Shown here one piece after another: positions 1-64,000 of a DNA stretch of 64,000 nucleotides (positions are counted from its first letter, which is position 1; each line of letters begins with the position of its first letter). Both the position numbers and the translations under genes were made by a program. Origin of the DNA: Candidatus Krumholzibacteriota bacterium (GTDB taxonomy: Bacteria; Krumholzibacteriota; Krumholzibacteriia; Krumholzibacteriales; Krumholzibacteriaceae); contig JAFGCX010000009.1 in assembly GCA_016932415.1 (NCBI GenBank), forward strand, positions 56,219-120,218, given 5' to 3'. The notes under the pieces are model-generated. The model made no database searches, was not told where the DNA came from, and was given only the letters and a program-made list of their open reading frames with translations.

Positions 1-1301
1 TCCCGGTTTTTGTAGTATTCCTTCATCACATTCGGCCCCTTGACGAGTATTTCTCCGACTCCGTCACTGTCGGGAGAATCTATCACCACATCGATTCCGG
101 GAAGGGGAGGTCCAACTGTCCCATTTTTCGGGCTGTCAGGAATGTTCATCGCGATCACCGGCGATGTCTCGGTCATTCCATATCCCTGGATCAGCGGTAT
201 TCCCGCTTTGATAAAGGCTTCTTCGACATCAGGACGCAGTGCAGCCGCGCCTGTCACGCACAGCCTGATATTTTCCATCCCGGCGGTGACTATCTTTTTC
301 GTCATTGTTCCCGATGGTTTCTTTCGGCCGAAAAGCCTCCCCAGTCCGATCACCGCCCGGAGGAAAAATCGCCTGACTTTACCGCTCGCGCCTTTTTTAT
401 CCTTTTCCACCGGAACAAGAAGGGGGGCGAGATGCTCGTAGAAAAGAGGCACGGCGACAAGGACGGTGATCTGTTCCCTGATTATATCTTCAAGGATGAT
501 CTTTGGTTTGATCGATCTGGCGAAGACGATCGTAGAGCCGTTATAGACAGGAGTAAGAAAAACGCTCATGACAGGAAATGTATGGTAAAGTGGCAACAGG
601 CAGAGAAAAGCGTCATCTGAAGTAAAACGGATGATACATGAAAGCGATTCAATATTGGCGACGAGATTGCTGTGGAGAAGGACCGCGCCCTTCGGTTGTC
701 CAGTGGTACCTGAAGTGTAGCAGATCGCCGCCGTATCTTCCGGCCTGACCTCCGTCCTGCGCCGAAAGAATGAGGTGTCGCCGTTGTTTACCTTTTCCTT
801 TCCCCTGGCCATCAACTCGCCGAGCGATAGAGCGTCTATTCCTGTCTCCTGCTCTCCAATGACTATAACGTCTATATCGCGCAGGTTCATTCCTTCTACC
901 AGGTCATTGTATATTCCTGGAGAGACGACGATCGATCCCGCTTCAGAATGAAGGAGAAGATGCCTCAGTTCATTTTCCTGGAGATTGGTGTCGAGTGGTA
1001 CGATCACACCCCCGCAGGAAGTCACTCCGGCGTAGACAAGCAGCCACTCGGGGCTGTTTTCAGCCATCAATGCTACGCGGTCACCATTGCTGAGGCCGCG
1101 TTCAATCAATCCGGATCCGAGAAAAGAGATCAGTCTGCCGAATTCCTGGTATGATATCGACTGGTGTCCCCATGAATGTCTTTTCTTGATAGCAACAGTG
1201 CCAGGGTAATTGTCAATGGCATGCTGGAAAATATCGGGAAGAGTCTTCAGGCCGATCTCTTTAAATCCGCCTGGAATATTGAGTTTAGGGTGCCCCTGCA
1301 T
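1..1301 (-). CDS. Acyl-CoA/acyl-ACP synthetase (AMP-forming), C-terminus cut by window edge
   Basis: The first 433 codons of an ANL-superfamily adenylating enzyme, probably a long-chain fatty acid:CoA ligase that activates acids as acyl-AMP. The reverse strand reads the A3 phosphate loop YTSGTTGQPKG near residue 195 and the A5 motif GYGMTETSP near residue 378. The A8-A10 motifs and catalytic lysine lie outside the window. The ATG at 1301 follows a strong AGGAGGA ribosome site. It is the last gene visible in the minus-strand operon descending from 7746, separated from the small gene before it by 128 bp. Substrate chain length cannot be told from this part. Confidence 0.9.
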   Translation of the reverse strand, partial: MQGHPKLNIPGGFKEIGLKTLPDIFQHAIDNYPGTVAIKKRHSWGHQSISYQEFGRLISFLGSGLIERGLSNGDRVALMAENSPEWLLVYAGVTSCGGVIVPLDTNLQENELRHLLLHSEAGSIVVSPGIYNDLVEGMNLRDIDVIVIGEQETGIDALSLGELMARGKEKVNNGDTSFFRRRTEVRPEDTAAICYTSGTTGQPKGAVLLHSNLVANIESLSCIIRFTSDDAFLCLLPLYHTFPVMSVFLTPVYNGSTIVFARSIKPKIILEDIIREQITVLVAVPLFYEHLAPLLVPVEKDKKGASGKVRRFFLRAVIGLGRLFGRKKPSGTMTKKIVTAGMENIRLCVTGAAALRPDVEEAFIKAGIPLIQGYGMTETSPVIAMNIPDSPKNGTVGPPLPGIDVVIDSPDSDGVGEILVKGPNVMKEYYKNR

Positions 1302-1429
1302 ATTACGGTCCTCCTGATATTACCATTTTAATACCTTAAAACCATGTCCTTGTACGAATCTATCAGGATAAAACAGCGCGGGCAATTCTTTTTTGATCAC
1401 CTGACAGAGGTGGTTACCGCCGGTGTGGA

Positions 1430-1720
1430 TCAGACTCGTTTATTTTTTTCCCAGTACTGGTTTCTTGACGGCAGGCCTCTTGTGTTTCTTGACGCTTTTC
1501 GGGAAGATTTTTCGATCCTGTCGCTGAAATCAAGAAGTTTTCTGCCGATCCTGGAATGAAGCGTCCGGATAGGATCTTTTGCTTTTCTGCACTGATACAG
1601 AGCGATGGTGTATTCCCTGGGAAAAGCGCGCATCATCTCGAAGATAAAATCGTGTGAATCGAACCGGTCCTCCATTTTTTCAAGGATAGATTCAAAGACG
1701 GTGTCGACGAACAGCTCCAT
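1430..1720 (-). CDS. Small conserved-looking protein of unknown function (96 aa)
   Basis: I do not recognise a named family. The protein is acidic and helical at the N-terminus (MELFVDTVFESILEKMEDRF) and strongly basic at the C-terminus (SSRKASRNTRGLPSRNQYWE), with no signal peptide or membrane segment. The ATG at 1720 lies 18 bp after the nitroreductase stop and has a GAAAGG ribosome site, so it is probably co-translated in the operon. The basic tail could bind nucleic acid, but that is only a composition argument. Confidence 0.6.
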   Translation of the reverse strand: MELFVDTVFESILEKMEDRFDSHDFIFEMMRAFPREYTIALYQCRKAKDPIRTLHSRIGRKLLDFSDRIEKSSRKASRNTRGLPSRNQYWEKNKRV

Positions 1721-1738
1721 CTCGTACCTTTCCGTTTC

Positions 1739-2239
1739 TTACCATTTTCCCCTGTGTACTCTTTCTTCGTCGTATTGGGTCCTCGGTTGTTTTTCCTCCG
1801 CCGGGTGGCCGATCGCTATAAGGCTCAGTATTCCCGTTCCATCAGGGATATCAAGGACCTTTTTTATCGCCGATACGCGTTCTTCTCTGGGATGGCATCC
1901 AAGCCAGACTGATCCCAGCCCCAGTCCGGTCGCCGCGACGAGGATGTTTTCCGTCGCGGCTGCGCAATCCTGGACCCAGTAATCGGGGGAGATGGCTGTC
2001 TCGGCGCAGACAGCGATTGCCGCGGTGGCTTCGAAAAGCATCTTGCCATGTGGATGGGCTTCGGCCAGGCTGTCGAGGACCTCTCGATCGGTAACTGTAA
2101 TAAAATGCCATGGTTTAAGGTTTCTTCCCGAAGGCGCGGCCATGCCCGCTTCAAGAAGAGCCGTGATATCTTCCCGCCCGACAGGAAGGTTTGAATACTT
2201 TCTTATACTTCTTCGGGCGAATATATTTTCATTCGACAT
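1739..2239 (-). CDS. Nitroreductase-family flavoprotein
   Basis: An FMN-dependent nitroreductase-like oxidoreductase of about 166 aa, near the short end of the family. It starts with the typical ARRSIRKY phosphate/FMN-binding segment, has the AAPSGRNLKPWHFITV block near residue 35, and a C-terminal LGLGSVWLGCHP block. An in-frame ATG at 2251 exists, but the ATG at 2239 has the better ribosome site (GGAG, 7 bases upstream), so I prefer it. Cytoplasmic. The physiological substrate is unknown. It sits between the RNA methylase and the 96-aa protein in the same operon. Confidence 0.88.
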   Translation of the reverse strand: MSNENIFARRSIRKYSNLPVGREDITALLEAGMAAPSGRNLKPWHFITVTDREVLDSLAEAHPHGKMLFEATAAIAVCAETAISPDYWVQDCAAATENILVAATGLGLGSVWLGCHPREERVSAIKKVLDIPDGTGILSLIAIGHPAEEKQPRTQYDEERVHRGKW

Positions 2240-2300
2240 CGCAAACTCCATTCTGCTCGATCCTGCCGGGGATCACCGGTTCATCCATCCGATCTCCCCG

Positions 2301-3116
2301 CTATTTTGACGTAACCTGTTTTCTCTGCCTCAAAGCCTCATAAAGGACTATCGCCGCTGCCACCGAGACATTAAGGGAATCGGCATTTCCATGCATAGGA
2401 AGCTTGATCCCATCGTCGCACGCGTCCATCCATTTACCGCTGATACCGCTGTCCTCACTGCCGACGGCTATCGCGACAGGTCCGGTAAGGTCCATTTCCG
2501 AATATAATTTTTCCGCCCGGGGAGTTGTCGCCATTATCCTTATATTATGTTTCTTGAGCCATTTGATGATCTCTTCCGCCTGGGAGATCGCCGAGGGAAT
2601 GGAAAAGACAGTCCCGAGACTTGCCCTGATGAGGTTCGGATTGCTCAGGTCAGTGACCGGATCGCTTATCAGGACTCCGCTGGCGCCAGCACCATCGGCG
2701 GACCTGAAAATTGCGCCAATATTCCCCGGTTTCTCGACTGAATCGACGACAAGATAAAGGGGGCTGGCGCCAGGCCTGAGATCATCAAGGGTATTTTTCA
2801 TTTTTTTAGCGAGCGCTGCCAGAAAACTCGAACTGCCCCTGTACGTTATTTTTTCCAGAACCTGAGGAGTGACTTCAGTCTGTTTGATATTCATCGGGCC
2901 AAGCACTGTCAGAAGGTTTTCCTTCTCCTCATCAGTGGCAAGAGTGGGACAGATGAATATTTCGGTGACCTCGATACCGTTTTTCAGAGCTGAATGGAGT
3001 TCCCTTACTCCCTCAATAAGCATCAGGCCCGAAAGGTCTCTTTCTTTCTTTTTTCCGAGTCTGATCAGCGATTTGACGACCGGGTTGTGCAGACTCGAAA
3101 TCTTTTGAGGACTCAT
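2301..3116 (-). CDS. TrmH/SpoU-family RNA 2'-O-methyltransferase
   Basis: A SPOUT-fold RNA ribose methyltransferase of 271 aa. The N-terminal substrate-binding domain opens with ISSLHNPVVKSLIRL. The trefoil-knot catalytic domain shows motif 1 (PGNIGAIFRSADGAG, near residue 130), motif 2 (AIAVGSEDSGIS, near 216) and motif 3 (LPMHGNADSLNVSVAAAI, near 238), which together bind SAM. The likely target is 23S rRNA, as for RlmB/TsnR relatives, but specificity is not readable here. It begins 9 bp after the methyltransferase gene stops, so this housekeeping enzyme is embedded in a glycan operon. Confidence 0.93.
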   Translation of the reverse strand: MSPQKISSLHNPVVKSLIRLGKKKERDLSGLMLIEGVRELHSALKNGIEVTEIFICPTLATDEEKENLLTVLGPMNIKQTEVTPQVLEKITYRGSSSFLAALAKKMKNTLDDLRPGASPLYLVVDSVEKPGNIGAIFRSADGAGASGVLISDPVTDLSNPNLIRASLGTVFSIPSAISQAEEIIKWLKKHNIRIMATTPRAEKLYSEMDLTGPVAIAVGSEDSGISGKWMDACDDGIKLPMHGNADSLNVSVAAAIVLYEALRQRKQVTSK

Positions 3117-3125
3117 TTTTGCAGG

Positions 3126-3944
3126 TCACTTTTCTCTTTTGCGGTATCTCGCGACCCTGTCTCCGGCAAGCAGCGCCTGGAATATCCTGCTTCGTCTACG
3201 CTCCAGAGACCGGGCCAGCGAGAGGCTGAACTTTTTAGCCAGAATATTTATAACAGGAAGATTGTAATCGAAATGGGCTCCCTTTTCCATTAAAAGGCCG
3301 GATTCCCTGCATAACCTGTCAAAGACGGCTGTGCGGTATCTTGTCAGAATGACCCCCGTGTCATCCGATCGGCTACCTGGTCTGATAACACCCTTGATCT
3401 TCTGGATAGAGGGATATACAAGCTGTTCATCGAATGATTTAGGGGAGTATTTTTTTGATATCTGTATCACGGCGTATCCGCCGGGTCTTGTCAGAGAATA
3501 TATCTTGTCAAGAAACTCCCTGATCTTCGGTATGTAAGAAACGACTCCGATACAGAGGACAGCGTCAAAATACCCTTCCATATCGTTAAGATCATATATT
3601 TCGCCAGTAGTAAAAGTGACTCTCTTTTCACCGATCTCGTCGGAGAATTTTTTGCTCGCCTTTTCAATCATGCCGGGCGCGATATCAATACTCGTGATAT
3701 TGTACCCCCTGTCAAGAAGCTGACGGGTATAGATCCCGGGGCCGCACCCTATATCGAGAATTTTTTTTCCATCATCTTCCAGGAGCTCAAGGACATGGGC
3801 CATTCTGGCAAGATACGAGTATTGATGACAGTTTGAGTAATCTTCGGTGTATCTCACCTCTTCGTAGCGGCGGGAATCCTCATCGAAATACTCTTTGACC
3901 TTTGATTTCTGATATTCAGAGTCCATTGTCATCTTCTTTACCAC
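3126..3944 (-). CDS. Class I SAM-dependent methyltransferase
   Basis: A soluble class I methyltransferase of up to 272 aa. Motif I is ILDIGCGPGIYTRQLLDRG near residue 63, followed by an acidic SAM-ribose contact (SIDIAP) and DAVLCIGVVSYIP as motif IV. The first codon of the long frame is GTG at 3944; ATGs at 3932 and 3926 are alternatives. It overlaps the upstream acyltransferase by up to 29 bp. In this operon it may methylate a sugar or glycan intermediate, but the substrate is not identifiable. The C-terminus is rich in Arg (SLERRRSRIFQALLAGDRVA). Confidence 0.85.
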   Translation of the reverse strand: MVKKMTMDSEYQKSKVKEYFDEDSRRYEEVRYTEDYSNCHQYSYLARMAHVLELLEDDGKKILDIGCGPGIYTRQLLDRGYNITSIDIAPGMIEKASKKFSDEIGEKRVTFTTGEIYDLNDMEGYFDAVLCIGVVSYIPKIREFLDKIYSLTRPGGYAVIQISKKYSPKSFDEQLVYPSIQKIKGVIRPGSRSDDTGVILTRYRTAVFDRLCRESGLLMEKGAHFDYNLPVINILAKKFSLSLARSLERRRSRIFQALLAGDRVARYRKREK

Positions 3945-4515
3945 GTTTCCTGATCACTTTCGCCGGTGAACCGGCTGCCACGGAGAAAGATTCGATCGGC
4001 TTTACGACGACGCTCCCCGCGCCTATTATCGATCCCTCACCGATATTGTTCATTATCACCGAATTAGCTCCTATCCAGGAACTCTTTCCTATCGATATGA
4101 AAGGATCTTTTTTTTCGCTTTCAACCAGGATCCCTTCTTCATTGTACATATGCTGGTATTTACCGCTCAATATCGAAACATGATCGGAGATCATAACGTT
4201 GGAATCAATCGAAACAGATCCGATTATCGAGTACTGGCCGATATATATTCTGTCTCCAACCGAGGCATCCCTGTGGGTAAAGAGCGATCCGAAGCTGACC
4301 AGCAGGTCTTTTCCAGAATATCGAAGAGTGTAATTATAATAAGCCCGTCTGGCAAATTCTCCATGTTTACCACTGATCCGGCTGAGCATCTGCGCGAAGG
4401 CGCTGAAGGTGTTCTCCGTTCCCGAGATCCTGTGGTTGAAACAGACAAGAAGATACAGAGGAAAGACGACAATCTTGTATATCGAGTTCAATATATGTTT
4501 CATAAGATTATTCAT
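3916..4515 (-). CDS. Hexapeptide-repeat (LbH) acyltransferase
   Basis: A 199-aa left-handed beta-helix transferase of the type that O-acetylates sugars or capsule intermediates. Hexapeptide turns start near residue 88 (GDRIYIGQYSIIGSVSIDSN) and continue through WIGANSVIMNNIGEGSIIGAGSVVVKPI. The catalytic-type histidine is probably in MISDHVSIL. A hydrophobic N-terminal stretch (YKIVVFPLYLLVCF) suggests membrane association. It lies between a GT4 gene and the methyltransferase in the operon and overlaps the latter. Confidence 0.87.
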   Translation of the reverse strand: MNNLMKHILNSIYKIVVFPLYLLVCFNHRISGTENTFSAFAQMLSRISGKHGEFARRAYYNYTLRYSGKDLLVSFGSLFTHRDASVGDRIYIGQYSIIGSVSIDSNVMISDHVSILSGKYQHMYNEEGILVESEKKDPFISIGKSSWIGANSVIMNNIGEGSIIGAGSVVVKPIESFSVAAGSPAKVIRKRGKEDDNGL

Positions 4516-4567
4516 CGCTACAGCCCGGAAACAGGTCCAGCATCAGATCGCCTCAGTCAACGCATTT

Positions 4568-5662
4568 TCAAAGTACCAGCTTATCATATACGCTACAATA
4601 TTTTTCAACCATGGTATCGGTTGAAAAAAGACTCTCCACTCTTTTTCTTGATTCGATCCCCATCTCTTTCCTCAGAGCTTTGTCTTTTACCAGTCTCAGT
4701 ATCGCAGAGGCGAGAGCGCCCGAATCGCGGGGAGGAACAAGTATCCCTGTTATGCCGTCGATCACTAGCTCAGGTATGCCACCCACTTGTGTAGAGACTA
4801 CCGGTATGCCCGCGGCCATAGATTCAAGGACGACCATCGGCAATCCTTCAGAGTCGGAGGAGAGAGCCGATATATCGACTCCTTTCAGGACTTCGTCCAT
4901 ATCCTTTCGATAACCGGCAAAATCAGTTCGAGACGCGACGCCCACTTCAGCTGCGTATCTTTCAAGCTCTGACTGAAGAGGTCCGTCTCCGACTATCAGG
5001 AATCTCACGATATCGGTCTCCCTGATTATCGCGGCGGCGGCGTCGAGAAAATTGAAATGGTTCTTTACTTCAGAGAGCCTGCCGATTATGGCGACAGTGA
5101 TCAAGTCGTCTTTTACATGCAATTGGATATCGTCCACGGTCTGTGAGGAAAGGTCGGGAAGAAGGGGCGTGCCGTTATAGATAAGGAGATCGCATTTGTA
5201 GAGTGACATCAGCTCTTCCGACACCGCTATTTTGTGGTTATTCTTGAAAAGACCGCAGTATTTTATCAGCGCTTTCTGTTTCAAACTGTAATGGAATATC
5301 CCGTGAAGGGTCGTTATTACCGATGCCCTTGTCCTGACAGCCGCGGCGTGGCCGTAGAGTTCTCCTCCGACATGGCAATGGACTATATCTATCGATTCAT
5401 TTCTGATTATATCGCGGATCTTTCCGACCAGTGAGGGATCGAAACCCTCTTTTCTTCCCGGAAAATGCAATCTGATCCTTTCTTCGTCCAGTTTTCCGGC
5501 CAGGAAGGTGTCCCTCTCGTCTTCCATGCTGCAGACGGAGACTTCGTATTTCTCCCCGTCGAGGTGGGTGGCGAGATCATACACTATCTTTTCCGCGCCA
5601 CCGGTCCGGAGAGAATCTATGACCTGTAAAATCCTTATACGTTTTTTCACTCGAATCTCCAT
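4568..5662 (-). CDS. GT4-family glycosyltransferase
   Basis: A GT-B retaining glycosyltransferase of 360-364 aa. The N-terminal domain has the acceptor-side glycine loop SLRTGGAEKIVYDL. The C-terminal donor domain has the EX7E motif (SEGLPMVVLESMAAGIPVV, near residue 275) and the VVSTQVGGIPELV block. ATG at 5662 is possible, but a GTG at 5650 with GGAG six bases upstream is a strong alternative start. It adds a sugar from an NDP-sugar to a glycan or lipid carrier on the cytoplasmic side. Operon spacing is 22 bp from the preceding gene. Confidence 0.92.
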   Translation of the reverse strand: MEIRVKKRIRILQVIDSLRTGGAEKIVYDLATHLDGEKYEVSVCSMEDERDTFLAGKLDEERIRLHFPGRKEGFDPSLVGKIRDIIRNESIDIVHCHVGGELYGHAAAVRTRASVITTLHGIFHYSLKQKALIKYCGLFKNNHKIAVSEELMSLYKCDLLIYNGTPLLPDLSSQTVDDIQLHVKDDLITVAIIGRLSEVKNHFNFLDAAAAIIRETDIVRFLIVGDGPLQSELERYAAEVGVASRTDFAGYRKDMDEVLKGVDISALSSDSEGLPMVVLESMAAGIPVVSTQVGGIPELVIDGITGILVPPRDSGALASAILRLVKDKALRKEMGIESRKRVESLFSTDTMVEKYCSVYDKLVL

Positions 5663-5684
5663 AGGCCATCCAGGACAGTCAGAA

Positions 5685-6701
5685 TCAGAGCCCAGCCTCC
5701 TGTTTCAAGTCCTCGATCCGAAAGGTGATCATATTGAAATCCTTAAGCCATTCTTTCCTGAGAGACTCTTTCAGGCTTTCCAGTTCCTTTTTGAGACTCT
5801 CCCTGTCGCCGGCAGCTTTTATAATAGCGTCAGCGATCGAGCGTTCATCATGTCTCGTGTAGACGGCGCCGCTGGAAAAATATCCTTTCAGAGTGTCGGT
5901 GTCGGAAAGGATCAATGGTTTAGAAAGAGAGACACCTTCATACCCGCCACAGACTATGCATCCTTCCTGTTCGGTCAGGACCATGACGATATCGACGCGG
6001 CTCAGCAGGGCGAGATATTCCCTGTCGGGAAGGTATCCCGTCAGATCGATCCTGCCTGAAAGAGCATCCCGGTCTATTCCGGCTTTTCTGAAGTTTCCCG
6101 TCACGAATATCCTGAAACCGTCGGGAAGAAGTTCCGCCGCCCTGAAAACAGACCCGTACGGTTCATCCTCGGCGAAAGTACAGACATAAAGGATGTTGAT
6201 ACCTTCAAGTCGATTGTCATCACCCTCGATATCGAACGAAGGAACCGTGTCGGGAAGGATCATTACTCCATCGACGTGAAGCCGCTGCCTGAAATTGTCG
6301 TTCGTCACGATAGTGAGATCGGAGTGTCTTATGCAGAACCTCTGGAGAGCCCAGAACAACTTCGCGAGAACCGGAGGAAGATCGATATAGGGAGTATGCA
6401 GGTCATTGATAAGGATGTACCTGAAAAACTGTTTCAACATTACGGCAAGCAGGACAAGGATTATCGACGGATTCTGAACGAACAGTATTCCGGGGCGATC
6501 ATGCCGGATCGTGGTTATTGTCCTGCCGATACTTTCACGGTAGCGCGAAAGCCTGCTTTTGGCCGACGTACCGAAGTGGTAATAATCAGATCCGAATTCA
6601 CGGGCGAGAAAGTCGCTTCTTCTGTGATAATGCCAGCTGATCCAGATCTTTTCTTTTTTCATCCTCTTTTTATCAGAGGAGCGATGAGTATAACTTTTCA
6701 T
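5685..6701 (-). CDS. Glycosyltransferase, GT-B fold
   Basis: A 338-aa GT4/GT1-like protein, more divergent than its neighbours. The donor domain carries the acidic pair in EQEGCIVCGGYEGVSLSKPL near residue 255, followed by ILSDTDTLKGYF, and the N-terminal half contains an ILINDLHTPYIDLPP segment. It overlaps the upstream glycosyltransferase by 29 bp, so it is translationally coupled; an ATG at 6662 is an alternative start. Probable role: sugar transfer during surface-glycan assembly. Donor and acceptor unknown. Confidence 0.8.
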   Translation of the reverse strand: MKSYTHRSSDKKRMKKEKIWISWHYHRRSDFLAREFGSDYYHFGTSAKSRLSRYRESIGRTITTIRHDRPGILFVQNPSIILVLLAVMLKQFFRYILINDLHTPYIDLPPVLAKLFWALQRFCIRHSDLTIVTNDNFRQRLHVDGVMILPDTVPSFDIEGDDNRLEGINILYVCTFAEDEPYGSVFRAAELLPDGFRIFVTGNFRKAGIDRDALSGRIDLTGYLPDREYLALLSRVDIVMVLTEQEGCIVCGGYEGVSLSKPLILSDTDTLKGYFSSGAVYTRHDERSIADAIIKAAGDRESLKKELESLKESLRKEWLKDFNMITFRIEDLKQEAGL

Positions 6702-7746
6702 AATCCCTGACTACCCTTGCCGCCGAGAAATCATTTTCAATGACTGTTCTCGCGTTTGCCGACACGGAGACCGCCTTTGCCATATTGCCGAAGATACGGT
6801 CGATGACATCTGCTATGGCTTTCGGATCCCGAGTTTCGACCAGGTATCCGTTTCTACCATCCGTTATCAATTCCGTGATCCCCGGGATCCTTGTGCTGAT
6901 GACTATTTTTCCCATGGCCATCGCTTCCATGATTGACCTGGAAATACCCTCAGTCAGCGAAGGCAGGACCATGATCCGGGACCTGTTGAGAAGGTCGAGA
7001 CTGTCGTTCCTGTGTCCAAGGAAATCTATACGGTCCGAAATGGATAACCTTTCCGCTAAAGATTCAAGTTCGCCACGCATCGGTCCATCACCGATGATCT
7101 GCAGTCTTGTCTCCTTATCTTTAACCATCGCAAGAGCATTGATCAGATCATCGACTCTCTTGAGACTGACCAGCCTGCCCATATAGGCGATCAACCGCGG
7201 GTCCCCTTCTTCAGGAACCGGTATAGTGTCGAGATCGACAAAATTGTTTATCACAATCAATTTTTTCTTTTTTATTCTTTTAAGTGTCGAGGCCATTTTC
7301 TCAGACAAAGGAGCAACCGAGTCGAAATGGCGAAGAAAAATCCTGTCGATTTTTTCATATAACCCCAGCTTCCGGTCTCCCGTGGCGCACCATCCATGAG
7401 GAGTGCTTATTTTTTTTGCTGAAAGACCTCGCGCGGCGAAAAGGGCATAGACATCCGATTTGTAATCGTGAGAATGGACAATATCCGATTCAGCGGCAAT
7501 GATCTCTTCGCGGATAATCTTGATATCATCAGAGCTGAATTTCGACGAACTTTCCAGGACCATATACTCGATACCGATCTGCTTGATGTGGCTGGCGATC
7601 TCAGGGTCCCCACCGGGAGCAAGAAGAATGACCCGGGGTTCGACGATCGACCTGTCGATCTTCCGCAGAAAAGCGAGCAGCCATCTTTCCTTTCCGTAAT
7701 TTCCCAGCGGTGAGAGGATGTGCAGGACTTTTATTTTTTTCAACAT
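6673..7746 (-). CDS. GT4-family glycosyltransferase, first gene of minus-strand operon
   Basis: A GT-B glycosyltransferase of 357 aa. It begins KKIKVLHILSPLGNYGKERW, has an IAYMGRLVSLKRVDDLINA linker to the donor domain, and the EX7E motif TEGISRSIMEAMAMGKIVI near residue 265. The ATG at 7746 follows GGATAGAG. It heads the minus-strand operon that runs without a gap over 130 bp to the window's left edge, facing away from the Wzy-like gene at 8057. Confidence 0.92.
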   Translation of the reverse strand: MLKKIKVLHILSPLGNYGKERWLLAFLRKIDRSIVEPRVILLAPGGDPEIASHIKQIGIEYMVLESSSKFSSDDIKIIREEIIAAESDIVHSHDYKSDVYALFAARGLSAKKISTPHGWCATGDRKLGLYEKIDRIFLRHFDSVAPLSEKMASTLKRIKKKKLIVINNFVDLDTIPVPEEGDPRLIAYMGRLVSLKRVDDLINALAMVKDKETRLQIIGDGPMRGELESLAERLSISDRIDFLGHRNDSLDLLNRSRIMVLPSLTEGISRSIMEAMAMGKIVISTRIPGITELITDGRNGYLVETRDPKAIADVIDRIFGNMAKAVSVSANARTVIENDFSAARVVRDYEKLYSSLL

Positions 7747-7976
7747 CTCTATCCAGTGTCCCCCGATAAAGCAAAGTGAAGTTTAATCGCAGGTTGCCAA
7801 TTTCAGTAGCATATATTGTGCAAGAATCATGATCTTTCAGGTCTATTGTATAATATTACGATAGACTTTTCTCCATATTTATTTAAGATAGAGACTGCTT
7901 CGCGTAATGGATAGATGAATAAGGGCGAGGATAAAGGTAACGGGGAATTTTCAGGTCATATTCGGTTCAACTTACA

Positions 7977-7992
7977 GGGAATGGAAATTGCT
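7977..7992 (+). promoter_or_regulatory. Candidate sigma-54 promoter upstream of Wzy-like gene
   Basis: GGGAATGGAAATTGCT matches the -24/-12 consensus TGGCACGNNNNTTGCW at GG, A, G and the whole TTGCT element, with exact GG-N10-GC spacing (GG 7978-7979, GC 7990-7991). It would start transcription near 8003, about 54 bp before the start codon at 8057. The -24 element is imperfect (AAT instead of CAC). Confidence 0.45.
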
Positions 7993-7999
7993 TGATGAC

Positions 8000-8015
8000 A
8001 GGACAATCGGTTGCT
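8000..8015 (+). promoter_or_regulatory. Second sigma-54-like site upstream of Wzy-like gene
   Basis: AGGACAATCGGTTGCT has GG at 8001-8002 and GC at 8013-8014 with N10 between and a perfect -12 TTGCT; the -24 half is weak beyond GG. It lies 23 bp after the first site, so the two could be alternatives or one may be chance. Confidence 0.3.
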
Positions 8016-8056
8016 TCCGGACCTGATAAGGCAAAAAATAAGAAAATCTCAATAAT

Positions 8057-9430
8057 ATGAAAAAACAAAATGCTCTGATAATATCCGCCCTTGTGTTCGT
8101 TACGCTGATCCTTTCCCTGGTGCTTCTGAAATCCGCGCTACTTGCCATTGCGGCAATATTCGCGTTGGTCATGTTAATAACTATATTTTTTCATCCTTAC
8201 TTCGGGTTATTGATCTATCTGATTTTCCTGATTCTCAGGCCGATGTCATTTATTCCCTATCTGGCGCCTCTTCGAATTATGCTTAACCTGGCCTTGGTTA
8301 TCATATTATTTTTTCTGATCCGAAAGATCTTCAACAGGGAAGAAATCAATATATTTGCCACACGCCAGAATATCCTGATGTTTATCCTGTTTCTCATAGT
8401 CCCCATAAGCGACCTTTCAAATTTCAATCCCGGGAGGGCATGGAATTCCTTGAACGAATTTCTCACCCTGCTTCTCCTGTTTGTTCTTCTGGTCCTTCTT
8501 ACCGGGCGTAAATACAGGATGGTCTTCTGGTGCCTCTGTTTTTCATGTTTATTTCTGGCAATCAATGGACTGGTCCAGCACTTCAACGGCGTTGATCTTT
8601 TCGGCACTCCCCCCGTGGGCACCAGGATCAAGTATGTCAGCATCTTCGGCGATCCTAATGATCTGGCTCTAGCGCTGGTATCTTCGATACCGATCATCCT
8701 TTTTCATTTCTTCAGCAGAAAAGTGAAGCTGATTTTCAGGATCGGATTGATAATCATGTTGACAGTCTTGTTCATGGCCATTTTCTACACAAATTCAAGG
8801 GGAGGGTATTTAGCGGTTATCGCGGTACTGGTCAGCTTTGCCATTAAAAACTGGGGCGTAAAGAGAGGATTGATTGCGGGATCAGTCCTTGTAACGATAG
8901 CCCTCCTGATGTCGCCTAGCCGGATGTCGCAGATAGAAGCGTATGGCGGTTCTGAAAGTGGGCGAGTATTCGCCTGGATGCACGGGCTTGGAATCGTAAA
9001 ATCCCGCCCAGCCTTCGGGATCGGAATGAACAATTTCATCGCGACATATGACAAAGCAGCTCACAGCGCTTATATCAAGTGCATGGCTGAACTCGGGCTT
9101 ATCGGGTTTTCAGTGTGGGCAGCTCTGATATTTACAAGTTTCAGGGACCTGGTCAGAATTGAAAAAATTTCAAATGATAAGATCCTGATATTGTATTCCA
9201 GGATCACCCAGGTCTCGTTGATAGGATTTCTTACATCGGCGTTTTTTCTATCCCAGACTTATAGTCCGATCATATATATTCTGCTGGCGATGTCGGCAAT
9301 ACTTTCATTGCGACTACACGCCGAAGCCGGCATTAAATTCACATTTATGACAAGGAAAGAATTGCTTATGATCCTGACCCTGGTGGGGCTTACGATAGTG
9401 TTTTACAAGATTCTCATGATACTGTATTAA
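8057..9430 (+). CDS. O-antigen polymerase/ligase-like membrane protein (Wzy/WaaL type)
   Basis: A 457-aa polytopic inner-membrane protein with about 11-12 hydrophobic segments. The large loop and following helix carry the O-antigen ligase-domain signature: SRGGYLAV near residue 245, then ESGRVFAWMHGLGIVKSRP and FGIGMNNF near 320. Such proteins polymerise undecaprenyl-linked repeat units or ligate them to an acceptor. The ATG at 8057 has only a weak ribosome site. It is followed 40 bp later by a glycosyltransferase, and two sigma-54-like sites precede it. Confidence 0.88.
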   Translation: MKKQNALIISALVFVTLILSLVLLKSALLAIAAIFALVMLITIFFHPYFGLLIYLIFLILRPMSFIPYLAPLRIMLNLALVIILFFLIRKIFNREEINIFATRQNILMFILFLIVPISDLSNFNPGRAWNSLNEFLTLLLLFVLLVLLTGRKYRMVFWCLCFSCLFLAINGLVQHFNGVDLFGTPPVGTRIKYVSIFGDPNDLALALVSSIPIILFHFFSRKVKLIFRIGLIIMLTVLFMAIFYTNSRGGYLAVIAVLVSFAIKNWGVKRGLIAGSVLVTIALLMSPSRMSQIEAYGGSESGRVFAWMHGLGIVKSRPAFGIGMNNFIATYDKAAHSAYIKCMAELGLIGFSVWAALIFTSFRDLVRIEKISNDKILILYSRITQVSLIGFLTSAFFLSQTYSPIIYILLAMSAILSLRLHAEAGIKFTFMTRKELLMILTLVGLTIVFYKILMILY

Positions 9431-9470
9431 GGTGTTTTATCATAACAGTGGTCAAACGCAATATTGAAAC

Positions 9471-10577
9471 ATGAAAAAGCTCTTCTTTATCAATTATGTT
9501 CTTCACCGTCCCAGGTTGCCGAATGTCAGTGGCCGATATGAACTGCTCTCGGATTCATATCATGGTGATATGGTGGCGGTATGTCCCAGTGGTAGTACTG
9601 ACGCGATGCCGGGTAATTTCGTTTTTCACAATATTTCTTCTACCCGAATAAAGATAATCGACCACATTATCTTTATTTTCTCTGTCCTGTGGCATGGACT
9701 GCGATCTCAAAGAAGGAAAAAGATCGACATTATTGTAGCTTACGACCCTCTTCTTTGCGGATTCTGCGGATATATACTCAAGAGAATGACTGGAGCCAGA
9801 TTGGTCGTTGAGGTAAACGGAGATATTATCAAGGCAGGGTTCCTTGGCGAACTCGGTATTCTGCGGAAATTTAAAAATCGATTAGTATCGGGGCTGACAG
9901 TTTTTATTCTCGACAGAGCAGACAAGATCAAATATCTGAATTCTGAGATTGCCGCTGCTTATTCATCTATGACAAAAAACGGTGACTATGAGACTTTTAT
10001 CAACTTTGTCCCGACATACGAGTTCCAGAAAGGCCCGACCCGATTTGATAAAGTCGTTCTGTTCGTGGGGTTTCCCTTTTACCTCAAGGGCGTCGATATT
10101 CTGATCGATGCATTTAAAATGATCTCGCACCGGCACAGTGATTTTGCGCTTAAAATTGTAGGATATTGCCCGGATCCGCAAGACTACTATGAAATGATCG
10201 GTGATAACGCCAATATTATTATCGAGAAACCTGTTTTCTACGATGAGATCATTTCCGAATTCAAGAACTGTTACTGTTTCGTCCTTCCCTCGAGATCCGA
10301 GGGGATGGGCAGGGTCCTGATCGAGGCTATGGCCAGCGGTAAACCTGTGATAGGTTCGAAGGTCGGAGGTATTCCTTTTCTGATCAGGGACGGTGAAAAT
10401 GGATTCCTTTTTGAAAAAGGGAATGCTTCAGATCTGGCCGCCAAACTGGAAATTCTGCTGGGTGATGAATCCATAGCAAAAGAAATGGGTGAAAGAGCCC
10501 GCCAATACGTTGAAGGGAATCTCTCTTCCGAGATCTATATTGCAAGGTTCAAGAAATTTCTTGATTCATTGCTTTGA
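9471..10577 (+). CDS. GT4-family glycosyltransferase
   Basis: A 368-aa GT-B enzyme. The N-terminal half has an ARLVVEVNGDIIKAG segment; the donor domain shows DKVVLFVGFPFYLKGVDILI and the EX7E motif SEGMGRVLIEAMASGKPVIG near residue 282. It is in the same operon as the Wzy-like gene. Its last 29 bp overlap the end of the convergent membrane-protein gene on the other strand, an unusually tight convergent junction. Confidence 0.92.
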   Translation: MKKLFFINYVLHRPRLPNVSGRYELLSDSYHGDMVAVCPSGSTDAMPGNFVFHNISSTRIKIIDHIIFIFSVLWHGLRSQRRKKIDIIVAYDPLLCGFCGYILKRMTGARLVVEVNGDIIKAGFLGELGILRKFKNRLVSGLTVFILDRADKIKYLNSEIAAAYSSMTKNGDYETFINFVPTYEFQKGPTRFDKVVLFVGFPFYLKGVDILIDAFKMISHRHSDFALKIVGYCPDPQDYYEMIGDNANIIIEKPVFYDEIISEFKNCYCFVLPSRSEGMGRVLIEAMASGKPVIGSKVGGIPFLIRDGENGFLFEKGNASDLAAKLEILLGDESIAKEMGERARQYVEGNLSSEIYIARFKKFLDSLL

Positions 10578-11517
10578 CGTGTTTTACAGCATGCATAATG
10601 CTGAACGAAAAAAAAGAAAACGCAGCCAGGAACTCAAAAAGTTCATCATCCATCTGAGTATAGTATGCCGCCGGGTAGAAACTGAAAGGATGAAACCCCA
10701 AGGTTCCGAACCTCAGGCCTACCAGTATCCACGCGAATAACGTCACAATGAAAATATAGACAATAAAACGGGTTGAAACAGGGAAGTGAATAAAATAGAG
10801 CAACTTTCTTACTTGACTGTATTTTTTAGCAAACCATGGAACAACCAGGAAAAATATCACTGTAAGCAGAAAAAACGCGTTGGAAAAGATACTGACTGAT
10901 TCGATATTATGCAGTGTCAACTCTCTCTGGACGTTGACTTCCCTGAGAATCCCCGGTGTTTCAATGCCAATGATCCTCTGTCCCCAGCTTATTTCTTCTC
11001 CGGCGCAAAGAATAAAGAATATGATCAGCAAAATATCTGTCATCAGTTGCCATCTTCCATTAACCCCGCACCTGGAACGCCTGAAGATGTGGATGAAGAC
11101 GACCATTGCCGCCAGAAACCAGAGAATCGATGAACCGTATTCTATGATACCATCCTCTTTAATCATGTAGGAGTATGATCCGACATTCGAAAAGGCCAGA
11201 AACCCCATATAGCTGCCGAAGAGAATGGCCAGAGAGACGAGGAAGAATCCGATCGATTTTTCATGGTCATATTGTATTTCAAAAAATGCCCCAGCCGATT
11301 TATTGAGCATTTCAGTAATGCCTCTTTCAACAGGTCGCCTGATCAGTAATAGCACTGTGAACAGCGGTATATTTATCGCGTTCAACATTATCACAAAATT
11401 TTTTCCTCTTTGAGCGTAGATCAGCAGGAGCGATCCGGCCAGTAGAAACACCGCAGTTAGAAATCCCCAAACGGATAAAAACTTTCCGAGATTGATATTA
11501 TCAGTTTTCTTGTTCAT
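10549..11517 (-). CDS. Polytopic membrane protein with GEEISWGQR motif, function unknown
   Basis: An integral membrane protein of 322 aa with about 8 hydrophobic segments. A conserved-looking acidic/aromatic motif (ILCAGEEISWGQRIIGIE) sits at a membrane edge near residue 180 of the long frame, followed by LTLHNIES. Its position inside a polysaccharide locus suggests an envelope role, but I cannot assign a reaction. The frame is open from 11562, but the ATG at 11517 has a clear GGGAG ribosome site seven bases upstream and is the better start. It overlaps the convergent glycosyltransferase by 29 bp. Confidence 0.78.
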   Translation of the reverse strand: MNKKTDNINLGKFLSVWGFLTAVFLLAGSLLLIYAQRGKNFVIMLNAINIPLFTVLLLIRRPVERGITEMLNKSAGAFFEIQYDHEKSIGFFLVSLAILFGSYMGFLAFSNVGSYSYMIKEDGIIEYGSSILWFLAAMVVFIHIFRRSRCGVNGRWQLMTDILLIIFFILCAGEEISWGQRIIGIETPGILREVNVQRELTLHNIESVSIFSNAFFLLTVIFFLVVPWFAKKYSQVRKLLYFIHFPVSTRFIVYIFIVTLFAWILVGLRFGTLGFHPFSFYPAAYYTQMDDELFEFLAAFSFFSFSIMHAVKHVKAMNQEIS

Positions 11518-11865
11518 TGAAGATCTCCCGGTGCTCTCAGTCTGATCAATGGTTGAAAACAACCCCGATGAGAAGAAGTGTAATTATAGCTTGTACTTGT
11601 GTCAAGGTAATTGCGGGGAAGACCCGAGTTGGCCGAAACACGAATATTTCGCCTGTCTAATGAGAACCGGGATAATCAGGGCCCGGAAAGGGTGATATTT
11701 TCGGGGAGAAAATACCGGTTAATAGCTTCTTCTCACCGAAGGACGGACGAATTTTCTTGATTCGCCGGTTTGCGGCATCATAGTATTGCTCAGCATGGTG
11801 CAAGATTGCATTCAGTCAGGCATCCTTAATCATGAAAAGTCACCCTGAAGGGAATGTGCCGTCTT
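11518..11865. other. Divergent intergenic region
   Basis: About 350 bp between divergent genes. A small hairpin (GGTTG-AAAA-CAACC, 11551-11564) lies in the presumed minus-strand leader. On the plus strand TTGATT (11757-11762), 18 bp and TAGTAT (11781-11786) could form a weak sigma-70 promoter. A TGGTGC...TTGCA string near 11796 resembles sigma-54 but has nine, not ten, bases between GG and GC. No gene seen. Confidence 0.4.
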
Positions 11866-12834
11866 ATGGCAACCAGGATATTCATTACAATCGATACGGA
11901 AGAGGATTCCTGGGACAGACGTTCCAGGACAGACAACGCCGTATCGAACATCTCATATATACCGAAGATCCAGGATCTGTTCGATGAGTTCGGGGCTGTT
12001 CCGACCTATCTGTTGGATTATCCGGTCGTAGTCGACCCGGCTGCGTCAGAGATCATCCTTAAGATCCATGAAGAGGGAAGATGTGAGATCGGGACTCATT
12101 GTCATCCATGGAATACCCCGCCTTTTGAGGAAGAGATGACAGATCATAACTCGATGCTATGCAACCTGCCGTATTCCCTGATTTGCAAAAAGCTGGAGAT
12201 CCTCCACAAGGCGATTATCGATCGATTCGATACTGCTCCAATCTGTTTCAGGGCTGGAAGGTGGGGTTTTGGGCCAGACGTAGCTCGATCTATCATGGAA
12301 CTGGGGTATCATGTCGACAGCTCCGTTTTGCCTCTCTGGGACTGGACAGATTACTGCGGACCGGATTTCTCCGGCGCCCCTTCGTCTATTTATCATTTTT
12401 CTCCTGAAAATATTCTCGAAGAAAAACCTGGTAACGGTCTGGTAGAAGTCCCCGTGACGATGAGCTTCATGCAAAAACCCTTCGCAAGATATGCCTCTTT
12501 GCGAAGAAGATTGATGAGGCAGGGCCTTTCAAGATTTCACTTGCTCGGAGTCCTCGACAAATTAAAGATCCTTAATCTCCGCATGCTTTCACCGGAGGTC
12601 TCCACATCATTCGATATGATCAGGACGGCAAGGAACTATCTGGAAGATGGCAATTCTTTTTTAAACATGACCTTCCATTCGACATCACTGATGCCGGGGA
12701 AAAGCGAGTTTGTTCGGGACGAAAATGATCTGCGTGATTTTATCGCGAAAATCAGAGCTTTTCTTGAGTTCTGTTCCGATGAAAAATTCTCATTTTCTCC
12801 CCTGAGCGATGTCCTGGAGAATTCAGATGGATAA
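11854..12834 (+). CDS. Polysaccharide deacetylase-like protein (NodB/CE4-type)
   Basis: A 322-326-aa carbohydrate esterase 4-like protein. It has the metal/catalytic strand FITIDTEEDSWDR near residue 12, the metal-binding GTHCHPWN near residue 84, and CFRAGRWGFGPDVARSI near residue 128. This arrangement is like the deacetylases of exopolysaccharide and exosortase-linked loci. No signal peptide is evident, so it may act on lipid-linked or cytoplasmic glycan. ATG 11854 and ATG 11866 are both possible. It overlaps the next gene. Confidence 0.85.
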   Translation: MCRLMATRIFITIDTEEDSWDRRSRTDNAVSNISYIPKIQDLFDEFGAVPTYLLDYPVVVDPAASEIILKIHEEGRCEIGTHCHPWNTPPFEEEMTDHNSMLCNLPYSLICKKLEILHKAIIDRFDTAPICFRAGRWGFGPDVARSIMELGYHVDSSVLPLWDWTDYCGPDFSGAPSSIYHFSPENILEEKPGNGLVEVPVTMSFMQKPFARYASLRRRLMRQGLSRFHLLGVLDKLKILNLRMLSPEVSTSFDMIRTARNYLEDGNSFLNMTFHSTSLMPGKSEFVRDENDLRDFIAKIRAFLEFCSDEKFSFSPLSDVLENSDG

Positions 12835-13885
12835 AAGCAATGATCGGATAAGAGAATTCAGGCAGGGAGATGAGACGGGGATATCCGTATTGTTCAAGGA
12901 TGTCTTCAAAACCGATAAAACGGTGGAATATATCCGGTGGCAGTATATGGATCATCCGGGTGGTCCCGGATGGCTGTATCTTTCTTCGATAGATGATGCG
13001 ATAGTCGGAGAGTGCTGTACGATGCGCAGTCATTTGAATTTCCTTGGAAAGGAGATTCCCGCCGGAGAATTATGCGACGGGCTTATACGACAGGACCAAC
13101 GAGGCAAGGGGTTATTTACCGGAATGGTCGAACGCAACTGCGAACGCGCCATCGAAGAGGGATTTAAAGCGATTATCGGATTTCCCAACAGAAGCGCTTA
13201 TCCTGTTTATATCAAGAAACTCGACTGGTACAACATCACTTATCTTGATGAGTACAGCTTCAAGACAGGGTACAGAAAACTGACCGGAGCGGTACTGGAC
13301 AAGATCGTTAAAATAATTCTGGCAGTACCGGTCAGAATAAGATTCCGGGTCTTGAAGGACATATATCATTCGTTTCTCCATCATAACGACGTAAAATTCA
13401 TAACGACGTCGAAATTGCCGGACGATATTAAAGAAGTCCTCGAAGAAGCTTTGAAAAACGAGGTCATCTCAGTCTGGAAGGATCTGCCTTATTTGCGCTG
13501 GAGATACGAAGATCATCCCGAAAATGATTACGAATTTCATATTATGATCGTGGACGGTGAACCTGTCGGAGTGACCATCTGCCGGAAGATGAATGATATT
13601 GTGGCGATATGCGATCTGATACATAAATCAAAGAATATCGATCAGTCGGAACTGATGCTGCTGTATGCTTTATCCCATTATTTCTCTACCGGCGCGCAGA
13701 AGATAGAATTCTTCGGTCACGACAACGGTTTTTTCGAAACGGTATTCAGGCGTTGCCGGTTCAAACGAATATCTCCATCGAAATTTGTCCTTGTCGGAAA
13801 AGTATTTGATGATCGCAAGCTTGAATCGTTGTTCGGATTACCTCATAACTGGAAAGTCACTTATGGGGATACTGATATTATCTAG
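12827..13885 (+). CDS. GNAT-family N-acetyltransferase
   Basis: A 352-aa protein with a GNAT domain in its first 150 residues. The acetyl-CoA pyrophosphate loop is QDQRGKGLFTGMV, followed by AIIGFPNRSAYPVYIKKLDW; a second, GNAT-like half follows (LRWRYEDHPENDYEFHIMIV). The frame is open from 12809, but the ATG at 12827 has GGAG seven bases upstream and overlaps the deacetylase stop by 8 bp, so the two are coupled. It probably acylates an amino sugar, perhaps one exposed by the deacetylase; this is inference from the pairing. Confidence 0.82.
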   Translation: MDKSNDRIREFRQGDETGISVLFKDVFKTDKTVEYIRWQYMDHPGGPGWLYLSSIDDAIVGECCTMRSHLNFLGKEIPAGELCDGLIRQDQRGKGLFTGMVERNCERAIEEGFKAIIGFPNRSAYPVYIKKLDWYNITYLDEYSFKTGYRKLTGAVLDKIVKIILAVPVRIRFRVLKDIYHSFLHHNDVKFITTSKLPDDIKEVLEEALKNEVISVWKDLPYLRWRYEDHPENDYEFHIMIVDGEPVGVTICRKMNDIVAICDLIHKSKNIDQSELMLLYALSHYFSTGAQKIEFFGHDNGFFETVFRRCRFKRISPSKFVLVGKVFDDRKLESLFGLPHNWKVTYGDTDII

Positions 13886-13947
13886 TGTTTCTGATGACCC
13901 GCGGATAGAAGTCATGCCGATCCAGCGCGCCGGAGATAATTGACATC

Positions 13948-15138
13948 ATGAAAGTATGTATCTTTTTCCCAATCTTCCCACCGAGGTTCGGAGGCGGGAC
14001 GATCCAGGCTCTGAAGTTGGCGGATGAGCTGCGGAGAAAAGGTGTCGACATATTTTTTGTCGCTCTCACCGACTGTCCCTGGCAAAGGGGATCAGGTAAG
14101 TACGAGGGAGTTGAAGTCCACTACATATTTGTGAATGACCTCGATATATATATCGAAGGGCAGAGTACATTGATCGATAAACTCAAGATCTTTATCAAAC
14201 TCTTTGTGACCTTCATCAGGCTGAGAAAGAAATATTCGATCATTCACATACAGGGTATGGGGTATCCATATACTTCTTTAAGCATACTGGCAAAATTGTA
14301 CAGAAAAAAGACTCTCGCGAAAGTCTCCATGTTACAGGAGGTGAACTTCAAGGATTGCGGCAGGATTTTCGGCATGATAAGCAGGTACAGCGCCCTCAAA
14401 GTGGACAGGCTGATAGCGATCAGCAGCTTGATACGGGACAGACTGATCGAGGACAATTTTAAAGAATCAAAAGTCAGATACATACCCAACAGTGTCGATA
14501 TTCAGAAATATCATCCCTTGTCGCCAGATCAAAAGAAAAAGTTGAAAAGAGAATTGAATATTGACAATCAGCTGGTTATAACATTCGTCGGTGGGATCAC
14601 GTACAGGAAAGGTGTCGACCGTCTGGTTTCGATGTGGCCGGCTATCTTTGAGAAGTATCCGGACAGCTGTCTGTTCCTGGTAGGGCCACTGTCCGAGAAA
14701 GAGGGAGCGACAGGCGACAAATTCTGTTACGAAGAAATAAAGAAGGATATCAAGGATAAAGAACTGGGGGAAGTCATCCAGTTTACAGGCAGGGTAGATA
14801 ATGTGGCTGAATATCTCCAGATATCTGACCTTTTTGTCTTTCCGTCGACAATGGAAGGGATGCCGAATGTTCTGCTGGAGACAATGGCTTGCGGCGTTCC
14901 CGCGATATCATATCGCGTGAGTGGAGTGGATGATATCATTGTCGATGGCGAGAACGGTCGAATAATAAATGTAGGGGATGAGAGTGCTTTTCGCGAAGCG
15001 GTCATCGAACTGTTACGCGATGAAGATAAGAGAAGCAATTACTCCAGGGAAGCCAGGGAAAAGATCGTCGATATATTTTCACTGGATTCAATCTCCGACC
15101 TGTACATCGAAATATACGACTCTCTCGCGGAAAGCTAA
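13948..15138 (+). CDS. GT4-family glycosyltransferase
   Basis: A 396-aa GT-B glycosyltransferase. The N-terminal loop reads FPPRFGGGTIQALKLADEL; the donor domain shows ITFVGGITYRKGVDRLV and the EX7E motif MEGMPNVLLETMACGVPAIS near residue 305. It follows the GNAT gene by 62 bp. Its stop overlaps by 4 bp the stop of the convergent flippase gene. Confidence 0.93.
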   Translation: MKVCIFFPIFPPRFGGGTIQALKLADELRRKGVDIFFVALTDCPWQRGSGKYEGVEVHYIFVNDLDIYIEGQSTLIDKLKIFIKLFVTFIRLRKKYSIIHIQGMGYPYTSLSILAKLYRKKTLAKVSMLQEVNFKDCGRIFGMISRYSALKVDRLIAISSLIRDRLIEDNFKESKVRYIPNSVDIQKYHPLSPDQKKKLKRELNIDNQLVITFVGGITYRKGVDRLVSMWPAIFEKYPDSCLFLVGPLSEKEGATGDKFCYEEIKKDIKDKELGEVIQFTGRVDNVAEYLQISDLFVFPSTMEGMPNVLLETMACGVPAISYRVSGVDDIIVDGENGRIINVGDESAFREAVIELLRDEDKRSNYSREAREKIVDIFSLDSISDLYIEIYDSLAES

Positions 15139-16628
15139 CCTGCTATCTTGAAGTACCTTCTTTCCTTGCTGTTAAGCAAAACGAAGATGTTCAACAACAG
15201 CGCGAGAGAACAGACAGGAACTCCCAGTTTGAGAATGCTGAGATAACTTATCTCGATCATATTTCTGATAACCAGCCAACTGATAAAATAGATGCCGGCC
15301 CCAAACAGAATTGAAGTAGATAAGACTTTCAGCAGGTTCAATAACGGCACTTTTATCACGCGGCATGTATACACGGGAGTAATAAACAGACTCGTTATCA
15401 ACAGAGGGATCGTCGTCCCCCAGGCTACTCCTATTATGCCGTATTTTCTCACCAGGATAAGACTGAGTACGAGGTTGGCGATCGCTTCGCTTGAAACGAT
15501 TATCGAGTATTGTTTATGTTTTGAGACTGCCAGGAGTACAGTTGCTGAAACCGATTGTACCGAATCGAAGAGCATGCCGATAACCAGTATGACAAGTATC
15601 GCGTAGGCGTCAATAAAATCGATTCCCATCCATCTTGAAATAAAGGCTTTCCCGAAGATCACGAGAAAACCGCCTGAAAAAACAGAGAATATCGACGTAA
15701 GTTTTATCATCAGAATGTATTTTTCGCGAATACTCTCAAAATCATTTTGACCTTCAAGCTTGCTGAAAACCGGAAACATCAGTGCAATTCCGGTCTGAAC
15801 AATACTCTGGTAGTAAATCGCCACCCTCGATCCTATGTTGTAATGCGTCACCGCGCCAAGCCCCAGAAAAGCTGAGATCACGAAGTTATCAGTATGAAAT
15901 CTGATTCTCTTGGACACCATAACGATGAATGAGAAAGTTCCGAACCCGAGGAGTTTCTTCATCCATATCCTGCTTATGTAGGATCTCCGGATCTTCAGGA
16001 TCTTGTAACGGACAAGGACATAGATCACGACAGAAAGATACTGAATGCTGTTCACTCCGACAGTGATCACCGCGAGTGAGACAATGCCATACCCTCTTTT
16101 AAGGAAAATGACGATCAGAGCAGTTCTGACAAGGAGTTTTATTATATCGATCCCTTCGATCACATCATGCCTGATATTCGAACCTAAAAATCCGATAAAA
16201 GCCCTGACCGAGAAAGAGAAAGCTACATCCAGACCTATAAGTAGAATTACTTTCCTGAAAATATTTATATTACCGGGATCATGGACAAATCTGGGGCAGA
16301 GCCATATGATGACAAGCGAGACCAGAACGATCAGAAGTGAACCCATAAAAAACAGGAACAGGGAAGTATTGAAGATCCTGTTTATATCCTCATCATCATC
16401 CTTTCCGGAAGCTTGAGAGATAAACTTCTGTATCGCGATCAACAGGCCAAAATCAAGAAATCCGTAATAACCGACGATGCTCGCAGCGAAGATCCACAAT
16501 CCGTACCATCTCTCTCCCAGAGCGTGGATCACGAAAGGCATCATGAAGAAACTGACCACCACGATGACTACAATATTCAGGATCCTGAAAAAGGACCCTC
16601 TTAATAATTTTTCAACCAGGGTAGCCAT
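15135..16628 (-). CDS. Wzx-type polysaccharide flippase (MOP/PST superfamily)
   Basis: A 497-aa protein with about 12-14 hydrophobic helices, the size and layout of Wzx/RfbX flippases that move undecaprenyl-linked repeat units across the inner membrane. Recognisable segments are GLWIFAASIVGYYGFLDFGL near the N-terminus and GVAWGTTIPLLITSLFITPV near residue 415. It is transcribed alone on the minus strand, convergent with the GT4 gene. With the Wzy-like protein at 8057 it points to a Wzx/Wzy-dependent pathway. Confidence 0.9.
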   Translation of the reverse strand: MATLVEKLLRGSFFRILNIVVIVVVSFFMMPFVIHALGERWYGLWIFAASIVGYYGFLDFGLLIAIQKFISQASGKDDDEDINRIFNTSLFLFFMGSLLIVLVSLVIIWLCPRFVHDPGNINIFRKVILLIGLDVAFSFSVRAFIGFLGSNIRHDVIEGIDIIKLLVRTALIVIFLKRGYGIVSLAVITVGVNSIQYLSVVIYVLVRYKILKIRRSYISRIWMKKLLGFGTFSFIVMVSKRIRFHTDNFVISAFLGLGAVTHYNIGSRVAIYYQSIVQTGIALMFPVFSKLEGQNDFESIREKYILMIKLTSIFSVFSGGFLVIFGKAFISRWMGIDFIDAYAILVILVIGMLFDSVQSVSATVLLAVSKHKQYSIIVSSEAIANLVLSLILVRKYGIIGVAWGTTIPLLITSLFITPVYTCRVIKVPLLNLLKVLSTSILFGAGIYFISWLVIRNMIEISYLSILKLGVPVCSLALLLNIFVLLNSKERRYFKIAG

Positions 16629-16762
16629 GAGTCAGGTCACTCCATTCTATCATCATGTCAGAGGAAACCCGCCGTCAAGCTTGTAACTTACCAGAGAAAC
16701 CACAAGACAGGAATAACTATTTGCATTCAGTATATTCAAGATATTATTGATTTAAACGCACC

Positions 16763-17590
16763 TTATCTGTTCTGCTCCGATGTTGCCCGGGTATGTTCCC
16801 GGATGGAACGATTCAACCAGGGGATGAACATTCGCGTGACAGCTTTCGCTCCAGCCTCGATCGGGTGCGAGTCTGTCCTCCCCGCGGCAAACTGGGGGAC
16901 CAGAGTGTTCTCATCCGGCCTGCCTTCCAGAATAGCCAGGCAGTTGAACAGATCGAATACTCTGACATTCGGTAAATCTACTCCATATTCAGTTGTCAGC
17001 CATTTCGACCACTTACGGGCTCTTTTAGCGTTTTCCGGTGTTGTTGAGGCTTTTACCAGGGGGGGAGTCGACATGGCGATGAATAAAATACCGGGATTGT
17101 CTGTAAAAGTAGCCAGGAGAGAATTATAATATTTCTTATACTGGTCGAGCATCAAGTCGCTGGTGATGTTTGAAGCGGGAAAACAGCTTTTGAACATGAT
17201 TATATCGTGTTTTTTTTTCTCCCCTGTCAGTTTCCAGCTCTTGATTACATCGAAGTACATGGGAGTATTGAAATTAATGGGAAAATCCGGGGGATCGGTA
17301 TGGTCACCTATCACGTAGTCGCCCACCATGGCGTCCTGGTAGTAAATGCTGTAAAAATCGATATTGTCGGCAGTCAACGCGTCTCGAAGTCCGCCGTCAA
17401 GGATCGATTTCCCAGTGCTGTGATGATGCCATACCATTGTCATTCTATCAGATGGCATCCCGGGATCAATCCCGGGATCGAGGGATATGCTGGTGTCTGT
17501 TTCAGGGACTGACCTGTTGCTTTGGGCGCAGCCCAGCATTAAAAGGGATAAGCATAGACTGACCAATCTTTTAGGTATCAGGGAAGCCAT
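16763..17590 (-). CDS. Exported lipoprotein, SGNH-hydrolase-like
   Basis: A 275-aa lipoprotein. The signal sequence ends in the lipobox LMLGC about 20 residues from the ATG at 17590, which has GGGAG eight bases upstream (the frame is open further, to 17680). The mature part has WHHHSTGKSI near the start, DIIMFKSCFPASNI mid-protein, and DSHPIEAGAK near the end. The order of a Ser/His-containing first block and a terminal D-x-H block resembles SGNH esterases, but the canonical GDS is absent. The divergent neighbour at 17926 has the same block order. A glycan O-acylesterase is a guess from context. Confidence 0.72.
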   Translation of the reverse strand: MASLIPKRLVSLCLSLLMLGCAQSNRSVPETDTSISLDPGIDPGMPSDRMTMVWHHHSTGKSILDGGLRDALTADNIDFYSIYYQDAMVGDYVIGDHTDPPDFPINFNTPMYFDVIKSWKLTGEKKKHDIIMFKSCFPASNITSDLMLDQYKKYYNSLLATFTDNPGILFIAMSTPPLVKASTTPENAKRARKWSKWLTTEYGVDLPNVRVFDLFNCLAILEGRPDENTLVPQFAAGRTDSHPIEAGAKAVTRMFIPWLNRSIREHTRATSEQNR

Positions 17591-17841
17591 AATCGATTCT
17601 CCCTTTGAAAAGGAATCCAAATGCCGATATGATATTTGACAAAATCGTTCCATCAGAGCCAAACGACACCTCTTATCCAACCATAGTCGCTGTCATCGCT
17701 ACCAGGAACTCTCTCATAATCACTATTAATGATTGCGGCGAGATATATCAAGGGTTAAAGTCGGGTCGTCCTGACTCTCTCCAGGAATGGAAGAAATCTT
17801 TTTGTCATCTTCTCCAGTTACCGGTATAATCTCGTAACACA

Positions 17842-17870
17842 TTGACAAAACGTCAAATATATGTAATAAT
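17842..17870 (+). promoter_or_regulatory. Sigma-70-type promoter for exported SGNH-like gene
   Basis: A perfect -35 TTGACA (17842-17847) is followed after 17 bp by AATAAT (17865-17870). It lies about 55 bp before the chosen start at 17926 and shows that the longer open frame beginning inside this promoter is not the real start. Confidence 0.55.
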
Positions 17871-17925
17871 ATTAGATAGAGATTTGTTTTTTAATTTATT
17901 TTATTTCTGTCTGGAGTGGATATTG

Positions 17926-19116
17926 ATGATGGGAAGGTATTCGTCTCTGCTGTCATATTGTCTTTTGGGATGCCTGGCGGCTTTTTTAATGGCAATATTC
18001 TCACCTGTCAATGCCCAGAGGGCCGCACCGCTGATTGTTGACCATAACTGCACTGATATTACACTTATTCCGGAAGCTGGAATCATCAACGCGAAAACGG
18101 TGCTTCATATCGTGTATGGACACACGTCGCACGGCAGCCAGATAACAGATGGCATGACCGGCCTGGTGGGTTTTGCCAACGGTGGCGGTCTGGGGTTATC
18201 CCTGGCGGCCGATATATTCGCGTGGAACAATGGTGGATCGGACGGCGCGCTCGATCTGCACGATGAAGGTATGTACGGAGACGTCGGATATTATCCCGAC
18301 TGGGTGAACGAAACGGTGGACTATATAGAGAATAATCCGGATGTGAATGTCATCGTCTGGTCCTGGTGCGGCCAAGCCGGGGACAAGTATGTCGCGGGGA
18401 CTCTCTACAGCGAATATCTTGCTCCGATGAGCCAGCTCGAGATCGATTATCCTGATCTGACATTTGTCTATATGACAGGTCATATGGACCATTACGCGGA
18501 TGCCGATATAAAAGCAGCCAACCAGATGATACGCGAATATTGCATTGAGAACAATAAGGTGCTCTATGACTTTGCCGACATAGAATGCTATGATCCAGAT
18601 GGGACTTTTTTCGAATATCCCGATGACGATTGCGATTATTATTCGTCTGAATTCGGACCTCTTTTAGGTAACTGGGCTTTAGAATGGCAAGATTCGCATC
18701 CGATGAACGTGGACTGGTATGATTGCAATGCCGAACACAGCCAGCCATTGAACGGTAATCTCAAAGCTTACGCCGCATGGTGGTTGTGGGTCAGGTTGAG
18801 CGGATACGGGATAAACACGGGGATTGAAGATATACCCACGCCTTTTACACTGGGGCAGAACTTTCCCAATCCATTCAATCCGGCTACTACGATCAAATAC
18901 AGTGTATCAGTGAAGTCGAGGGTCTCACTCGCCATTTATGACGTAAACGGCCGGTTGATCGACAGGCTGATCGACCGTATTATCGCCCCTGGTTCCTACG
19001 TCCAGTCGTGGGATGGTACTGATACCAGTGGTCGCCGGGTGAAATCGGGTATTTATTTCTACAGGTTGAGATCAAACGGGTCCGAGCAGACAAAAAAAAT
19101 GGTATTACTCCAATAA
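17926..19116 (+). CDS. Exported SGNH-like protein with C-terminal FlgD-like sorting domain
   Basis: A 396-aa secreted protein. A signal peptide (LLSYCLLGCLAAFLMAIF) ends near VNAQ. The central domain has VYGHTSHGSQITDGM, NVIVWSWCGQAGD, FVYMTGHMDHYADAD and a DSHP block, paralleling the divergent lipoprotein. The last 85 residues form a FlgD-like/type IX sorting-style Ig domain: LGQNFPNPFNPATTIKYSV, SLAIYDVNGRLIDRL, DGTDTSGRRVKSGIYFYRL. The start ATG-ATG at 17926/17929 follows CTGGAG. Probably surface-anchored or released, with an unproven hydrolase role on the surface glycan. Confidence 0.82.
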   Translation: MMGRYSSLLSYCLLGCLAAFLMAIFSPVNAQRAAPLIVDHNCTDITLIPEAGIINAKTVLHIVYGHTSHGSQITDGMTGLVGFANGGGLGLSLAADIFAWNNGGSDGALDLHDEGMYGDVGYYPDWVNETVDYIENNPDVNVIVWSWCGQAGDKYVAGTLYSEYLAPMSQLEIDYPDLTFVYMTGHMDHYADADIKAANQMIREYCIENNKVLYDFADIECYDPDGTFFEYPDDDCDYYSSEFGPLLGNWALEWQDSHPMNVDWYDCNAEHSQPLNGNLKAYAAWWLWVRLSGYGINTGIEDIPTPFTLGQNFPNPFNPATTIKYSVSVKSRVSLAIYDVNGRLIDRLIDRIIAPGSYVQSWDGTDTSGRRVKSGIYFYRLRSNGSEQTKKMVLLQ

Positions 19117-19169
19117 ATCGATTTCGGGAAGAATCTGATGAAAAACCGCCTCGATCGAGGTGAGATCTA

Positions 19170-19832
19170 TTAAGGTGAAATATCTTTTACGGGATTTGCG
19201 CTTTCCGCGCAAAACTTCTCTCTGACCAGCCTGTTTTTCTTTTCCGTGTCAAAGAGGCTGACTCTTATAGCGTTATTGCTGCAATTTATCAATTTCTTAT
19301 ACAAGCTGCACTTCATGATCGTTTTAGCGGGATTTCCCATCACGACTGAATCGGGCTCTATTTTCCCTCTTACGACCGAGCCTGCCCCTATAACGCAGTT
19401 ATCACCGATGACTGAACCTGGTAGAATAATACAGTTGATGCCGATAAAACAATTGGAGCCGACTTTGATCTTCCCGAAGACATTTATGTCGTTTGAATGA
19501 TCGTCGTGGTCATAAAAAAGCCAGGCTCCTCCATCATGAGTTATGAACTGCGTTCCGGTCGCGATAACGACATTATCTCCAATCTCGACGAGGTATGGCT
19601 CACTGGAGAATTCCAGAGTGTATAATCTGCAATTATCACCGATTTTGACTCCCTCTTCCCTTGCCATCTCAACTCGCCACTGGTAGATGTTTGTTCTGAA
19701 CAGTATTTTAAGTTGGAATTTCTTCTCGATCTTTTTCAATAATCTCGATGAAATCCTGCTGTTAAGCCTTCGCACGACGGGCAAGAATAATTTTGATGAA
19801 AGATATTTCAAGTTGTCAAAAAGACGTTTCAT
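19170..19832 (-). CDS. Hexapeptide-repeat (LbH) acyltransferase
   Basis: A 220-aa acetyltransferase of the xenobiotic/sugar LbH type. Repeats run from EEGVKIGDNCRLYTLEF through FGKIKVGSNCFIGINCIILP and GDNCVIGAGSVVRGKIEPDS; the likely catalytic histidine is in ITHDGGAWLF. The N-terminal 70 residues are basic and helical. The frame is open to 20012, but the ATG at 19832 has GGAG eight bases upstream and a sigma-54-like promoter just before it. Likely an O-acetyltransferase for a glycan. Confidence 0.86.
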   Translation of the reverse strand: MKRLFDNLKYLSSKLFLPVVRRLNSRISSRLLKKIEKKFQLKILFRTNIYQWRVEMAREEGVKIGDNCRLYTLEFSSEPYLVEIGDNVVIATGTQFITHDGGAWLFYDHDDHSNDINVFGKIKVGSNCFIGINCIILPGSVIGDNCVIGAGSVVRGKIEPDSVVMGNPAKTIMKCSLYKKLINCSNNAIRVSLFDTEKKNRLVREKFCAESANPVKDISP

Positions 19833-19873
19833 ATTGTTTTCTCCTTGACCCGGACGGGATGCTTCCACCTGCT

Positions 19874-19889
19874 TGCAGTAACTATGCCT
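19874..19889 (-). promoter_or_regulatory. Candidate sigma-54 promoter for LbH acyltransferase
   Basis: Read on the minus strand, AGGCATAGTTACTGCA matches the -24 GGCA and -12 TGCA with exact GG-N10-GC spacing. Transcription would start near 19863, 30 bp before the ATG at 19832 and just upstream of its ribosome site. Confidence 0.5.
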
Positions 19890-20152
19890 CGATCCCTCCA
19901 TTTCTGGAGGCGCCGAATCTGCCTCGGGGACGGTGGATTGTATCCGCGCCAGTCTACCGGCCCGAGCGGATTGTACCCTTTTTTGCACAGTTTCACAAGT
20001 GCCAGTATGCACGACGCGGTATATCAGGAAAAAATATGCTTGGTAATTTCAATCTATTTCTGTTATCTCTCTTTATGTTGATAACTGTTATATTTAGACT
20101 TACCTTGCTAGTGCAGGACGGGGTCGCCGGTTTCCCGGAAACCCTCGAGTAT
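19890..20152. other. Divergent intergenic region without a gene
   Basis: Together with its flanks this is a 380-bp gap between the acyltransferase and the beta-helix gene. I see no coding frame with a ribosome site. The notable content is one sigma-54-like site at each end, pointing outward in opposite directions. Confidence 0.5.
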
Positions 20153-20168
20153 GGGAACGAAAATTGCG
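20153..20168 (+). promoter_or_regulatory. Candidate sigma-54 promoter for beta-helix protein
   Basis: GGGAACGAAAATTGCG agrees with TGGCACGNNNNTTGCW at GG, ACG and TTGC, with GG (20154-20155) and GC (20166-20167) ten bases apart. The predicted start near 20179 is 35 bp before the ATG at 20214 and ahead of its GGAGGG ribosome site. Confidence 0.6.
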
Positions 20169-20213
20169 TAGTCTAATGAGGATTTAGCATCTTCGATTGT
20201 ACCTGGAGGGTAA

Positions 20214-21734
20214 ATGATGGTCATTCCAGAAACAAATAGATATTTTGTCCTGTTTGCGGTTCTGCTGATCCTGCTGATGCCTTCGGGCGGGCTGAACGCG
20301 AGGATTGTTCATGTAGCGGTCAACGGGAGTGACAGTGGAGACGGGAGCGCGGAGAATCCGTATGTCAGCGTTCAGATGGCCATTGATGACACTTATGAGA
20401 ATGGATATGGCCTTCCCGGGGGCGACACGATATACGTTCATGAAGGAACATATCTGAATGAACCGAGAGCGGGGGGGTATCAACTTTACGGTGAACCTGA
20501 CGCGTGGACATATCTGATGGGGGTTCCCGGAGAAGACAATCCCGTTTTTGCGGCCTTGCCGACGGCAGGATTCACCGCTTTGCATAGTGACTGGCCCGCG
20601 TTGAACCATTTTGTTCTTAAACGGCTCACCTTTAAAAAGACCAACCCGACAGAAGGGGCGCACAATATAAATATCTACAGTGATGACTGGGACGAGGAGG
20701 CCGTGCATCATGTCGTGATTGACAGCTGCATTTTTTACAATCAGAGGGTAAATTCCGAAATGATTAAAATGGCCGGTGTGGATAATTTTGTCATCAGGAA
20801 CTGCTATGCCAATGGAAGCAACGCGACCAGTATCGCTTTCGCCGGTGTCGGCTGCCATAACGGTGAGGTCGTCAGTTGCAGGATCGATTCATGTATGCAG
20901 GGGGGGATACAGTTCAAGGGCGGAAGCAGTGAAATAGTAATCAGAAATAATGTTATAAATATGGCTAGTTTTACCGGTGTCAATATGGGTGGAGATACCG
21001 GTACTGATCATCTCAGGCCTTCAATCGACGAGATGGAAGAGCCGACTTATGAAGCGAAAGGCATAGATGTCTACAGCAACGTCCTGATCGACTGTGTCGT
21101 ACCTTTCGCGTTCAACACAGCGAGAGACTGCAGGTTTTATAACAACATGGTGATAACGACGGATCTTACGCGCAACGCTGAAGGATTGTACGAAAGTGTC
21201 GGCGTCGTATGGATACGACATACAAGTGACTGGTGCCCCAACGCGTCCCGAAACTGCCTGGTTGCCAATAATATTTTCTACTTCAATGAAGTAAGAAACG
21301 GTTATCAGAATATATTTTTCCAGCTGACCTCAGATAACAATTACGATGAAGACGATTATGCTTCTACATTCAGATTTCATAACAATCTGTGGTATTGCTA
21401 TGAAAATCCGGCAGAATCGTGGAAGGATTGGACCAACGAGGGAAGATGGGAATGTGTCGACACTACCGGCACCAATCTATACGCTGTGGACCCGGTTCTT
21501 TATACAGATCCTGTCTCTGGCCTCCCTCTTCCGTCCAACTCTTATACCCTGGCCTGGAAGGGAATTAGCGTGACTCCTCCGGATGGTTACGAGTTCAGAG
21601 ACTTTTTTGGAGAGGTCTATTCAAGCCCGCCTCCGATAGGGCCGGTCAACCTGACTTCTGAGCCTGGCGCTCCCCCTTCGATGCCATCAAACAGGATATT
21701 GATGTTCCAGAATCTCACGGGGAAGAAGGATTGA
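20214..21734 (+). CDS. Exported right-handed beta-helix protein
   Basis: A 506-aa secreted protein. The signal peptide (FVLFAVLLILLMPSGGLNA) is followed by the entry motif VHVAVNGSDSGDGSAENPYV typical of pectate-lyase-like/DUF1565 beta-helix proteins. Repeated short beta segments (DNFVIRNCYANGSN, EIVIRNNVINMASF, DCRFYNNMVITT, NCLVANNIFYFNE) follow over residues 150-400. Such folds bind or cleave polysaccharides, or act as modifying epimerases; catalytic residues cannot be assigned. No FlgD-like tail is seen. Ribosome site GGAGGG, four bases before the ATG pair at 20214/20217. Confidence 0.85.
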   Translation: MMVIPETNRYFVLFAVLLILLMPSGGLNARIVHVAVNGSDSGDGSAENPYVSVQMAIDDTYENGYGLPGGDTIYVHEGTYLNEPRAGGYQLYGEPDAWTYLMGVPGEDNPVFAALPTAGFTALHSDWPALNHFVLKRLTFKKTNPTEGAHNINIYSDDWDEEAVHHVVIDSCIFYNQRVNSEMIKMAGVDNFVIRNCYANGSNATSIAFAGVGCHNGEVVSCRIDSCMQGGIQFKGGSSEIVIRNNVINMASFTGVNMGGDTGTDHLRPSIDEMEEPTYEAKGIDVYSNVLIDCVVPFAFNTARDCRFYNNMVITTDLTRNAEGLYESVGVVWIRHTSDWCPNASRNCLVANNIFYFNEVRNGYQNIFFQLTSDNNYDEDDYASTFRFHNNLWYCYENPAESWKDWTNEGRWECVDTTGTNLYAVDPVLYTDPVSGLPLPSNSYTLAWKGISVTPPDGYEFRDFFGEVYSSPPPIGPVNLTSEPGAPPSMPSNRILMFQNLTGKKD

Positions 21735-21815
21735 CGGGGAGAGCACTCTTTCTTAAGCAGAGTTTCCTTGTGGCCAAAAATCCTGTGATCGACTGGTATT
21801 TATTTTCCTGACATA

Positions 21816-22868
21816 TTACTGGCGAGAAAAAGTCCGCTTGATCTTTCTCATCAGTTCAGAAAACCCGAACAGTTCCGCTTCAAATTCAATGTTTGATATA
21901 TTATCGCCATCGAGAAAACGGGTCAGAGCGAATTTGTCAGTCGATGGATAGTTGAGTCCCGGATCGCACGTGACGGCGCTTTTGATACCGGTATCCTCAA
22001 GCCATGGAAACTGAAGACTGTCCCAAATGCCGCTGGGATAGCAGAAATGATCAGCTTCAATATTCAATTCGGATCTCAAAGCTTCGCGGTTATCCTCGAT
22101 TTCCGCGAGAGCGGTATTTTTTTCAACGGGGAAACGGTGCCGGTGCGTATGCAATTCAAGACTTAATCCCATCATTTGAATATCACGCAATTCACGAATA
22201 TTCATCATATGCAGCATCCTGCTTTGTACGATCCTGTCAAAACTTACATTTAAAAGCTCTCCCAAGCGCCGGAGAATATTACCCCTTTTTTCTTCATCGC
22301 ATTCATTTTCACCATAATTGATCAGCTTAAGGATCGTCTTTTCCTTCTCATTAATATCCGAGATATCTACACTGCCCGTCTCAGCATCGAGCAGTTCTGA
22401 CATATCAAGGTTTGTCTCAGTTGTCTTCCAGAACATATATTGGATTACCAGACGAAAAACCGGAGTCTGTTTGAGGACATAGTATGTCGACACATATACT
22501 ACGGCGGGAAACGAATATTCCTTCAGCATCGGAGCGGCAATCTTGAAAGTACTATAGAATCCGTCATCAATCGTTATTACAACTGAATCGGGAGGCAATT
22601 CATCCTTTTGCAAAAGCGCAAGGGCATCCTGGACAGGTATTACATTGAAAGCATTCTCTTTCAAAAAACGCAGGCGCCGGTCAAAAATTCCGGCAGTCAT
22701 GAATGTAAGCGGATAGAGATGACTCTCATCTTCAATCTCGAATCCATGGTAGCATAATATCCTGAGTCCGGACCGCGTCAAAACCCTTGAGAGTCTAAAG
22801 ATCCCGAGAGCTTTACAGACAATATAGAACCCACTTTTAAAAAGGCTATAGGTCCTTTGATATTTCAT
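21816..22868 (-). CDS. Polysaccharide deacetylase (NodB/CE4 domain)
   Basis: A 350-aa carbohydrate esterase 4 protein. It contains LRILCYHGFEIEDE near residue 44, the catalytic/metal strand VVITIDDGFYSTFKIA near 105, the metal-binding pair in SLELHTHRHRFPVE near 240, and HFCYPSGIWDSL near 275. It probably removes N- or O-acetyl groups from a glycan. The frame is open to 23297, but that extension is not protein-like; ATG 22868 is preferred although its ribosome site (GGAGG, 12 bases away) is distant. A sigma-70-type promoter lies just upstream. Confidence 0.85.
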   Translation of the reverse strand: MKYQRTYSLFKSGFYIVCKALGIFRLSRVLTRSGLRILCYHGFEIEDESHLYPLTFMTAGIFDRRLRFLKENAFNVIPVQDALALLQKDELPPDSVVITIDDGFYSTFKIAAPMLKEYSFPAVVYVSTYYVLKQTPVFRLVIQYMFWKTTETNLDMSELLDAETGSVDISDINEKEKTILKLINYGENECDEEKRGNILRRLGELLNVSFDRIVQSRMLHMMNIRELRDIQMMGLSLELHTHRHRFPVEKNTALAEIEDNREALRSELNIEADHFCYPSGIWDSLQFPWLEDTGIKSAVTCDPGLNYPSTDKFALTRFLDGDNISNIEFEAELFGFSELMRKIKRTFSRQ

Positions 22869-22915
22869 CAGGCGAAAAATCCTCCATAAAGAACATTTCT
22901 GTAATACGAAGATCG

Positions 22916-22944
22916 ATTGTATATAAATAAGCCTTCTTGAACAA
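22916..22944 (-). promoter_or_regulatory. Sigma-70-type promoter for deacetylase
   Basis: On the minus strand TTGTTC (22939-22944), 17 bp and TACAAT (22916-22921) give a reasonable promoter 48 bp before the deacetylase start. It supports the short start at 22868. Confidence 0.45.
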
Positions 22945-23004
22945 GCAAGATATAGAAACTTTGTCCGTGTCGATCTGGGCAGTTCCCGGGAATTGTCGGA
23001 CAAG

Positions 23005-23020
23005 TGGCAAGTAAATTGCG
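23005..23020 (+). promoter_or_regulatory. Strong sigma-54 promoter candidate before the FN3/FlgD-like gene
   Basis: TGGCAAGTAAATTGCG matches the consensus TGGCACGNNNNTTGCW at TGGCA, G and TTGC, the best -24 element in the window, with GG 23006-23007 and GC 23018-23019 exactly ten apart. It points toward 23422 and would give a leader of nearly 400 nt, long enough to contain a small ORF. Confidence 0.6.
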
Positions 23021-23133
23021 GAGGATTTAAGGCGGTAGCATGATAAAGGAATATTGAAAACAGGCGCGTATAGAAGGCTGGATCGATGAGGCTTGACTGG
23101 AAATCCGGAGTAACGACAGGGAACGGAAAAAAG

Positions 23134-23361
23134 ATGAGAGACTTCAATGTGGAAAATCGGGTGGCAAGAATTTTTAGCAAAATGCAACAATTGGTTTCAG
23201 AAGGCGACTTGCGGGGCGCGAGAAATGATTTTTCATCAAACAGGAATAATAGCTTGCGGCCGGTACAGGACATCCCAGTCTCAAAGTTGATAATCAACTC
23301 TAAATCAAATAATAGTATAGAGATGATAGAAAGAAAGGAATTGAATCAAAATACTTATTGA
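23134..23361 (+). CDS. Possible small protein in the sigma-54 leader (75 aa)
   Basis: A weakly supported frame downstream of the sigma-54-like site. From ATG 23134 it reads MRDFNVENRVARIFSKMQQL and is then Ser/Asn-rich, with no signal peptide. A GGAA ten bases upstream is a poor ribosome site. It may be real, or simply an open frame in a long 5' leader of the next gene. No family recognised. Confidence 0.22.
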   Translation: MRDFNVENRVARIFSKMQQLVSEGDLRGARNDFSSNRNNSLRPVQDIPVSKLIINSKSNNSIEMIERKELNQNTY

Positions 23362-23421
23362 TTAAATTCGGGATATGCTCCATTTTAAGCAGGACAAAAA
23401 CGAATCTTTGAGGAGGATGAT

Positions 23422-24333
23422 ATGACTCCTGTCAGAATAAAAGCAGCAATCTTCGTATTCGTTTTAGTGTTTTCCATCCCCGTGGCGGCGCAACAAACGA
23501 TCGACTATATTGTCAACTGGTCCGCGAATCCAGAACCTGACATTGAAAAATATCTGGTCTACAGGTCATTTGAGTCCGAAAGCGGGTTCGAGTTGATAGA
23601 CAGTGTCGATGTAAACACCTTGTTCTATATCGATCTGGAACGCGAAGAAGGAATTGCTTGTTATTACCGTGTGGCGGCTAAAAATACAGCCGGAGCGATC
23701 GGCGTAATGTCCGAGAATGTATCAGGGTTTACTATTCCTGATGGCGCCGACCAGGCAACTGACGCGCTCTGCCGGATCTCAAGTTTTAGAAAGATAGACA
23801 ACAGGATATATGATGTCACCTGGACTACTCAAAACCCGACTATCGGTTTTCTGAGATTCGATTCAGATGACGAAGTCCTTGATCTGACAAGTTCATGGGA
23901 CAATTCGGAGTATCGAACTACACACACCATCCGTGTGAGCGATTTCGAGTCGGAAGGGATGTATTATTTCAGGGCCGTCTCATACGATGCTCAAAAGAAT
24001 ATGGTGATCTCTTCCGTTGAGATACTTGAAGTCGAGGACGAAAACGCCGCTCCTCCTACAGCAGTACAGGATCTTTTCATATATCCGGTTCCTTACAATC
24101 CGGTATCGGGATCTATGACTATAGATGGAGTCCCTGAGGGCGGTTCGGTTACGATCTTTAATGAGAGCGGACTTGAAGTATGGAGAAAAGAGGGTGTGGA
24201 ATCAGATTCCACGTTAAACTGGGATGGTAATAATATGAATGGAAGCCCTGTCACAAGCGGCATCTACTATGTTGTTACCAAGTCCGCCAGCGGTAAAATA
24301 TTCAGCAGGAATCCGATAATGGTAGTGCATTAG
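23422..24333 (+). CDS. Exported protein with fibronectin-III and FlgD-like domains
   Basis: A 303-aa secreted protein. A signal peptide ends at PVAAQ near residue 24. A fibronectin type III-like domain covers about residues 28-105 (VNWSANPEPDIEKYLVYRSF to YYRVAAKNTAGAIGV). The C-terminal 85 residues form a FlgD-like Ig domain (LFIYPVPYNPVSGSMTI, TLNWDGNNMNGSPVTSGIYY). Ribosome site AGGAGGAT before ATG. It is paired with the PorV-like gene 17 bp downstream, which suggests an exported substrate or surface adhesin handled by that barrel. Confidence 0.85.
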   Translation: MTPVRIKAAIFVFVLVFSIPVAAQQTIDYIVNWSANPEPDIEKYLVYRSFESESGFELIDSVDVNTLFYIDLEREEGIACYYRVAAKNTAGAIGVMSENVSGFTIPDGADQATDALCRISSFRKIDNRIYDVTWTTQNPTIGFLRFDSDDEVLDLTSSWDNSEYRTTHTIRVSDFESEGMYYFRAVSYDAQKNMVISSVEILEVEDENAAPPTAVQDLFIYPVPYNPVSGSMTIDGVPEGGSVTIFNESGLEVWRKEGVESDSTLNWDGNNMNGSPVTSGIYYVVTKSASGKIFSRNPIMVVH

Positions 24334-24350
24334 AAAGTGACGGCATCAAA

Positions 24351-25295
24351 ATGGAATATACAGCAAATACGATAAAGCGTTTTCTGTCTGTTCTGGTGCT
24401 GTTATCAGTCCTGACGGTCCCGGTGGCGCTAAGCGCCACCGATGGACCAGGATGCACCGGGGCAAACTACCTTACATATACCGTCGGATCGAAATCTGTG
24501 GCGATGGGAGAGGCTGTCGCCGCTTTATCCGGCGATCAGTTCACCTGGCTCTCATCTCCGGGGACGTTCCATTTCATGGAGGGTAGCGGAGTCGGGATAA
24601 CGCACGCGGAATGGTTGATAGATACAAGATTCAATAATCTATCTTACTATCAAAGAATCAGTGATATGTATGTCTTCAGTGGAGCTATTACCTATACATA
24701 CCGGCCGGATATTCAGGGGTATGACAGTTATGGGATCGAGACGAGTAAACTTCAGAGCTATAACTACGTGGCTCAGGCAGGAGTCGGTTTTACGCCAGTC
24801 GATCAGTTCACGGTGGGAATGAACCTGAAATATTTCAGAGAGAAACTTGACAGCTGGGCCGAGGGCGGGATCTGCTTCGATCTTGGGGCTCTTTTTACGA
24901 TTGAAAGTAAAAATATTGCCCTCGGTTTTGTCTTGCAGAACATTGGTCCTGATCTTGAATCCGAGACGATGAAAGAACCCCTGCCCATGACGATACGTTT
25001 TGGGGCCAGCCACAACCGGGAGATCATTAAGGACAAGTTTGGTTACGGAGCCGTATTCGATCTTGTGAATCCCAGGTTCGAGGATCCTTACTTGAGTGCC
25101 GGCATTGAACTTCAGATGTACAATATTCTTTCTGTCAGGGGAGGTTATCTCAGTCAGGAATCAAAAGCCGGGAATAATCTGACCATGGGGTGCGGGATCA
25201 GGGTACAGGAAAACCTGTCGATCGATTACGCGTGGGCTTCGTTTGGGGACCTCGATTCAATTCACAAGGTCTCGATTTTCTGGAAGCTTGACTGA
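24351..25295 (+). CDS. PorV/UPF0164-type outer-membrane protein
   Basis: A 314-aa outer-membrane barrel of the PorV/PorQ (UPF0164) kind. A signal peptide (LSVLVLLSVLTVPVALSA) is followed by the hallmark YTVGSKSVAMGEAVAALSGD and WLSSPGTFHF near residue 62, then alternating barrel strands. In Bacteroidetes, PorV shuttles type IX secretion cargo to the sortase or anchors it. Here it is adjacent to an FN3/FlgD-like secreted protein, consistent with such a role. A terminator follows at 25366. Confidence 0.82.
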   Translation: MEYTANTIKRFLSVLVLLSVLTVPVALSATDGPGCTGANYLTYTVGSKSVAMGEAVAALSGDQFTWLSSPGTFHFMEGSGVGITHAEWLIDTRFNNLSYYQRISDMYVFSGAITYTYRPDIQGYDSYGIETSKLQSYNYVAQAGVGFTPVDQFTVGMNLKYFREKLDSWAEGGICFDLGALFTIESKNIALGFVLQNIGPDLESETMKEPLPMTIRFGASHNREIIKDKFGYGAVFDLVNPRFEDPYLSAGIELQMYNILSVRGGYLSQESKAGNNLTMGCGIRVQENLSIDYAWASFGDLDSIHKVSIFWKLD

Positions 25296-25365
25296 GACTG
25301 AAAAACAGTGGGGATGACTTCGATCTTGATCAGGTGACTGTCTCTGCATCCCTGGCGGGTCTTTG

Positions 25366-25395
25366 TACCGGGGATGTACAGCGCCGGTATTTTTT
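25366..25395 (+). terminator. Intrinsic terminator after PorV-like gene
   Basis: A six-pair stem TACCGG (25366-25371) / CCGGTA (25384-25389) with a 12-base loop is followed directly by six T (25390-25395). It lies 70 bp after the PorV-like stop and ends that transcription unit. Confidence 0.7.
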
Positions 25396-25691
25396 AGTCG
25401 CCTGTATTGTCCGTTCATAAACTCCTTACGGTGTCGTGCCGCGTTCAAAGCTTTCATAAAACCGACAAATCCATATTTGAGAGCAAATTCATCCTTGTCT
25501 AATACGATATCAGGAGATAGAATAATCGCGGGGATAGCGATTAACTACAGGCAACAGAGTTCTTGTGACAGCATCGCTTAATGTGAGTCTGCCGGGCTGT
25601 CCTATCGATTGAAAAAGACAATTGTCTTTCTATCAGCCGAAGATCCGCTCGCATTGGTCGAGTCCGAAAGGGCCATGGATCAGGAGACAGG
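25396..25691. other. Intergenic region before acyltransferase 3 gene, with palindrome
   Basis: About 300 bp with no supported gene. Its one clear structure is a perfect 16-bp palindrome AAAGACAATTGTCTTT at 25614-25629, about 60 bp before the downstream start, which could be an operator for a dimeric regulator. Confidence 0.4.
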
Positions 25692-26696
25692 TTGTCTGTG
25701 AAAGAATCGACTCAGCATAGAAACGCGGGAATAGATATTCTCAGAGCCGCGGGCTGTCTATACATAGTCGGGTTCTGGCATTTATTGGATTATACCAACG
25801 CGGTGGTACATTACAATAATCCAGTGACTCTCAGACTGACCTATATCATTCTTGGCACCTTTATCTTTGTTTCAGGATATTATGTCGGGCTGAGATTCAA
25901 AACTACAAGCAGGAATGATATAATCGGCTTTTACAAAAAAAGACTGATAAGAATCTATCCTCTTTATCTTATCGCTATTCTGCTGTTTGCGATGCTTCAA
26001 CTATCCGATGTAAGAACGTCTCTGAAAGCTGCCTTCCTGATCTCAATGATTGTCGGAAAATCCCCACCGACCTTATGGTTTATCGCTCTGCTGATGACCT
26101 ATTACGTGATATCGCCATTGATCATTTATGCTGTCAAGGCATTGAATACATTCGGGACGATCTTGTCTTTTGCGCTATTTATCGCGTGTCTGATGATATT
26201 ATTCTACATTACAGGACGGCCGGATCTCAGAATGATCGTATATTTCCCTTCCTACCTTCTCGGCATATATGTAGCGGACAGGAAAATCGATAATACCGTA
26301 AAGGGGCATATGATTCTTATTCCAGTTGTCGCGACCATATTTCTTTCATTCCTGGAATTTCAATATGTTTTTCTTGAGATCACTACTAAAACAATAATGA
26401 TATTGTTATGTTCATTCCTTGTTTTTAGAACCGGATACAATATAAAAATATCATCGAATAGATCATATAAAGGTGTATTGATTTTAAGCTATTCAAGTTA
26501 CTGCATGTATCTTTTTCATCGTCCGGTATATATTGTTTTGAAAAAACTGTATTTTCCCGCGGAGATGGCGTACCAGGTCGTCTACCTGGTCATATTATGC
26601 GTCCCATGCGTGATCCTGGTGTCATATATTCTTCAGAGGACTTACGATAATATTATTGGAATGCTGAAAAGAAGCCCCGCTCCCGGAATCCACTGA
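25692..26696 (+). CDS. Acyltransferase 3 family membrane protein
   Basis: A 334-aa integral membrane acyltransferase of the OafA/NodX type (PF01757-like), with about 10 helices. The N-terminus has GIDILRAAGCLYIVGFWHLL with the family's characteristic histidine, followed by KKRLIRIYPLYLIAILLF. These enzymes O-acylate surface sugars across the inner membrane. The start is TTG at 25692 (GGAG five bases upstream) or GTG at 25698; no ATG fits. It is convergent with the GT2 gene. Confidence 0.88.
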   Translation: MSVKESTQHRNAGIDILRAAGCLYIVGFWHLLDYTNAVVHYNNPVTLRLTYIILGTFIFVSGYYVGLRFKTTSRNDIIGFYKKRLIRIYPLYLIAILLFAMLQLSDVRTSLKAAFLISMIVGKSPPTLWFIALLMTYYVISPLIIYAVKALNTFGTILSFALFIACLMILFYITGRPDLRMIVYFPSYLLGIYVADRKIDNTVKGHMILIPVVATIFLSFLEFQYVFLEITTKTIMILLCSFLVFRTGYNIKISSNRSYKGVLILSYSSYCMYLFHRPVYIVLKKLYFPAEMAYQVVYLVILCVPCVILVSYILQRTYDNIIGMLKRSPAPGIH

Positions 26697-26731
26697 TCAG
26701 AGCCAGATATTATTGACAATAATCTGACGAT

Positions 26732-27862
26732 CTAACCTGCGGTTTTTTTCCAGCGGGCATCAGGATCAGAAAAAAGATATTTGTACAAGCCGATCACGGC
26801 AGCAGAGTTCAATGATAAAAACAATGAGAAAAAATTGAGTAACCTGTTGTTTTTCAGCCGGCTGCTGAGCAAAGTAATAGATCCTGAAATATAGATGGCG
26901 ATCTGGATCCAGAAGAGGATGATATACAAGGTGCTTGACGCCAATCCGGATGTGACGGCGGAGATAACCAAAGCGTACGGTACGAAAAGGCGAAACCATT
27001 TGTGGGAGACAGATTGGAAGAATATCCTGTTTTTAAAAGGATTCAGTGACCACCGGTTGTTTGAAAAGAATTGGAAATTCCCGGTCAGTGTCCTCACCTT
27101 TCTCCGGAATTCAATCCCGATCCTTGCCGACGGATCGTCATACGCGATTGCTTCTGATTCAAAAATGACCCTGTATCCCTGCCTTAAAACCTGGGCCGGA
27201 ATCGCCACATCATCGAGGATAGTATCGTCAGGAATGGGGGAGACCAACTTTCGCCTGACGGCATAGATCGCTCCCGTCGCTCCCAGTGTGGAGTCGACCA
27301 TTGATTCGGCTGCCCTGAGCATCTTTTCGTATTTCCAGTATAGTCCTATATTCGCGTCCGAATCATTTTCTCCGGCGGATAACACGAGTTCTCCGCTGAC
27401 GCATCCTACAGCCGGATCATCGAAGTTTCTGACAAGTTTTTTAAGCGAATCTTTCCTGTATATCTGCCTGGCATCCGAAAAGACTATGATATCATTCTTG
27501 GTCTTCTCCAGAGCCTTATTGATCTGATGCGGTTTGCCGTGATTTTCCGTGTCCTCTATAAACATGATATCCATTTCTTCCTTCAGGATATCATTCGTTT
27601 TGTCAGTGGAACCGTCCGATACTACGCAGATATCAAGGCTTCCCCGGGGATAATCGAGTTTTCTGCAGTTTTCCAGTTTGGCAGCGATAGTATCCTCTTC
27701 GTTATACGCTATAATGATCATCGTGACGGAAGGAAGCACCGGGTCATCACTTATCAGTGGAGGGTTTTTCCTTATTCTGGCCAGGCTCACGATGATGAGA
27801 GGATAAGCCAGGTAGGTGTATACGATAAAGGCGGCTGATATCCAGAATAAACAGATAATCAC
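26732..27862 (-). CDS. GT2-family membrane glycosyltransferase
   Basis: A 376-aa GT-A-fold processive-type transferase. An N-terminal helix is followed by the nucleotide-sugar site TMIIIAYNEEDTIAAKL and DICVVSDGSTDKTNDIL, the DxD-like FSDARQIY, the base-side DDVAIPAQVLRQGYRVIFE, and RRKVRTLTGNF in place of QxxRW. About three C-terminal helices follow. Resembles synthases that polymerise or start a glycan at the membrane. Last gene of the minus-strand set, 46 bp after the PP-loop gene. Confidence 0.9.
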   Translation of the reverse strand: MIICLFWISAAFIVYTYLAYPLIIVSLARIRKNPPLISDDPVLPSVTMIIIAYNEEDTIAAKLENCRKLDYPRGSLDICVVSDGSTDKTNDILKEEMDIMFIEDTENHGKPHQINKALEKTKNDIIVFSDARQIYRKDSLKKLVRNFDDPAVGCVSGELVLSAGENDSDANIGLYWKYEKMLRAAESMVDSTLGATGAIYAVRRKLVSPIPDDTILDDVAIPAQVLRQGYRVIFESEAIAYDDPSARIGIEFRRKVRTLTGNFQFFSNNRWSLNPFKNRIFFQSVSHKWFRLFVPYALVISAVTSGLASSTLYIILFWIQIAIYISGSITLLSSRLKNNRLLNFFSLFLSLNSAAVIGLYKYLFSDPDARWKKTAG

Positions 27863-27908
27863 GATTAATCGCTATCCATGGTTAAAGAACACGGGTTCTA
27901 TTCGTTCC

Positions 27909-28907
27909 CTATTTAAAGCCATCGAGTTTTTTCTTTACCATGTCTATTGTCTTATGGTCAGGCTTTTCTTCGAGTCTTTTTATTGCCTCATCGCGGTCCA
28001 TATATCCAGCCCGCACCAGCCCGGCCAGCTCAAACGCGTATGGATGGAATCCGAATCGTTTTAAATGAATGTCTATCCCCATGGAATTGAGAATACAGTT
28101 TGTCGAGTTCGGGTCGGTGTCTTCGGGTTTTTTCCAACCCAGGGACTTGATGTGCTCAAGGATCTTATCCTCATCGTACTCAAGAAAAGCGAGGGGACTG
28201 ATATTATGAGGGAATCTTTCCGGCGTGCTGAAATGTTTTTCGGTCAAAAAGTAGTTATCGATCTCGTCGCCGACGACAGTTTTCATCGGCACCGTGAACT
28301 GTGCCTGCATGGTTCTGATCATATCGGGATTGTTATGGAATATTGAAGCCTCGATAGGAGCCTGCCCGGGCGACCATCCGTAGATGATAAATGGGATGCT
28401 GCTTTCTATCGCGTATCTGAGCGCGACGAACTTCACTATTCCCATGCAGGTCGTGCAAATGGAGCTGGCTCTTTCCAGTCCTTTTCTCGAGTAGATATCT
28501 TCCTTCGCGCTGTGACGAAATAGCTTGCCCAGCGTGTCCATCCTGGGTTTGTAGATGATATGATCCACACCCAGTCCCTCCACGACATTGCGGATGTTAT
28601 CGAGTGATCTGGGGGAAATAAATCCGTTATCCATCGTCATGGCCAGAAAAGAGATATTGTACTTTTCTTTTAGTACAGCCATCGTGAAAGTCGAATCCTT
28701 ACCACCGCTGTATGCCATAATGGCATCGTATTCTCCGGCTTTCTTCTTTTCGGCAAGAAGTTTTTCAAAACGACCGCGGTACTTCTCCATGGATTGTCTG
28801 AGGCGGTCGATACCCTTGAACCTTTTGCAGAAGTTGCAGACGCCATCTGAATCAAACTGTATGCCCGGGTAGGTTTCCGGGAGGACACATCTCGTACAAC
28901 GTTTCAT
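27909..28907 (-). CDS. PP-loop ATPase, N-acetyl sugar amidotransferase-like (WbpG type)
   Basis: A 332-aa adenine-nucleotide alpha-hydrolase. Four cysteines at the N-terminus (CTRC at 4-7 and CNFC near 24-27) look like a zinc site. The PP-loop AYSGGKDSTFTMAVL is near residue 65, with a further CTTCMG near 130. WbpG-family proteins use ATP and ammonia to make acetamidino sugars in LPS synthesis, usually with HisH/HisF-like partners. None is present; NadE, a ligase and an ACP are the neighbours instead. Ribosome site GAGGAG, seven bases from the ATG. Confidence 0.82.
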   Translation of the reverse strand: MKRCTRCVLPETYPGIQFDSDGVCNFCKRFKGIDRLRQSMEKYRGRFEKLLAEKKKAGEYDAIMAYSGGKDSTFTMAVLKEKYNISFLAMTMDNGFISPRSLDNIRNVVEGLGVDHIIYKPRMDTLGKLFRHSAKEDIYSRKGLERASSICTTCMGIVKFVALRYAIESSIPFIIYGWSPGQAPIEASIFHNNPDMIRTMQAQFTVPMKTVVGDEIDNYFLTEKHFSTPERFPHNISPLAFLEYDEDKILEHIKSLGWKKPEDTDPNSTNCILNSMGIDIHLKRFGFHPYAFELAGLVRAGYMDRDEAIKRLEEKPDHKTIDMVKKKLDGFK

Positions 28908-28978
28908 GATCCGGCTCCTCAGGCCAGGCTGGTGTTACGACCTGGATCGGCCTGGCAAATATTTACAATAAGTCCCCA

Positions 28979-29953
28979 TTATAAGACCAATTCAGGAGAA
29001 GGAGGCATCATTCTAAGTGTCTCCGTCGCCTTTTTCTTTCTTGCAAAATCATTCCAGGCCCGATCTATCTGCTCGACCGTCAAACCTGTCACTTCTGATG
29101 TTTTTTCAATTGAAATATCATTAAGCATGGCGAACATTACAAGATCAAGCGTCTCATATGGCATGCAAAAGTAGAAATCCTTGTCACTGACAGGAAGGCT
29201 GTACGTGTCAGGACTCGGTGTCCGTGATATGATCTCCTGTGGGACTCCGAGATGTTTTCCCAGATCGAAAACCTGTTTCTTGTATAGATTGGTCAAAGGC
29301 TCTATATCGACTCCGCCATCACCGTATTTTACGAAAAATCCCTGGATCGTCTCTGGCAGGTTGGTTGTACCACAGACGATATAATATCTTTTTTCTGCTT
29401 CATAATACATCTGAGTCATTCGCACTCTCTGCTTTATATCGTTGGCAGCCATCATCTTAAGGTAGTCCTTATGAGCCAGCCGTTTTGTCTCTATCTTTCC
29501 GTCTTTCTTCTCGAGCTCAAGATGATAGGTGCTTATCCTGTCTCTTTCCAGGAGGTCCTGGGGAAGGGTCAGCCTGAATTTCATGTCACCGTCATAGTCG
29601 GGGAAGTACTTCTCGACGATGGAATTCCTTTTCGCGTAGACACCAAATCCTGTCAGCATCGTAGTGATCGCGACCTCCTGGTATTTGATACCAAGTGATT
29701 CAGCGCATTTTCGGCCAAAATCCCGACTGTCAGGGCTCGAGTCCTTCTCGGGCAGAATTACACCGAAGACCCTTTCGGGACCGAGTGCCCGAACAGAGAG
29801 GGCGGCAGCGACCGAAGAATCGATCCCCCCGCTGAGGCCGATAATTATACCCTTTCTATGGAATACATTCTGCACCTGATCGCGAATGAATCCAGCTAAC
29901 TGGTCTGCGAGTTTCCCCGGGTCAATATCGAGTACGTATTTCGTGAATTCCAT
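28979..29953 (-). CDS. nadE: NH3-dependent NAD+ synthetase-like protein
   Basis: A 324-aa PP-loop amide ligase. It has the ATP pyrophosphatase loop GLSGGIDSSVAAAL near residue 40, the second ATP segment GTTNLPETIQGFFVKYGDGG, and EPLTNLYKKQVFDLGKHLGV as in NadE. No N-terminal glutaminase domain exists, so it would use free ammonia. It is about 50 residues longer than typical NadE, with an insertion around residues 100-150. It may supply NAD or, given its neighbours, have a specialised amidation role. Ribosome site GGAGG before ATG. Confidence 0.85.
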   Translation of the reverse strand: MEFTKYVLDIDPGKLADQLAGFIRDQVQNVFHRKGIIIGLSGGIDSSVAAALSVRALGPERVFGVILPEKDSSPDSRDFGRKCAESLGIKYQEVAITTMLTGFGVYAKRNSIVEKYFPDYDGDMKFRLTLPQDLLERDRISTYHLELEKKDGKIETKRLAHKDYLKMMAANDIKQRVRMTQMYYEAEKRYYIVCGTTNLPETIQGFFVKYGDGGVDIEPLTNLYKKQVFDLGKHLGVPQEIISRTPSPDTYSLPVSDKDFYFCMPYETLDLVMFAMLNDISIEKTSEVTGLTVEQIDRAWNDFARKKKATETLRMMPPSPELVL

Positions 29954-30003
29954 TTTTTCTTTTCCTCCATCTTGCCTGATTTCCTGGTCTGTCCGCCAGT
30001 TTT

Positions 30004-31554
30004 CTATTTAAGGCCTTTAACGGTTATTTTCCCGGTCGAAGTCTTGGGAAGAGATTCTCTGAACTCTATATATTTTGGAATCATGAAGTCTTCAAGGTTC
30101 CTGGCGCAATGAGAAAGGATCTTCTTCTCTGAAAGGTCAGTCCCTTTCCTGAGTACTATATAAGCTTTGATAGCTTCGCCGAGAAGTTCATCGGGCACTC
30201 CGACGACAGCCGCTTCCAGAACGCCTTCAATGGAATATAGCGTGTTTTCGATTTCTTTTGGGCTTATTTTTTCTCCCCGGCTTTTGATAATATTATCCAT
30301 CCTCGACACAAAATATAGAAATCCTTCATCATCCATTCTGAAAAGGTCTCCAGTATAAAGCGATTTTTCCCATGAGTACAGACCGGGTCTGAGCCGTTCT
30401 TCGGTTTCTTTCGGAAGATTCCAGTACCCCATCATAACGTTTGATCCGCGGACTACGAGTTCTCCGATCTTTCCAGGCTGATCGATCACCCTGTCTTCCT
30501 CATCAACCAGATATACTTCTTCATTCGGCATTCCTTTGCCTACAGAATCCGGTCTTCGAGCCAGTTCAGATGGCGGGAGGTATGAGACTCTTTTGCATTC
30601 GGTGAGCCCATACATCGAATATATCGATGTCGAAGGAAATATTCTTTGAAGACCTTCAATATGACTTATAGGTAAAGCGGCAGCCGTATTGGTCACGTAA
30701 CGAAGGAAGGAGAAATCTTCCTTGTCAAGATCCTGCATCTGAAGAAGTATCGCCGAAATAGTAGGGACTATGGGAAATCCGGTCACTTTCTCTTTTTTAA
30801 GGCTGTTTATCACTGCGTAGGGATAGGAAAACGATCTTTCCAGTACGACGGTTCCTCCGAACTGGGCAGCCATGAGTATCTGGTAGAGACCATAATCGAA
30901 AGAGAAGGGAAGCAGATTCAGTATGATGTCGTTCTCGGTATTTTCGAGATAAGTAGTGATAGAAGTCGATGCCGAGACCATGTTGTGATGAGTCAGCATG
31001 ACACCTTTCGGGTTTCCCGTCGTCCCCGAAGTATATATAAGGGCCGCCAGATCGATATCGATCGTTTTGATCGAAGGGGGAGAATCGCAACTATTGTCCA
31101 TTACTTCTTCCCAGGGCATGAGTCGGATTTTATCCGGTACGGGGCTGAGCGTTCCGGTATCAGTGACGCCGGTCGATATCACAGTACGTAATGACGGAAT
31201 ATCAGCAAGAATATCATGGACAGCTTTCCATCTCGATCTGTGAGCTATCAGACAGGAAGCTCCACAGTCGTTGAGGATGTATTTGATCTTTTGTGACTTT
31301 GTTGTCGGGTTTACGACAAAAAAGATGCACCCGGCCTTCAATATTCCCCAGACACTTATTATCGTTTCGATCGAATTGTCTATCAGGACAGCTACCCTGT
31401 CGCCATATTTTACTCCACACGATTGAAGCTCGGCGGCAAGGCTGTTTGCCGCTTTATCTATATCGCCAAACGTATACCGATTCGCGCCCTGAATGATCGC
31501 GGGCTTTTCATTCAGGCGCCAGGCACTGTTTTCGAGAAATTTATGAACGAGCAT
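30004..31554 (-). CDS. AMP-forming acyl/aminoacyl ligase (ANL family)
   Basis: A complete 516-aa adenylating enzyme. The A3 loop is YTSGTTGNPKGVMLTHHN near residue 175; A5 is SMYGLTECKRVSYLPP near 300; A7-A8 includes YTGDLFRMDDEGFLYFVSRM; the A10 catalytic lysine is in KTSTGKITV near the C-terminus. It lies 38 bp after an acyl carrier protein gene, so the natural reading is that it loads an acyl or amino acid onto that carrier. The ATG at 31554 has no clear ribosome site, unlike its neighbours. Confidence 0.92.
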   Translation of the reverse strand: MLVHKFLENSAWRLNEKPAIIQGANRYTFGDIDKAANSLAAELQSCGVKYGDRVAVLIDNSIETIISVWGILKAGCIFFVVNPTTKSQKIKYILNDCGASCLIAHRSRWKAVHDILADIPSLRTVISTGVTDTGTLSPVPDKIRLMPWEEVMDNSCDSPPSIKTIDIDLAALIYTSGTTGNPKGVMLTHHNMVSASTSITTYLENTENDIILNLLPFSFDYGLYQILMAAQFGGTVVLERSFSYPYAVINSLKKEKVTGFPIVPTISAILLQMQDLDKEDFSFLRYVTNTAAALPISHIEGLQRIFPSTSIYSMYGLTECKRVSYLPPSELARRPDSVGKGMPNEEVYLVDEEDRVIDQPGKIGELVVRGSNVMMGYWNLPKETEERLRPGLYSWEKSLYTGDLFRMDDEGFLYFVSRMDNIIKSRGEKISPKEIENTLYSIEGVLEAAVVGVPDELLGEAIKAYIVLRKGTDLSEKKILSHCARNLEDFMIPKYIEFRESLPKTSTGKITVKGLK

Positions 31555-31592
31555 AATTTTTATAGATGAAAAGTAATGGGGAAACCGCCTGG

Positions 31593-31838
31593 TTAACCCT
31601 TTTTTCTTCCGACATACTCAACAAGCTGGTTCAGCGAATCAAAATTCTCCGGTACCAGTTCATCATCAGACACTTCAATATTGAATTCATCTTCTATAAA
31701 ACCGACAAGTTCGAGGATTCCCGTGGAATCTATTATTCCCGATTCGAGGAAGGAATCACCATCGCCGAGCGAAGCGTCATCCGATCCGAAAAGGAAGTTT
31801 TCTATTATGAAACCCTTGATCTTTTCCCTTACTTCCAA
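31593..31838 (-). CDS. Acyl carrier protein-like (81 aa)
   Basis: A small acidic helical protein of the phosphopantetheine carrier family. The attachment serine is in SGIIDSTGILELVGFIEDEF, i.e. DST rather than the usual DSL. The following EDEFNIEVSDDELVPENF matches helix III of ACPs. The start is TTG at 31838 with a strong AGGAGG six bases upstream; no ATG fits. Carries an intermediate as a thioester for the adjacent ligase. Confidence 0.88.
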   Translation of the reverse strand: MEVREKIKGFIIENFLFGSDDASLGDGDSFLESGIIDSTGILELVGFIEDEFNIEVSDDELVPENFDSLNQLVEYVGRKKG

Positions 31839-32027
31839 GTAGATCCTCCTGAAAATATTATAATGCCGTTCTTACCCAGCGATTCTTTACGATGAGAACC
31901 ATTGTATTTTACACCAGAGATCAAAAGAAGCAAGAAAAAGTCCAAATCCCGTGAAAAATAACAGAAAAACCGGATTATGCTATTCGAGCAGAAAAAGAGG
32001 GTCTGATCAGGTGATCTGTTTAGATGG

Positions 32028-32675
32028 TCATATAAGTCCATTGAGGAATGGGTTTTGACGCTTTTCAATGCCTATTGATGTCGATGGACCATGGCCGCAG
32101 TAAACGACTGTTTCGTCAGGCAGGGAGAAAAGTTTTGACCTTATTGAGGAGATTAGCGTGTCCATGTCACCTCCGAAAAAATCGGTCCTTCCAATCGATC
32201 GAGCAAAAAGGGTGTCGCCGACAAAAACGGCACCGTTCAAGAGAATACTTATTCCTCCAAGAGTATGCCCGGGAGTCTCTATTATCTCTCCCTCAAGATC
32301 GCCAAAAGTGACCTTATCACCATCGGTCAGCTTACTGATCGCTTTCGGAGTCCTCACTGTGCCGAGTCCCCATAATGGAGCATCCTCGATCGATTTGATC
32401 ATTGTCTCCATATCTTTCTGGTCGATAAAGACATCTATTTCGAATCTGCGTGAAATCTCTTCAGCTGCCGCCATATGGTCGCTGTGACCATGCGTCAGGA
32501 TTATTTTCACGGGGTGGAGTCTTTCCGACGCGATACGGCCAGAGATCACTCCGGCGTCACCGCCTGGATCTATTATGACAGTCTCCATCGTCCTAACGCA
32601 GGAAACCAGGTAGCAGTTGGTCGCGAGCGGTCCGACTACCAGTTCGTCGATTTTTATTGAGTCATCGAGGTTCAC
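32028..32675 (-). CDS. Metallo-beta-lactamase-fold hydrolase, glyoxalase II-like
   Basis: A 215-aa binuclear-metal hydrolase. It has VGPLATNCYLVSC at the N-terminus, LTHGHSDHMAAAEEI (HxHxDH) near residue 63, ETPGHTLGGISI near 133 and VVYCGHGPSTSIGIEKRQNP near the C-terminus, the layout of hydroxyacylglutathione hydrolase-like enzymes. The frame is open to 32756, but GTG 32675 sits four bases after GGAGGAG and is clearly the start. It follows the ferredoxin gene by 16 bp. It may hydrolyse a thioester; the partner is unknown. Confidence 0.9.
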   Translation of the reverse strand: MNLDDSIKIDELVVGPLATNCYLVSCVRTMETVIIDPGGDAGVISGRIASERLHPVKIILTHGHSDHMAAAEEISRRFEIDVFIDQKDMETMIKSIEDAPLWGLGTVRTPKAISKLTDGDKVTFGDLEGEIIETPGHTLGGISILLNGAVFVGDTLFARSIGRTDFFGGDMDTLISSIRSKLFSLPDETVVYCGHGPSTSIGIEKRQNPFLNGLI

Positions 32676-32691
32676 TTCTCTCCTCCATGCG

Positions 32692-32919
32692 TCAATCAGA
32701 GCCTTGCCCCGGATCAAGCGATTCAGGGCAATGAAGAGCTCCCGTCGGACAGACAATCGCCGCCTGCCCGCAGGGGCGGCATCGCTCCGGAAACGACCTT
32801 AAGGCCATCCCTTCGATAATGAGCGCTTCACTCGGGCAGACGGCAGAACATACGCCACACGCTATGCAGAGCGCGCGGTTGATTATAATTGTATTTTCAG
32901 CATTGCAATTGCCTGACAT
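32692..32919 (-). CDS. 4Fe-4S ferredoxin-like protein
   Basis: A 75-aa iron-sulfur protein. The first cluster motif is CIACGVCSAVCP. The second is CRPCGQAAIVCP, where the third Cys of a regular CxxCxxC is replaced (CxxCGQAAIVCP), so the second cluster may be unusual or absent. ATG 32919 is preferred over an upstream TTG at 32952. It lies 66 bp after the geranylgeranyl-reductase-like gene, a common electron-donor pairing for that flavoprotein family. Confidence 0.85.
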   Translation of the reverse strand: MSGNCNAENTIIINRALCIACGVCSAVCPSEALIIEGMALRSFPERCRPCGQAAIVCPTGALHCPESLDPGQGSD

Positions 32920-32984
32920 GATGATTATAACCTTTTTGCCGGGGTTTTTCAAATATCTGTAATAAAAATCCTATATCTTTCCTG

Positions 32985-34229
32985 TCAATGGGATCTTTCA
33001 GGACGAGGCCAGGTGATCTTGGCCGATATCTTATCCCTGGCAAGCAGTAGCAAGGTCTTGAAAGCTATTGAAGGACAGAACTTTGTGAATACCCTGAGTA
33101 TTCTCAGAGGATCGACCCCCGTTCTGTCGATCAATCCGGGTTCCCTGCTGAGTCCTTCGAGGATCTTCTCCAGGCTGTCGTCATCGAGGGTGTAGAATAT
33201 CTGTGCCGTCTGGTAAAACAGATCATTGATCCTCCCGTCAGTCTTTTTCCAGTTTCTGGAATACTCCTTTAAAATTTCACGCGAGCCAGTCTTTTTTTCC
33301 ACCGCTCTGGCGACACTGACTGACGCGGATTCGGCTGCATTGAGAGCCTGTAGAATTCCTCCGCCAGTCAACGGATTATTCTGGTTTGCCGCCTCGCCGA
33401 CGGCGATATATCCGTCTACGGCGAGTTCCGGAAGACCTTTTGCCACTTCGCAGCCGCCGACTACAAGCCTTTTTCTTATTCCTTCCGGGCAACGATATTC
33501 AAGAAAATTGTCGAGATATTCGACGGCACTCCTTCCGGCGGACAGCAGCGGCGATATTCCCACTCCGATATTCGCTGTCATCGAATCTTTCGGGAAGATC
33601 CACCCGTATCCCCCGGGTGAATGTTTCGATCCAAGGTGAAACTCAATGAATCTTTTCCGGACATCTACTCCCTCAATCGTTTCCTGCGCGCAAACGAGTA
33701 TCTCTGATGGAGTGATATTCTTTTTTAATCCGGCCCATCGGGGAGATAGAGATTCCACCCCATCGGCGCCTACTACAACTATCGATCGGATGGCAGACTC
33801 GTTTCCTGTTTTCAGGTCGATCATATTGACTCCTGATATTCCCGTTTTATTTCTGATCAGGCCTGTAGCCTGGCAGGAAGTGCGCAGAACCGCGCCAGCC
33901 CTTACAGCTTCACTTGCAAGGTGTTCATCGAACCGGGCGCGATCGAGGATATAACCGATTTCAGGCAACTCGATCTCAAACCTGCGGCCATACGGGGAGA
34001 CGATAGTTATTCCATTGACTACTGAAGATATGAAACGCCGATCGATATCGATAAGGTTATTGACCTGTGAGGCGGGACCGACCGCTTCCGCGCAACGGAC
34101 GGGGAATCCGACTTTCTCTCTTTTTTCAAGGAGGATTACTGAAAATCCCCTGCCCGCGACACGAGCGGCGACTCTCGATCCGGCAGGACCGGCTCCGATG
34201 ACTATGACATCACAGGTCTTGCGTCTCAT
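32985..34229 (-). CDS. Geranylgeranyl reductase-family FAD oxidoreductase
   Basis: A 414-aa flavoprotein. The dinucleotide fold CDVIVIGAGPAGSRVAARV is at the N-terminus, followed by KVGFPVRCAEAVGP, the substrate-side YGWIFPKDSMTANIGVG near residue 205, and the second FAD motif AVGEAANQNNPLTGGGILQA near 275. The family saturates isoprenoid chains (lipids, quinones, polyprenols). The nearby ferredoxin could supply electrons. Its ATG overlaps the stop of the outer-membrane gene by one base (TGATG). Confidence 0.92.
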   Translation of the reverse strand: MRRKTCDVIVIGAGPAGSRVAARVAGRGFSVILLEKREKVGFPVRCAEAVGPASQVNNLIDIDRRFISSVVNGITIVSPYGRRFEIELPEIGYILDRARFDEHLASEAVRAGAVLRTSCQATGLIRNKTGISGVNMIDLKTGNESAIRSIVVVGADGVESLSPRWAGLKKNITPSEILVCAQETIEGVDVRKRFIEFHLGSKHSPGGYGWIFPKDSMTANIGVGISPLLSAGRSAVEYLDNFLEYRCPEGIRKRLVVGGCEVAKGLPELAVDGYIAVGEAANQNNPLTGGGILQALNAAESASVSVARAVEKKTGSREILKEYSRNWKKTDGRINDLFYQTAQIFYTLDDDSLEKILEGLSREPGLIDRTGVDPLRILRVFTKFCPSIAFKTLLLLARDKISAKITWPRPERSH

Positions 34230-34978
34230 CAGAAATGATAGTAAAGGTTTAGAGCAAGGGATAGTCCTGAGAAATCTATGTCGAAGTTGGAGTTATGCAT
34301 TCTGAACTTGCTCTGGGACATCTGGTAACGTCCTTCAAGTCCAAGGGCGTACTGGTTGGTCAGAAAGTACTTCATCCCGAATTCGAGATGAAGCCCCGAC
34401 TCATAACTGTTCTGTTTAACATTTTCTCCCGGCGTGCTGAAACTGTCTCCATTATCGAGTTCAGCGTCGGTCTCCAGCCGCATCAACGGGAATACCGATG
34501 AAAATCCGCCGGAGATGTAGGGAATGAGCGCGCGTACTTCCGGTTCGACCATATAATAAGCGAATCCCAGGTCCAGGGAGAGATAGTATACCTTGAAGGT
34601 CCGGTCGGCATTTATATGCAGTATCGGATCCACCGTGTAATAATCTCCCGACCCCGAGGATTTAAGGTACGTGAAGGCAAGAGTGGCCCTGAGAAAATGA
34701 AGGGGGGATATCATCCTTTCATATCCTGCAGACGCGTATGCCACTGTCGTAATATCATCATAGATATATTCGCCCCCATCCTGCTGCGCCCACCAGTGCA
34801 GATATTCATTGAGGTAGTCAGCGTTTGGTCCATCGATGAAACCGATACTGAAATTAAAGTTATCGGGTGATATCGGACCAAAATATTTCTTTTGTTTATA
34901 AAGGGAAGGGGACGCGGCGATCGATGTAGAAATAAAACAAGCAAGCACGATCAGGGAGAAGCCAGATAATCTCTTCAT
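34229..34978 (-). CDS. Outer-membrane beta-barrel protein
   Basis: A 249-aa OmpW/OmpA-like small barrel. A signal peptide (LSGFSLIVLACFISTSIAAS) precedes alternating amphipathic strands; the protein ends SGLSLALNLYYHF with terminal Phe, the usual recognition end for barrel assembly. ATG 34978 has GGAG six bases upstream (an in-frame TTG immediately before is less likely). It heads the minus-strand group that leads into the flavoprotein, ferredoxin and hydrolase. Ligand unknown. Confidence 0.85.
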   Translation of the reverse strand: MKRLSGFSLIVLACFISTSIAASPSLYKQKKYFGPISPDNFNFSIGFIDGPNADYLNEYLHWWAQQDGGEYIYDDITTVAYASAGYERMISPLHFLRATLAFTYLKSSGSGDYYTVDPILHINADRTFKVYYLSLDLGFAYYMVEPEVRALIPYISGGFSSVFPLMRLETDAELDNGDSFSTPGENVKQNSYESGLHLEFGMKYFLTNQYALGLEGRYQMSQSKFRMHNSNFDIDFSGLSLALNLYYHF

Positions 34979-35030
34979 CAAGTACTCCGATCTTCAAACT
35001 GAAAACAACGGTTGCCTACTATTCACTTAA

Positions 35031-35059
35031 AAGTTAATTCCCATCCACACCTTTGTCAA
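35031..35059 (-). promoter_or_regulatory. Sigma-70-type promoter for outer-membrane protein operon
   Basis: On the minus strand a perfect TTGACA (35054-35059) and TAACTT (35031-35036) are separated by 17 bp, about 50 bp before the ATG at 34978. Confidence 0.5.
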
Positions 35060-35118
35060 TTCCAAGATGCATCTTTCCAGGCCGTTGCTGTTTCGCTTCT
35101 GAATCTGCCGCAAAAAAA

Positions 35119-35466
35119 TCAATCATTTGGGACAAGACACAGGAACCTCATCTTATTTTCCCCGGTGTTTATGAAGGAATGCTGCCTGTCCGGGGGGACG
35201 AAAATAAAATCTCCCGAAGAAAACGGTTTTTCTTCACCATCGAATATCAGTTTGCCATCCCCATCGACAATATAGACTTCATGCTCCCATGAATGACTGT
35301 GAAGCGGAGAATGACCTCCGGGGCCAAGCTCGAACATCCTCATCGCGAAATTGGGAGCGCCGTCATCTTTGGAGATAAGCCATCTGATCGTAACGTTTTC
35401 GGCGCCATCCATCTCGACTTCCTTTTCTTCGACGTCGAGAGCTTTCATCAGTTTCAGTTCAGCCAT
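35119..35466 (-). CDS. Cupin-domain protein
   Basis: A 115-aa single-domain cupin. Metal ligands are in GGHSPLHSHSWEHEVYIVDG (His-x-His and a following Glu/His) and in PPDRQHSFINTG. ATG 35466 follows GGAAAGGA; the frame is open further upstream but without a ribosome site. Could be a small metalloenzyme or sugar-binding regulator. It is separated from the OMP operon by the promoter above and probably transcribed alone. Confidence 0.88.
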   Translation of the reverse strand: MAELKLMKALDVEEKEVEMDGAENVTIRWLISKDDGAPNFAMRMFELGPGGHSPLHSHSWEHEVYIVDGDGKLIFDGEEKPFSSGDFIFVPPDRQHSFINTGENKMRFLCLVPND

Positions 35467-35571
35467 TTCAGTTCCTTTCCGAGTTCTGGATGCATATCTG
35501 CCGTCAGGCCGATTTCCAGGATTTTGGATCGACCTGATCATTTTTAACAGAGAGCACACACTCTTTATTAA

Positions 35572-35599
35572 TTGAATCCTGGTACGGTAATAATATAGA
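35572..35599 (+). promoter_or_regulatory. Possible sigma-70 promoter before phosphatase gene
   Basis: TTGAAT (35572-35577), 16 bp, TATAGA (35594-35599), about 75 bp upstream of the ATG at 35674. Confidence 0.35.
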
Positions 35600-35673
35600 C
35601 TGGTGGATCAACAGATTGCAATTATTGATTATTCAGTCCCGGAGATGACCGGAACCCGCTTGATGGAGTACGA

Positions 35674-36159
35674 ATGATGAAAAAAGTGATTTTCATCTGT
35701 TCGGGAAATACATGCAGAAGCCCGATGGCTGAAGCTATGGCCAGGGTGCTTGTTCCCGACGAGCTGAAGGCCCAGGTCGATTTTTCATCCGCTGGATGCA
35801 GCGCGATCGATGGACGACCGGCGACCGGATACGCCGTAGAGGCAGTCAGCCTCCGGGGAGGGGATCTGTCAGGGCATTCGTCAAGGTTATTGACGAATGC
35901 AATGATTGAAGAGGCCGATCTTCTGATAGCGATGACAGGAGAACATGTCGATCATATTCTGCGGCTTGACCCGAAGGCCCATTCCAGGACTTTCAAGCTT
36001 GGTTCATTCGGCAGCGCGGGATCGGATGAAGATATACCCGACCCGATAGGAGCCGGCCAGGATGTGTACATTATGGTCCTGGCACAGATCGAACGATTCA
36101 TAAGGTCTCTTATTGATGAACTCGGGGCGAGGTTCGGAGCGGAGACCGGCAACGGTTAA
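35674..36159 (+). CDS. Low-molecular-weight phosphatase, protein-arginine-phosphatase-like (YwlE type)
   Basis: A 161-aa LMW-PTP. The catalytic P-loop FICSGNTCRSPMAEAMA is at residues 7-23 (Cys9, Arg15), and the general-acid aspartate is in DIPDPIGAGQDVY near residue 122. The Thr in GNTC is the residue that in YwlE favours phosphoarginine over phosphotyrosine. In many genomes ywlE sits beside rpiB and glyA, as here. No McsB-like arginine kinase is visible in the window. Confidence 0.88.
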   Translation: MMKKVIFICSGNTCRSPMAEAMARVLVPDELKAQVDFSSAGCSAIDGRPATGYAVEAVSLRGGDLSGHSSRLLTNAMIEEADLLIAMTGEHVDHILRLDPKAHSRTFKLGSFGSAGSDEDIPDPIGAGQDVYIMVLAQIERFIRSLIDELGARFGAETGNG

Positions 36160-36444
36160 CAGAAGCAACCGACTCTGAATCGCTGATGCGCCATACAAAA
36201 CAAGTACGGGACCCTTCAGGATGTATGTTGACATAATATCATTATTAATAACGGATTATACAATACCTGATAATCGTTTTCCGATATTTTGGAAAATTCT
36301 GCACAAAACGCAATTTCTGGTTGCCGGTCGGTTCCTATATCAGTATAATGATATGGGTTGACAGTCTTTGCAGCGGCACCTTTAAGTATACCTGAAGTCG
36401 TTGTTTCGGATGGACATTAACATGGTTTGAAAAGGAGTCGGGAT
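36160..36444. other. Intergenic leader before ilvE
   Basis: About 285 bp, AT-rich at its left. Contains TTGACA at 36227-36232 without a good partner and a better promoter (TTGACA 36358-36363, 17 bp, TTTAAG 36381-36386) about 60 bp before the ilvE start. No gene, no attenuator hairpin recognised. Confidence 0.4.
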
Positions 36445-37365
36445 ATGGCGCTGCCAAAATCAGAAAAGATCTGGATGGATGGGAAGATGGTAGATTGGGA
36501 CGACGCGAAGATTCATGTCTGCTCCCATGTCATTCATTACGGATCATGCCTTTTTGAAGGTATCCGGTGCTATAAGACAAAGAAGGGATCAGCGATCTTC
36601 CGTCTGGAACCGCATATCAAGCGCCTCTATAATTCATCGAAAATGTACAGGATGGAGCCGCAGATCCCGATGAAGGATTTCATGGAAGCCTGCAAGGAGA
36701 TCGTCCGGGTCAACAAGATGGAAGAATGTTATATAAGGCCGGTCGTTTATCGCGGCTATAACTCTCTCGGCGTCAATCCATTCCCAAACCCCGTCAATGC
36801 CTTTATCGCGGTCTGGGAATGGGGCAAATATCTTGGCCCTGAAGCTCTCGAACAGGGTGTCGATGTCTGCGTCTCCTCCTGGGACCGCATCGCGCCCAAC
36901 ACATTTCCCGCTCTGGCCAAGGCTGGAGCGAACTATATGAATTCCCAGCTTATCAAGATGGAAGCAATCGTAAACGGGTATACTGAAGGAATAGCGCTTG
37001 ATTCAACAGGATACGTCAGTGAGGGAAGCGGCGAGAATATCTTCCTTATTCAGGATGGAGTGGTCTACACACCTCCTCTCGGTGCAAGCGTACTTCCGGG
37101 AATAACACGTAACGCCGTTATGGACCTTGCCGAAGACCTCGGGTACAAGGTAGTTGAAAAACTTATTCCAAGAGAAATGCTTTATATCGCCGACGAAGTT
37201 TTCTTCACGGGGACAGCCGCCGAGATATCTCCGATAAGGAGTATTGACAAAATACAGGTAGGTGAAGGTAAGAGAGGTCCGATAACGAAAGAACTTCAGG
37301 ATCTGTTCTTCAGAGTCCTTGATGCGGATGTCGAGAATCGTATGGAATGGCTCGATTTTATCTGA
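36445..37365 (+). CDS. ilvE: Branched-chain amino-acid aminotransferase
   Basis: A 306-aa fold-type IV PLP enzyme that interconverts Leu, Ile or Val with their keto acids. It starts KIWMDGKMVDWDDAKIHV and has SCLFEGIRCYKTKKGSAIF. The PLP lysine lies in PALAKAGANYMNSQL near residue 155, and phosphate contacts in YVSEGSGENIFLI and TAAEISPIRSI. Full length for IlvE. ATG 36445 has GGAG upstream; a preceding in-frame TTG is ignored. First biosynthetic gene after the promoter at 36358. Confidence 0.95.
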   Translation: MALPKSEKIWMDGKMVDWDDAKIHVCSHVIHYGSCLFEGIRCYKTKKGSAIFRLEPHIKRLYNSSKMYRMEPQIPMKDFMEACKEIVRVNKMEECYIRPVVYRGYNSLGVNPFPNPVNAFIAVWEWGKYLGPEALEQGVDVCVSSWDRIAPNTFPALAKAGANYMNSQLIKMEAIVNGYTEGIALDSTGYVSEGSGENIFLIQDGVVYTPPLGASVLPGITRNAVMDLAEDLGYKVVEKLIPREMLYIADEVFFTGTAAEISPIRSIDKIQVGEGKRGPITKELQDLFFRVLDADVENRMEWLDFI

Positions 37366-37402
37366 TCCTGTCGATCCCACAAGCCCAGAGAAGGAGGGTG
37401 TC

Positions 37403-37864
37403 GTGAAGGTTGCCGTTGGATCGGATCATCGTGGCTACCCCCTGAAGGAACGGATAAAAAAAATGCTCGCCAGTGAAGGTCATCAGGTGACCGACCTTGG
37501 CACGGACAGCACAGATTCCGTTGATTACCCCGATTATGGCATCGCGGTCGCCGAGATGACGGCGGCCGGAGATGTCGACAGGGGTATTGTCGTCTGTGGA
37601 AGCGGTATAGGCATATCGATCGCTGCCAATAAGGTCAGAGGTATAAGGGCAGCGTTATGTCATACGACCGAGGAAGCGAGGATGACGCGTCTTCATAATG
37701 ATTCGAACGTGCTTGCCCTGGCTGAAAAAACCAACAATGATCCGGACGTAGAAGAGATAGTAAGAGTATGGCTCGATACTCGATTCGAAGGCGGGCGTCA
37801 CCAGGCCCGTATCGACAAGATAAAAGATTATGAAAATGCCCATTCAAATGATATCCATCGATAG
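37403..37864 (+). CDS. rpiB: Ribose-5-phosphate isomerase B
   Basis: A 153-aa RpiB/LacAB-family isomerase interconverting ribose-5-P and ribulose-5-P. Motifs: VAVGSDHRGYPLKERI at the N-terminus and VCGSGIGISIAANKVRGIRA with the catalytic Cys and anion-hole glycines near residue 65; HNDSNVLALA further on. The open frame extends upstream, but GTG 37403 with GGAGG five bases before is the start. Followed 17 bp later by glyA. Confidence 0.94.
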   Translation: MKVAVGSDHRGYPLKERIKKMLASEGHQVTDLGTDSTDSVDYPDYGIAVAEMTAAGDVDRGIVVCGSGIGISIAANKVRGIRAALCHTTEEARMTRLHNDSNVLALAEKTNNDPDVEEIVRVWLDTRFEGGRHQARIDKIKDYENAHSNDIHR

Positions 37865-37880
37865 CTGAAGAGGTGAGAAT

Positions 37881-39134
37881 ATGTTTAACGATAATCTATT
37901 CAAGTATCTTGAAGAGACTGATCCCGAGATCATGGAGACGATGCGATCGGAGTTGAACAGGCAGCAGACTACTCTGGAGCTTATCGCGAGCGAAAACTTC
38001 GCCAGCAGGGCGGTACTGGCGGCGCTCAGCAACCCGATGCAGAACAAATACGCTGAGGGGTATCCCAGAAAAAGATACTACCGGGGGTGTAAATTCGTCG
38101 ACCAGGCTGAGGATCTGGCAAGGGAGAGGGCGATGAAGCTCTTTGGCGCGGAGTACGCCAATGTTCAGCCGCACTCAGGGACGCAGGCGAATATCACGGC
38201 ATACCTTTCCCTGATCAAGCCTGGATCGAAGATAATGGGGCTCAGCCTTTCGCATGGCGGACATCTTTCGCATGGACATCCGGTAAATTTCTCCGGGCTT
38301 TTCTTTGAAGTCGTACATTATGAAGTCGATCCAGAGACAAGGGTACTTAACTACGATACGATTGAAAAACAGGCCAAGGCAGAAAAACCAAAACTTATCG
38401 TGGCTGGGGCGAGCGCTTATCCGCGGTTCTGGGACTGGGAAAGACTGAGAGCTATCTGTGACAGTATAGGCGCCTATCTTATGGTCGATATCGCCCACAT
38501 AGCGGGATTGATCGCGGCGGGAGTCCATCCAAGCCCCGTGCCATACGCCGATATCGTGACCTCGACGACTCACAAGACTCTTCGCGGACCGCGCGGAGGG
38601 CTTATCCTTGCCCCGGAAAAGTACGCCAGGGAAATCGACAAATACAATTTCCCAGGTACGCAGGGAGGGCCCTTCATGCATTGCATCGCCGCGAAGGCTG
38701 TATGTTTCAGGGAAGCGATGACCGATGAATTCAAGGTCTACCAGAAACAGGTAATAACCAATGCCAGCCATCTCGCCGCGGAGATGATCGAAAGAGGGTT
38801 CGATGTCGTAAGCGGAGGAACGGATAATCACCTGTTCCTTCTCGACCTTTCGAAGCAGGATCTTACAGGCAAGGAGACGGCGAAAGCGCTTCACAAGGCA
38901 GGTATAACCGTCAACAAGAATACCGTGCCGTTCGATAAGCAGAGCCCATTTGTGACTTCGGGTATCCGTGTCGGGACACCTGCCCTGACGACAAGAGGGA
39001 TGAAAGAGCCCGAGATGGAACAAATCGGAGAGATGATGGCAAAAGTCATAAATAATCAGGATGATGACGGTGTGATAGATGCCGTCCGCGCTGAGGCTGA
39101 AGCTCTGGCCGGAAGATTCCCTTTGTATGAGTGA
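37881..39134 (+). CDS. glyA: Serine hydroxymethyltransferase
   Basis: A 417-aa PLP enzyme converting serine plus THF to glycine plus methylene-THF. It shows [29 protein letters not shown], the [17 protein letters not shown] strand and the Schiff-base lysine in [16 protein letters not shown] near residue 228. Full family length. Ribosome site GAGGTGAG. A long reverse reading frame across it is a shadow. Confidence 0.97.
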
Positions 39135-39167
39135 TACCCGGTTGTTTGATTCGAGGAGATGAGGAAG

Positions 39168-39641
39168 ATGGCCAGACCATCATGGGATGAGTACTTTATG
39201 AAGATCACCAACCTTGTCGCTGAGAGGTCGACGTGTCTCAGGCGCAGCGTCGGCGCTGTCATCGTCAAGGATAAAAGGATAATTTCCACCGGGTACAACG
39301 GCGCGCCGAAAGGGTTGAAACATTGTCTCGAACTGGGTTGTCTGCGCGATCAGATGGGTGTCCCGTCGGGAGAGAGGCATGAGCTCTGCCGTGGAGCCCA
39401 TGCCGAACAGAACGCGATCATACAGGCAGCCGGCAGTGGGACCAATCTGCATGGCGCGACGATGTACTGCACCAATTCCCCATGTTCGACTTGTACGAAG
39501 ATGATAATCAATGCTGGTATCAGGAGACTGGTCCTCGGCGCCAGTTATCCTGACAAACTGGGAGCCGAGATGATAGAGGAGTCAGGAATAGAGACGGTAT
39601 ATATGGCGCTTGCTTCTTCGTCCGAAAGGTCGAAGGACTGA
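39168..39641 (+). CDS. Deoxycytidylate deaminase
   Basis: A 157-aa dCMP/CMP deaminase (ComEB-like) making dUMP for thymidylate synthesis. Zinc ligands are in [11 protein letters not shown] near residue 75 and [15 protein letters not shown] near 105; the N-terminus [19 protein letters not shown] is typical. ATG 39168 has AGGAG nine bases upstream. Sits between glyA and nrdR, a folate and nucleotide arrangement. Confidence 0.94.
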
Positions 39642-39658
39642 AGTTAGGGGGGCATGAT

Positions 39659-40117
39659 TTGCGTTGTCCCGCGTGTGGTCATGAGGAAGATAAAGTCGTA
39701 GACAGCCGTTCGACAAAAGAGAACTCCGCGATAAGAAGGCGCCGGGAATGCATAGCCTGCGGCCATCGATTCACAACATATGAATATGTCGAACACAGAC
39801 CGGTGATGGTCGTCAAGAAGGATGGACGAAGAGAACATTATTCCCGCGACAAGATACTTAACGGTCTACTGAGGGCGTGTGAGAAACGCCCCGTATCGAT
39901 GGAAACCCTGGAAAAACTGATCGACGATGTTGAAAAACGGGTGTCAAGCCGGGTGAGGGACGAGATCCCCACGAAGGAACTCGGAAATGAAGTGATGTCC
40001 AAACTTGCTGTAATCGATCAGGTGGCTTACGTCCGTTTTGCTTCCGTATATAGAGATTTCAAAGATATATCGCAATTTTTATCAGAACTGGAAAACCTTC
40101 TTGAAAAAAGTGAATAA
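39659..40117 (+). CDS. nrdR: Transcriptional repressor NrdR
   Basis: A 152-aa repressor of ribonucleotide reductase genes. N-terminal zinc ribbon (CPACGHEEDKVVDSR and RRRECIACGHRFTTYE) then an ATP-cone (VVKKDGRREHYSRDKILNGL to VAYVRFASVYRDF) that senses dATP/ATP. The start is TTG at 39659, six bases after AGGGGGG; no ATG fits the conserved N-terminus. Follows the dCMP deaminase by 17 bp. Confidence 0.96.
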   Translation: MRCPACGHEEDKVVDSRSTKENSAIRRRRECIACGHRFTTYEYVEHRPVMVVKKDGRREHYSRDKILNGLLRACEKRPVSMETLEKLIDDVEKRVSSRVRDEIPTKELGNEVMSKLAVIDQVAYVRFASVYRDFKDISQFLSELENLLEKSE

Positions 40118-40135
40118 AGCTCAAAGGGGGATATC

Positions 40136-41011
40136 ATGAAAAGATTTCTGGATACTCTCGGGTACAGGTCAGCGCTGTTGGTGTTTGCGGCAATATTGCT
40201 TATATCGACGATCATGCCGAAAGCTTGCCGCTCCGGGGATGATGACAGCGAGGTAAGATTGAGATTCTCTCTCAGCGAGGGGCAGGTGCTAAAATACAAG
40301 AGCAATCAGCGTACCGAGATGAACTGGCACGGAATAGAATTCACCCGCGTCAGCACTGTTATATCGGAACTCTCACTCGACAAGCAGATCGATGATACGA
40401 CGCAGCAGGTCGCACTTAAATTTATCGAGCGAAGAGACAGGAGATCGAGGGGTGGAGGGGAATTTGAGGATTTTGACGGTCCGGTCAAACCTGAAGGTAA
40501 AACGGTCAGGATAACTGTGGACGAAGCGGGTAGAGTAAAGGAAGCGATCGGGTTCATAATAGGGATCAAAAAGGGTGAACCTCTCAAGTCGTATGTCGAA
40601 AGATGGTTTTTCAAACTCCCCGAAGATCCGGTCAAAAAAGACTCCTCATGGATACGGAACATTCCTGAAGATGATCCTGAAGATAACGGAGAAAAAGATG
40701 ATCAGCCGGCTCTTAAAGGTACGATCGAATTCAAGCTGAAAAAATTCGAGAAGAAAGATGGCATCAGAGTCGCTGTTATCGAATACGAGGCTGATCTTGT
40801 CGGGCACCAGGTGATCGAGGAGGGAATGACCGAATCTGTGATCAAGTCTCAAGGCGAGGTCAAGATAGCGGTTGATGGCGGGTATATTGTCGAATCGAAG
40901 CTGTCGGTCGACGTCAAGGGCGAGGTCATCACAGTCGATGAGTTCTCTGGGGATGAGACAAAGAATGGTTTCGCGCAAACCCTTTACACAGAGATAAAAC
41001 TCGAAGACTAG
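40136..41011 (+). CDS. Exported protein of unknown function (DUF6263-like)
   Basis: A 291-aa protein with an N-terminal hydrophobic signal (SALLVFAAILLISTIM) followed by KACRSGDDD. The rest is beta-rich and highly charged (VRLRFSLSEGQVLKYKSNQR, EGKTVRITVDEAGRVKEAIG, acidic linker EDDPEDNGEKDDQ). This pattern resembles periplasmic DUF6263-type proteins; no catalytic motif is seen. It lies 18 bp after nrdR and two bp before tatC, so it is co-transcribed with them. Confidence 0.75.
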   Translation: MKRFLDTLGYRSALLVFAAILLISTIMPKACRSGDDDSEVRLRFSLSEGQVLKYKSNQRTEMNWHGIEFTRVSTVISELSLDKQIDDTTQQVALKFIERRDRRSRGGGEFEDFDGPVKPEGKTVRITVDEAGRVKEAIGFIIGIKKGEPLKSYVERWFFKLPEDPVKKDSSWIRNIPEDDPEDNGEKDDQPALKGTIEFKLKKFEKKDGIRVAVIEYEADLVGHQVIEEGMTESVIKSQGEVKIAVDGGYIVESKLSVDVKGEVITVDEFSGDETKNGFAQTLYTEIKLED

Positions 41012-41013
41012 AT

Positions 41014-41793
41014 ATGGATTCAGAGTCAACCGAAAACAAAGAAGAATTGAAAGAGATGGGGTTTCTGGGCCATCTCGATGAACTTAGATCGATGTTGATC
41101 GCGTCCCTTGCCGCCTGGCTCGGATCTTCCATAATCCTTTGGTTTTTCTCGGGATACGTGCTGGACTTCCTGCTTGCCGGTATTCCTCTTGAAAGTCTAT
41201 ACTTCCACGCCCCGGTCGAAGCTTTCATGGTACGCATGAAACTGAGTTTCGCGGCAGGGTTCCTTATCTCATTCCCGTACATACTTTTTCGCGTATGGTC
41301 TTTTATATCTCCCGGCCTGTTCAGGAGTGAAAGAAGAGTCATTCTTCCCCTTATTGTCCCGGCAACGTTGCTGTTTTATACAGGGACTGTCTTTGCCTAC
41401 TGGATAATGATACCTGTCGTACTCGATTTTCTGATAAATTTCGGTACCGAGATGCTCTCGCCACTGATCTCGGTCGACAGGTATTTCGGGTTTGTCCTGA
41501 GGCTCTGCTTTGCTTTCGGTATAGTATTCCAGCTACCACTTGTAATCGTATCCCTTACCAGCCTTGGGGTGATATCGCCTCGCGCGCTGCTCAGGCAGTG
41601 GAGATGGGTTATTCTGGTCATATTTATAACCGGAGCTATTCTGACTCCACCTGATCCCGCTTCCCAATTGCTGATGGCTGTGCCTCTTGTGCTCCTCTAC
41701 CTTGTAAGCGCTACTCTTTCCCTCTTCATAGAAAAAAGAAGAAAAGAGAAGTCCAGTGAAGAGGGTGATGAATCTGATCGCGGGGATGATTAA
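41014..41793 (+). CDS. tatC: Sec-independent protein translocase TatC
   Basis: A 259-aa six-helix membrane protein that binds twin-arginine signal peptides. Conserved FLGHLDELRSMLIASL near the N-terminus, FHAPVEAFMVRMKLS near residue 67, FRVWSFISPGLFRSERR near 97, and ILTPPDPASQLLMAVPL near 208. Charged C-terminal tail. No tatA/B is seen nearby. Confidence 0.96.
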   Translation: MDSESTENKEELKEMGFLGHLDELRSMLIASLAAWLGSSIILWFFSGYVLDFLLAGIPLESLYFHAPVEAFMVRMKLSFAAGFLISFPYILFRVWSFISPGLFRSERRVILPLIVPATLLFYTGTVFAYWIMIPVVLDFLINFGTEMLSPLISVDRYFGFVLRLCFAFGIVFQLPLVIVSLTSLGVISPRALLRQWRWVILVIFITGAILTPPDPASQLLMAVPLVLLYLVSATLSLFIEKRRKEKSSEEGDESDRGDD

Positions 41794-41989
41794 TAATCAG
41801 AAGGACAAAGTACTGTCAGCAGCCTTTTCCCGGGGTCTGGACGATCTTTCCGGTGGCATCTTGACTTTAGCGTTCTATAGTGCTAGTTTGCAGTATTCAG
41901 AAGGCTCTGTCCGGCCTCCCACGACGGGAGAATGCAGGCCAGGGCGGTAGATACCGGCATTTTATCGGAGAACGGTCGGCCGCGTTGAA

Positions 41990-43000
41990 ATGATATTCAA
42001 AGATAGTAATTATCGAAATGAATTCCAGCTGCCGGTGAGGAAGGAATTAAGCCTGCTTGAGGAAATGCTGCGGCTGGCTCTTCACTCGGATGTTCCGCTG
42101 ATCGAGGATATCTGTGACCACATAAGGTCGACACCGGGCAAAAGACTTCGCCCGAATATACTTTTTCTCGCTTCAAAAAGTCTCGGAGGAAGTTCTGAAG
42201 CTCCTATGATAGCCGGGATGGCTGTGGAACTGATCCATACTGCTACCCTTATTCATGATGATATAATCGACGGCCACATGCTTCGCCGGGGAGAAGAGAC
42301 TGTATATGCCAGATGGGGAAATAATGTCGCCACGATCATGGGTGATTTTCTCTACTCAAAAGCGTTCGCAAGCCTTGGTGATGCGGGGCTTTACGAGATA
42401 ATGGAGATCCTGGCAAGAACGACGAACATAATGAGTGTCGGTGAGATGATGCAGTTTCAACAGACAAAAAATATCGAAATGAGCGAAGCCGGATATATGG
42501 ATATGATATACAGTAAAACAGCCTCGCTTTTTTCCGCGTCGAGCGAATGTGGAGCGGTAATAGGAAGCGGGGGAAGTCCGAACGGTTTCAGAAAACCTTA
42601 CGCCTCGTTTGGAAGGAATATCGGCCTTGCTTTCCAGATAACAGATGATCTGATTGATTATCTCGCGATCGATGAACAGGTTGGTAAACCGACGGCGTCT
42701 GATTTTTCCGACGGTAGAGTGACCCTGCCATTTATTACTGCATTCAGGAACGCTCCAGCGACCAAGAAAGAGCGGATGAGAGAACTCTTTCATTATGGCT
42801 TTGACAAAGACGCGGACTGGGGTGAGATCATTTCGTTCGTGAGAGGTTACGGGGGAGTGGAATATTCGTACAGAAGAGCGCAGGAACTTGGCGCAAGGGC
42901 AAAAGCTTCACTTGATACCATCACGCCGTCGCGTGAAAGGGATGCTCTCTGCATGGCCGCTGATTATGTGATCGGTAGAGTCGACCCGCTATCAGCCTAG
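41990..43000 (+). CDS. Trans-polyprenyl diphosphate synthase
   Basis: A 336-aa all-helical prenyl transferase of the octaprenyl/heptaprenyl type making quinone side chains or carrier lipids. It has TPGKRLRPNILFLASK, the first aspartate motif LIHDDIIDGHMLRRG near residue 87, GEMMQFQQTKN, and the second motif AFQITDDLIDYL near 218. Starts 196 bp after tatC; that gap holds no gene. Chain length cannot be told by eye. Confidence 0.93.
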   Translation: MIFKDSNYRNEFQLPVRKELSLLEEMLRLALHSDVPLIEDICDHIRSTPGKRLRPNILFLASKSLGGSSEAPMIAGMAVELIHTATLIHDDIIDGHMLRRGEETVYARWGNNVATIMGDFLYSKAFASLGDAGLYEIMEILARTTNIMSVGEMMQFQQTKNIEMSEAGYMDMIYSKTASLFSASSECGAVIGSGGSPNGFRKPYASFGRNIGLAFQITDDLIDYLAIDEQVGKPTASDFSDGRVTLPFITAFRNAPATKKERMRELFHYGFDKDADWGEIISFVRGYGGVEYSYRRAQELGARAKASLDTITPSRERDALCMAADYVIGRVDPLSA

Positions 43001-43070
43001 GAAAAATATCTGCCGTGGCAAAAAATGATCCGATTCAATCATATCTCGAAATATCACTGGTGGTTACGTA

Positions 43071-44063
43071 ATGGATGGTGTCGAGGCTCTGTATTATGAG
43101 AAGACGCGGCAATCGGGAGTCAGATGTCTCCTGTGTCCCAATGATTGCCGAATAAACCCTGGAAAAAACGGCAGATGCCGGCTTCGCTGGAATGACGGGG
43201 GAAAGCTTATCGCTCTTTCATATGGACATACCGTGACAGCGGCGGTGGACCCAATTGAGAAAAAACCGCTTTATCATTTCATGCCTGGATCGAGGATCCT
43301 CTCGGTGGGCCCGAATGGATGCACGTTGACTTGCGATCATTGTCAGAACTGGGAAATATCGCAGTGCTCCTCTCCGGTGCGGTATATTTCTCCAGGGGAT
43401 CTCGTAGATCTTGCCGCCGATGAAGAATCTTCAGGAGTCGCTTTTACATATACTGAACCTTTGCTATGGTACGAATATCTTCTTGATGCGTCGCGGCTGT
43501 TAAGAAAAAGGGGATTGAAGACAGTCATCGTGACCAATGGTTATCTGAATGAAGAACCGGCGAGACAAATCGCTCCGATGACAGACGCGTTCAATATCGA
43601 TCTGAAAAGCTTTGATGACGGGTTTTACAGGAAATATTGCGGGGGTACTTTAGAGCCTGTTAAAAAATTCATCGAGATAGCGAGTTCAGTGGCGCATGTA
43701 GAACTCACAAACCTCGTTATTCCAGGATTAAACGATTCGCTTGAATCAATCGAGGAGATGGCGAAATGGATCTCCGGAATATCCAGGGAAATCCCACTGC
43801 ATTTTTCGAGGTTCTTTCCGAGATACAAAATGGGAGATGTCCCTGCTACATCGGGGGATATCCTTAAGAAAGCGTACGATGTCGCGAGAAGATTCCTTGA
43901 TTATGTCTATATTGGTAATATATTCATCGAAGGCACCGAGGATACAGTTTGCCCGGATTGCGGTGAAGAGGTCATAAAGAGGTCCGGTTACAGTGTTGAA
44001 ATGAGAATCTCCGACGGAATCTGCCGTCGTTGCGGGAAAGAAATCAAGGGGGTCTGGAAGTAA
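43071..44063 (+). CDS. AmmeMemoRadiSam-system radical SAM enzyme
   Basis: A 330-aa radical SAM protein related to pyruvate-formate-lyase activases. Cluster cysteines are C84, C88 and C91 in GCTLTCDHCQNWEIS. Also TYTEPLLWYEY and TNGYLNEEPARQI, and a Cys-rich N-terminus (CLLCPNDCRINPGKNGRCRL). The C-terminal 35 residues add a zinc-ribbon-like CPDCGEEV...CRRCGKE. In the named system it is joined by Memo and AMMECR1 proteins, neither present here. Immediately precedes rsfS. Confidence 0.9.
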   Translation: MDGVEALYYEKTRQSGVRCLLCPNDCRINPGKNGRCRLRWNDGGKLIALSYGHTVTAAVDPIEKKPLYHFMPGSRILSVGPNGCTLTCDHCQNWEISQCSSPVRYISPGDLVDLAADEESSGVAFTYTEPLLWYEYLLDASRLLRKRGLKTVIVTNGYLNEEPARQIAPMTDAFNIDLKSFDDGFYRKYCGGTLEPVKKFIEIASSVAHVELTNLVIPGLNDSLESIEEMAKWISGISREIPLHFSRFFPRYKMGDVPATSGDILKKAYDVARRFLDYVYIGNIFIEGTEDTVCPDCGEEVIKRSGYSVEMRISDGICRRCGKEIKGVWK

Positions 44064-44420
44064 TTGAAAAAAATAGCACCGAAAACGCTGGCGAAAAAAA
44101 TAATAAAGGCCGCGTGGGACAAGAAAGCTGAAGATATCATCCTGTTGAATCTTAAAAAAATCTCGGGGATGACTGATTATTTTGTCATCGCCTCAGCCGG
44201 CAGCGATGTACAGGCTCGCGTGATCGCCGATCATATCCTGGATCTTTTAAAGGGAAAAGAACTTGTCCTTCATATGGAGGGGTACGAGTCGGGCAACTGG
44301 ATACTTATAGATTGTTTTACCGTAGTCGTACATATTTTCCGGCCTGAGGCGAGGGAATATTACGGGTTGGAAAATTTCTGGGGAGACGCTCCAAGAGAGG
44401 AATATCCCGATGGAAAGTAA
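44064..44420 (+). CDS. rsfS: Ribosomal silencing factor RsfS
   Basis: A 118-aa RsfS/iojap protein that binds ribosomal protein L14 and blocks subunit joining in starvation. Conserved KKAEDIILLNLKKISGMTDY, FVIASAGSDVQARVIADHI, GNWILIDCFTVVVHIF and the C-terminal REYYGLENFWGDAP. The start is TTG directly after the previous stop (44061-44063). It overlaps argS by 11 bp. Confidence 0.95.
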   Translation: MKKIAPKTLAKKIIKAAWDKKAEDIILLNLKKISGMTDYFVIASAGSDVQARVIADHILDLLKGKELVLHMEGYESGNWILIDCFTVVVHIFRPEAREYYGLENFWGDAPREEYPDGK

Positions 44421-46092
44421 TGGGCGGCAAATTCAGAAATCAGCCCGGAGCCGGGTCATCGAGAAAATATCAGCGACGATGGATTCTCTTGGATACGATT
44501 TGGGTGGAACAGAGATTTTCCTCGAGCGGCCGAACAATCCTGATCACGGTGATCTCAGTTGCAATCTGGCGATGATCATCGCCAGTAAGTCAGGGATGAA
44601 TCCAAGAGATCTGGCGGAAAGAATAGTGAAGGAATTATCATTTGATGGTGATTTCATCGATAAGGTAGAAATCGCCGGGCATGCCTTCATAAACTTCACT
44701 TTCGCAAAAAAATTTCTTATTGAGCAGGTAGAGCGCATAAACATGGCGGGAAGTTCATATGGCGATTCAGGGATCGGAGAGGGCAGGAAAGTACAGGTTG
44801 AATACGTCTCGGCTAATCCGACGGGTCCCCTGGTCATCGTTTCGGCCAGAGCGGCTGCGGTCGGGACATCTCTTGCCAAGCTCCTGAAAAAGACTGGATT
44901 TGATGTAGAGACAGAGTATTACCTGAACGATGCCGGTAACCAGGTCAAAAAACTCGGATTTTCACTTCTCGCAAGGTACAGGCAGAGAATGGGAGAAGAC
45001 ATCCCGTTTCCCGAAGAAGGGTATCCCGGCGAGTATCTGACAGATATTGCGGAAAAGATAGAAGCTGAAACAGGCAGTGTGTGGCTCGAGCTGGATGAAG
45101 ATGAGTCAGCCACGGCTTTCGGGCAGTACGCCGTGTCGAGAATCACCGAAGGGATTGTCGATGATCTTCATCGATTCGGAGTGGTTTTTGACAGATATTT
45201 CAACGAATCTGAACTTTACCGGGATGGCGGTGAGATTACCGAGGCGCTCATGATGTTCAGGGAGAGAAAAGTCGTTTACGAAGAAGAGGGAGCTCTCTGG
45301 TTCCGGTCGACAGATTTTGGCGATGAAAAGGACAGAGTGCTGATCAGAAGCGACGGTACTCCGACATATTTTCTTGCTGACGCTGCTTATCATCTCAATA
45401 AACTTAAACGCGGGTTTGATCATGTCATTGATATTTTCGGTCCTGATCATCACGGCCATATTGCCAGGCTTAAAGCTGCTGCCAGGGTATTCGGGGCCAG
45501 CGAAGACTGGCTGGATATCCTGACGGTACAATGGGTGAGGTTGATTGAAAAAGGAAAACAGATCAAAATGTCAAAGCGTGGCGGGGAATTCGAAACGCTG
45601 TCCGATCTTGTTTCCGATGTCGGAAGCGACGCGTCCAAATTCTTCTTCCTGATGAGAAAGACGAATGCCCACCTCGACTTTAACCTGACCCTTGCCCGTA
45701 CGGAATCTGATGAGAACCCTGTTTATTATGTACAGTATGCTCACGCGAGGATCTGCAGCGTTATATCATATGCCGAGGATGAAGGAGTAGTGCTTCCGGA
45801 GGAGATGTCCTGCCTGAATCTGCTTGAAGAGAAAGAAGAACTCGATCTTATAAGGGACCTGGTCGTCTTTCCCAATCTTCTTGAGGGCGCGGCGTTGTCA
45901 GCGGAGCCTCATCGTCTCAGCGGATACGCTCAGCAACTGGCAGCGTCTTTTCATCGTTTCTACCATGTATGCAGAATCATCTCGAATAACAAGGATCTTA
46001 GCCAGGCAAGGCTGTTGCTGGCTCAGGCGACCAGAAGCGTGCTGGCTGAAACTCTTAATCTGCTTGGAATATCGGCTCCCGAGAGGATGTAA
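44410..46092 (+). CDS. argS: Arginyl-tRNA synthetase (variant HIGH motif)
   Basis: A 560-aa class I synthetase charging tRNA-Arg. N-terminal Add-1 domain with NPDHGDLSCNLAMIIA; catalytic domain with VEYVSANPTGP; IDIFGPDHHGHIARLKAA; the KMSKR loop in GKQIKMSKRGGEFETLSDLV near residue 390; DALR-like anticodon domain at the end (YAQQLAASFHRFYHVCRI). Odd: where most ArgRS read PLHVGHGR, this protein reads PLVIVSAR (residues 140-147), so both HIGH histidines are gone. The rest is intact, so it is probably active or a lineage variant. Start ATG lies inside rsfS. Confidence 0.94.
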   Translation: MESNGRQIQKSARSRVIEKISATMDSLGYDLGGTEIFLERPNNPDHGDLSCNLAMIIASKSGMNPRDLAERIVKELSFDGDFIDKVEIAGHAFINFTFAKKFLIEQVERINMAGSSYGDSGIGEGRKVQVEYVSANPTGPLVIVSARAAAVGTSLAKLLKKTGFDVETEYYLNDAGNQVKKLGFSLLARYRQRMGEDIPFPEEGYPGEYLTDIAEKIEAETGSVWLELDEDESATAFGQYAVSRITEGIVDDLHRFGVVFDRYFNESELYRDGGEITEALMMFRERKVVYEEEGALWFRSTDFGDEKDRVLIRSDGTPTYFLADAAYHLNKLKRGFDHVIDIFGPDHHGHIARLKAAARVFGASEDWLDILTVQWVRLIEKGKQIKMSKRGGEFETLSDLVSDVGSDASKFFFLMRKTNAHLDFNLTLARTESDENPVYYVQYAHARICSVISYAEDEGVVLPEEMSCLNLLEEKEELDLIRDLVVFPNLLEGAALSAEPHRLSGYAQQLAASFHRFYHVCRIISNNKDLSQARLLLAQATRSVLAETLNLLGISAPERM

Positions 46093-46161
46093 CAGGCCGC
46101 TGCTCAAAACAGGAAGACGCGTTAAATAGGGAAGATTTCCCGTTGAATACAGGAGGATGGA

Positions 46162-47064
46162 ATGAGTCTGGTCATTGTCGGTTCGATTGCGTTTGATACC
46201 ATAGAGACACCGGTCGAGAGGGTCGAACGGGTTCTGGGCGGATCGGCTACATATTCTTCAATGGTCGCTTCATTTTTTTCTCCCGTCGAGCTTGTCGGAG
46301 TAGTAGGGGAGGATTTTACCGCACGGTACAGAGCAGTTCTGGAATCGAAAGGAATCGGGCTCGAAGGCCTTGAGACAATCAAGGGGGGAAAAACTTTTTT
46401 CTGGGAAGGACGTTATGGGGAGAATCCGAATGACAGAGAGACGCTGATTCTCGAATTGAACGTGTTTGAGCAGTTCAGACCTGTCCTTCCTGACAAGGCC
46501 AGGAAAGCCGGATGGGTTTTTCTCGGGAATATAGATCCTGAGATACAGATAGACCTTCTTGATCAGATAGATGGTGATGCCCGTGTCGGTTGCGATACGA
46601 TGGATTTCTGGATCGAAAGTAAACCTGAAAAATTGCGAGAACTCCTCAAGCGCGTTGATATCGTCTTTATCAATGACAGCGAGGCGAGGTTGCTGAGTGG
46701 CGAGATAAACCTTGTAAAAGCGGGAAAAAAGATACTTTTGATGGGACCATCAGCGACCGTTATTAAAAAGGGTGAACATGGCGCGATGCTGATCAGTGAA
46801 GAAAATATCTTTTTGACGCCCGCCTACCCTATTGATGAAGTAAAAGATCCCACCGGAGCCGGCGACAGTTTTGCCGGTGGATTTATGGGATATCTCGCGT
46901 CCCGGGGTGAATTAGATGAAAAAAGCCTTAAAAAAGCAATGATGATCGCGACAGTCTGCGCCAGTTTTACCTGTGAGAAATTCTCGGTTGCCGCACTGGA
47001 AGATCTTTCAAGCGAGGAGATAGAAAGGCGTCTTCAAAGCCTTCAGGCGATGGTATCGCTCTGA
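46162..47064 (+). CDS. PfkB-family carbohydrate/nucleoside kinase
   Basis: A 300-aa ribokinase-fold sugar kinase. N-terminal glycines in VLGGSATYSSMVASFF; C-terminal ATP/anion-hole motif VKDPTGAGDSFAGGFMGYL near residue 230 with the catalytic Asp. Close to bacterial PfkB proteins annotated as adenosine or sugar kinases; substrate unresolved. ATG 46162 follows AGGAGG. It starts 69 bp after argS. Confidence 0.92.
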   Translation: MSLVIVGSIAFDTIETPVERVERVLGGSATYSSMVASFFSPVELVGVVGEDFTARYRAVLESKGIGLEGLETIKGGKTFFWEGRYGENPNDRETLILELNVFEQFRPVLPDKARKAGWVFLGNIDPEIQIDLLDQIDGDARVGCDTMDFWIESKPEKLRELLKRVDIVFINDSEARLLSGEINLVKAGKKILLMGPSATVIKKGEHGAMLISEENIFLTPAYPIDEVKDPTGAGDSFAGGFMGYLASRGELDEKSLKKAMMIATVCASFTCEKFSVAALEDLSSEEIERRLQSLQAMVSL

Positions 47065-47155
47065 GCGGGTTGATTATCTAATACTCCCTTTTGGCGGTAA
47101 ACTGCTTATAAAATAAGTAAAACCAACCATTTTATCAGTTTCTTATCTAACCAGA

Positions 47156-47184
47156 TTGAGTTTTATAATGATTTGTGTTACAAT
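47156..47184 (+). promoter_or_regulatory. Sigma-70-type promoter
   Basis: TTGAGT (47156-47161), exactly 17 bp, TACAAT (47179-47184), about 47 bp before the GTG start at 47231. Marks a new transcription start inside the long plus-strand run. Confidence 0.5.
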
Positions 47185-47230
47185 TGGTTACGTGTGAAGT
47201 GATTTTTACTGAAAAGGGACGGTGTAAGCT

Positions 47231-48055
47231 GTGTTTGATGAGTTTCCAGGGAAGGATATTATTGAGCAGGCTGAAGATCTGATCATGAAGATGCGAGATA
47301 TCCAGTCTTGCCGCATCGCCACGGATGATTCGGGCAGGATAGCTGAAATACATGTCGTTGCCGCGACCAACCGGCCTCCAAAGATGATAGCTCGCGATGT
47401 CGAGACCTGTCTGAAAGCTCAGCTCGGAATAGCAGTTGATTACAGAAAAATCGGAGTCGTACTGATAGATGTCGTCGATGATGATTCAGAGTCTTTACCT
47501 GAACTGGAAGAGATCGCTCGACCGGTATTTTCTCCCGACAACATCATAGAACGGAGATTTTCAGAAGCAGGATCAATATCTGAAGAGATCGAAGATCCTC
47601 TTCCTGGGAATGAATCACCGCAACTCGAGTTTCTCGAAGATGATTCGAGAGCTCAATTCAGGGGTATGAGCCTCACGATCAATGAAAACAGGATAGAGGT
47701 AGAAGTCAAACTGGAACGAAACGGTATTGAAGTGACCGGGTCTCTTGGAGCTTTGCGAAAATCGGGACCGGTCTACAATACGATTGCGGGGGCGACGATA
47801 ATTGCTCTTTCAGAACTACTTGACGAGAAATTCGATCTGTGTTTATCTGGGATTGAGGAATTGGAATTATCAGGTAATAAAGCACTCGTCGCGGCAGTGG
47901 AATTGATCGAGGGACGGACGATCAGGAGTTTTTCCGGAAGTGCTTTTGTAGGCAGAGATCCAAACGAAGCTTCAGTCCTGGCGATTCTTGATGCCGTGAA
48001 CCGTCCGTTTGGAAGATGGAAGTCACGCAGGGAAATACACTACAGGATCAGATAA
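47231..48055 (+). CDS. Conserved two-domain protein of unknown function
   Basis: A 274-aa cytoplasmic protein I cannot name. The N-terminal half reads CRIATDDSGRIAEIHVVA and ATNRPPKMIARDVETCL, ending in an acidic linker (EEIEDPLPGNESPQLEF). The C-terminal half is a compact alpha/beta unit (VEVKLERNGIEVTGSLGALR, FVGRDPNEASVLAILDAVNR). That last segment is reminiscent of small allosteric or dimerisation domains, but I would not assign it. Start GTG 47231. No membrane segments. Confidence 0.72.
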   Translation: MFDEFPGKDIIEQAEDLIMKMRDIQSCRIATDDSGRIAEIHVVAATNRPPKMIARDVETCLKAQLGIAVDYRKIGVVLIDVVDDDSESLPELEEIARPVFSPDNIIERRFSEAGSISEEIEDPLPGNESPQLEFLEDDSRAQFRGMSLTINENRIEVEVKLERNGIEVTGSLGALRKSGPVYNTIAGATIIALSELLDEKFDLCLSGIEELELSGNKALVAAVELIEGRTIRSFSGSAFVGRDPNEASVLAILDAVNRPFGRWKSRREIHYRIR

Positions 48056-48079
48056 CACCCGCCGATCTTTCCCTCGCGT

Positions 48080-48160
48080 GGTAAAATCCCGGAATAGCCA
48101 TTCTCCTGTTGCCAGGAGGCACAAAGGTCGCGCCCGGGATGATACCGGAAGGCGACTACG
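48080..48160 (+). ncRNA. Candidate structured RNA leader upstream of HD-GYP gene
   Basis: Complementary blocks: ATCCCGG (48086-48092) with CCGGGAT (48134-48140), enclosing the hairpin CTCCTG (48103-48108)/CAGGAG (48113-48118). A competing hairpin is GTCGC (48127-48131)/GCGAC (48152-48156) around CCGG...CCGG. The two folds share 48134-48140 and exclude each other, as in riboswitch-like leaders. It matches no riboswitch class I know; it could also be chance. Confidence 0.3.
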
Positions 48161-48210
48161 GGGGAGCAGGTTAGAGTCGGAATAGAGCAGTATAAAATCA
48201 CAGGTGAATA

Positions 48211-49527
48211 TTGGCTGCGGTTAAACAAAAATCTGGGGCAGGATTCAAGTTATTCTACTTCATATATGTTGTGGCGGGATTTCTGTTCCTAGCGTATTTC
48301 ATCAAAGTCCTTCCCGCCGATCATTGGCGTGATATTTTTCTATTTCTTATACTGATCATAATAGCCGACTCCGCGCAGATATCTCTCCCCAGGGGTGGGG
48401 CATCGATCTATGCTTCTTCACCGATAGATCTGGCAGGAATAGTCTTGTTTGGTCCAGCAGTCATGGCTGTGATCGAAGCTGTTGCGACTCTTATAACTGA
48501 GGGCATATTCCAGAGACGACCGATTATCAAGGTGTTGTTCAATATCCCACTTCTCGTAATGACCGTGGGAGTCTCAGGGTTTGTCTATAACTATTTCGGC
48601 AGCCTGGTAGACTTGAATTCTCCACTTTTTCTGATCCCTCTTTTAGCCGCTGGAATCGTGTACTATCTGTTCAACACATGGTCGGTAAGCATCGTTATCT
48701 CGCTTGATTCGCAGAGAAATCCGCTTGTCGTCTGGAAACAGAACTATATGTGGAATTTCTTCCATATTCTCGCCTTTTTCCCGATAGCGGCGGTCATAGC
48801 GCTGCTATATCGTAATTCTGGCGTATGGACGATAGCTCTTTTTATAATCCCATTATTCCTTGCCAGATATTCGTTCCAGCTTTATCTCGATATGCGTGAG
48901 ACCCATATCAATACGGTAGCCGCTTTGACTTCGGCTATTGACGCCTCTGATCCATTTACTCACGGGCATTCCTACAGAGTGTCGCGATATGCCTTAAGGA
49001 TAGCGCGGGAGATGGGAATGACTACAAAAGATATGGAGATGCTTGAGTATGCCGCATTGTTGCATGATATAGGGAAGATAGCTGTAAAAAACGAGATCCT
49101 CCTGAAAGTAGGTCCCCTCACTGATGAGGAGTGGAAATCACTACGGGCGCATCCGCAGATCGGAGCCGAAATAGTAGAAAAACTCAAGTTTCTCAATGAA
49201 GCGGGAAAAGTGGTGAGGGCTCATCATGAAAGACCTGACGGATCGGGATATCCGAACGGGCTCAAGGAAGATGATATTCCTCTGGCGGCGCATATACTTA
49301 ATGTCGTGGATGCGTTTGATGCCATGACATCAGACCGACCATACCGAAAAGCATTACCGGTTGAGAGGGTCCTGGAAGAGCTTGAGACGTATAAAGGAAG
49401 ACAATTTCATACGAAAGTGACAGATCTTCTTCTTGATCTGCACAACAGGGGGGATTTTCCAATAATCGTCGAGGCGGATGTAACGACAGAGATATATAAT
49501 TCACTTGTCGAGCATGTTCAGCTCTGA
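48211..49527 (+). CDS. Membrane HD-GYP-domain protein
   Basis: A 438-aa protein. The first 220 residues hold about 6-7 membrane helices (FKLFYFIYVVAGFLFLAYFI onward), a membrane sensor region. The HD-GYP domain follows: DPFTHGHSYRVSRYALRIA, LLHDIGKIAVKNEIL near residue 288, HHERPDGSGYPNGLKEDDIP near 340 with the GYP signature intact, and DAFDAMTSDRPYRKALP. A cyclic-di-GMP phosphodiesterase is likely. Start TTG 48211 with AGGTGA upstream; preceded by the possible RNA structure. Confidence 0.9.
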   Translation: MAAVKQKSGAGFKLFYFIYVVAGFLFLAYFIKVLPADHWRDIFLFLILIIIADSAQISLPRGGASIYASSPIDLAGIVLFGPAVMAVIEAVATLITEGIFQRRPIIKVLFNIPLLVMTVGVSGFVYNYFGSLVDLNSPLFLIPLLAAGIVYYLFNTWSVSIVISLDSQRNPLVVWKQNYMWNFFHILAFFPIAAVIALLYRNSGVWTIALFIIPLFLARYSFQLYLDMRETHINTVAALTSAIDASDPFTHGHSYRVSRYALRIAREMGMTTKDMEMLEYAALLHDIGKIAVKNEILLKVGPLTDEEWKSLRAHPQIGAEIVEKLKFLNEAGKVVRAHHERPDGSGYPNGLKEDDIPLAAHILNVVDAFDAMTSDRPYRKALPVERVLEELETYKGRQFHTKVTDLLLDLHNRGDFPIIVEADVTTEIYNSLVEHVQL

Positions 49528-49643
49528 GAAAATCGATTTCGCTATATTTTTTCATTAAATTCCGGTTATTATTATTCTTCCGGGTGTGGGGTACGGGCGG
49601 CGAATGGCAGGAGTGTAGAACGGAGCGAGGAAGGAAAAGGATA

Positions 49644-50663
49644 TTGAGTTCAAAGTACAGTGAATCAGGGGTTGACATAGATGCGGCTGCCGCCGCCCTG
49701 AAGGGGATTGGCAGCCTCGTGAAGGAGACGTGGGGTAGGGAAGTACTCTCAGAAGTCGGGAATTTCGGTGGGCTTTTTGAGCTATCCACCGGGTACAGAA
49801 ATCCGGTCCTGGTTTCGAGTACTGACGGCGTGGGTACCAAGTTGAGATTGGCTTTTATTTCCGGAAAACACGATTCTGTCGGGGAAGACCTTGTAAATCA
49901 TTGTGTTAACGATATCCTCGTACAGGGTGCCGAACCGCTTTTCTTTCTTGATTACTTTGGGTGCGGCAAGCTGGAAAAAGGTATTGTTGAAAGCGTAGTT
50001 AAAGGTATGGCCAGGGGATGCAAGGAAAACCGGTGTGCCCTTATTGGTGGTGAAACTGCCGAAATGCCAGGTTTTTACGCGGAAGGCGAGTATGATCTGG
50101 CGGGAACGATCGTGGGTATAGTCGAGAGAGATGAACTGATAGATGGATCGACGATCAGGGAAGGGGACGGTGTCTGGGCTTTTCCATCGAGTGGATTGCA
50201 TACAAACGGTTATTCTCTTGCACGAAAGATCATATTTGAGGACCAGGGGCTGGGAATCGACGATGAGATACCCGGTACGGGCAAGACAGTCGCAAATAAC
50301 CTGATGGCGGTGCACAGGAGTTACCTTCCGGAGATAAAGGCCCTCAGAAAAGTCATTGATATACGGGGGCTGGCTCATATTACCGGAGGAGGGCTTATAG
50401 ATAATATCCCTCGCATCCTGCCTGGTGATTGTGGTGTTGAAATCTTCCCGGATAGATGGGAAGAACCCCGTGTTTTCTCCTATCTGAGGGAAAAGGGTAG
50501 AGTCGATGATAAAGAAATGTACCGTGTTTTCAACATGGGAATCGGTATGATCATGATAATCCCCCCTTCTGATGAAGAAAAATTGGATCTGGCAGGGCTC
50601 CGATGGGAACCATTCCCTATCGGAAACGTAGTAAAAGGTGAAGGGAAAGTGTCACTTAGATGA
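49644..50663 (+). CDS. purM: Phosphoribosylformylglycinamidine cyclo-ligase (AIR synthetase)
   Basis: A 339-aa purine pathway enzyme making AIR from FGAM and ATP. YSESGVDIDAAAAALKGIGS at the N-terminus, VSSTDGVGTKLRLAF near residue 55, CALIGGETAEMPGFYAEGEY near 130, GLHTNGYSLARKI, and AHITGGGLIDNIPRILP near 240. The frame is open from 49584, but the conserved start is TTG 49644 after AAGGA; no ATG fits. Confidence 0.96.
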   Translation: MSSKYSESGVDIDAAAAALKGIGSLVKETWGREVLSEVGNFGGLFELSTGYRNPVLVSSTDGVGTKLRLAFISGKHDSVGEDLVNHCVNDILVQGAEPLFFLDYFGCGKLEKGIVESVVKGMARGCKENRCALIGGETAEMPGFYAEGEYDLAGTIVGIVERDELIDGSTIREGDGVWAFPSSGLHTNGYSLARKIIFEDQGLGIDDEIPGTGKTVANNLMAVHRSYLPEIKALRKVIDIRGLAHITGGGLIDNIPRILPGDCGVEIFPDRWEEPRVFSYLREKGRVDDKEMYRVFNMGIGMIMIIPPSDEEKLDLAGLRWEPFPIGNVVKGEGKVSLR

Positions 50664-50736
50664 TCTGTGATGCCAAGACACTACTCTTGACATGGGTAGA
50701 TGGCGGTGATACGATCGAATCCTGGATAAATTCTGT

Positions 50737-50765
50737 TTGTTCAGTGAATGATCAGAATGTATTAT
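50737..50765 (+). promoter_or_regulatory. Sigma-70-type promoter before STAS genes
   Basis: TTGTTC (50737-50742), 17 bp, TATTAT (50760-50765), about 65 bp before the first STAS gene. Confidence 0.45.
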
Positions 50766-50828
50766 ATAGGTACTGAAATCATATACTGGTGATAATTATA
50801 TAGAAATACTCGAAGAGAGGAGCTTGGT

Positions 50829-51170
50829 ATGTTGAACATCACTAACAAGGACGCAAGTGGAGTGATTGTTCTGGCTCTTGAGGGGCAGATCGACGGGGGA
50901 CCGAAATCTCAACGAATCCATGAGATGATCAAGGAGGGGATGGGTGAAGGGAAGAAGAAATTCATCTTGAATCTCAAGGACGTGAAATGGCTCAATTCTC
51001 TGGGCGCGGGCGTTCTGATAGCCGCCTATGCTTCGGCCAAGCGGGAAGATGCCAGTGTAAAACTGACGAATATATCGGAAAGAGTCGGTATCGTCTTGAA
51101 GACATGCGGGCTTATTCCGGAAGTGTTCGAAGTATTCAATGACGAAAAAGATGCTCTGGCGAGCTTCTGA
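50829..51170 (+). CDS. STAS-domain anti-sigma-factor antagonist (SpoIIAA-like)
   Basis: A 113-aa single STAS domain. VLALEGQIDGGPKSQRIHEM, then KDVKWLNSLGAGVLIAAYAS where the Ser of NSLGAG (near residue 57) aligns with the phosphorylated serine of SpoIIAA. Such proteins free sigma factors or effectors by binding kinase-type anti-factors. Paired with a second STAS gene 45 bp later. No anti-sigma kinase or PP2C phosphatase is nearby. Confidence 0.9.
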   Translation: MLNITNKDASGVIVLALEGQIDGGPKSQRIHEMIKEGMGEGKKKFILNLKDVKWLNSLGAGVLIAAYASAKREDASVKLTNISERVGIVLKTCGLIPEVFEVFNDEKDALASF

Positions 51171-51215
51171 ACAATCACAAGTCGACTTTGAAATTGATTA
51201 GGAGAGAGATCCAAG

Positions 51216-51557
51216 ATGAAGATTAAAAAGAAAGATGTAGATGGAGTGACCATTCTGGAACTTTCCGGGGAAATGTATGGCGGACCTGATAATATGAAAC
51301 TTATCGACGTGATCAGCGAGCTTATCGAAGAGAAGAAGCTTGATCTGGTGATAAACCTTTCGAAAGTCAAATGGATATCGAGTACCGGACTTGGAATCCT
51401 CGTCTCTGCTCGATCCAGGTACGCAAAAGAGGGCGGAGTAGTAAAATTGTGCCAGCCTAACGACAGGGTCCTCGGCATCCTTCAGGTGACAAGGCTTAAC
51501 CTTATATTTGACGTTTATGAATCAGAAAAGGAAGCGATAGAAGCGATCGGTAAGTAA
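51216..51557 (+). CDS. STAS-domain anti-sigma-factor antagonist, second copy
   Basis: A 113-aa STAS protein, same length as its neighbour but clearly diverged: ILELSGEMYGGPDNMKLIDV, then SKVKWISSTGLGILVSARSR with a phosphorylatable Ser/Ser-Thr at the switch position. A tandem duplication is likely. Ribosome site AGGAGAGA before ATG. Followed by a bidirectional terminator. Confidence 0.9.
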   Translation: MKIKKKDVDGVTILELSGEMYGGPDNMKLIDVISELIEEKKLDLVINLSKVKWISSTGLGILVSARSRYAKEGGVVKLCQPNDRVLGILQVTRLNLIFDVYESEKEAIEAIGK

Positions 51558-51631
51558 TAAGCAATTATCCGCTTTTCCCATGGATCGGTATATAGACTGT
51601 TACCTGGATATTGAAAAATAAGAATAAATCA

Positions 51632-51658
51632 ATAATGCCCGATCCGTTCGGGCGTTAT
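51632..51658. terminator. Bidirectional hairpin terminator
   Basis: An 11-pair stem (51632-51642 with 51648-51658; core GCCCGA/TCGGGC) around the loop TCCGT lies between the convergent STAS and lipoprotein genes. The minus-strand side is followed by a T-rich stretch. The plus side has only a short T-tract. Confidence 0.6.
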
Positions 51659-51666
51659 GCTTTCAG

Positions 51667-52977
51667 CTAATCACAGTCCTGCGCCGGTGCCGCGGCGATC
51701 CCGTATCGTTCATTCTCGATAAACGGCATGGAAAAAACGTTACTCTGATACTCATTCAGCCATGAACCATCTGTCCCGATCTGTACGAGCCTGTCGTTAC
51801 GCTTGTCGAGAAGATACAGGCTTGTGCCTGCCACCGCAATATCTCCCCATCTTCCGGCATCAGCGCTGTTGCCTCCGAAATATGTATAGAAATCGAAAAA
51901 GTCCATATCTACTGTCCCTGACCTTGCATCTATTTCAGCAATTCCACGATTCGAGTCGTCATCATCCAAAGTGATATAGAAGATTCCTTGCCCGGGAGAA
52001 CATATGCCTCTGGGCGTCCGCGGCCCCGTATTTAGAATCACAGGGACATTCATCGAACCGAAATCACTTCGTCCATCCCAGGTAACAGATCTGAGAGTGT
52101 AGGTCGGCGGGGTACCGGTTATAAAGTATAGATCCCTTGACTCCGGGTCAGAAGCAAGACATTCAGGATTTATATTGCTATAGGCAAATTCGGCAGTAAG
52201 GTTCGATAGCGGACAGAATATCCCGTTAAGTCCAGTCGGCCCGGCCAGAGAAAGGATTCCCCCGAAGCTCGGTTCGATCTCGTAGCTCGATGGTGAATCA
52301 AAAGTAAGGAATGTGCTGAGTTGTCGCAGCACCGGGTCCACCTTGAAGATCTTGGCCGTCGAAATCAGAAATAGTTCTCCCCTGGGTGAGAAGGCGAGAT
52401 CAATTATGATCTCAGAAGTTTCAAGTAATTTTTCGGTCTCCCCGGTCAGAGGGTCGAATTCGATAAGTACCGAACCGGATCCCGTTATATATGACGAACT
52501 GGTCGTCGTAATGAATATGTTACCTTCAGTCCAGCCACATTCAGGAGCAGGATCTTCCTCGGGACATTCCAAAGCAACGGCAGTAGCATTGAACTGATCG
52601 ATATCTTCCTCGATCGACGCACTTATTTGATACTGCCCGGCGGTAGGTCCCAGGGTCACTACAGAAGACGCGATACCGTCGATACCTGATAAAGCAGTTT
52701 CCTGGGAAATAAAGACTCCGGGATTACTGGATGTGAAACTGACTTCTATACCGGACCTGGGGTTGCCCGAGAGATCGGTAATTCGGACGACAAGCGGGTC
52801 AGGAAGTGTTGCGTTAATCCTTTCAACCTGATTGTCTCCGGAATAAATCAACAAGCGGCTATTTTTATTCTGGTCCTCCCCGGAAATCTGATCGCCGTCG
52901 CACGAAAAATAAAGTAGTGATAACAGTGTGAGAGCCGATATCAGTATGAATCGGATCGTTATCGCGCGTATTTTCAT
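51667..52977 (-). CDS. Lipoprotein with Ig-like (Big_1) domain and beta-propeller-like region
   Basis: A 436-aa lipoprotein. Lipobox SLLYFSC about 24 residues from the ATG at 52977 (GGAAGGAAG ribosome site; the longer frame to 53025 is ignored). Residues about 35-130 resemble an invasin-type Big_1 domain (PLVVRITDLSGNPRSGIEVS, DGIASSVVTLGPTAGQYQIS). The rest has repeated blade-like strands (GELFLISTAKIFKVDPV, RDLYFITGTPPTYTLRSV, GIFYITLDDDDSNRGIAEID). Probably an exposed envelope protein of unknown ligand. Confidence 0.82.
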   Translation of the reverse strand: MKIRAITIRFILISALTLLSLLYFSCDGDQISGEDQNKNSRLLIYSGDNQVERINATLPDPLVVRITDLSGNPRSGIEVSFTSSNPGVFISQETALSGIDGIASSVVTLGPTAGQYQISASIEEDIDQFNATAVALECPEEDPAPECGWTEGNIFITTTSSSYITGSGSVLIEFDPLTGETEKLLETSEIIIDLAFSPRGELFLISTAKIFKVDPVLRQLSTFLTFDSPSSYEIEPSFGGILSLAGPTGLNGIFCPLSNLTAEFAYSNINPECLASDPESRDLYFITGTPPTYTLRSVTWDGRSDFGSMNVPVILNTGPRTPRGICSPGQGIFYITLDDDDSNRGIAEIDARSGTVDMDFFDFYTYFGGNSADAGRWGDIAVAGTSLYLLDKRNDRLVQIGTDGSWLNEYQSNVFSMPFIENERYGIAAAPAQDCD

Positions 52978-53115
52978 GATAACTTCCTTCCTGCTGATGA
53001 GAAGGGTTCGGATTCTTATTAGCATATTACACTGTCTACTCTATGTGATAGTCATCGATCAGTCAATCTATGAAAAAGGAACAGAAGTCGTTCAAAGCAG
53101 GCGTCAAGAGGCTTG

Positions 53116-53144
53116 TTTGACAGAAATACTTTTTGATGTTATAA
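53116..53144 (+). promoter_or_regulatory. Consensus sigma-70 promoter
   Basis: TTGACA (53116-53121), exactly 17 bp, TATAAT (53139-53144): a perfect consensus promoter 49 bp before the TPR activator start, implying strong constitutive expression unless repressed. Confidence 0.75.
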
Positions 53145-53192
53145 TATAGATGAAAATAACCCGGGCAGCCTTGCCAGATCAGGAAGGAAGAG

Positions 53193-55211
53193 ATGTACAG
53201 AGTTCCAACTGACTTGGAGGGGCAGTATGACCGGTTTCTGAAAGGCAGGGGGGACATAGCCAGCTCCCTTGTTTTGCGTTTAAGGGAGAAAGGCTTTGCC
53301 GGAAGCGTTTCTGGAGCCTGGACTGCTCTTCTCCTTTCCAGAATATATACAGTTAAAGGCAGGCTTTCACTTGCAAGTTCATACCTGAAGCTGTCGCGTG
53401 ATCTGTTTCGCGCGCGCGATCATAGAATAATTCCTCTTGGGCTATGGATCAATAAAGCAATACTCCTGAGAATGCAGGGCGAGTACCTTAACGCCGCGCA
53501 TCTTTTGCGGCGGATCCATGTTCTTTCAATAAAAAACGGAACCTCCTTAATAGCTGCCAAGGCTGCTCTTAATCTGTCCGTGACTCTGGCGAGGTTATCC
53601 GATCTTAAAACCGCGGAGAGATATCTTGAGTACGCTTCCCTGAATTATTCCGTCCTCGAAGATGCCAGGGGAGTCGTCCGAGTGGAGATCGCGAGGGCTT
53701 TCATCGAGTCCATGACACAAAGACGCCGATTCGCTATCGACAGGCTTGAGGATCAGTTATCGATAAGAAGCAATGACGCTTTGATCAGAGAAAAGATTTG
53801 CGGCCAGCTTCTTATGACCGAGATCCTTCTAGAGGATGGGGAATACGAGAAAGCCGAAGTAGTTCTTCAAGAGATAAAAGGCAGTTTCGAGATTCTAGAT
53901 TGTCTCATACCGATGAAAATAAGATGGTTCAACCTGAAAGCAATACTGGAGGCTTCAACAGGCAGGATTGAATCAAGCCGAAGGTTCAGGAATGAGGGGA
54001 GGGTTAAAAGTGATGTTACCGGAATAGTTGACCCGCTGGCAGATTCGAAAAACATCATAGCCCATGGAAGATCAATGAATAGTAACATCTCATGGTACGG
54101 GAATCGACCACTCGTGGAAGGAGTAAGTAATTCGGTTAAAGAAGGATATGAAGTTGCTGGTTTGAACATTGGGCCGGATCGACCAATCGATCCTGGAACG
54201 AGGATTGAATTCATTTCAAAAAACATAAGGATCGATTCGATACTTAATAATATTCGGCGTTATTCGCCATTACACGTTCCAATACTCCTTGAAGGGGAAT
54301 CTGGTACGGGTAAGGAGATAGTCGCAAGATTGATCCACCACTGGAGTGGGCGGGGTAAATACCCTTTCATTCCCGTAAACAGTGCCGCCATTCCGGAAGA
54401 TCTTTTTGAAGCAGAGTTGTTCGGACATTCCAGGGGAGCATTCACTGGAGCAGTGCGCGAAAGGAAAGGGATCATCGCGGTGGCCGATAAGGGAACCGTA
54501 TTTCTTGATGAAATAGGTGAACTTGCTCCGCGCGTTCAGTCGAAGCTTTTAAGGTTGCTGGAGAATGGTGAATACATGTGCATCGGCGATCCAAAGGTCA
54601 GGTTCAATCATGCCAGAGTGATAGCGGCCACGAACAAAGATCTGGCGCGTTTGACAGATAATGGAGAGATGCGTAATGATTTTTATTATCGCATGTCAGC
54701 CAGTTCCTTTAAGCTGCCCGCACTCAGAGAGAGGGGTGATGATATATTCCTACTGTCTGAATACTTTCTTAATAAATATTCGGACCAACTCAAAATAGGA
54801 CCTTTTGAATTGAGTGATCCACTGAAAGAACTGCTCCGAAATTATTCCTGGCCGGGGAATGTCAGGGAACTGAAGAATGAACTACTATCAGCATCCATAA
54901 GGCGGGAAAAGGGAAAAATCAGGATCTCCGACCTGTCCTCAAGATTGATCCGCAGTATCAGCGAAGAACGGACTCGATTTGCGGTACGTCCCGAGGCTGG
55001 AATGACGGAAGAAGGTAGTAAGAGCATTTTTATGCCCGCGGAAAAGGTAACCGGCATCCTCGATCTGCGCATTCAGGAGATAGAAAAAAAAGAAATATTC
55101 GACGCGCTTGATTTTGCCGGAGGTAATAAATCGAAAGCGGCAAAAATCCTTGGGCTGAAGAGAACGACTTTTCTCTACCGGTTAAAGCGCCATGGCTTCG
55201 ATCTTCAATGA
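53193..55211 (+). CDS. TPR-sensor sigma-54-dependent transcriptional activator
   Basis: A 672-aa regulator. Residues 1 to about 270 are TPR-like helical pairs (KGRLSLASSYLKLSRDLF, LKTAERYLEYASLNYSVL). The AAA+ domain has Walker A LLEGESGTGKEIVARLI near residue 367, an intact GAFTGA loop (HSRGAFTGAVRERKG), Walker B GTVFLDEIGE and NVRELKNELLSA. The C-terminal Fis-type helix-turn-helix reads GGNKSKAAKILGLKRTTFLY. It has no receiver domain, so ligand or protein binding to the TPR part is the probable signal. Paralogous in layout to the gene at 59600. Confidence 0.9.
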   Translation: MYRVPTDLEGQYDRFLKGRGDIASSLVLRLREKGFAGSVSGAWTALLLSRIYTVKGRLSLASSYLKLSRDLFRARDHRIIPLGLWINKAILLRMQGEYLNAAHLLRRIHVLSIKNGTSLIAAKAALNLSVTLARLSDLKTAERYLEYASLNYSVLEDARGVVRVEIARAFIESMTQRRRFAIDRLEDQLSIRSNDALIREKICGQLLMTEILLEDGEYEKAEVVLQEIKGSFEILDCLIPMKIRWFNLKAILEASTGRIESSRRFRNEGRVKSDVTGIVDPLADSKNIIAHGRSMNSNISWYGNRPLVEGVSNSVKEGYEVAGLNIGPDRPIDPGTRIEFISKNIRIDSILNNIRRYSPLHVPILLEGESGTGKEIVARLIHHWSGRGKYPFIPVNSAAIPEDLFEAELFGHSRGAFTGAVRERKGIIAVADKGTVFLDEIGELAPRVQSKLLRLLENGEYMCIGDPKVRFNHARVIAATNKDLARLTDNGEMRNDFYYRMSASSFKLPALRERGDDIFLLSEYFLNKYSDQLKIGPFELSDPLKELLRNYSWPGNVRELKNELLSASIRREKGKIRISDLSSRLIRSISEERTRFAVRPEAGMTEEGSKSIFMPAEKVTGILDLRIQEIEKKEIFDALDFAGGNKSKAAKILGLKRTTFLYRLKRHGFDLQ

Positions 55212-55269
55212 GCGCTTTTATAACAAGAGAGAGTTTAAATCCACTTTGGTATGATCAGGCCGACCCAGG

Positions 55270-55752
55270 TCACAATTTGTAACCGAATTTTCTCAGTATC
55301 TCATACCTCCATTTTTTCCCCTGATCATCCTCGATTCCGGATGGTCTGTTTCCATCGATCACGCCAACGATACCTCGCCCGCGACTGTTTTCGGCGATTA
55401 TAATATCAGACGGATTGGCTGTCGCGCAGAATATACCACATACTTCCGGTACGCGTTTGATTTCGTTGAGAAGGTTGATCGGAAACGCGTCGCGCATAAA
55501 AATTATAAAGGCGTGCCCCGCTCCTATGTTTGAAGCGTTCTTTTTAGCCAATTCGATCATTTCATCGTCATTTCCCGAAAAACGGATCAGGCAATCGCCG
55601 GAAGCTTCACAAAAAGCCAACCCGAATTTTATTCCAGGCACTGACGAAATAGCCGCTTCATGGATATCCTCAACGGTTTTAATAAAATGAGATTGACCCA
55701 AAATGAAATTTATATCAGGTGGTTTGTCGATTGTGACGGCTGAAAATTCCAT
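55270..55752 (-). CDS. Adenosine-specific kinase family protein (PF04008-like)
   Basis: A 160-aa protein of the archaeal-type adenosine-specific kinase family. Diagnostic MEFSAVTIDKPPDINFILGQ at the N-terminus, GIKFGLAFCEASGDCLIRFSG, GAGHAFIIFMRDAFPINLLN, and CGIFCATANPSDIIIAEN. The family is named from crystal and binding work; its physiological role is poorly known. It is co-directional with and just downstream of the GAF activator (26 bp gap). Confidence 0.93.
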   Translation of the reverse strand: MEFSAVTIDKPPDINFILGQSHFIKTVEDIHEAAISSVPGIKFGLAFCEASGDCLIRFSGNDDEMIELAKKNASNIGAGHAFIIFMRDAFPINLLNEIKRVPEVCGIFCATANPSDIIIAENSRGRGIVGVIDGNRPSGIEDDQGKKWRYEILRKFGYKL

Positions 55753-55777
55753 TTATCCCTCCTATTGGCGAATAGTA

Positions 55778-57421
55778 TCAATTTCTTCTTATACCATGGA
55801 ATTTTATCCTGTTATGCAGATGCTGGCGTGTTACGTCAAGAATCTTCGCTGCGTGAGTGACTTTTCCTCCGGTGTCCCTTAATACGTCTATGATGATTTG
55901 TTTTTCCACAGCTGAGAGTTTTTGTTTCAATGAGCCCTGTTTGTTCTTATTGTCTGAATATTCAGGGAGATCGGAAAACTGGGGGAAAAATTCTTTAGAC
56001 AGTATTTTTGAATCACCGCATAATGCAAGCGCGCGTTCGATTGTATTTTCGAGTTCACGGACATTTCCCGGCCATTTGTTAGAGATAAGAAGGTTCATTG
56101 TTTCAGGGACGATCTGAATATTATGTTTATCCATTTTTGAAGAATACTTTTTCAAAAAATGTTCAGTTAAAGGAAGAATATCATCCTGCCTGTCTCTGAG
56201 AGGAGGTATATGAACAGGGACGACATTCAGTCTGTAGAAGAGGTCCTGCCGGAAAAGCCCTTTGTTTATATCGTCGGCCAGATCCCTGTTAGTGGCAGCA
56301 ATGACCCTGACATCTACTTTCCGGGTCTCATTCTCTCCGATCCTCCTGATTTCTCCCTCCTGTAGGGTTCGAAGTAATTTTACCTGAAGTTGAACAGGCA
56401 TGTCTCCGATCTCATCAAGAAAAATGCTGCCACCGTGGGCCGTTTCGAAAAGGCCTGGTTTGTCGCTTGTCGCTCCGGTGAAGGATCCCTTCTTATGTCC
56501 GAACAACTCGCTTTCGAGAAGCTCTGCAGGCATTGCGCCGCAGTTAATCGTCACCATCTGTTTTTCTTTTCGAGGCCCGTTGAAATGAATCGCTTTGGCT
56601 ATAAGTTCTTTTCCTGTACCTGTTTCTCCATTTATAAGTACTGTCGTTTCAAGTGGCCCGATCTTGCTGATCATTCTGAAGATATCCTGCATCGATTTAC
56701 TTTTACCTATGATTCCTGAAAACTCGTATTTTTCCGATAACTCATATCTCAGTATGCGATTTTCGTTGGCGAGGTTTTCTTTTGAGAGGATCAATTCACC
56801 ATGAAGCCTTGCGTTTTCAATTGCTATAGCGGCCTGGGACGCAAAAGCCATGATGATCGGGATATCATCTTCAGACAACTCATTCGTGAGTCTTATCGAA
56901 TCGGTATATATGACTCCTATTACCCGGTCCTCGAGTTTAAGAGGCACGCAGACAGCTGTATTAAGTCTCAAGTCTATTACACTTTTCTGGTCCTTGAACT
57001 GCTCATTTTCAGTGACATTGGAAATATACAGAGGTTCTCCCTTTTCATAGACATCGCTTATTATGCTGTGGCTTACCTCAAAATCTTTTTGTTTCAACGA
57101 GTGCTCTTTCATGTCCCTCGCTATTCGAAACTGCAGGGTATCGTCTCTGTCAGAAAGCATGAGAAAGCCCCGGTCGGCATCAGCGAGCTTGATGACTGAA
57201 TCTATGATATCAGCGAGCAGATCATTCAGGTTAAGAGTCGAATTGAGGTTCTTTGTGATATCGGACAACATTTCGAGTTTGGATAGCCGACGAATGGTTT
57301 TTTCGAGTTCAGTCGCCAGAGATGCGTTGTTTTTTGTCGTATCTGATCGTTCAAGATCTCCCAGATCCCCATCGACTTCTGCAAAGAAATCTTCCGAGCT
57401 TTCAGGTCCATCCTTTTTCAT
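55778..57421 (-). CDS. GAF-domain sigma-54-dependent transcriptional activator
   Basis: A 547-aa regulator. A GAF domain spans about residues 48-205 ([20 protein letters not shown] to [12 protein letters not shown]). AAA+: Walker [18 protein letters not shown] near residue 265, loop [14 protein letters not shown] (GSFTGA), Walker [13 protein letters not shown], and [18 protein letters not shown] at the C-terminus: [20 protein letters not shown]. Similar to NorR-like and FhlA-like one-component activators. The histidine-kinase-like gene lies upstream on the same strand. Confidence 0.92.
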
Positions 57422-57595
57422 TTCTCTTGAGCCTCTTTCCTGTTGGCATCAGGAGTCGAACCGATACTGTTAATAATGCTACAGTCGATTCCTGACGCAG
57501 GTCAAACTAAAATTAACCAGATGGCATTTCCTAATTTTTTTCGCTCCCACAGGCATGATACTTGATACGGACATTGCCTGAAGGAGGTCAATCCA

Positions 57596-58456
57596 TCATG
57601 TATTATCGTGGCGACCCGGACGATCTGTTTGTTTTCTCTCTATTGGCAGAAAAATGCTGAAAACAGATCCTATTCCCTGATTGCTTTCGACTTCGATCTT
57701 TCCTCCGCAGTTAGAGACTATTTTTTCTATTATATAGAGTCCAACTCCTGTATGTATGTTGTCATAAGTGCCGATATTTTTCGTCGTATAACTTTGATCA
57801 AATATTTTTCGTCTTATTTCGGTCCTGATTCCATATCCGTTATCCATCACTTCAAGGAGTACGTATTCTCCTACAAGATCGGTTCTGACGGAGATCTCCC
57901 CATCCCTTCCCTCAATGAGTGCCTCGATAGCATTCATCAGCAGGTGGTAGATTATCTGGAAAAGTTCGCTTTCAGTCATGGAGAGCTCAGGGATATGGTT
58001 ATTCAGGCGTGATCTGATCGATAGTTTTATATCCCCACTGTACGATTTTCTAACCCGGTCGATCCAGTATCGGACCGATTTATTAAGATCTGAGGTGTTG
58101 AATCCAGGAGCACTGGTCCATCGATTTTTCTGGATATTGTCCAGCAGCTGGTGAAGAATCTTTGTATGGTAGAACAATTGTTCTAGGAAACCGGCCAGGC
58201 AGGAAAGAGATTCTTTCGGTGGAGGATCTTCGGATCTTCGTTGATTTTCAGTTATGGCATATATTCTCTTTAGCTCGTTTTTGAGCCTGTCAGACTCTTT
58301 CCTGATCTGATTGACAGACTGGGACATACTATATGCCATGCACTTGGAACGTTCATCAGTTCCTGATCTGGCGTTCAAAGATAATATCCTCTCCTGCTTC
58401 CGTGCTATTATATCTTCAAGATTTTCAATATATCGTAGCAGGTCTTCATCATTCAT
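57596..58456 (-). CDS. Histidine-kinase-like protein without membrane sensor
   Basis: A soluble 286-aa kinase-like protein. The N-terminal 110 residues are coiled-coil-like (DEDLLRYIENLEDIIARKQE). A possible dimerisation/phosphoacceptor helix is LEQLFYHTKILHQLLDNI, but no classic H-box is evident. The HATPase_c domain is clear: HLLMNAIEALIEGRDG (N box), VMDNGYGIRTEIRRKIFD (G1), HTGVGLYIIEKIVSNCGG (G2). The ATG at 58456 has a weak ribosome site; the longer open frame upstream looks non-coding. Partner regulator unknown, perhaps one of the nearby activators. Confidence 0.8.
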   Translation of the reverse strand: MNDEDLLRYIENLEDIIARKQERILSLNARSGTDERSKCMAYSMSQSVNQIRKESDRLKNELKRIYAITENQRRSEDPPPKESLSCLAGFLEQLFYHTKILHQLLDNIQKNRWTSAPGFNTSDLNKSVRYWIDRVRKSYSGDIKLSIRSRLNNHIPELSMTESELFQIIYHLLMNAIEALIEGRDGEISVRTDLVGEYVLLEVMDNGYGIRTEIRRKIFDQSYTTKNIGTYDNIHTGVGLYIIEKIVSNCGGKIEVESNQGIGSVFSIFLPIERKQTDRPGRHDNT

Positions 58457-59090
58457 GTTCCGGCTTTTTCTTGCAGGAAAATTCCCCGCGCTGTAAGGAT
58501 TCCCCAACTGATGCCTAGAATTTATTGTAATTTTCACCTGACAATCCTGAATCTGGGCAGGGATGAAACAGTACTTTGCCAGGCAAATTACCCGGGTTTT
58601 CGATATTACCTCGTCGTCTGCGTAAAGCAGTATGAATATAAAAGTTATATCACTGGCATCCTTTCTCAACGCAACTGATGTGCCATTTTCACCAAATTCT
58701 AAATTAAGCTGTAACATTAAGTAAATAAAGGTGATAGAGTGACGATCTCTTTGCATGGCTATTGTCATTCCTTGATGATTCGATGCTAATCGTAAATTAT
58801 AATTTACAACCTGTTTTGATGTTTGTTGATAACTCATTGTTGTAAAGATGATTATAAAACGGTAAACAAAAACTTGCAACTGTAAAATATATATTCCAGT
58901 ATTTGGTGTTGATGTGGCGGTAGCTTGAATATATCTATTTATTCTTTTTTTGGAATATTGATCCAGGTCCAAATGAGAACCGTATTGAGCAAATTATGTC
59001 GATCCAGGATCAGCAGCGGAATCGCTTTGTTGATAAAATTATGTTTGTCAGCGTAACATATAGTGAAAACATAAAATACAAGAAGTATGC
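58457..59090. other. AT-rich divergent regulatory region with palindrome
   Basis: About 630 bp between the histidine-kinase-like gene and the small exported protein. It is AT-rich, with many GTAAA/TTTAC words. A perfect 16-bp palindrome GTAAATTATAATTTAC occupies 58792-58807 and includes a minus-strand TATAAT. An open frame continuing the kinase upstream shows no protein-like composition. No other gene is seen. Confidence 0.45.
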
Positions 59091-59119
59091 TTGACAAGAT
59101 AATTTAAATCTGATAGAAT
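59091..59119 (+). promoter_or_regulatory. Strong sigma-70 promoter for small exported protein
   Basis: TTGACA (59091-59096), exactly 17 bp, TAGAAT (59114-59119), about 100 bp before the ATG at 59218; the leader may also serve the TPR activator that follows. Confidence 0.65.
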
Positions 59120-59217
59120 CGACAAAAGCGATCTGTTAACGCGACTGACTAGCTAGGGTAAAAGAACAAGGTACACTTTCTCATTGTGTGTTATCGACAA
59201 TGAGAGCCGAGGTGTGT

Positions 59218-59580
59218 ATGAAACACTTTTTCAGGAAGTGTGAAAACTTACTCTTTCTGGTTCTGGCCGCCGTTATCATTCTGTTCGCTCTTTCTCCGGC
59301 TGCCGAAGCCACATCCACGAAATATGACAGCAGCTTTTTATCTGATAATATGCTTAATGCAGATCCAGGGGAAGATCCGCACCTGAAAATAGATCCCGGT
59401 CTTCCGGAATACTATTTGATAGATTATCAGAGCCAGAGTTCGGCTGTTCAATCGAGTGGAACCCGACAGGAAATGCTCCGGGGGCATGACAGTAAAAGTC
59501 TATCTGTCAATCGGCATTCCCGCGTCAATCCTAAATTAAGGATTTTGCTGCAGGTATTTTTGCGGACACTGCGACACTAG
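59218..59580 (+). CDS. Small exported protein preceding TPR activator (120 aa)
   Basis: A 120-aa secreted protein with no recognised domain. A signal peptide (LLFLVLAAVIILFALSPA, cleavage probably after AAEA) is followed by an acidic, Ser/Asp-rich middle (NMLNADPGEDPHLKIDPG) and a basic amphipathic C-terminus (NPKLRILLQVFLRTLRH). ATG 59218 has GAGG five bases upstream. The next gene starts 19 bp after its stop, so the two are probably co-transcribed from the promoter at 59091. A peptide signal or cofactor for the TPR activator is an attractive but unproven idea. Confidence 0.68.
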   Translation: MKHFFRKCENLLFLVLAAVIILFALSPAAEATSTKYDSSFLSDNMLNADPGEDPHLKIDPGLPEYYLIDYQSQSSAVQSSGTRQEMLRGHDSKSLSVNRHSRVNPKLRILLQVFLRTLRH

Positions 59581-59599
59581 TTATACGGGAACCGGAGAA

Positions 59600-62182
59600 A
59601 TGCTCAAACAAAGACTCGCTATACAGAGACTTATAGTCGAAACAGCACAATTTCAGCATCGAGGCGAATATCGTCAGGCTTACCAGACAGCACGAGAGGC
59701 CGTATCTCTTGCAAATGAATCTTTCGCAAAAGATGAAGTATATCTCCGTGCCTTGATTTCTGCCGCCAAAAGTGCCTATTACCTGTCGCTTTTTGATGAT
59801 TCCACGGACTATCTCGATATTATCACCACTGTTACAAATAACTTGATTGGCGATACCGAAGCGGAAAATGGCCCTCATGGCAAGGAGACTGGTTCCTTTT
59901 GTGGAAAGGAAAATATCGCGGACTTCGATCTGTTACTGATCGAAGCTACATTGGTCAGGTCGAATGTTATGCGGCGCCTTGGTGATTACAGTGAAGCGAT
60001 TTCCCTTCTTAGCGGGGTCGATATAGATGCCTGCAGGCAATCGGCGCCATGGCTGGTGATCGAATTTCTATTGATAACCGGAGCATGCAGATATTATCTC
60101 GGACAGAATGAATCGGCTCGAGAAGCTCTTGAGTCCGCCCTTGGACTTACGACTTTCAGTGAAGACCCGCGAGCAAAATCAAAGATCCTTATAATGCTCG
60201 GACTTGTAGCACAATCGATGGGGTTTATCTCCAAAGCAGAAGATTATTTTTCAAGGGGCAGGGAAATATGCAGCGCGAAGGGTGATTTCTACGGCGAGGC
60301 AGCCGCGTTGCTAAATATCTCACTGACTTATTATCACAGGGGGTGGTTTGCCAGGGCTGAAAAATCGGTAAAGAGGGCAAAATCTCTCTTTGTAAAGGCT
60401 GAATGGGATCTGGGAGTCTGCCGGGCGATGCTGGTGCAGGGAAACATTCGGATGAAGCAGGGAGAGTATGATCCCGCTCGCAAGTTGTATTCAGATGCGT
60501 TCAAGATAGCCGACAGACTGGGTTTTCAAAGAGAACAGGCCCTTTCAAGGGGTCTTGTTGGTCTGGTATATCTTGAAAGAAGAGATTTTGTAAAAGCGGT
60601 AAAAGTTTTTACTGAAAGCCTTCATCAGGCCGACAGAATAGCCCCGGGAGGCGATATCTCCATCGAGATGCGAAGGAGGCTTGGAGAGGTGTTTGCAATG
60701 GAGAGAAAGCACAAAGAAGCGTCTGATTATCTGGAGGTGGCGCTATCCCTTGTAAAAAATACGGGGGATCTTCTGGAGGAAGGACTCATCAAGAGAGCGT
60801 TGGCTATCAACAAATCGATACAAGGGAATTCTGATCTGGCATGTGGATATTTCAACGACGCGATAGAATGTTTAAGAAACAGTGGTTCAACGTATGAATT
60901 AGCAAGGACGCATTTAATCTACGCAAGACTATTGACTGGTGAATTACTCTCCCCTGGTGAAATCTATCTTATCAATCCGGGTAAGAACCAACGTCAGGGA
61001 GGTTACCAGGAAAATCCTGGAATCGAACCTGATAATATAGACAAGGCGTTAAGCCTCCTGATGGAGGCTGGTCATCTTTTTTCAACAACCGATGCCGATC
61101 ATTTAAGATTTATCACTGACAGATTGATCGAAAAACTAATTGTAACAAAAAAAAGAAATGGATTGATACCGAGGCATTCCAGTAACACTGATGAGATCAT
61201 TACAATCAGTCATTCAAATGAATATATGATAGCTGAAAATCTTGCGGCAGTATCAGAGCAGATGTTCGAAATCTGGAGAAAGATACGGTTTGCTGCCACA
61301 TTTTCCAGGCCTGTTTTAATAACAGGTGAAACAGGTACGGGAAAGGAACTGGTTGCTAAACTAATACATGATTCAAGCCCAAGGGCGGACAAACCGTTTA
61401 TGGCCGTGAATTGCGCGGCAATCCCGGATCATCTTTTTGAGAGCGAATTTTTTGGCCACAGAAAAGGGTGTTTTACAGGGGCTCTTACAGATCGGCGTGG
61501 TATATTTGAAGAAGCTGACGGAGGAAGTATTTTTCTTGATGAAATAGGGGAATTGTCTACTTTGGAGCAAGTCAAGTTACTTCGAGTGCTACAGGAAAGA
61601 AAGGTGAAAAGAGTAGGGGAAAATAGCGAACGCTTTATAGATGTAAGAATAATATCAGCAACAAACAGGTTTCTGGAAGAGATGATAGCAGAATCGACTT
61701 TTCGAGATGATTTCTATTATAGGATCAACGCTGAGACGATCCATATTGAGCCTCTTAGAAAAAGACCAGAAGACATAATACCGTTGCTTACCTGGCGTTT
61801 ATCGTCAAACGGGAACAGTGAGCAATTCAATCCTGAAATACACATAGAGTCATCAGCACTAAGACTTTTACAGCAATATCACTGGCCAGGAAATGTGAGG
61901 GAACTGATTTCAGTTATCGATCGAATAGCCCATCTGAATGCTGGAGGGGTCATTCAATCGAATATGCTTCCCGAAAGGATCCGAAACGGAGGAGGACCAG
62001 TCAGCCAAGTCAATAGGGAATGCGATATTACAATTTGTGACAGGGATATGAGTATAAAATTGAACAAAGTCCTCAATATCTGCAGGGGCAACAAATCAGC
62101 GGCAGCAAAATGGCTCGGTATTTCCAGGGGAACATTCTACAAGCAACTCAGACAGGCAGGACTTGGTCACTTTATCAGGTGA
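59600..62182 (+). CDS. Large TPR-sensor sigma-54-type transcriptional activator
   Basis: An 860-aa regulator. Residues 1 to about 480 are TPR arrays (YRQAYQTAREAVSLANESFA, EYDPARKLYSDAFKIADRLG, HKEASDYLEVALSLVKN). AAA+: Walker [19 protein letters not shown] near residue 575, loop HRKGCFTGALTDRRG in which GAFTGA is GCFTGA, Walker [13 protein letters not shown], and NVRELISVIDRIAHL. Fis-type HTH at the end: CRGNKSAAAKWLGISRGTFY. Same architecture as the gene at 53193 but with a longer sensor. Preceded by a small exported protein. Confidence 0.9.
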   Translation: MLKQRLAIQRLIVETAQFQHRGEYRQAYQTAREAVSLANESFAKDEVYLRALISAAKSAYYLSLFDDSTDYLDIITTVTNNLIGDTEAENGPHGKETGSFCGKENIADFDLLLIEATLVRSNVMRRLGDYSEAISLLSGVDIDACRQSAPWLVIEFLLITGACRYYLGQNESAREALESALGLTTFSEDPRAKSKILIMLGLVAQSMGFISKAEDYFSRGREICSAKGDFYGEAAALLNISLTYYHRGWFARAEKSVKRAKSLFVKAEWDLGVCRAMLVQGNIRMKQGEYDPARKLYSDAFKIADRLGFQREQALSRGLVGLVYLERRDFVKAVKVFTESLHQADRIAPGGDISIEMRRRLGEVFAMERKHKEASDYLEVALSLVKNTGDLLEEGLIKRALAINKSIQGNSDLACGYFNDAIECLRNSGSTYELARTHLIYARLLTGELLSPGEIYLINPGKNQRQGGYQENPGIEPDNIDKALSLLMEAGHLFSTTDADHLRFITDRLIEKLIVTKKRNGLIPRHSSNTDEIITISHSNEYMIAENLAAVSEQMFEIWRKIRFAATFSRPVLITGETGTGKELVAKLIHDSSPRADKPFMAVNCAAIPDHLFESEFFGHRKGCFTGALTDRRGIFEEADGGSIFLDEIGELSTLEQVKLLRVLQERKVKRVGENSERFIDVRIISATNRFLEEMIAESTFRDDFYYRINAETIHIEPLRKRPEDIIPLLTWRLSSNGNSEQFNPEIHIESSALRLLQQYHWPGNVRELISVIDRIAHLNAGGVIQSNMLPERIRNGGGPVSQVNRECDITICDRDMSIKLNKVLNICRGNKSAAAKWLGISRGTFYKQLRQAGLGHFIR

Positions 62183-62252
62183 TCACCATAGACTTCGTTC
62201 TACACTTTTCTTCAGCCAATCTAAAAAAGAATTGAACCAATCAGGCCTCGCT

Positions 62253-62276
62253 GTTCACATTGTTTATTGTGTGAAC
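62253..62276 (+). terminator. Weak hairpin after TPR activator
   Basis: GTTCACA (62253-62259) pairs with TGTGAAC (62270-62276) around a ten-base loop, 70 bp after the stop. There is no T-run, so it is at most a weak terminator or an operator. Confidence 0.25.
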
Positions 62277-63043
62277 AAGTGTATCAGCACCAGTAACATT
62301 TTAATAAATAACAAGTTGCGCTCATTTATTCCGAATAGGTGTTTAAGATTATTACAATAAGTAAAAACAATATTCATCTGTATCGATAAGCAAGCAACAC
62401 GACCGTTCGTTTATGCTATTTCATAACTCCAATAATATTAATGTGATAGGACTATATCATAAGTATAAAAATTTGGAATGTATTGAGCGCGTTTTATGGC
62501 ATATATCGTGATATTAGTTTAAGCAGTCAGTCGTTTAACAGTTTTAGCTTTCTGAAAACCGAAAATCACCATCGGTTATTCAGATTAGAACCATCCAATA
62601 ACTACGGTGCCGCTCCGAGCCCCCCCATCGCGCAACCAATACCGTAGCCAAGGATGGTTCTTTTTATATCAATAACAAACCGAAAATAATCTTCAGATAA
62701 TATAGATCCCAGCAGGAATTCATATAACACACCTGATTGATTAAACTACTGTTTATCTGTCCATAAGTATGTCCAGGCGGATATTATTTTAAATATCTAA
62801 TAATCAACAAGTCACTAGAATGTGTACATTATTGTATGATTGATTGAACAGTACGCCATTAATATTCCACCAGGATATAGTATTTCATTATGATTCAATA
62901 TTTATTAATAAAACCTGTAACACGTCTAATAATATAGTATTAGGTGTATTGTCAGTTCGAATAATCCAACCATACCGATGATACTTTCAATCAGTAGATT
63001 TCTGGAATTTATCTTGAATAAAAATACTGGCGAACAGAGCAAA
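62277..63043. other. AT-rich gene-poor region
   Basis: Nearly 0.8 kb, visibly more AT-rich than the rest of the window, with no protein-like frame on either strand. Its one strong structure is the GC-containing hairpin at 62588-62665, described separately. A minor CTAATA/TATTAG inverted repeat lies near 62926-62941. Short reverse frames over its right end are shadows of the leader. Confidence 0.5.
62588..62665 (+). ncRNA. Candidate small RNA 3' end / structured terminator with C-rich loop
   Basis: Two perfect nested stems: GAACCATCC (62588-62596) with GGATGGTTC (62652-62660), and CTACGGT (62602-62608) with ACCGTAG (62641-62647). They are separated by a small internal loop and followed at once by five T (62661-62665). 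The 32-nt apical loop has seven consecutive C. This is terminator-like on the plus strand, but far (about 400 bp) from the previous stop and in otherwise AT-rich DNA, so an independent small RNA is possible. The 5' end and promoter are not identified. Confidence 0.5.
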
Positions 63044-63072
63044 AGGAGGTGATGTGTATGAGTGAATATTGA
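63042..63072 (+). CDS. Leader micro-ORF (MSEY) with near-perfect ribosome site
   Basis: A very strong Shine-Dalgarno stretch (AAAGGAGGTGAT, from 63042) is followed eight bases after GGAGG by ATG-AGT-GAA-TAT-TGA at 63058-63072, encoding only four residues. It stands about 60 bp before the lipoprotein gene. It could be a regulatory leader peptide, a ribosome stand-by site, or the remnant of a decayed gene. Confidence 0.35.
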
Positions 63073-63131
63073 ATAGTCTGAGTTGATGGGGGCGAAGGTT
63101 ACAATACTTAATCGAATGAATGGAGAATGAA

Positions 63132-63818
63132 ATGAACATCGCCAGGAAAACAACATATGCTCTTCTGATCGCTTTAACTCTTGTCTTCATCTCTTGCTCA
63201 GAAGATCGAGAAAGTGGGAATTTTATATCACCTGGGGGAAACGAAGAAAACCTATATGAAGTAACGATCGATAATCCGGACGTAGAAGAAAGGCTGGTGA
63301 AAATAGAATCAGCAGAAAGCTATCCGCTTTTCAGTTATGTCGTCATCGAAAAAGGGTACAGGATAAACTTTGATCATGCCGCTCATTTTAAGGCATACGA
63401 TATTGCTACGGGTGATATTATTTTCTCTACAATGATTCCATGCACGATTCCGGGCGATAATAGCAGAATAGCAATGATCTACTATATTGCCGGGGAAGAG
63501 GGTTACATGGTGACTTCAGCTGAATATTTCGCGAATGAAGACTTTGCCATTGCCCATCCACTTGAAAATGCTGCGATACAGCATCTCAATACTAATTGGT
63601 CAGGAGGCAAGGAGGATGCGAAAAATCTGACTATACAGTTGGAAAACACATCAACGTACTGGAAATGTGTGGCCAAACGATTTTCTGCTGGTTGTCTCGG
63701 GTGCATGGTGAAATGCGCGTTTTCTGGACCTGGCTGGGGCGCCTGCACTCTTTCCTGCTGTGGAGGTGTGGCTATAGTATCAATGATCAGCTGTGCGTTT
63801 ACAGTGTTCGGATGGTGA
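63132..63818 (+). CDS. Lipoprotein with Cys-rich, bacteriocin-like C-terminus
   Basis: A 228-aa exported protein. A signal sequence (TTYALLIALTLVFISC) ends in a lipobox-like FISC, followed by SEDRESGN. The middle is a soluble alpha/beta-looking part (YEVTIDNPDVEERLVKIESA, AMIYYIAGEEGYMVTSAEYF). The last 50 residues carry eight cysteines, including GCLGCMVKCAF, GACTLSCCGGVA and MISCAF, among Gly and hydrophobics. This is like halocin-C8-type or leaderless disulfide/RiPP bacteriocin cores, though I cannot claim homology. ATG 63132 has GGAG six bases upstream. Its stop overlaps the next frame's GTG. Confidence 0.75.
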   Translation: MNIARKTTYALLIALTLVFISCSEDRESGNFISPGGNEENLYEVTIDNPDVEERLVKIESAESYPLFSYVVIEKGYRINFDHAAHFKAYDIATGDIIFSTMIPCTIPGDNSRIAMIYYIAGEEGYMVTSAEYFANEDFAIAHPLENAAIQHLNTNWSGGKEDAKNLTIQLENTSTYWKCVAKRFSAGCLGCMVKCAFSGPGWGACTLSCCGGVAIVSMISCAFTVFGW

Positions 63819-63823
63819 TTGCC

Positions 63824-64000
63824 ATGACTACGAACAGCAATACTATGCTTATTCTGTATCTTGCCGGAATCATGATAATTTATACAGGAATAGACTTGGG
63901 AGCAAAAGGAGTGGATCCTTTTAGTGCCGGTGCAATTCTTGTCCCTCTGTATGGAATCGTGGTCGGATTATTTGCTCTGCTCTCAATCGATGGACGTAAG
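63824..64000 (+). CDS. Small membrane protein, cut by window end
   Basis: At least 59 codons continue past the window. From ATG 63824 it reads a hydrophobic helix (MLILYLAGIMIIYTGIDLGA) and a second one (AGAILVPLYGIVVGLFALLS). A GTG at 63815 would overlap the lipoprotein stop (GTGA), so the genes are translationally coupled either way. A coupled two-helix protein beside a Cys-rich exported product could be an immunity or accessory membrane factor; this is inference only. Confidence 0.55.
   Translation, partial: MTTNSNTMLILYLAGIMIIYTGIDLGAKGVDPFSAGAILVPLYGIVVGLFALLSIDGRK

Follow-up and report, generated by a model that had tools for sequence, protein, structure and literature searches.

A recurrent pair of a small exported protein and a TPR-AAA-Fis regulator in Candidatus Krumholzibacteriota: a candidate ligand-receptor module

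Organization of the locus

What is the role of a small exported protein that is encoded directly in front of a regulator with a long TPR array? This question is raised by a gene pair on the forward strand of a 64,000-nucleotide stretch of DNA, referred to here as the window (G000:C9:56219-120218), which runs to the end of its contig. A sigma-70-type promoter with an extended −10 element (TG; 59091–59119, with TTGACA at 59091–59096, a 17-bp spacer and TAGAAT at 59114–59119) was recognized from the sequence and is kept in relatives that carry the same class of pair (class I, see below). It is followed immediately by a leader element of ~40 nt (59124–59162), which is conserved in an alignment of 16 upstream regions, and then by a 120-codon ORF (59218–59580) whose start is preceded by GAGGTGTGT. 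A junction of 19 nt (59581–59599), with GGGAACCGGAG ahead of the ATG, separates this ORF from the gene of an 860-residue regulator (59600–62182), in which Pfam identifies TPRs, Sigma54_activat, the AAA lid and a Fis HTH. Thus, all elements reported in a preliminary description of this DNA, namely a small ORF with a signal peptide, a sigma-70-type promoter and a regulator beginning 19 nt further on, are present. The same description took the TPR array to be the sole visible sensor of the regulator, and Pfam indeed finds no further sensor domain above its cut-off.

Recurrence of the pair

The small protein and the TPR half of the regulator were searched separately against 58 relatives, and within the family the two sets of matches lie side by side. 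When the region upstream of each best regulator match was read, the class I pair was found to be adjacent in G001, G002, G006–G016 and G018, all of the same family, and also in G020, which belongs to another family of the order. The other members of the order offered no upstream sequence to read, in some cases because their contig begins at the regulator or within it. The class I regulators align over their full length and are 43–66% identical to the regulator of the window.

Directly in front of paralogous TPR regulators in the phylum lie genes for other small exported proteins, private to each regulator. The genome of the window contains three such pairs: the class I pair of the window itself (C9; motif PGEDPHL), a class II pair (C20; GEPGHDPF) and a class III pair (C34; GGDADDLADGR), the last of which is located behind an NtrC-type response-regulator gene. 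Partners in family f5 carry motifs of two types, GDPLDSNDY and EGDPGDGVL. In all classes, the partner has a signal peptide and, in its mature portion, a short acidic motif, and the C-termini differ between classes.

The pairing is largely confined to TPR regulators. A strict filter found a partner for 16 of 25 TPR regulators and for none of 36 others, and a second automatic count gave 40 of 55 and 5 of 68, respectively, the latter five including two misfiled class I members. A test for an export-like ORF with a motif was positive for 44 of 62 long TPR regulators, compared to 1 of 62 other sigma-54-type regulators. Of the 18 cases that this test missed, 13 were seen by eye to carry an upstream ORF, hidden by a shared reading frame, a frameshift or an upstream-extended frame, which brings the total to about 57 of the 62 long TPR regulators in Ca. 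Krumholzibacteriota (the part added by eye was not read blind). A relaxed filter without the motif flags 18 of 62 controls, and the motif-based count is therefore the one to rely on. No partner was found upstream of L147, L149 and L150, and two further loci (L124 and L159) are incomplete at their start. A small exported ORF linked to a TPR activator is thus conserved in relatives and repeated in paralogues, and the expectation that TPR-AAA-Fis genes would be repeatedly preceded by short secreted ORFs is borne out by about 57 of 62 cases against 1 of 62 controls.

Hardly any solo copies of the small protein turned up in the searches of relatives. One small exported ORF in G022 (L151:6543-6797), with the motif EPSEDPHL, has no regulator behind it and is followed by transporter-like fragments; it is possibly a solo or displaced copy. 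Two pairs stand in tandem at L082 and L085 (G013, G016), with the class I pair followed directly by the class II pair. Records from GTDB genomes that are related to the small protein are mostly titled Candidatus Krumholzibacteriota or Krumholzibacteriia, and a contig scan with the small protein returned Krumholzibacteriota or loosely named bacteria, together with one short Acidobacteria match. Among the matches listed in a plasmid search, only the C-terminal AAA half was aligned, except for one match that reaches residue 329. No description of the pairing was found in the literature searched, and the papers searched on this uncultured phylum describe no such system. We regard the pair as a new and recurrent regulator-partner module, with a mechanism that we infer below.

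The small exported protein

The class I partner of the window (120 residues) begins with a signal peptide (residues 1–31; 59218–59310, + strand), with AEA before the cleavage site and T after it. A basic n-region, a hydrophobic core and an A-x-A site can be read from the sequence, and the AF2 model places a helix at residues 3–24. The alanine at −1, Ala31, is nearly invariant (present in 90% or more of the 14 orthologues). Between variable flanks lies the acidic motif PGEDPHL (residues 50–56; 59365–59385, + strand), whose seven residues are invariant across the 14 class I orthologues (about 111–123 residues long); related acidic motifs occur in the paralogues. The C-terminal segment, SRVNPKLRILLQVFLRTLRH (59518–59577, + strand), is class-specific, with a predicted helix at residues 103–118 and low synonymous divergence, and the typical class I end reads SRVNxK....LQ..F.TL.R. 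The dN/dS values of 0.32–0.56 in four pairs indicate that the small ORF is coding and, together with the invariant PGEDPHL, that it is a real gene. The protein has no family match in Pfam or NCBIfam, and its AF2 model contains two helices only (pLDDT 57.9, pTM 0.23).

The basic C-terminus had been suggested to be the active piece of this protein. This end is conserved within class I only, and a C-terminal peptide as the common active piece is ruled out by its class-specific nature. Judging from the alignments, the element shared across classes is instead the acidic motif.

The TPR domain and the AAA output

The TPR superhelix of the regulator (residues 1–445; 59600–60934, + strand) was modeled by AF2 with a pLDDT of 84.9. 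VIA-align superposes it onto APC/C subunits with a Z of 27.2 (rmsd 3.8 over 433), onto Rap of phage phi3T with its pheromone with a Z of 27.1 (rmsd 4.2 over 347) and onto RapF with its peptide with a Z of 25.9 (rmsd 4.0 over 354), followed by domain III of MalT (Z 25.8, rmsd 3.6 over 359), NprR (Z 24.3, rmsd 4.7 over 350) and AimR (Z 22.6, rmsd 4.4 over 338). The model thus places the domain among peptide-receptor-type superhelices and agrees with its earlier likening to the TPR receptors of RRNPP systems; a shared fold proves no function. In the TPR register, conservation is 0.63 at concave positions and 0.61 at structural positions, compared to 0.49 at the others. The concave positions hold 213 basic and 101 acidic residues, and the domain is neutral overall. 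Of the conserved concave residues, Asn239, Tyr245, Arg275 and Asn282 (N239, Y245, R275, N282) are frequent across classes, and Glu356, Arg359, Arg360 and Arg399 (E356, R359, R360, R399) are nearly universal, being kept in classes I, II, III and f5.

Similar to sigma-54 enhancer-binding proteins of the NtrC/NifA class, the regulator of the window has a complete AAA domain with Walker A, Walker B and a GAFTGA-type loop (GCFTGA), as well as the Fis HTH, and sigma-54 (PF04552) is present in 58 of 58 genomes. It differs from that class in its TPR sensor with a private exported partner. Sigma-54 activation, the output expected in the preliminary description, does not seem essential to the module: f5 regulators with EGDPGDGVL partners have a deleted or disrupted GAFTGA loop and a degraded Walker B, whereas the partner and the arginine site stay. 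TPR-Fis regulators of f5 that retain the small exported partner but have a degenerate AAA domain were seen at L130, L133, L129, L122, L142, L139, L138, L141, L136, L146 and L144.

A second TPR sigma-54 activator of 672 residues is encoded in the window (53193–55211, + strand), in a synteny conserved in the family. No exported small ORF lies upstream of this gene, where the preliminary description had suggested that a similar one might be sought, and the E356/R359/R360/R399 signature is absent from its family.

A proposed ligand-receptor pair

Conserved features of the regulator match those of its small protein, which suggests, at the level of sequence, that the regulator reads its partner. We propose tentatively, with belief and doubt close to balance, that the two genes encode a dedicated ligand-receptor pair, in which the TPR superhelix would bind the exported partner to set the AAA-Fis output. 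The acidic motif (PGEDPHL here) would most likely be seated in the arginine-lined concave TPR site, and binding would set the activity of the output with either sign, activation or repression. A precedent is found in LGN/Pins, whose TPRs hold a Glu-x-Glu/EPE motif by an invariant arginine (PMC3438535). By sequence, LGN is also the best natural match of the TPR array in the PDB after plant TONSOKU, with an E of about 1e-18. LGN/Pins-type TPRs bind Insc/NuMA peptides, and a similar mode of binding, acidic motif on arginine, may apply here. However, LGN and Pins are eukaryotic polarity proteins of unrelated function.

Both proteins would be made from one operon, often with translational coupling, so that the regulator would be born next to its ligand. 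Because the ligand carries a Sec signal, export would determine how much of it is free to meet the regulator. If the bound form is the un-exported precursor in the cytosol, the pair would be a sensor of export or of the envelope; if it is a processed peptide that an Opp-type importer has returned to the cell, the pair would be pheromone-like. The precursor route is slightly favored, as it needs no extra step. Carried to the whole phylum, it would turn these pairs into export sentinels: when export lags, each regulator would bind the acidic motif of its own reporter and act on transcription. We regard this generalization as unlikely. If true, the traffic state of one secreted protein could be sensed without a membrane sensor, a kinase or a pheromone.

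Alternative explanations

The ligand-receptor reading is preferred mainly because the partner and the arginine site persist where the sigma-54 machinery of f5 has decayed. Several observations count against it. The arginine signature could be structural, or could reflect mere shared ancestry of the long TPR clade, and L149 and L150 keep it although no partner was found for them. The TPR fold is common to many other proteins, with APC/C subunits scoring as high as the peptide receptors, and the acidic motif might serve processing or a periplasmic role. Moreover, low synonymous divergence suggests that the small ORF has a role in cis, either alongside ligand binding or in its place. The ORF might be an export-monitoring leader, whose nascent chain, translation or export state controls translation of the regulator, as in the SecM, VemP, MifM and ApcA-type systems. 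In these, too, the regulated gene directly follows a small ORF with an export signal, the two are closely coupled and the 3′ end of the ORF is constrained. The size (80–200 residues), export signal and position of the ORF fit published search criteria for such leaders (PMC7897499), and its stop lies close to 20 nt from the regulator start in most class I members. In most f5 cases read, the small ORF overlaps the Shine-Dalgarno sequence and start codon of the regulator with its last codons. Synonymous divergence was compared within three close pairs: for the small ORF it is 0.37, 0.21 and 0.33, below that of every regulator window of equal size, and in the last 25 codons of this ORF it is 0.18, 0.13 and 0.02; low divergence is not seen in a fourth, more distant pair. 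A leader of this kind is a serious rival, if on balance an improbable one. The C-terminus is conserved within class I but contains no RAPP-like arrest motif, and the several classes have unrelated C-termini, unlike the SecM-type substrates. In f5, the ends are largely dictated by the overlapping Shine-Dalgarno sequence and start, which also explains the RAP-like ends (WHRAP) that had been considered as arrest motifs. A stable RNA structure at the class I junction was likewise discarded, since the folding stability of the junction RNA does not exceed that of its shuffled versions (z near 0, −1.3 to +1.3). The downstream gene encodes a TPR-AAA-Fis regulator rather than a protein-localization component such as Sec or YidC, and a leader would leave both the shared acidic motif and the TPR arginine site unexplained. 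Translational coupling is thus supported by the geometry, and a cis-acting leader role, alone or in addition to ligand binding, is possible.

The two products may also never meet: the small protein would then be a common effector, secreted or placed in the envelope, and would have only its operon in common with a regulator of envelope functions. Its export signal would fit such a role, as would the proposal that sigma-54 controls exterior functions in general (PMC3162934), and the class-specific hydrophobic C-terminal helix of the model could act at the membrane. The pairing, however, is specific to long TPR regulators and recurs in several of their paralogue classes, which differ in their partners and include regulators with a decayed ATPase. 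An effector would also be expected less readily given how few solo copies were found, and we judge this explanation the least probable of those considered.

The pheromone-like form of the ligand-receptor reading, in which a short peptide cut from the secreted protein would return through an oligopeptide permease and bind the TPRs, all in a diderm, would resemble the RRNPP systems (Rap, NprR, PlcR, PrgX, Rgg; also AimR). The preliminary description had likened the pair to these, and the likeness stands for the layout, the export and the TPR superhelix. As there, an exported small protein is recurrently encoded beside a cytoplasmic TPR protein of the same superhelix class, here with a conserved basic groove in the model. 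Sec-type export (as read from the sequence), a putative TPR receptor and direct adjacency agree with part of the five-point RRNPP signature (PMC10075063), Opp-type binding proteins (PF00496) occur in 57 of 58 genomes, with five in that of the window, and the seven-residue block is invariant between variable flanks. The likeness fails for the sizes, since the signature includes a propeptide of 10–100 residues and a receptor of 250–500 residues (PMC10075063), compared to 120 (111–123 in orthologues) and 860 residues here; across the module, partners have about 105–130 residues and receptors about 800–1040. The output is AAA-Fis instead of HTH_3 or a phosphatase, the phylum is diderm, what the partners have in common is an internal acidic motif instead of a C-terminal peptide, and any released peptide is putative. 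No processing site was identified in the small protein, and its motif stays invariant throughout the family and beyond it in the order, a constancy not expected of a species-specific pheromone. Thus, we consider a pheromone unlikely, and because of the sizes and the putative nature of peptide import and binding, we do not file the pair as RRNPP.

If the partners of the preferred ligand-receptor reading do bind, these genes would constitute a large set of receptor-ligand pairs with an RRNPP-like layout outside Gram-positive bacteria or, alternatively, a new way of sensing protein export. They would also provide a likely function for a small exported protein family that is missing from Pfam and NCBIfam. 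The proposal is testable, as it involves a short motif, a defined groove and several paralogous pairs suited to specificity swaps. The f5 subclass is useful in this respect, with its sigma-54 machinery gone while the pair remains.

Leader sequences and a possible target

Leader and junction sequences gave one chance-level match in Rfam (E 2). The class III leaders L153, L154, L179, L180, L184–L188 and L190 contain a conserved GGGTGTTCAGGGTTTGATGGGTG and, just ahead of the Shine-Dalgarno sequence, a small inverted repeat of varying sequence; the mean folding z of this hairpin is −0.67. A 6-bp pairing between the SRV codons and the junction (UUCCCG/CGGGAA), noticed by eye, breaks in several relatives and was not counted.

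A sigma-54-type promoter match, TGGCACATCAGTTGCG, is located at 58670–58685 on the − strand and points toward the divergently oriented genes for a kinase and a GAF-type activator. Of 15 genomes, 8 have sites with at least 9 of 11 matches in this divergent region, compared to about 1 predicted from the site density of the window itself (8 in 64 kb, both strands). The site is perhaps a target of the regulator encoded at 59600–62182. Downstream of the regulator, an ORF of 232 codons (63120–63818, + strand) has no good sigma-54 promoter match in front of it and no match in Pfam or NCBIfam. Its product is lipoprotein-like with a Cys-rich C-terminus (CLGCMVKC...GACTLSCCGG), and homologues with 37–44% identity are encoded behind the same regulator in G008, G014, G009 and G011.
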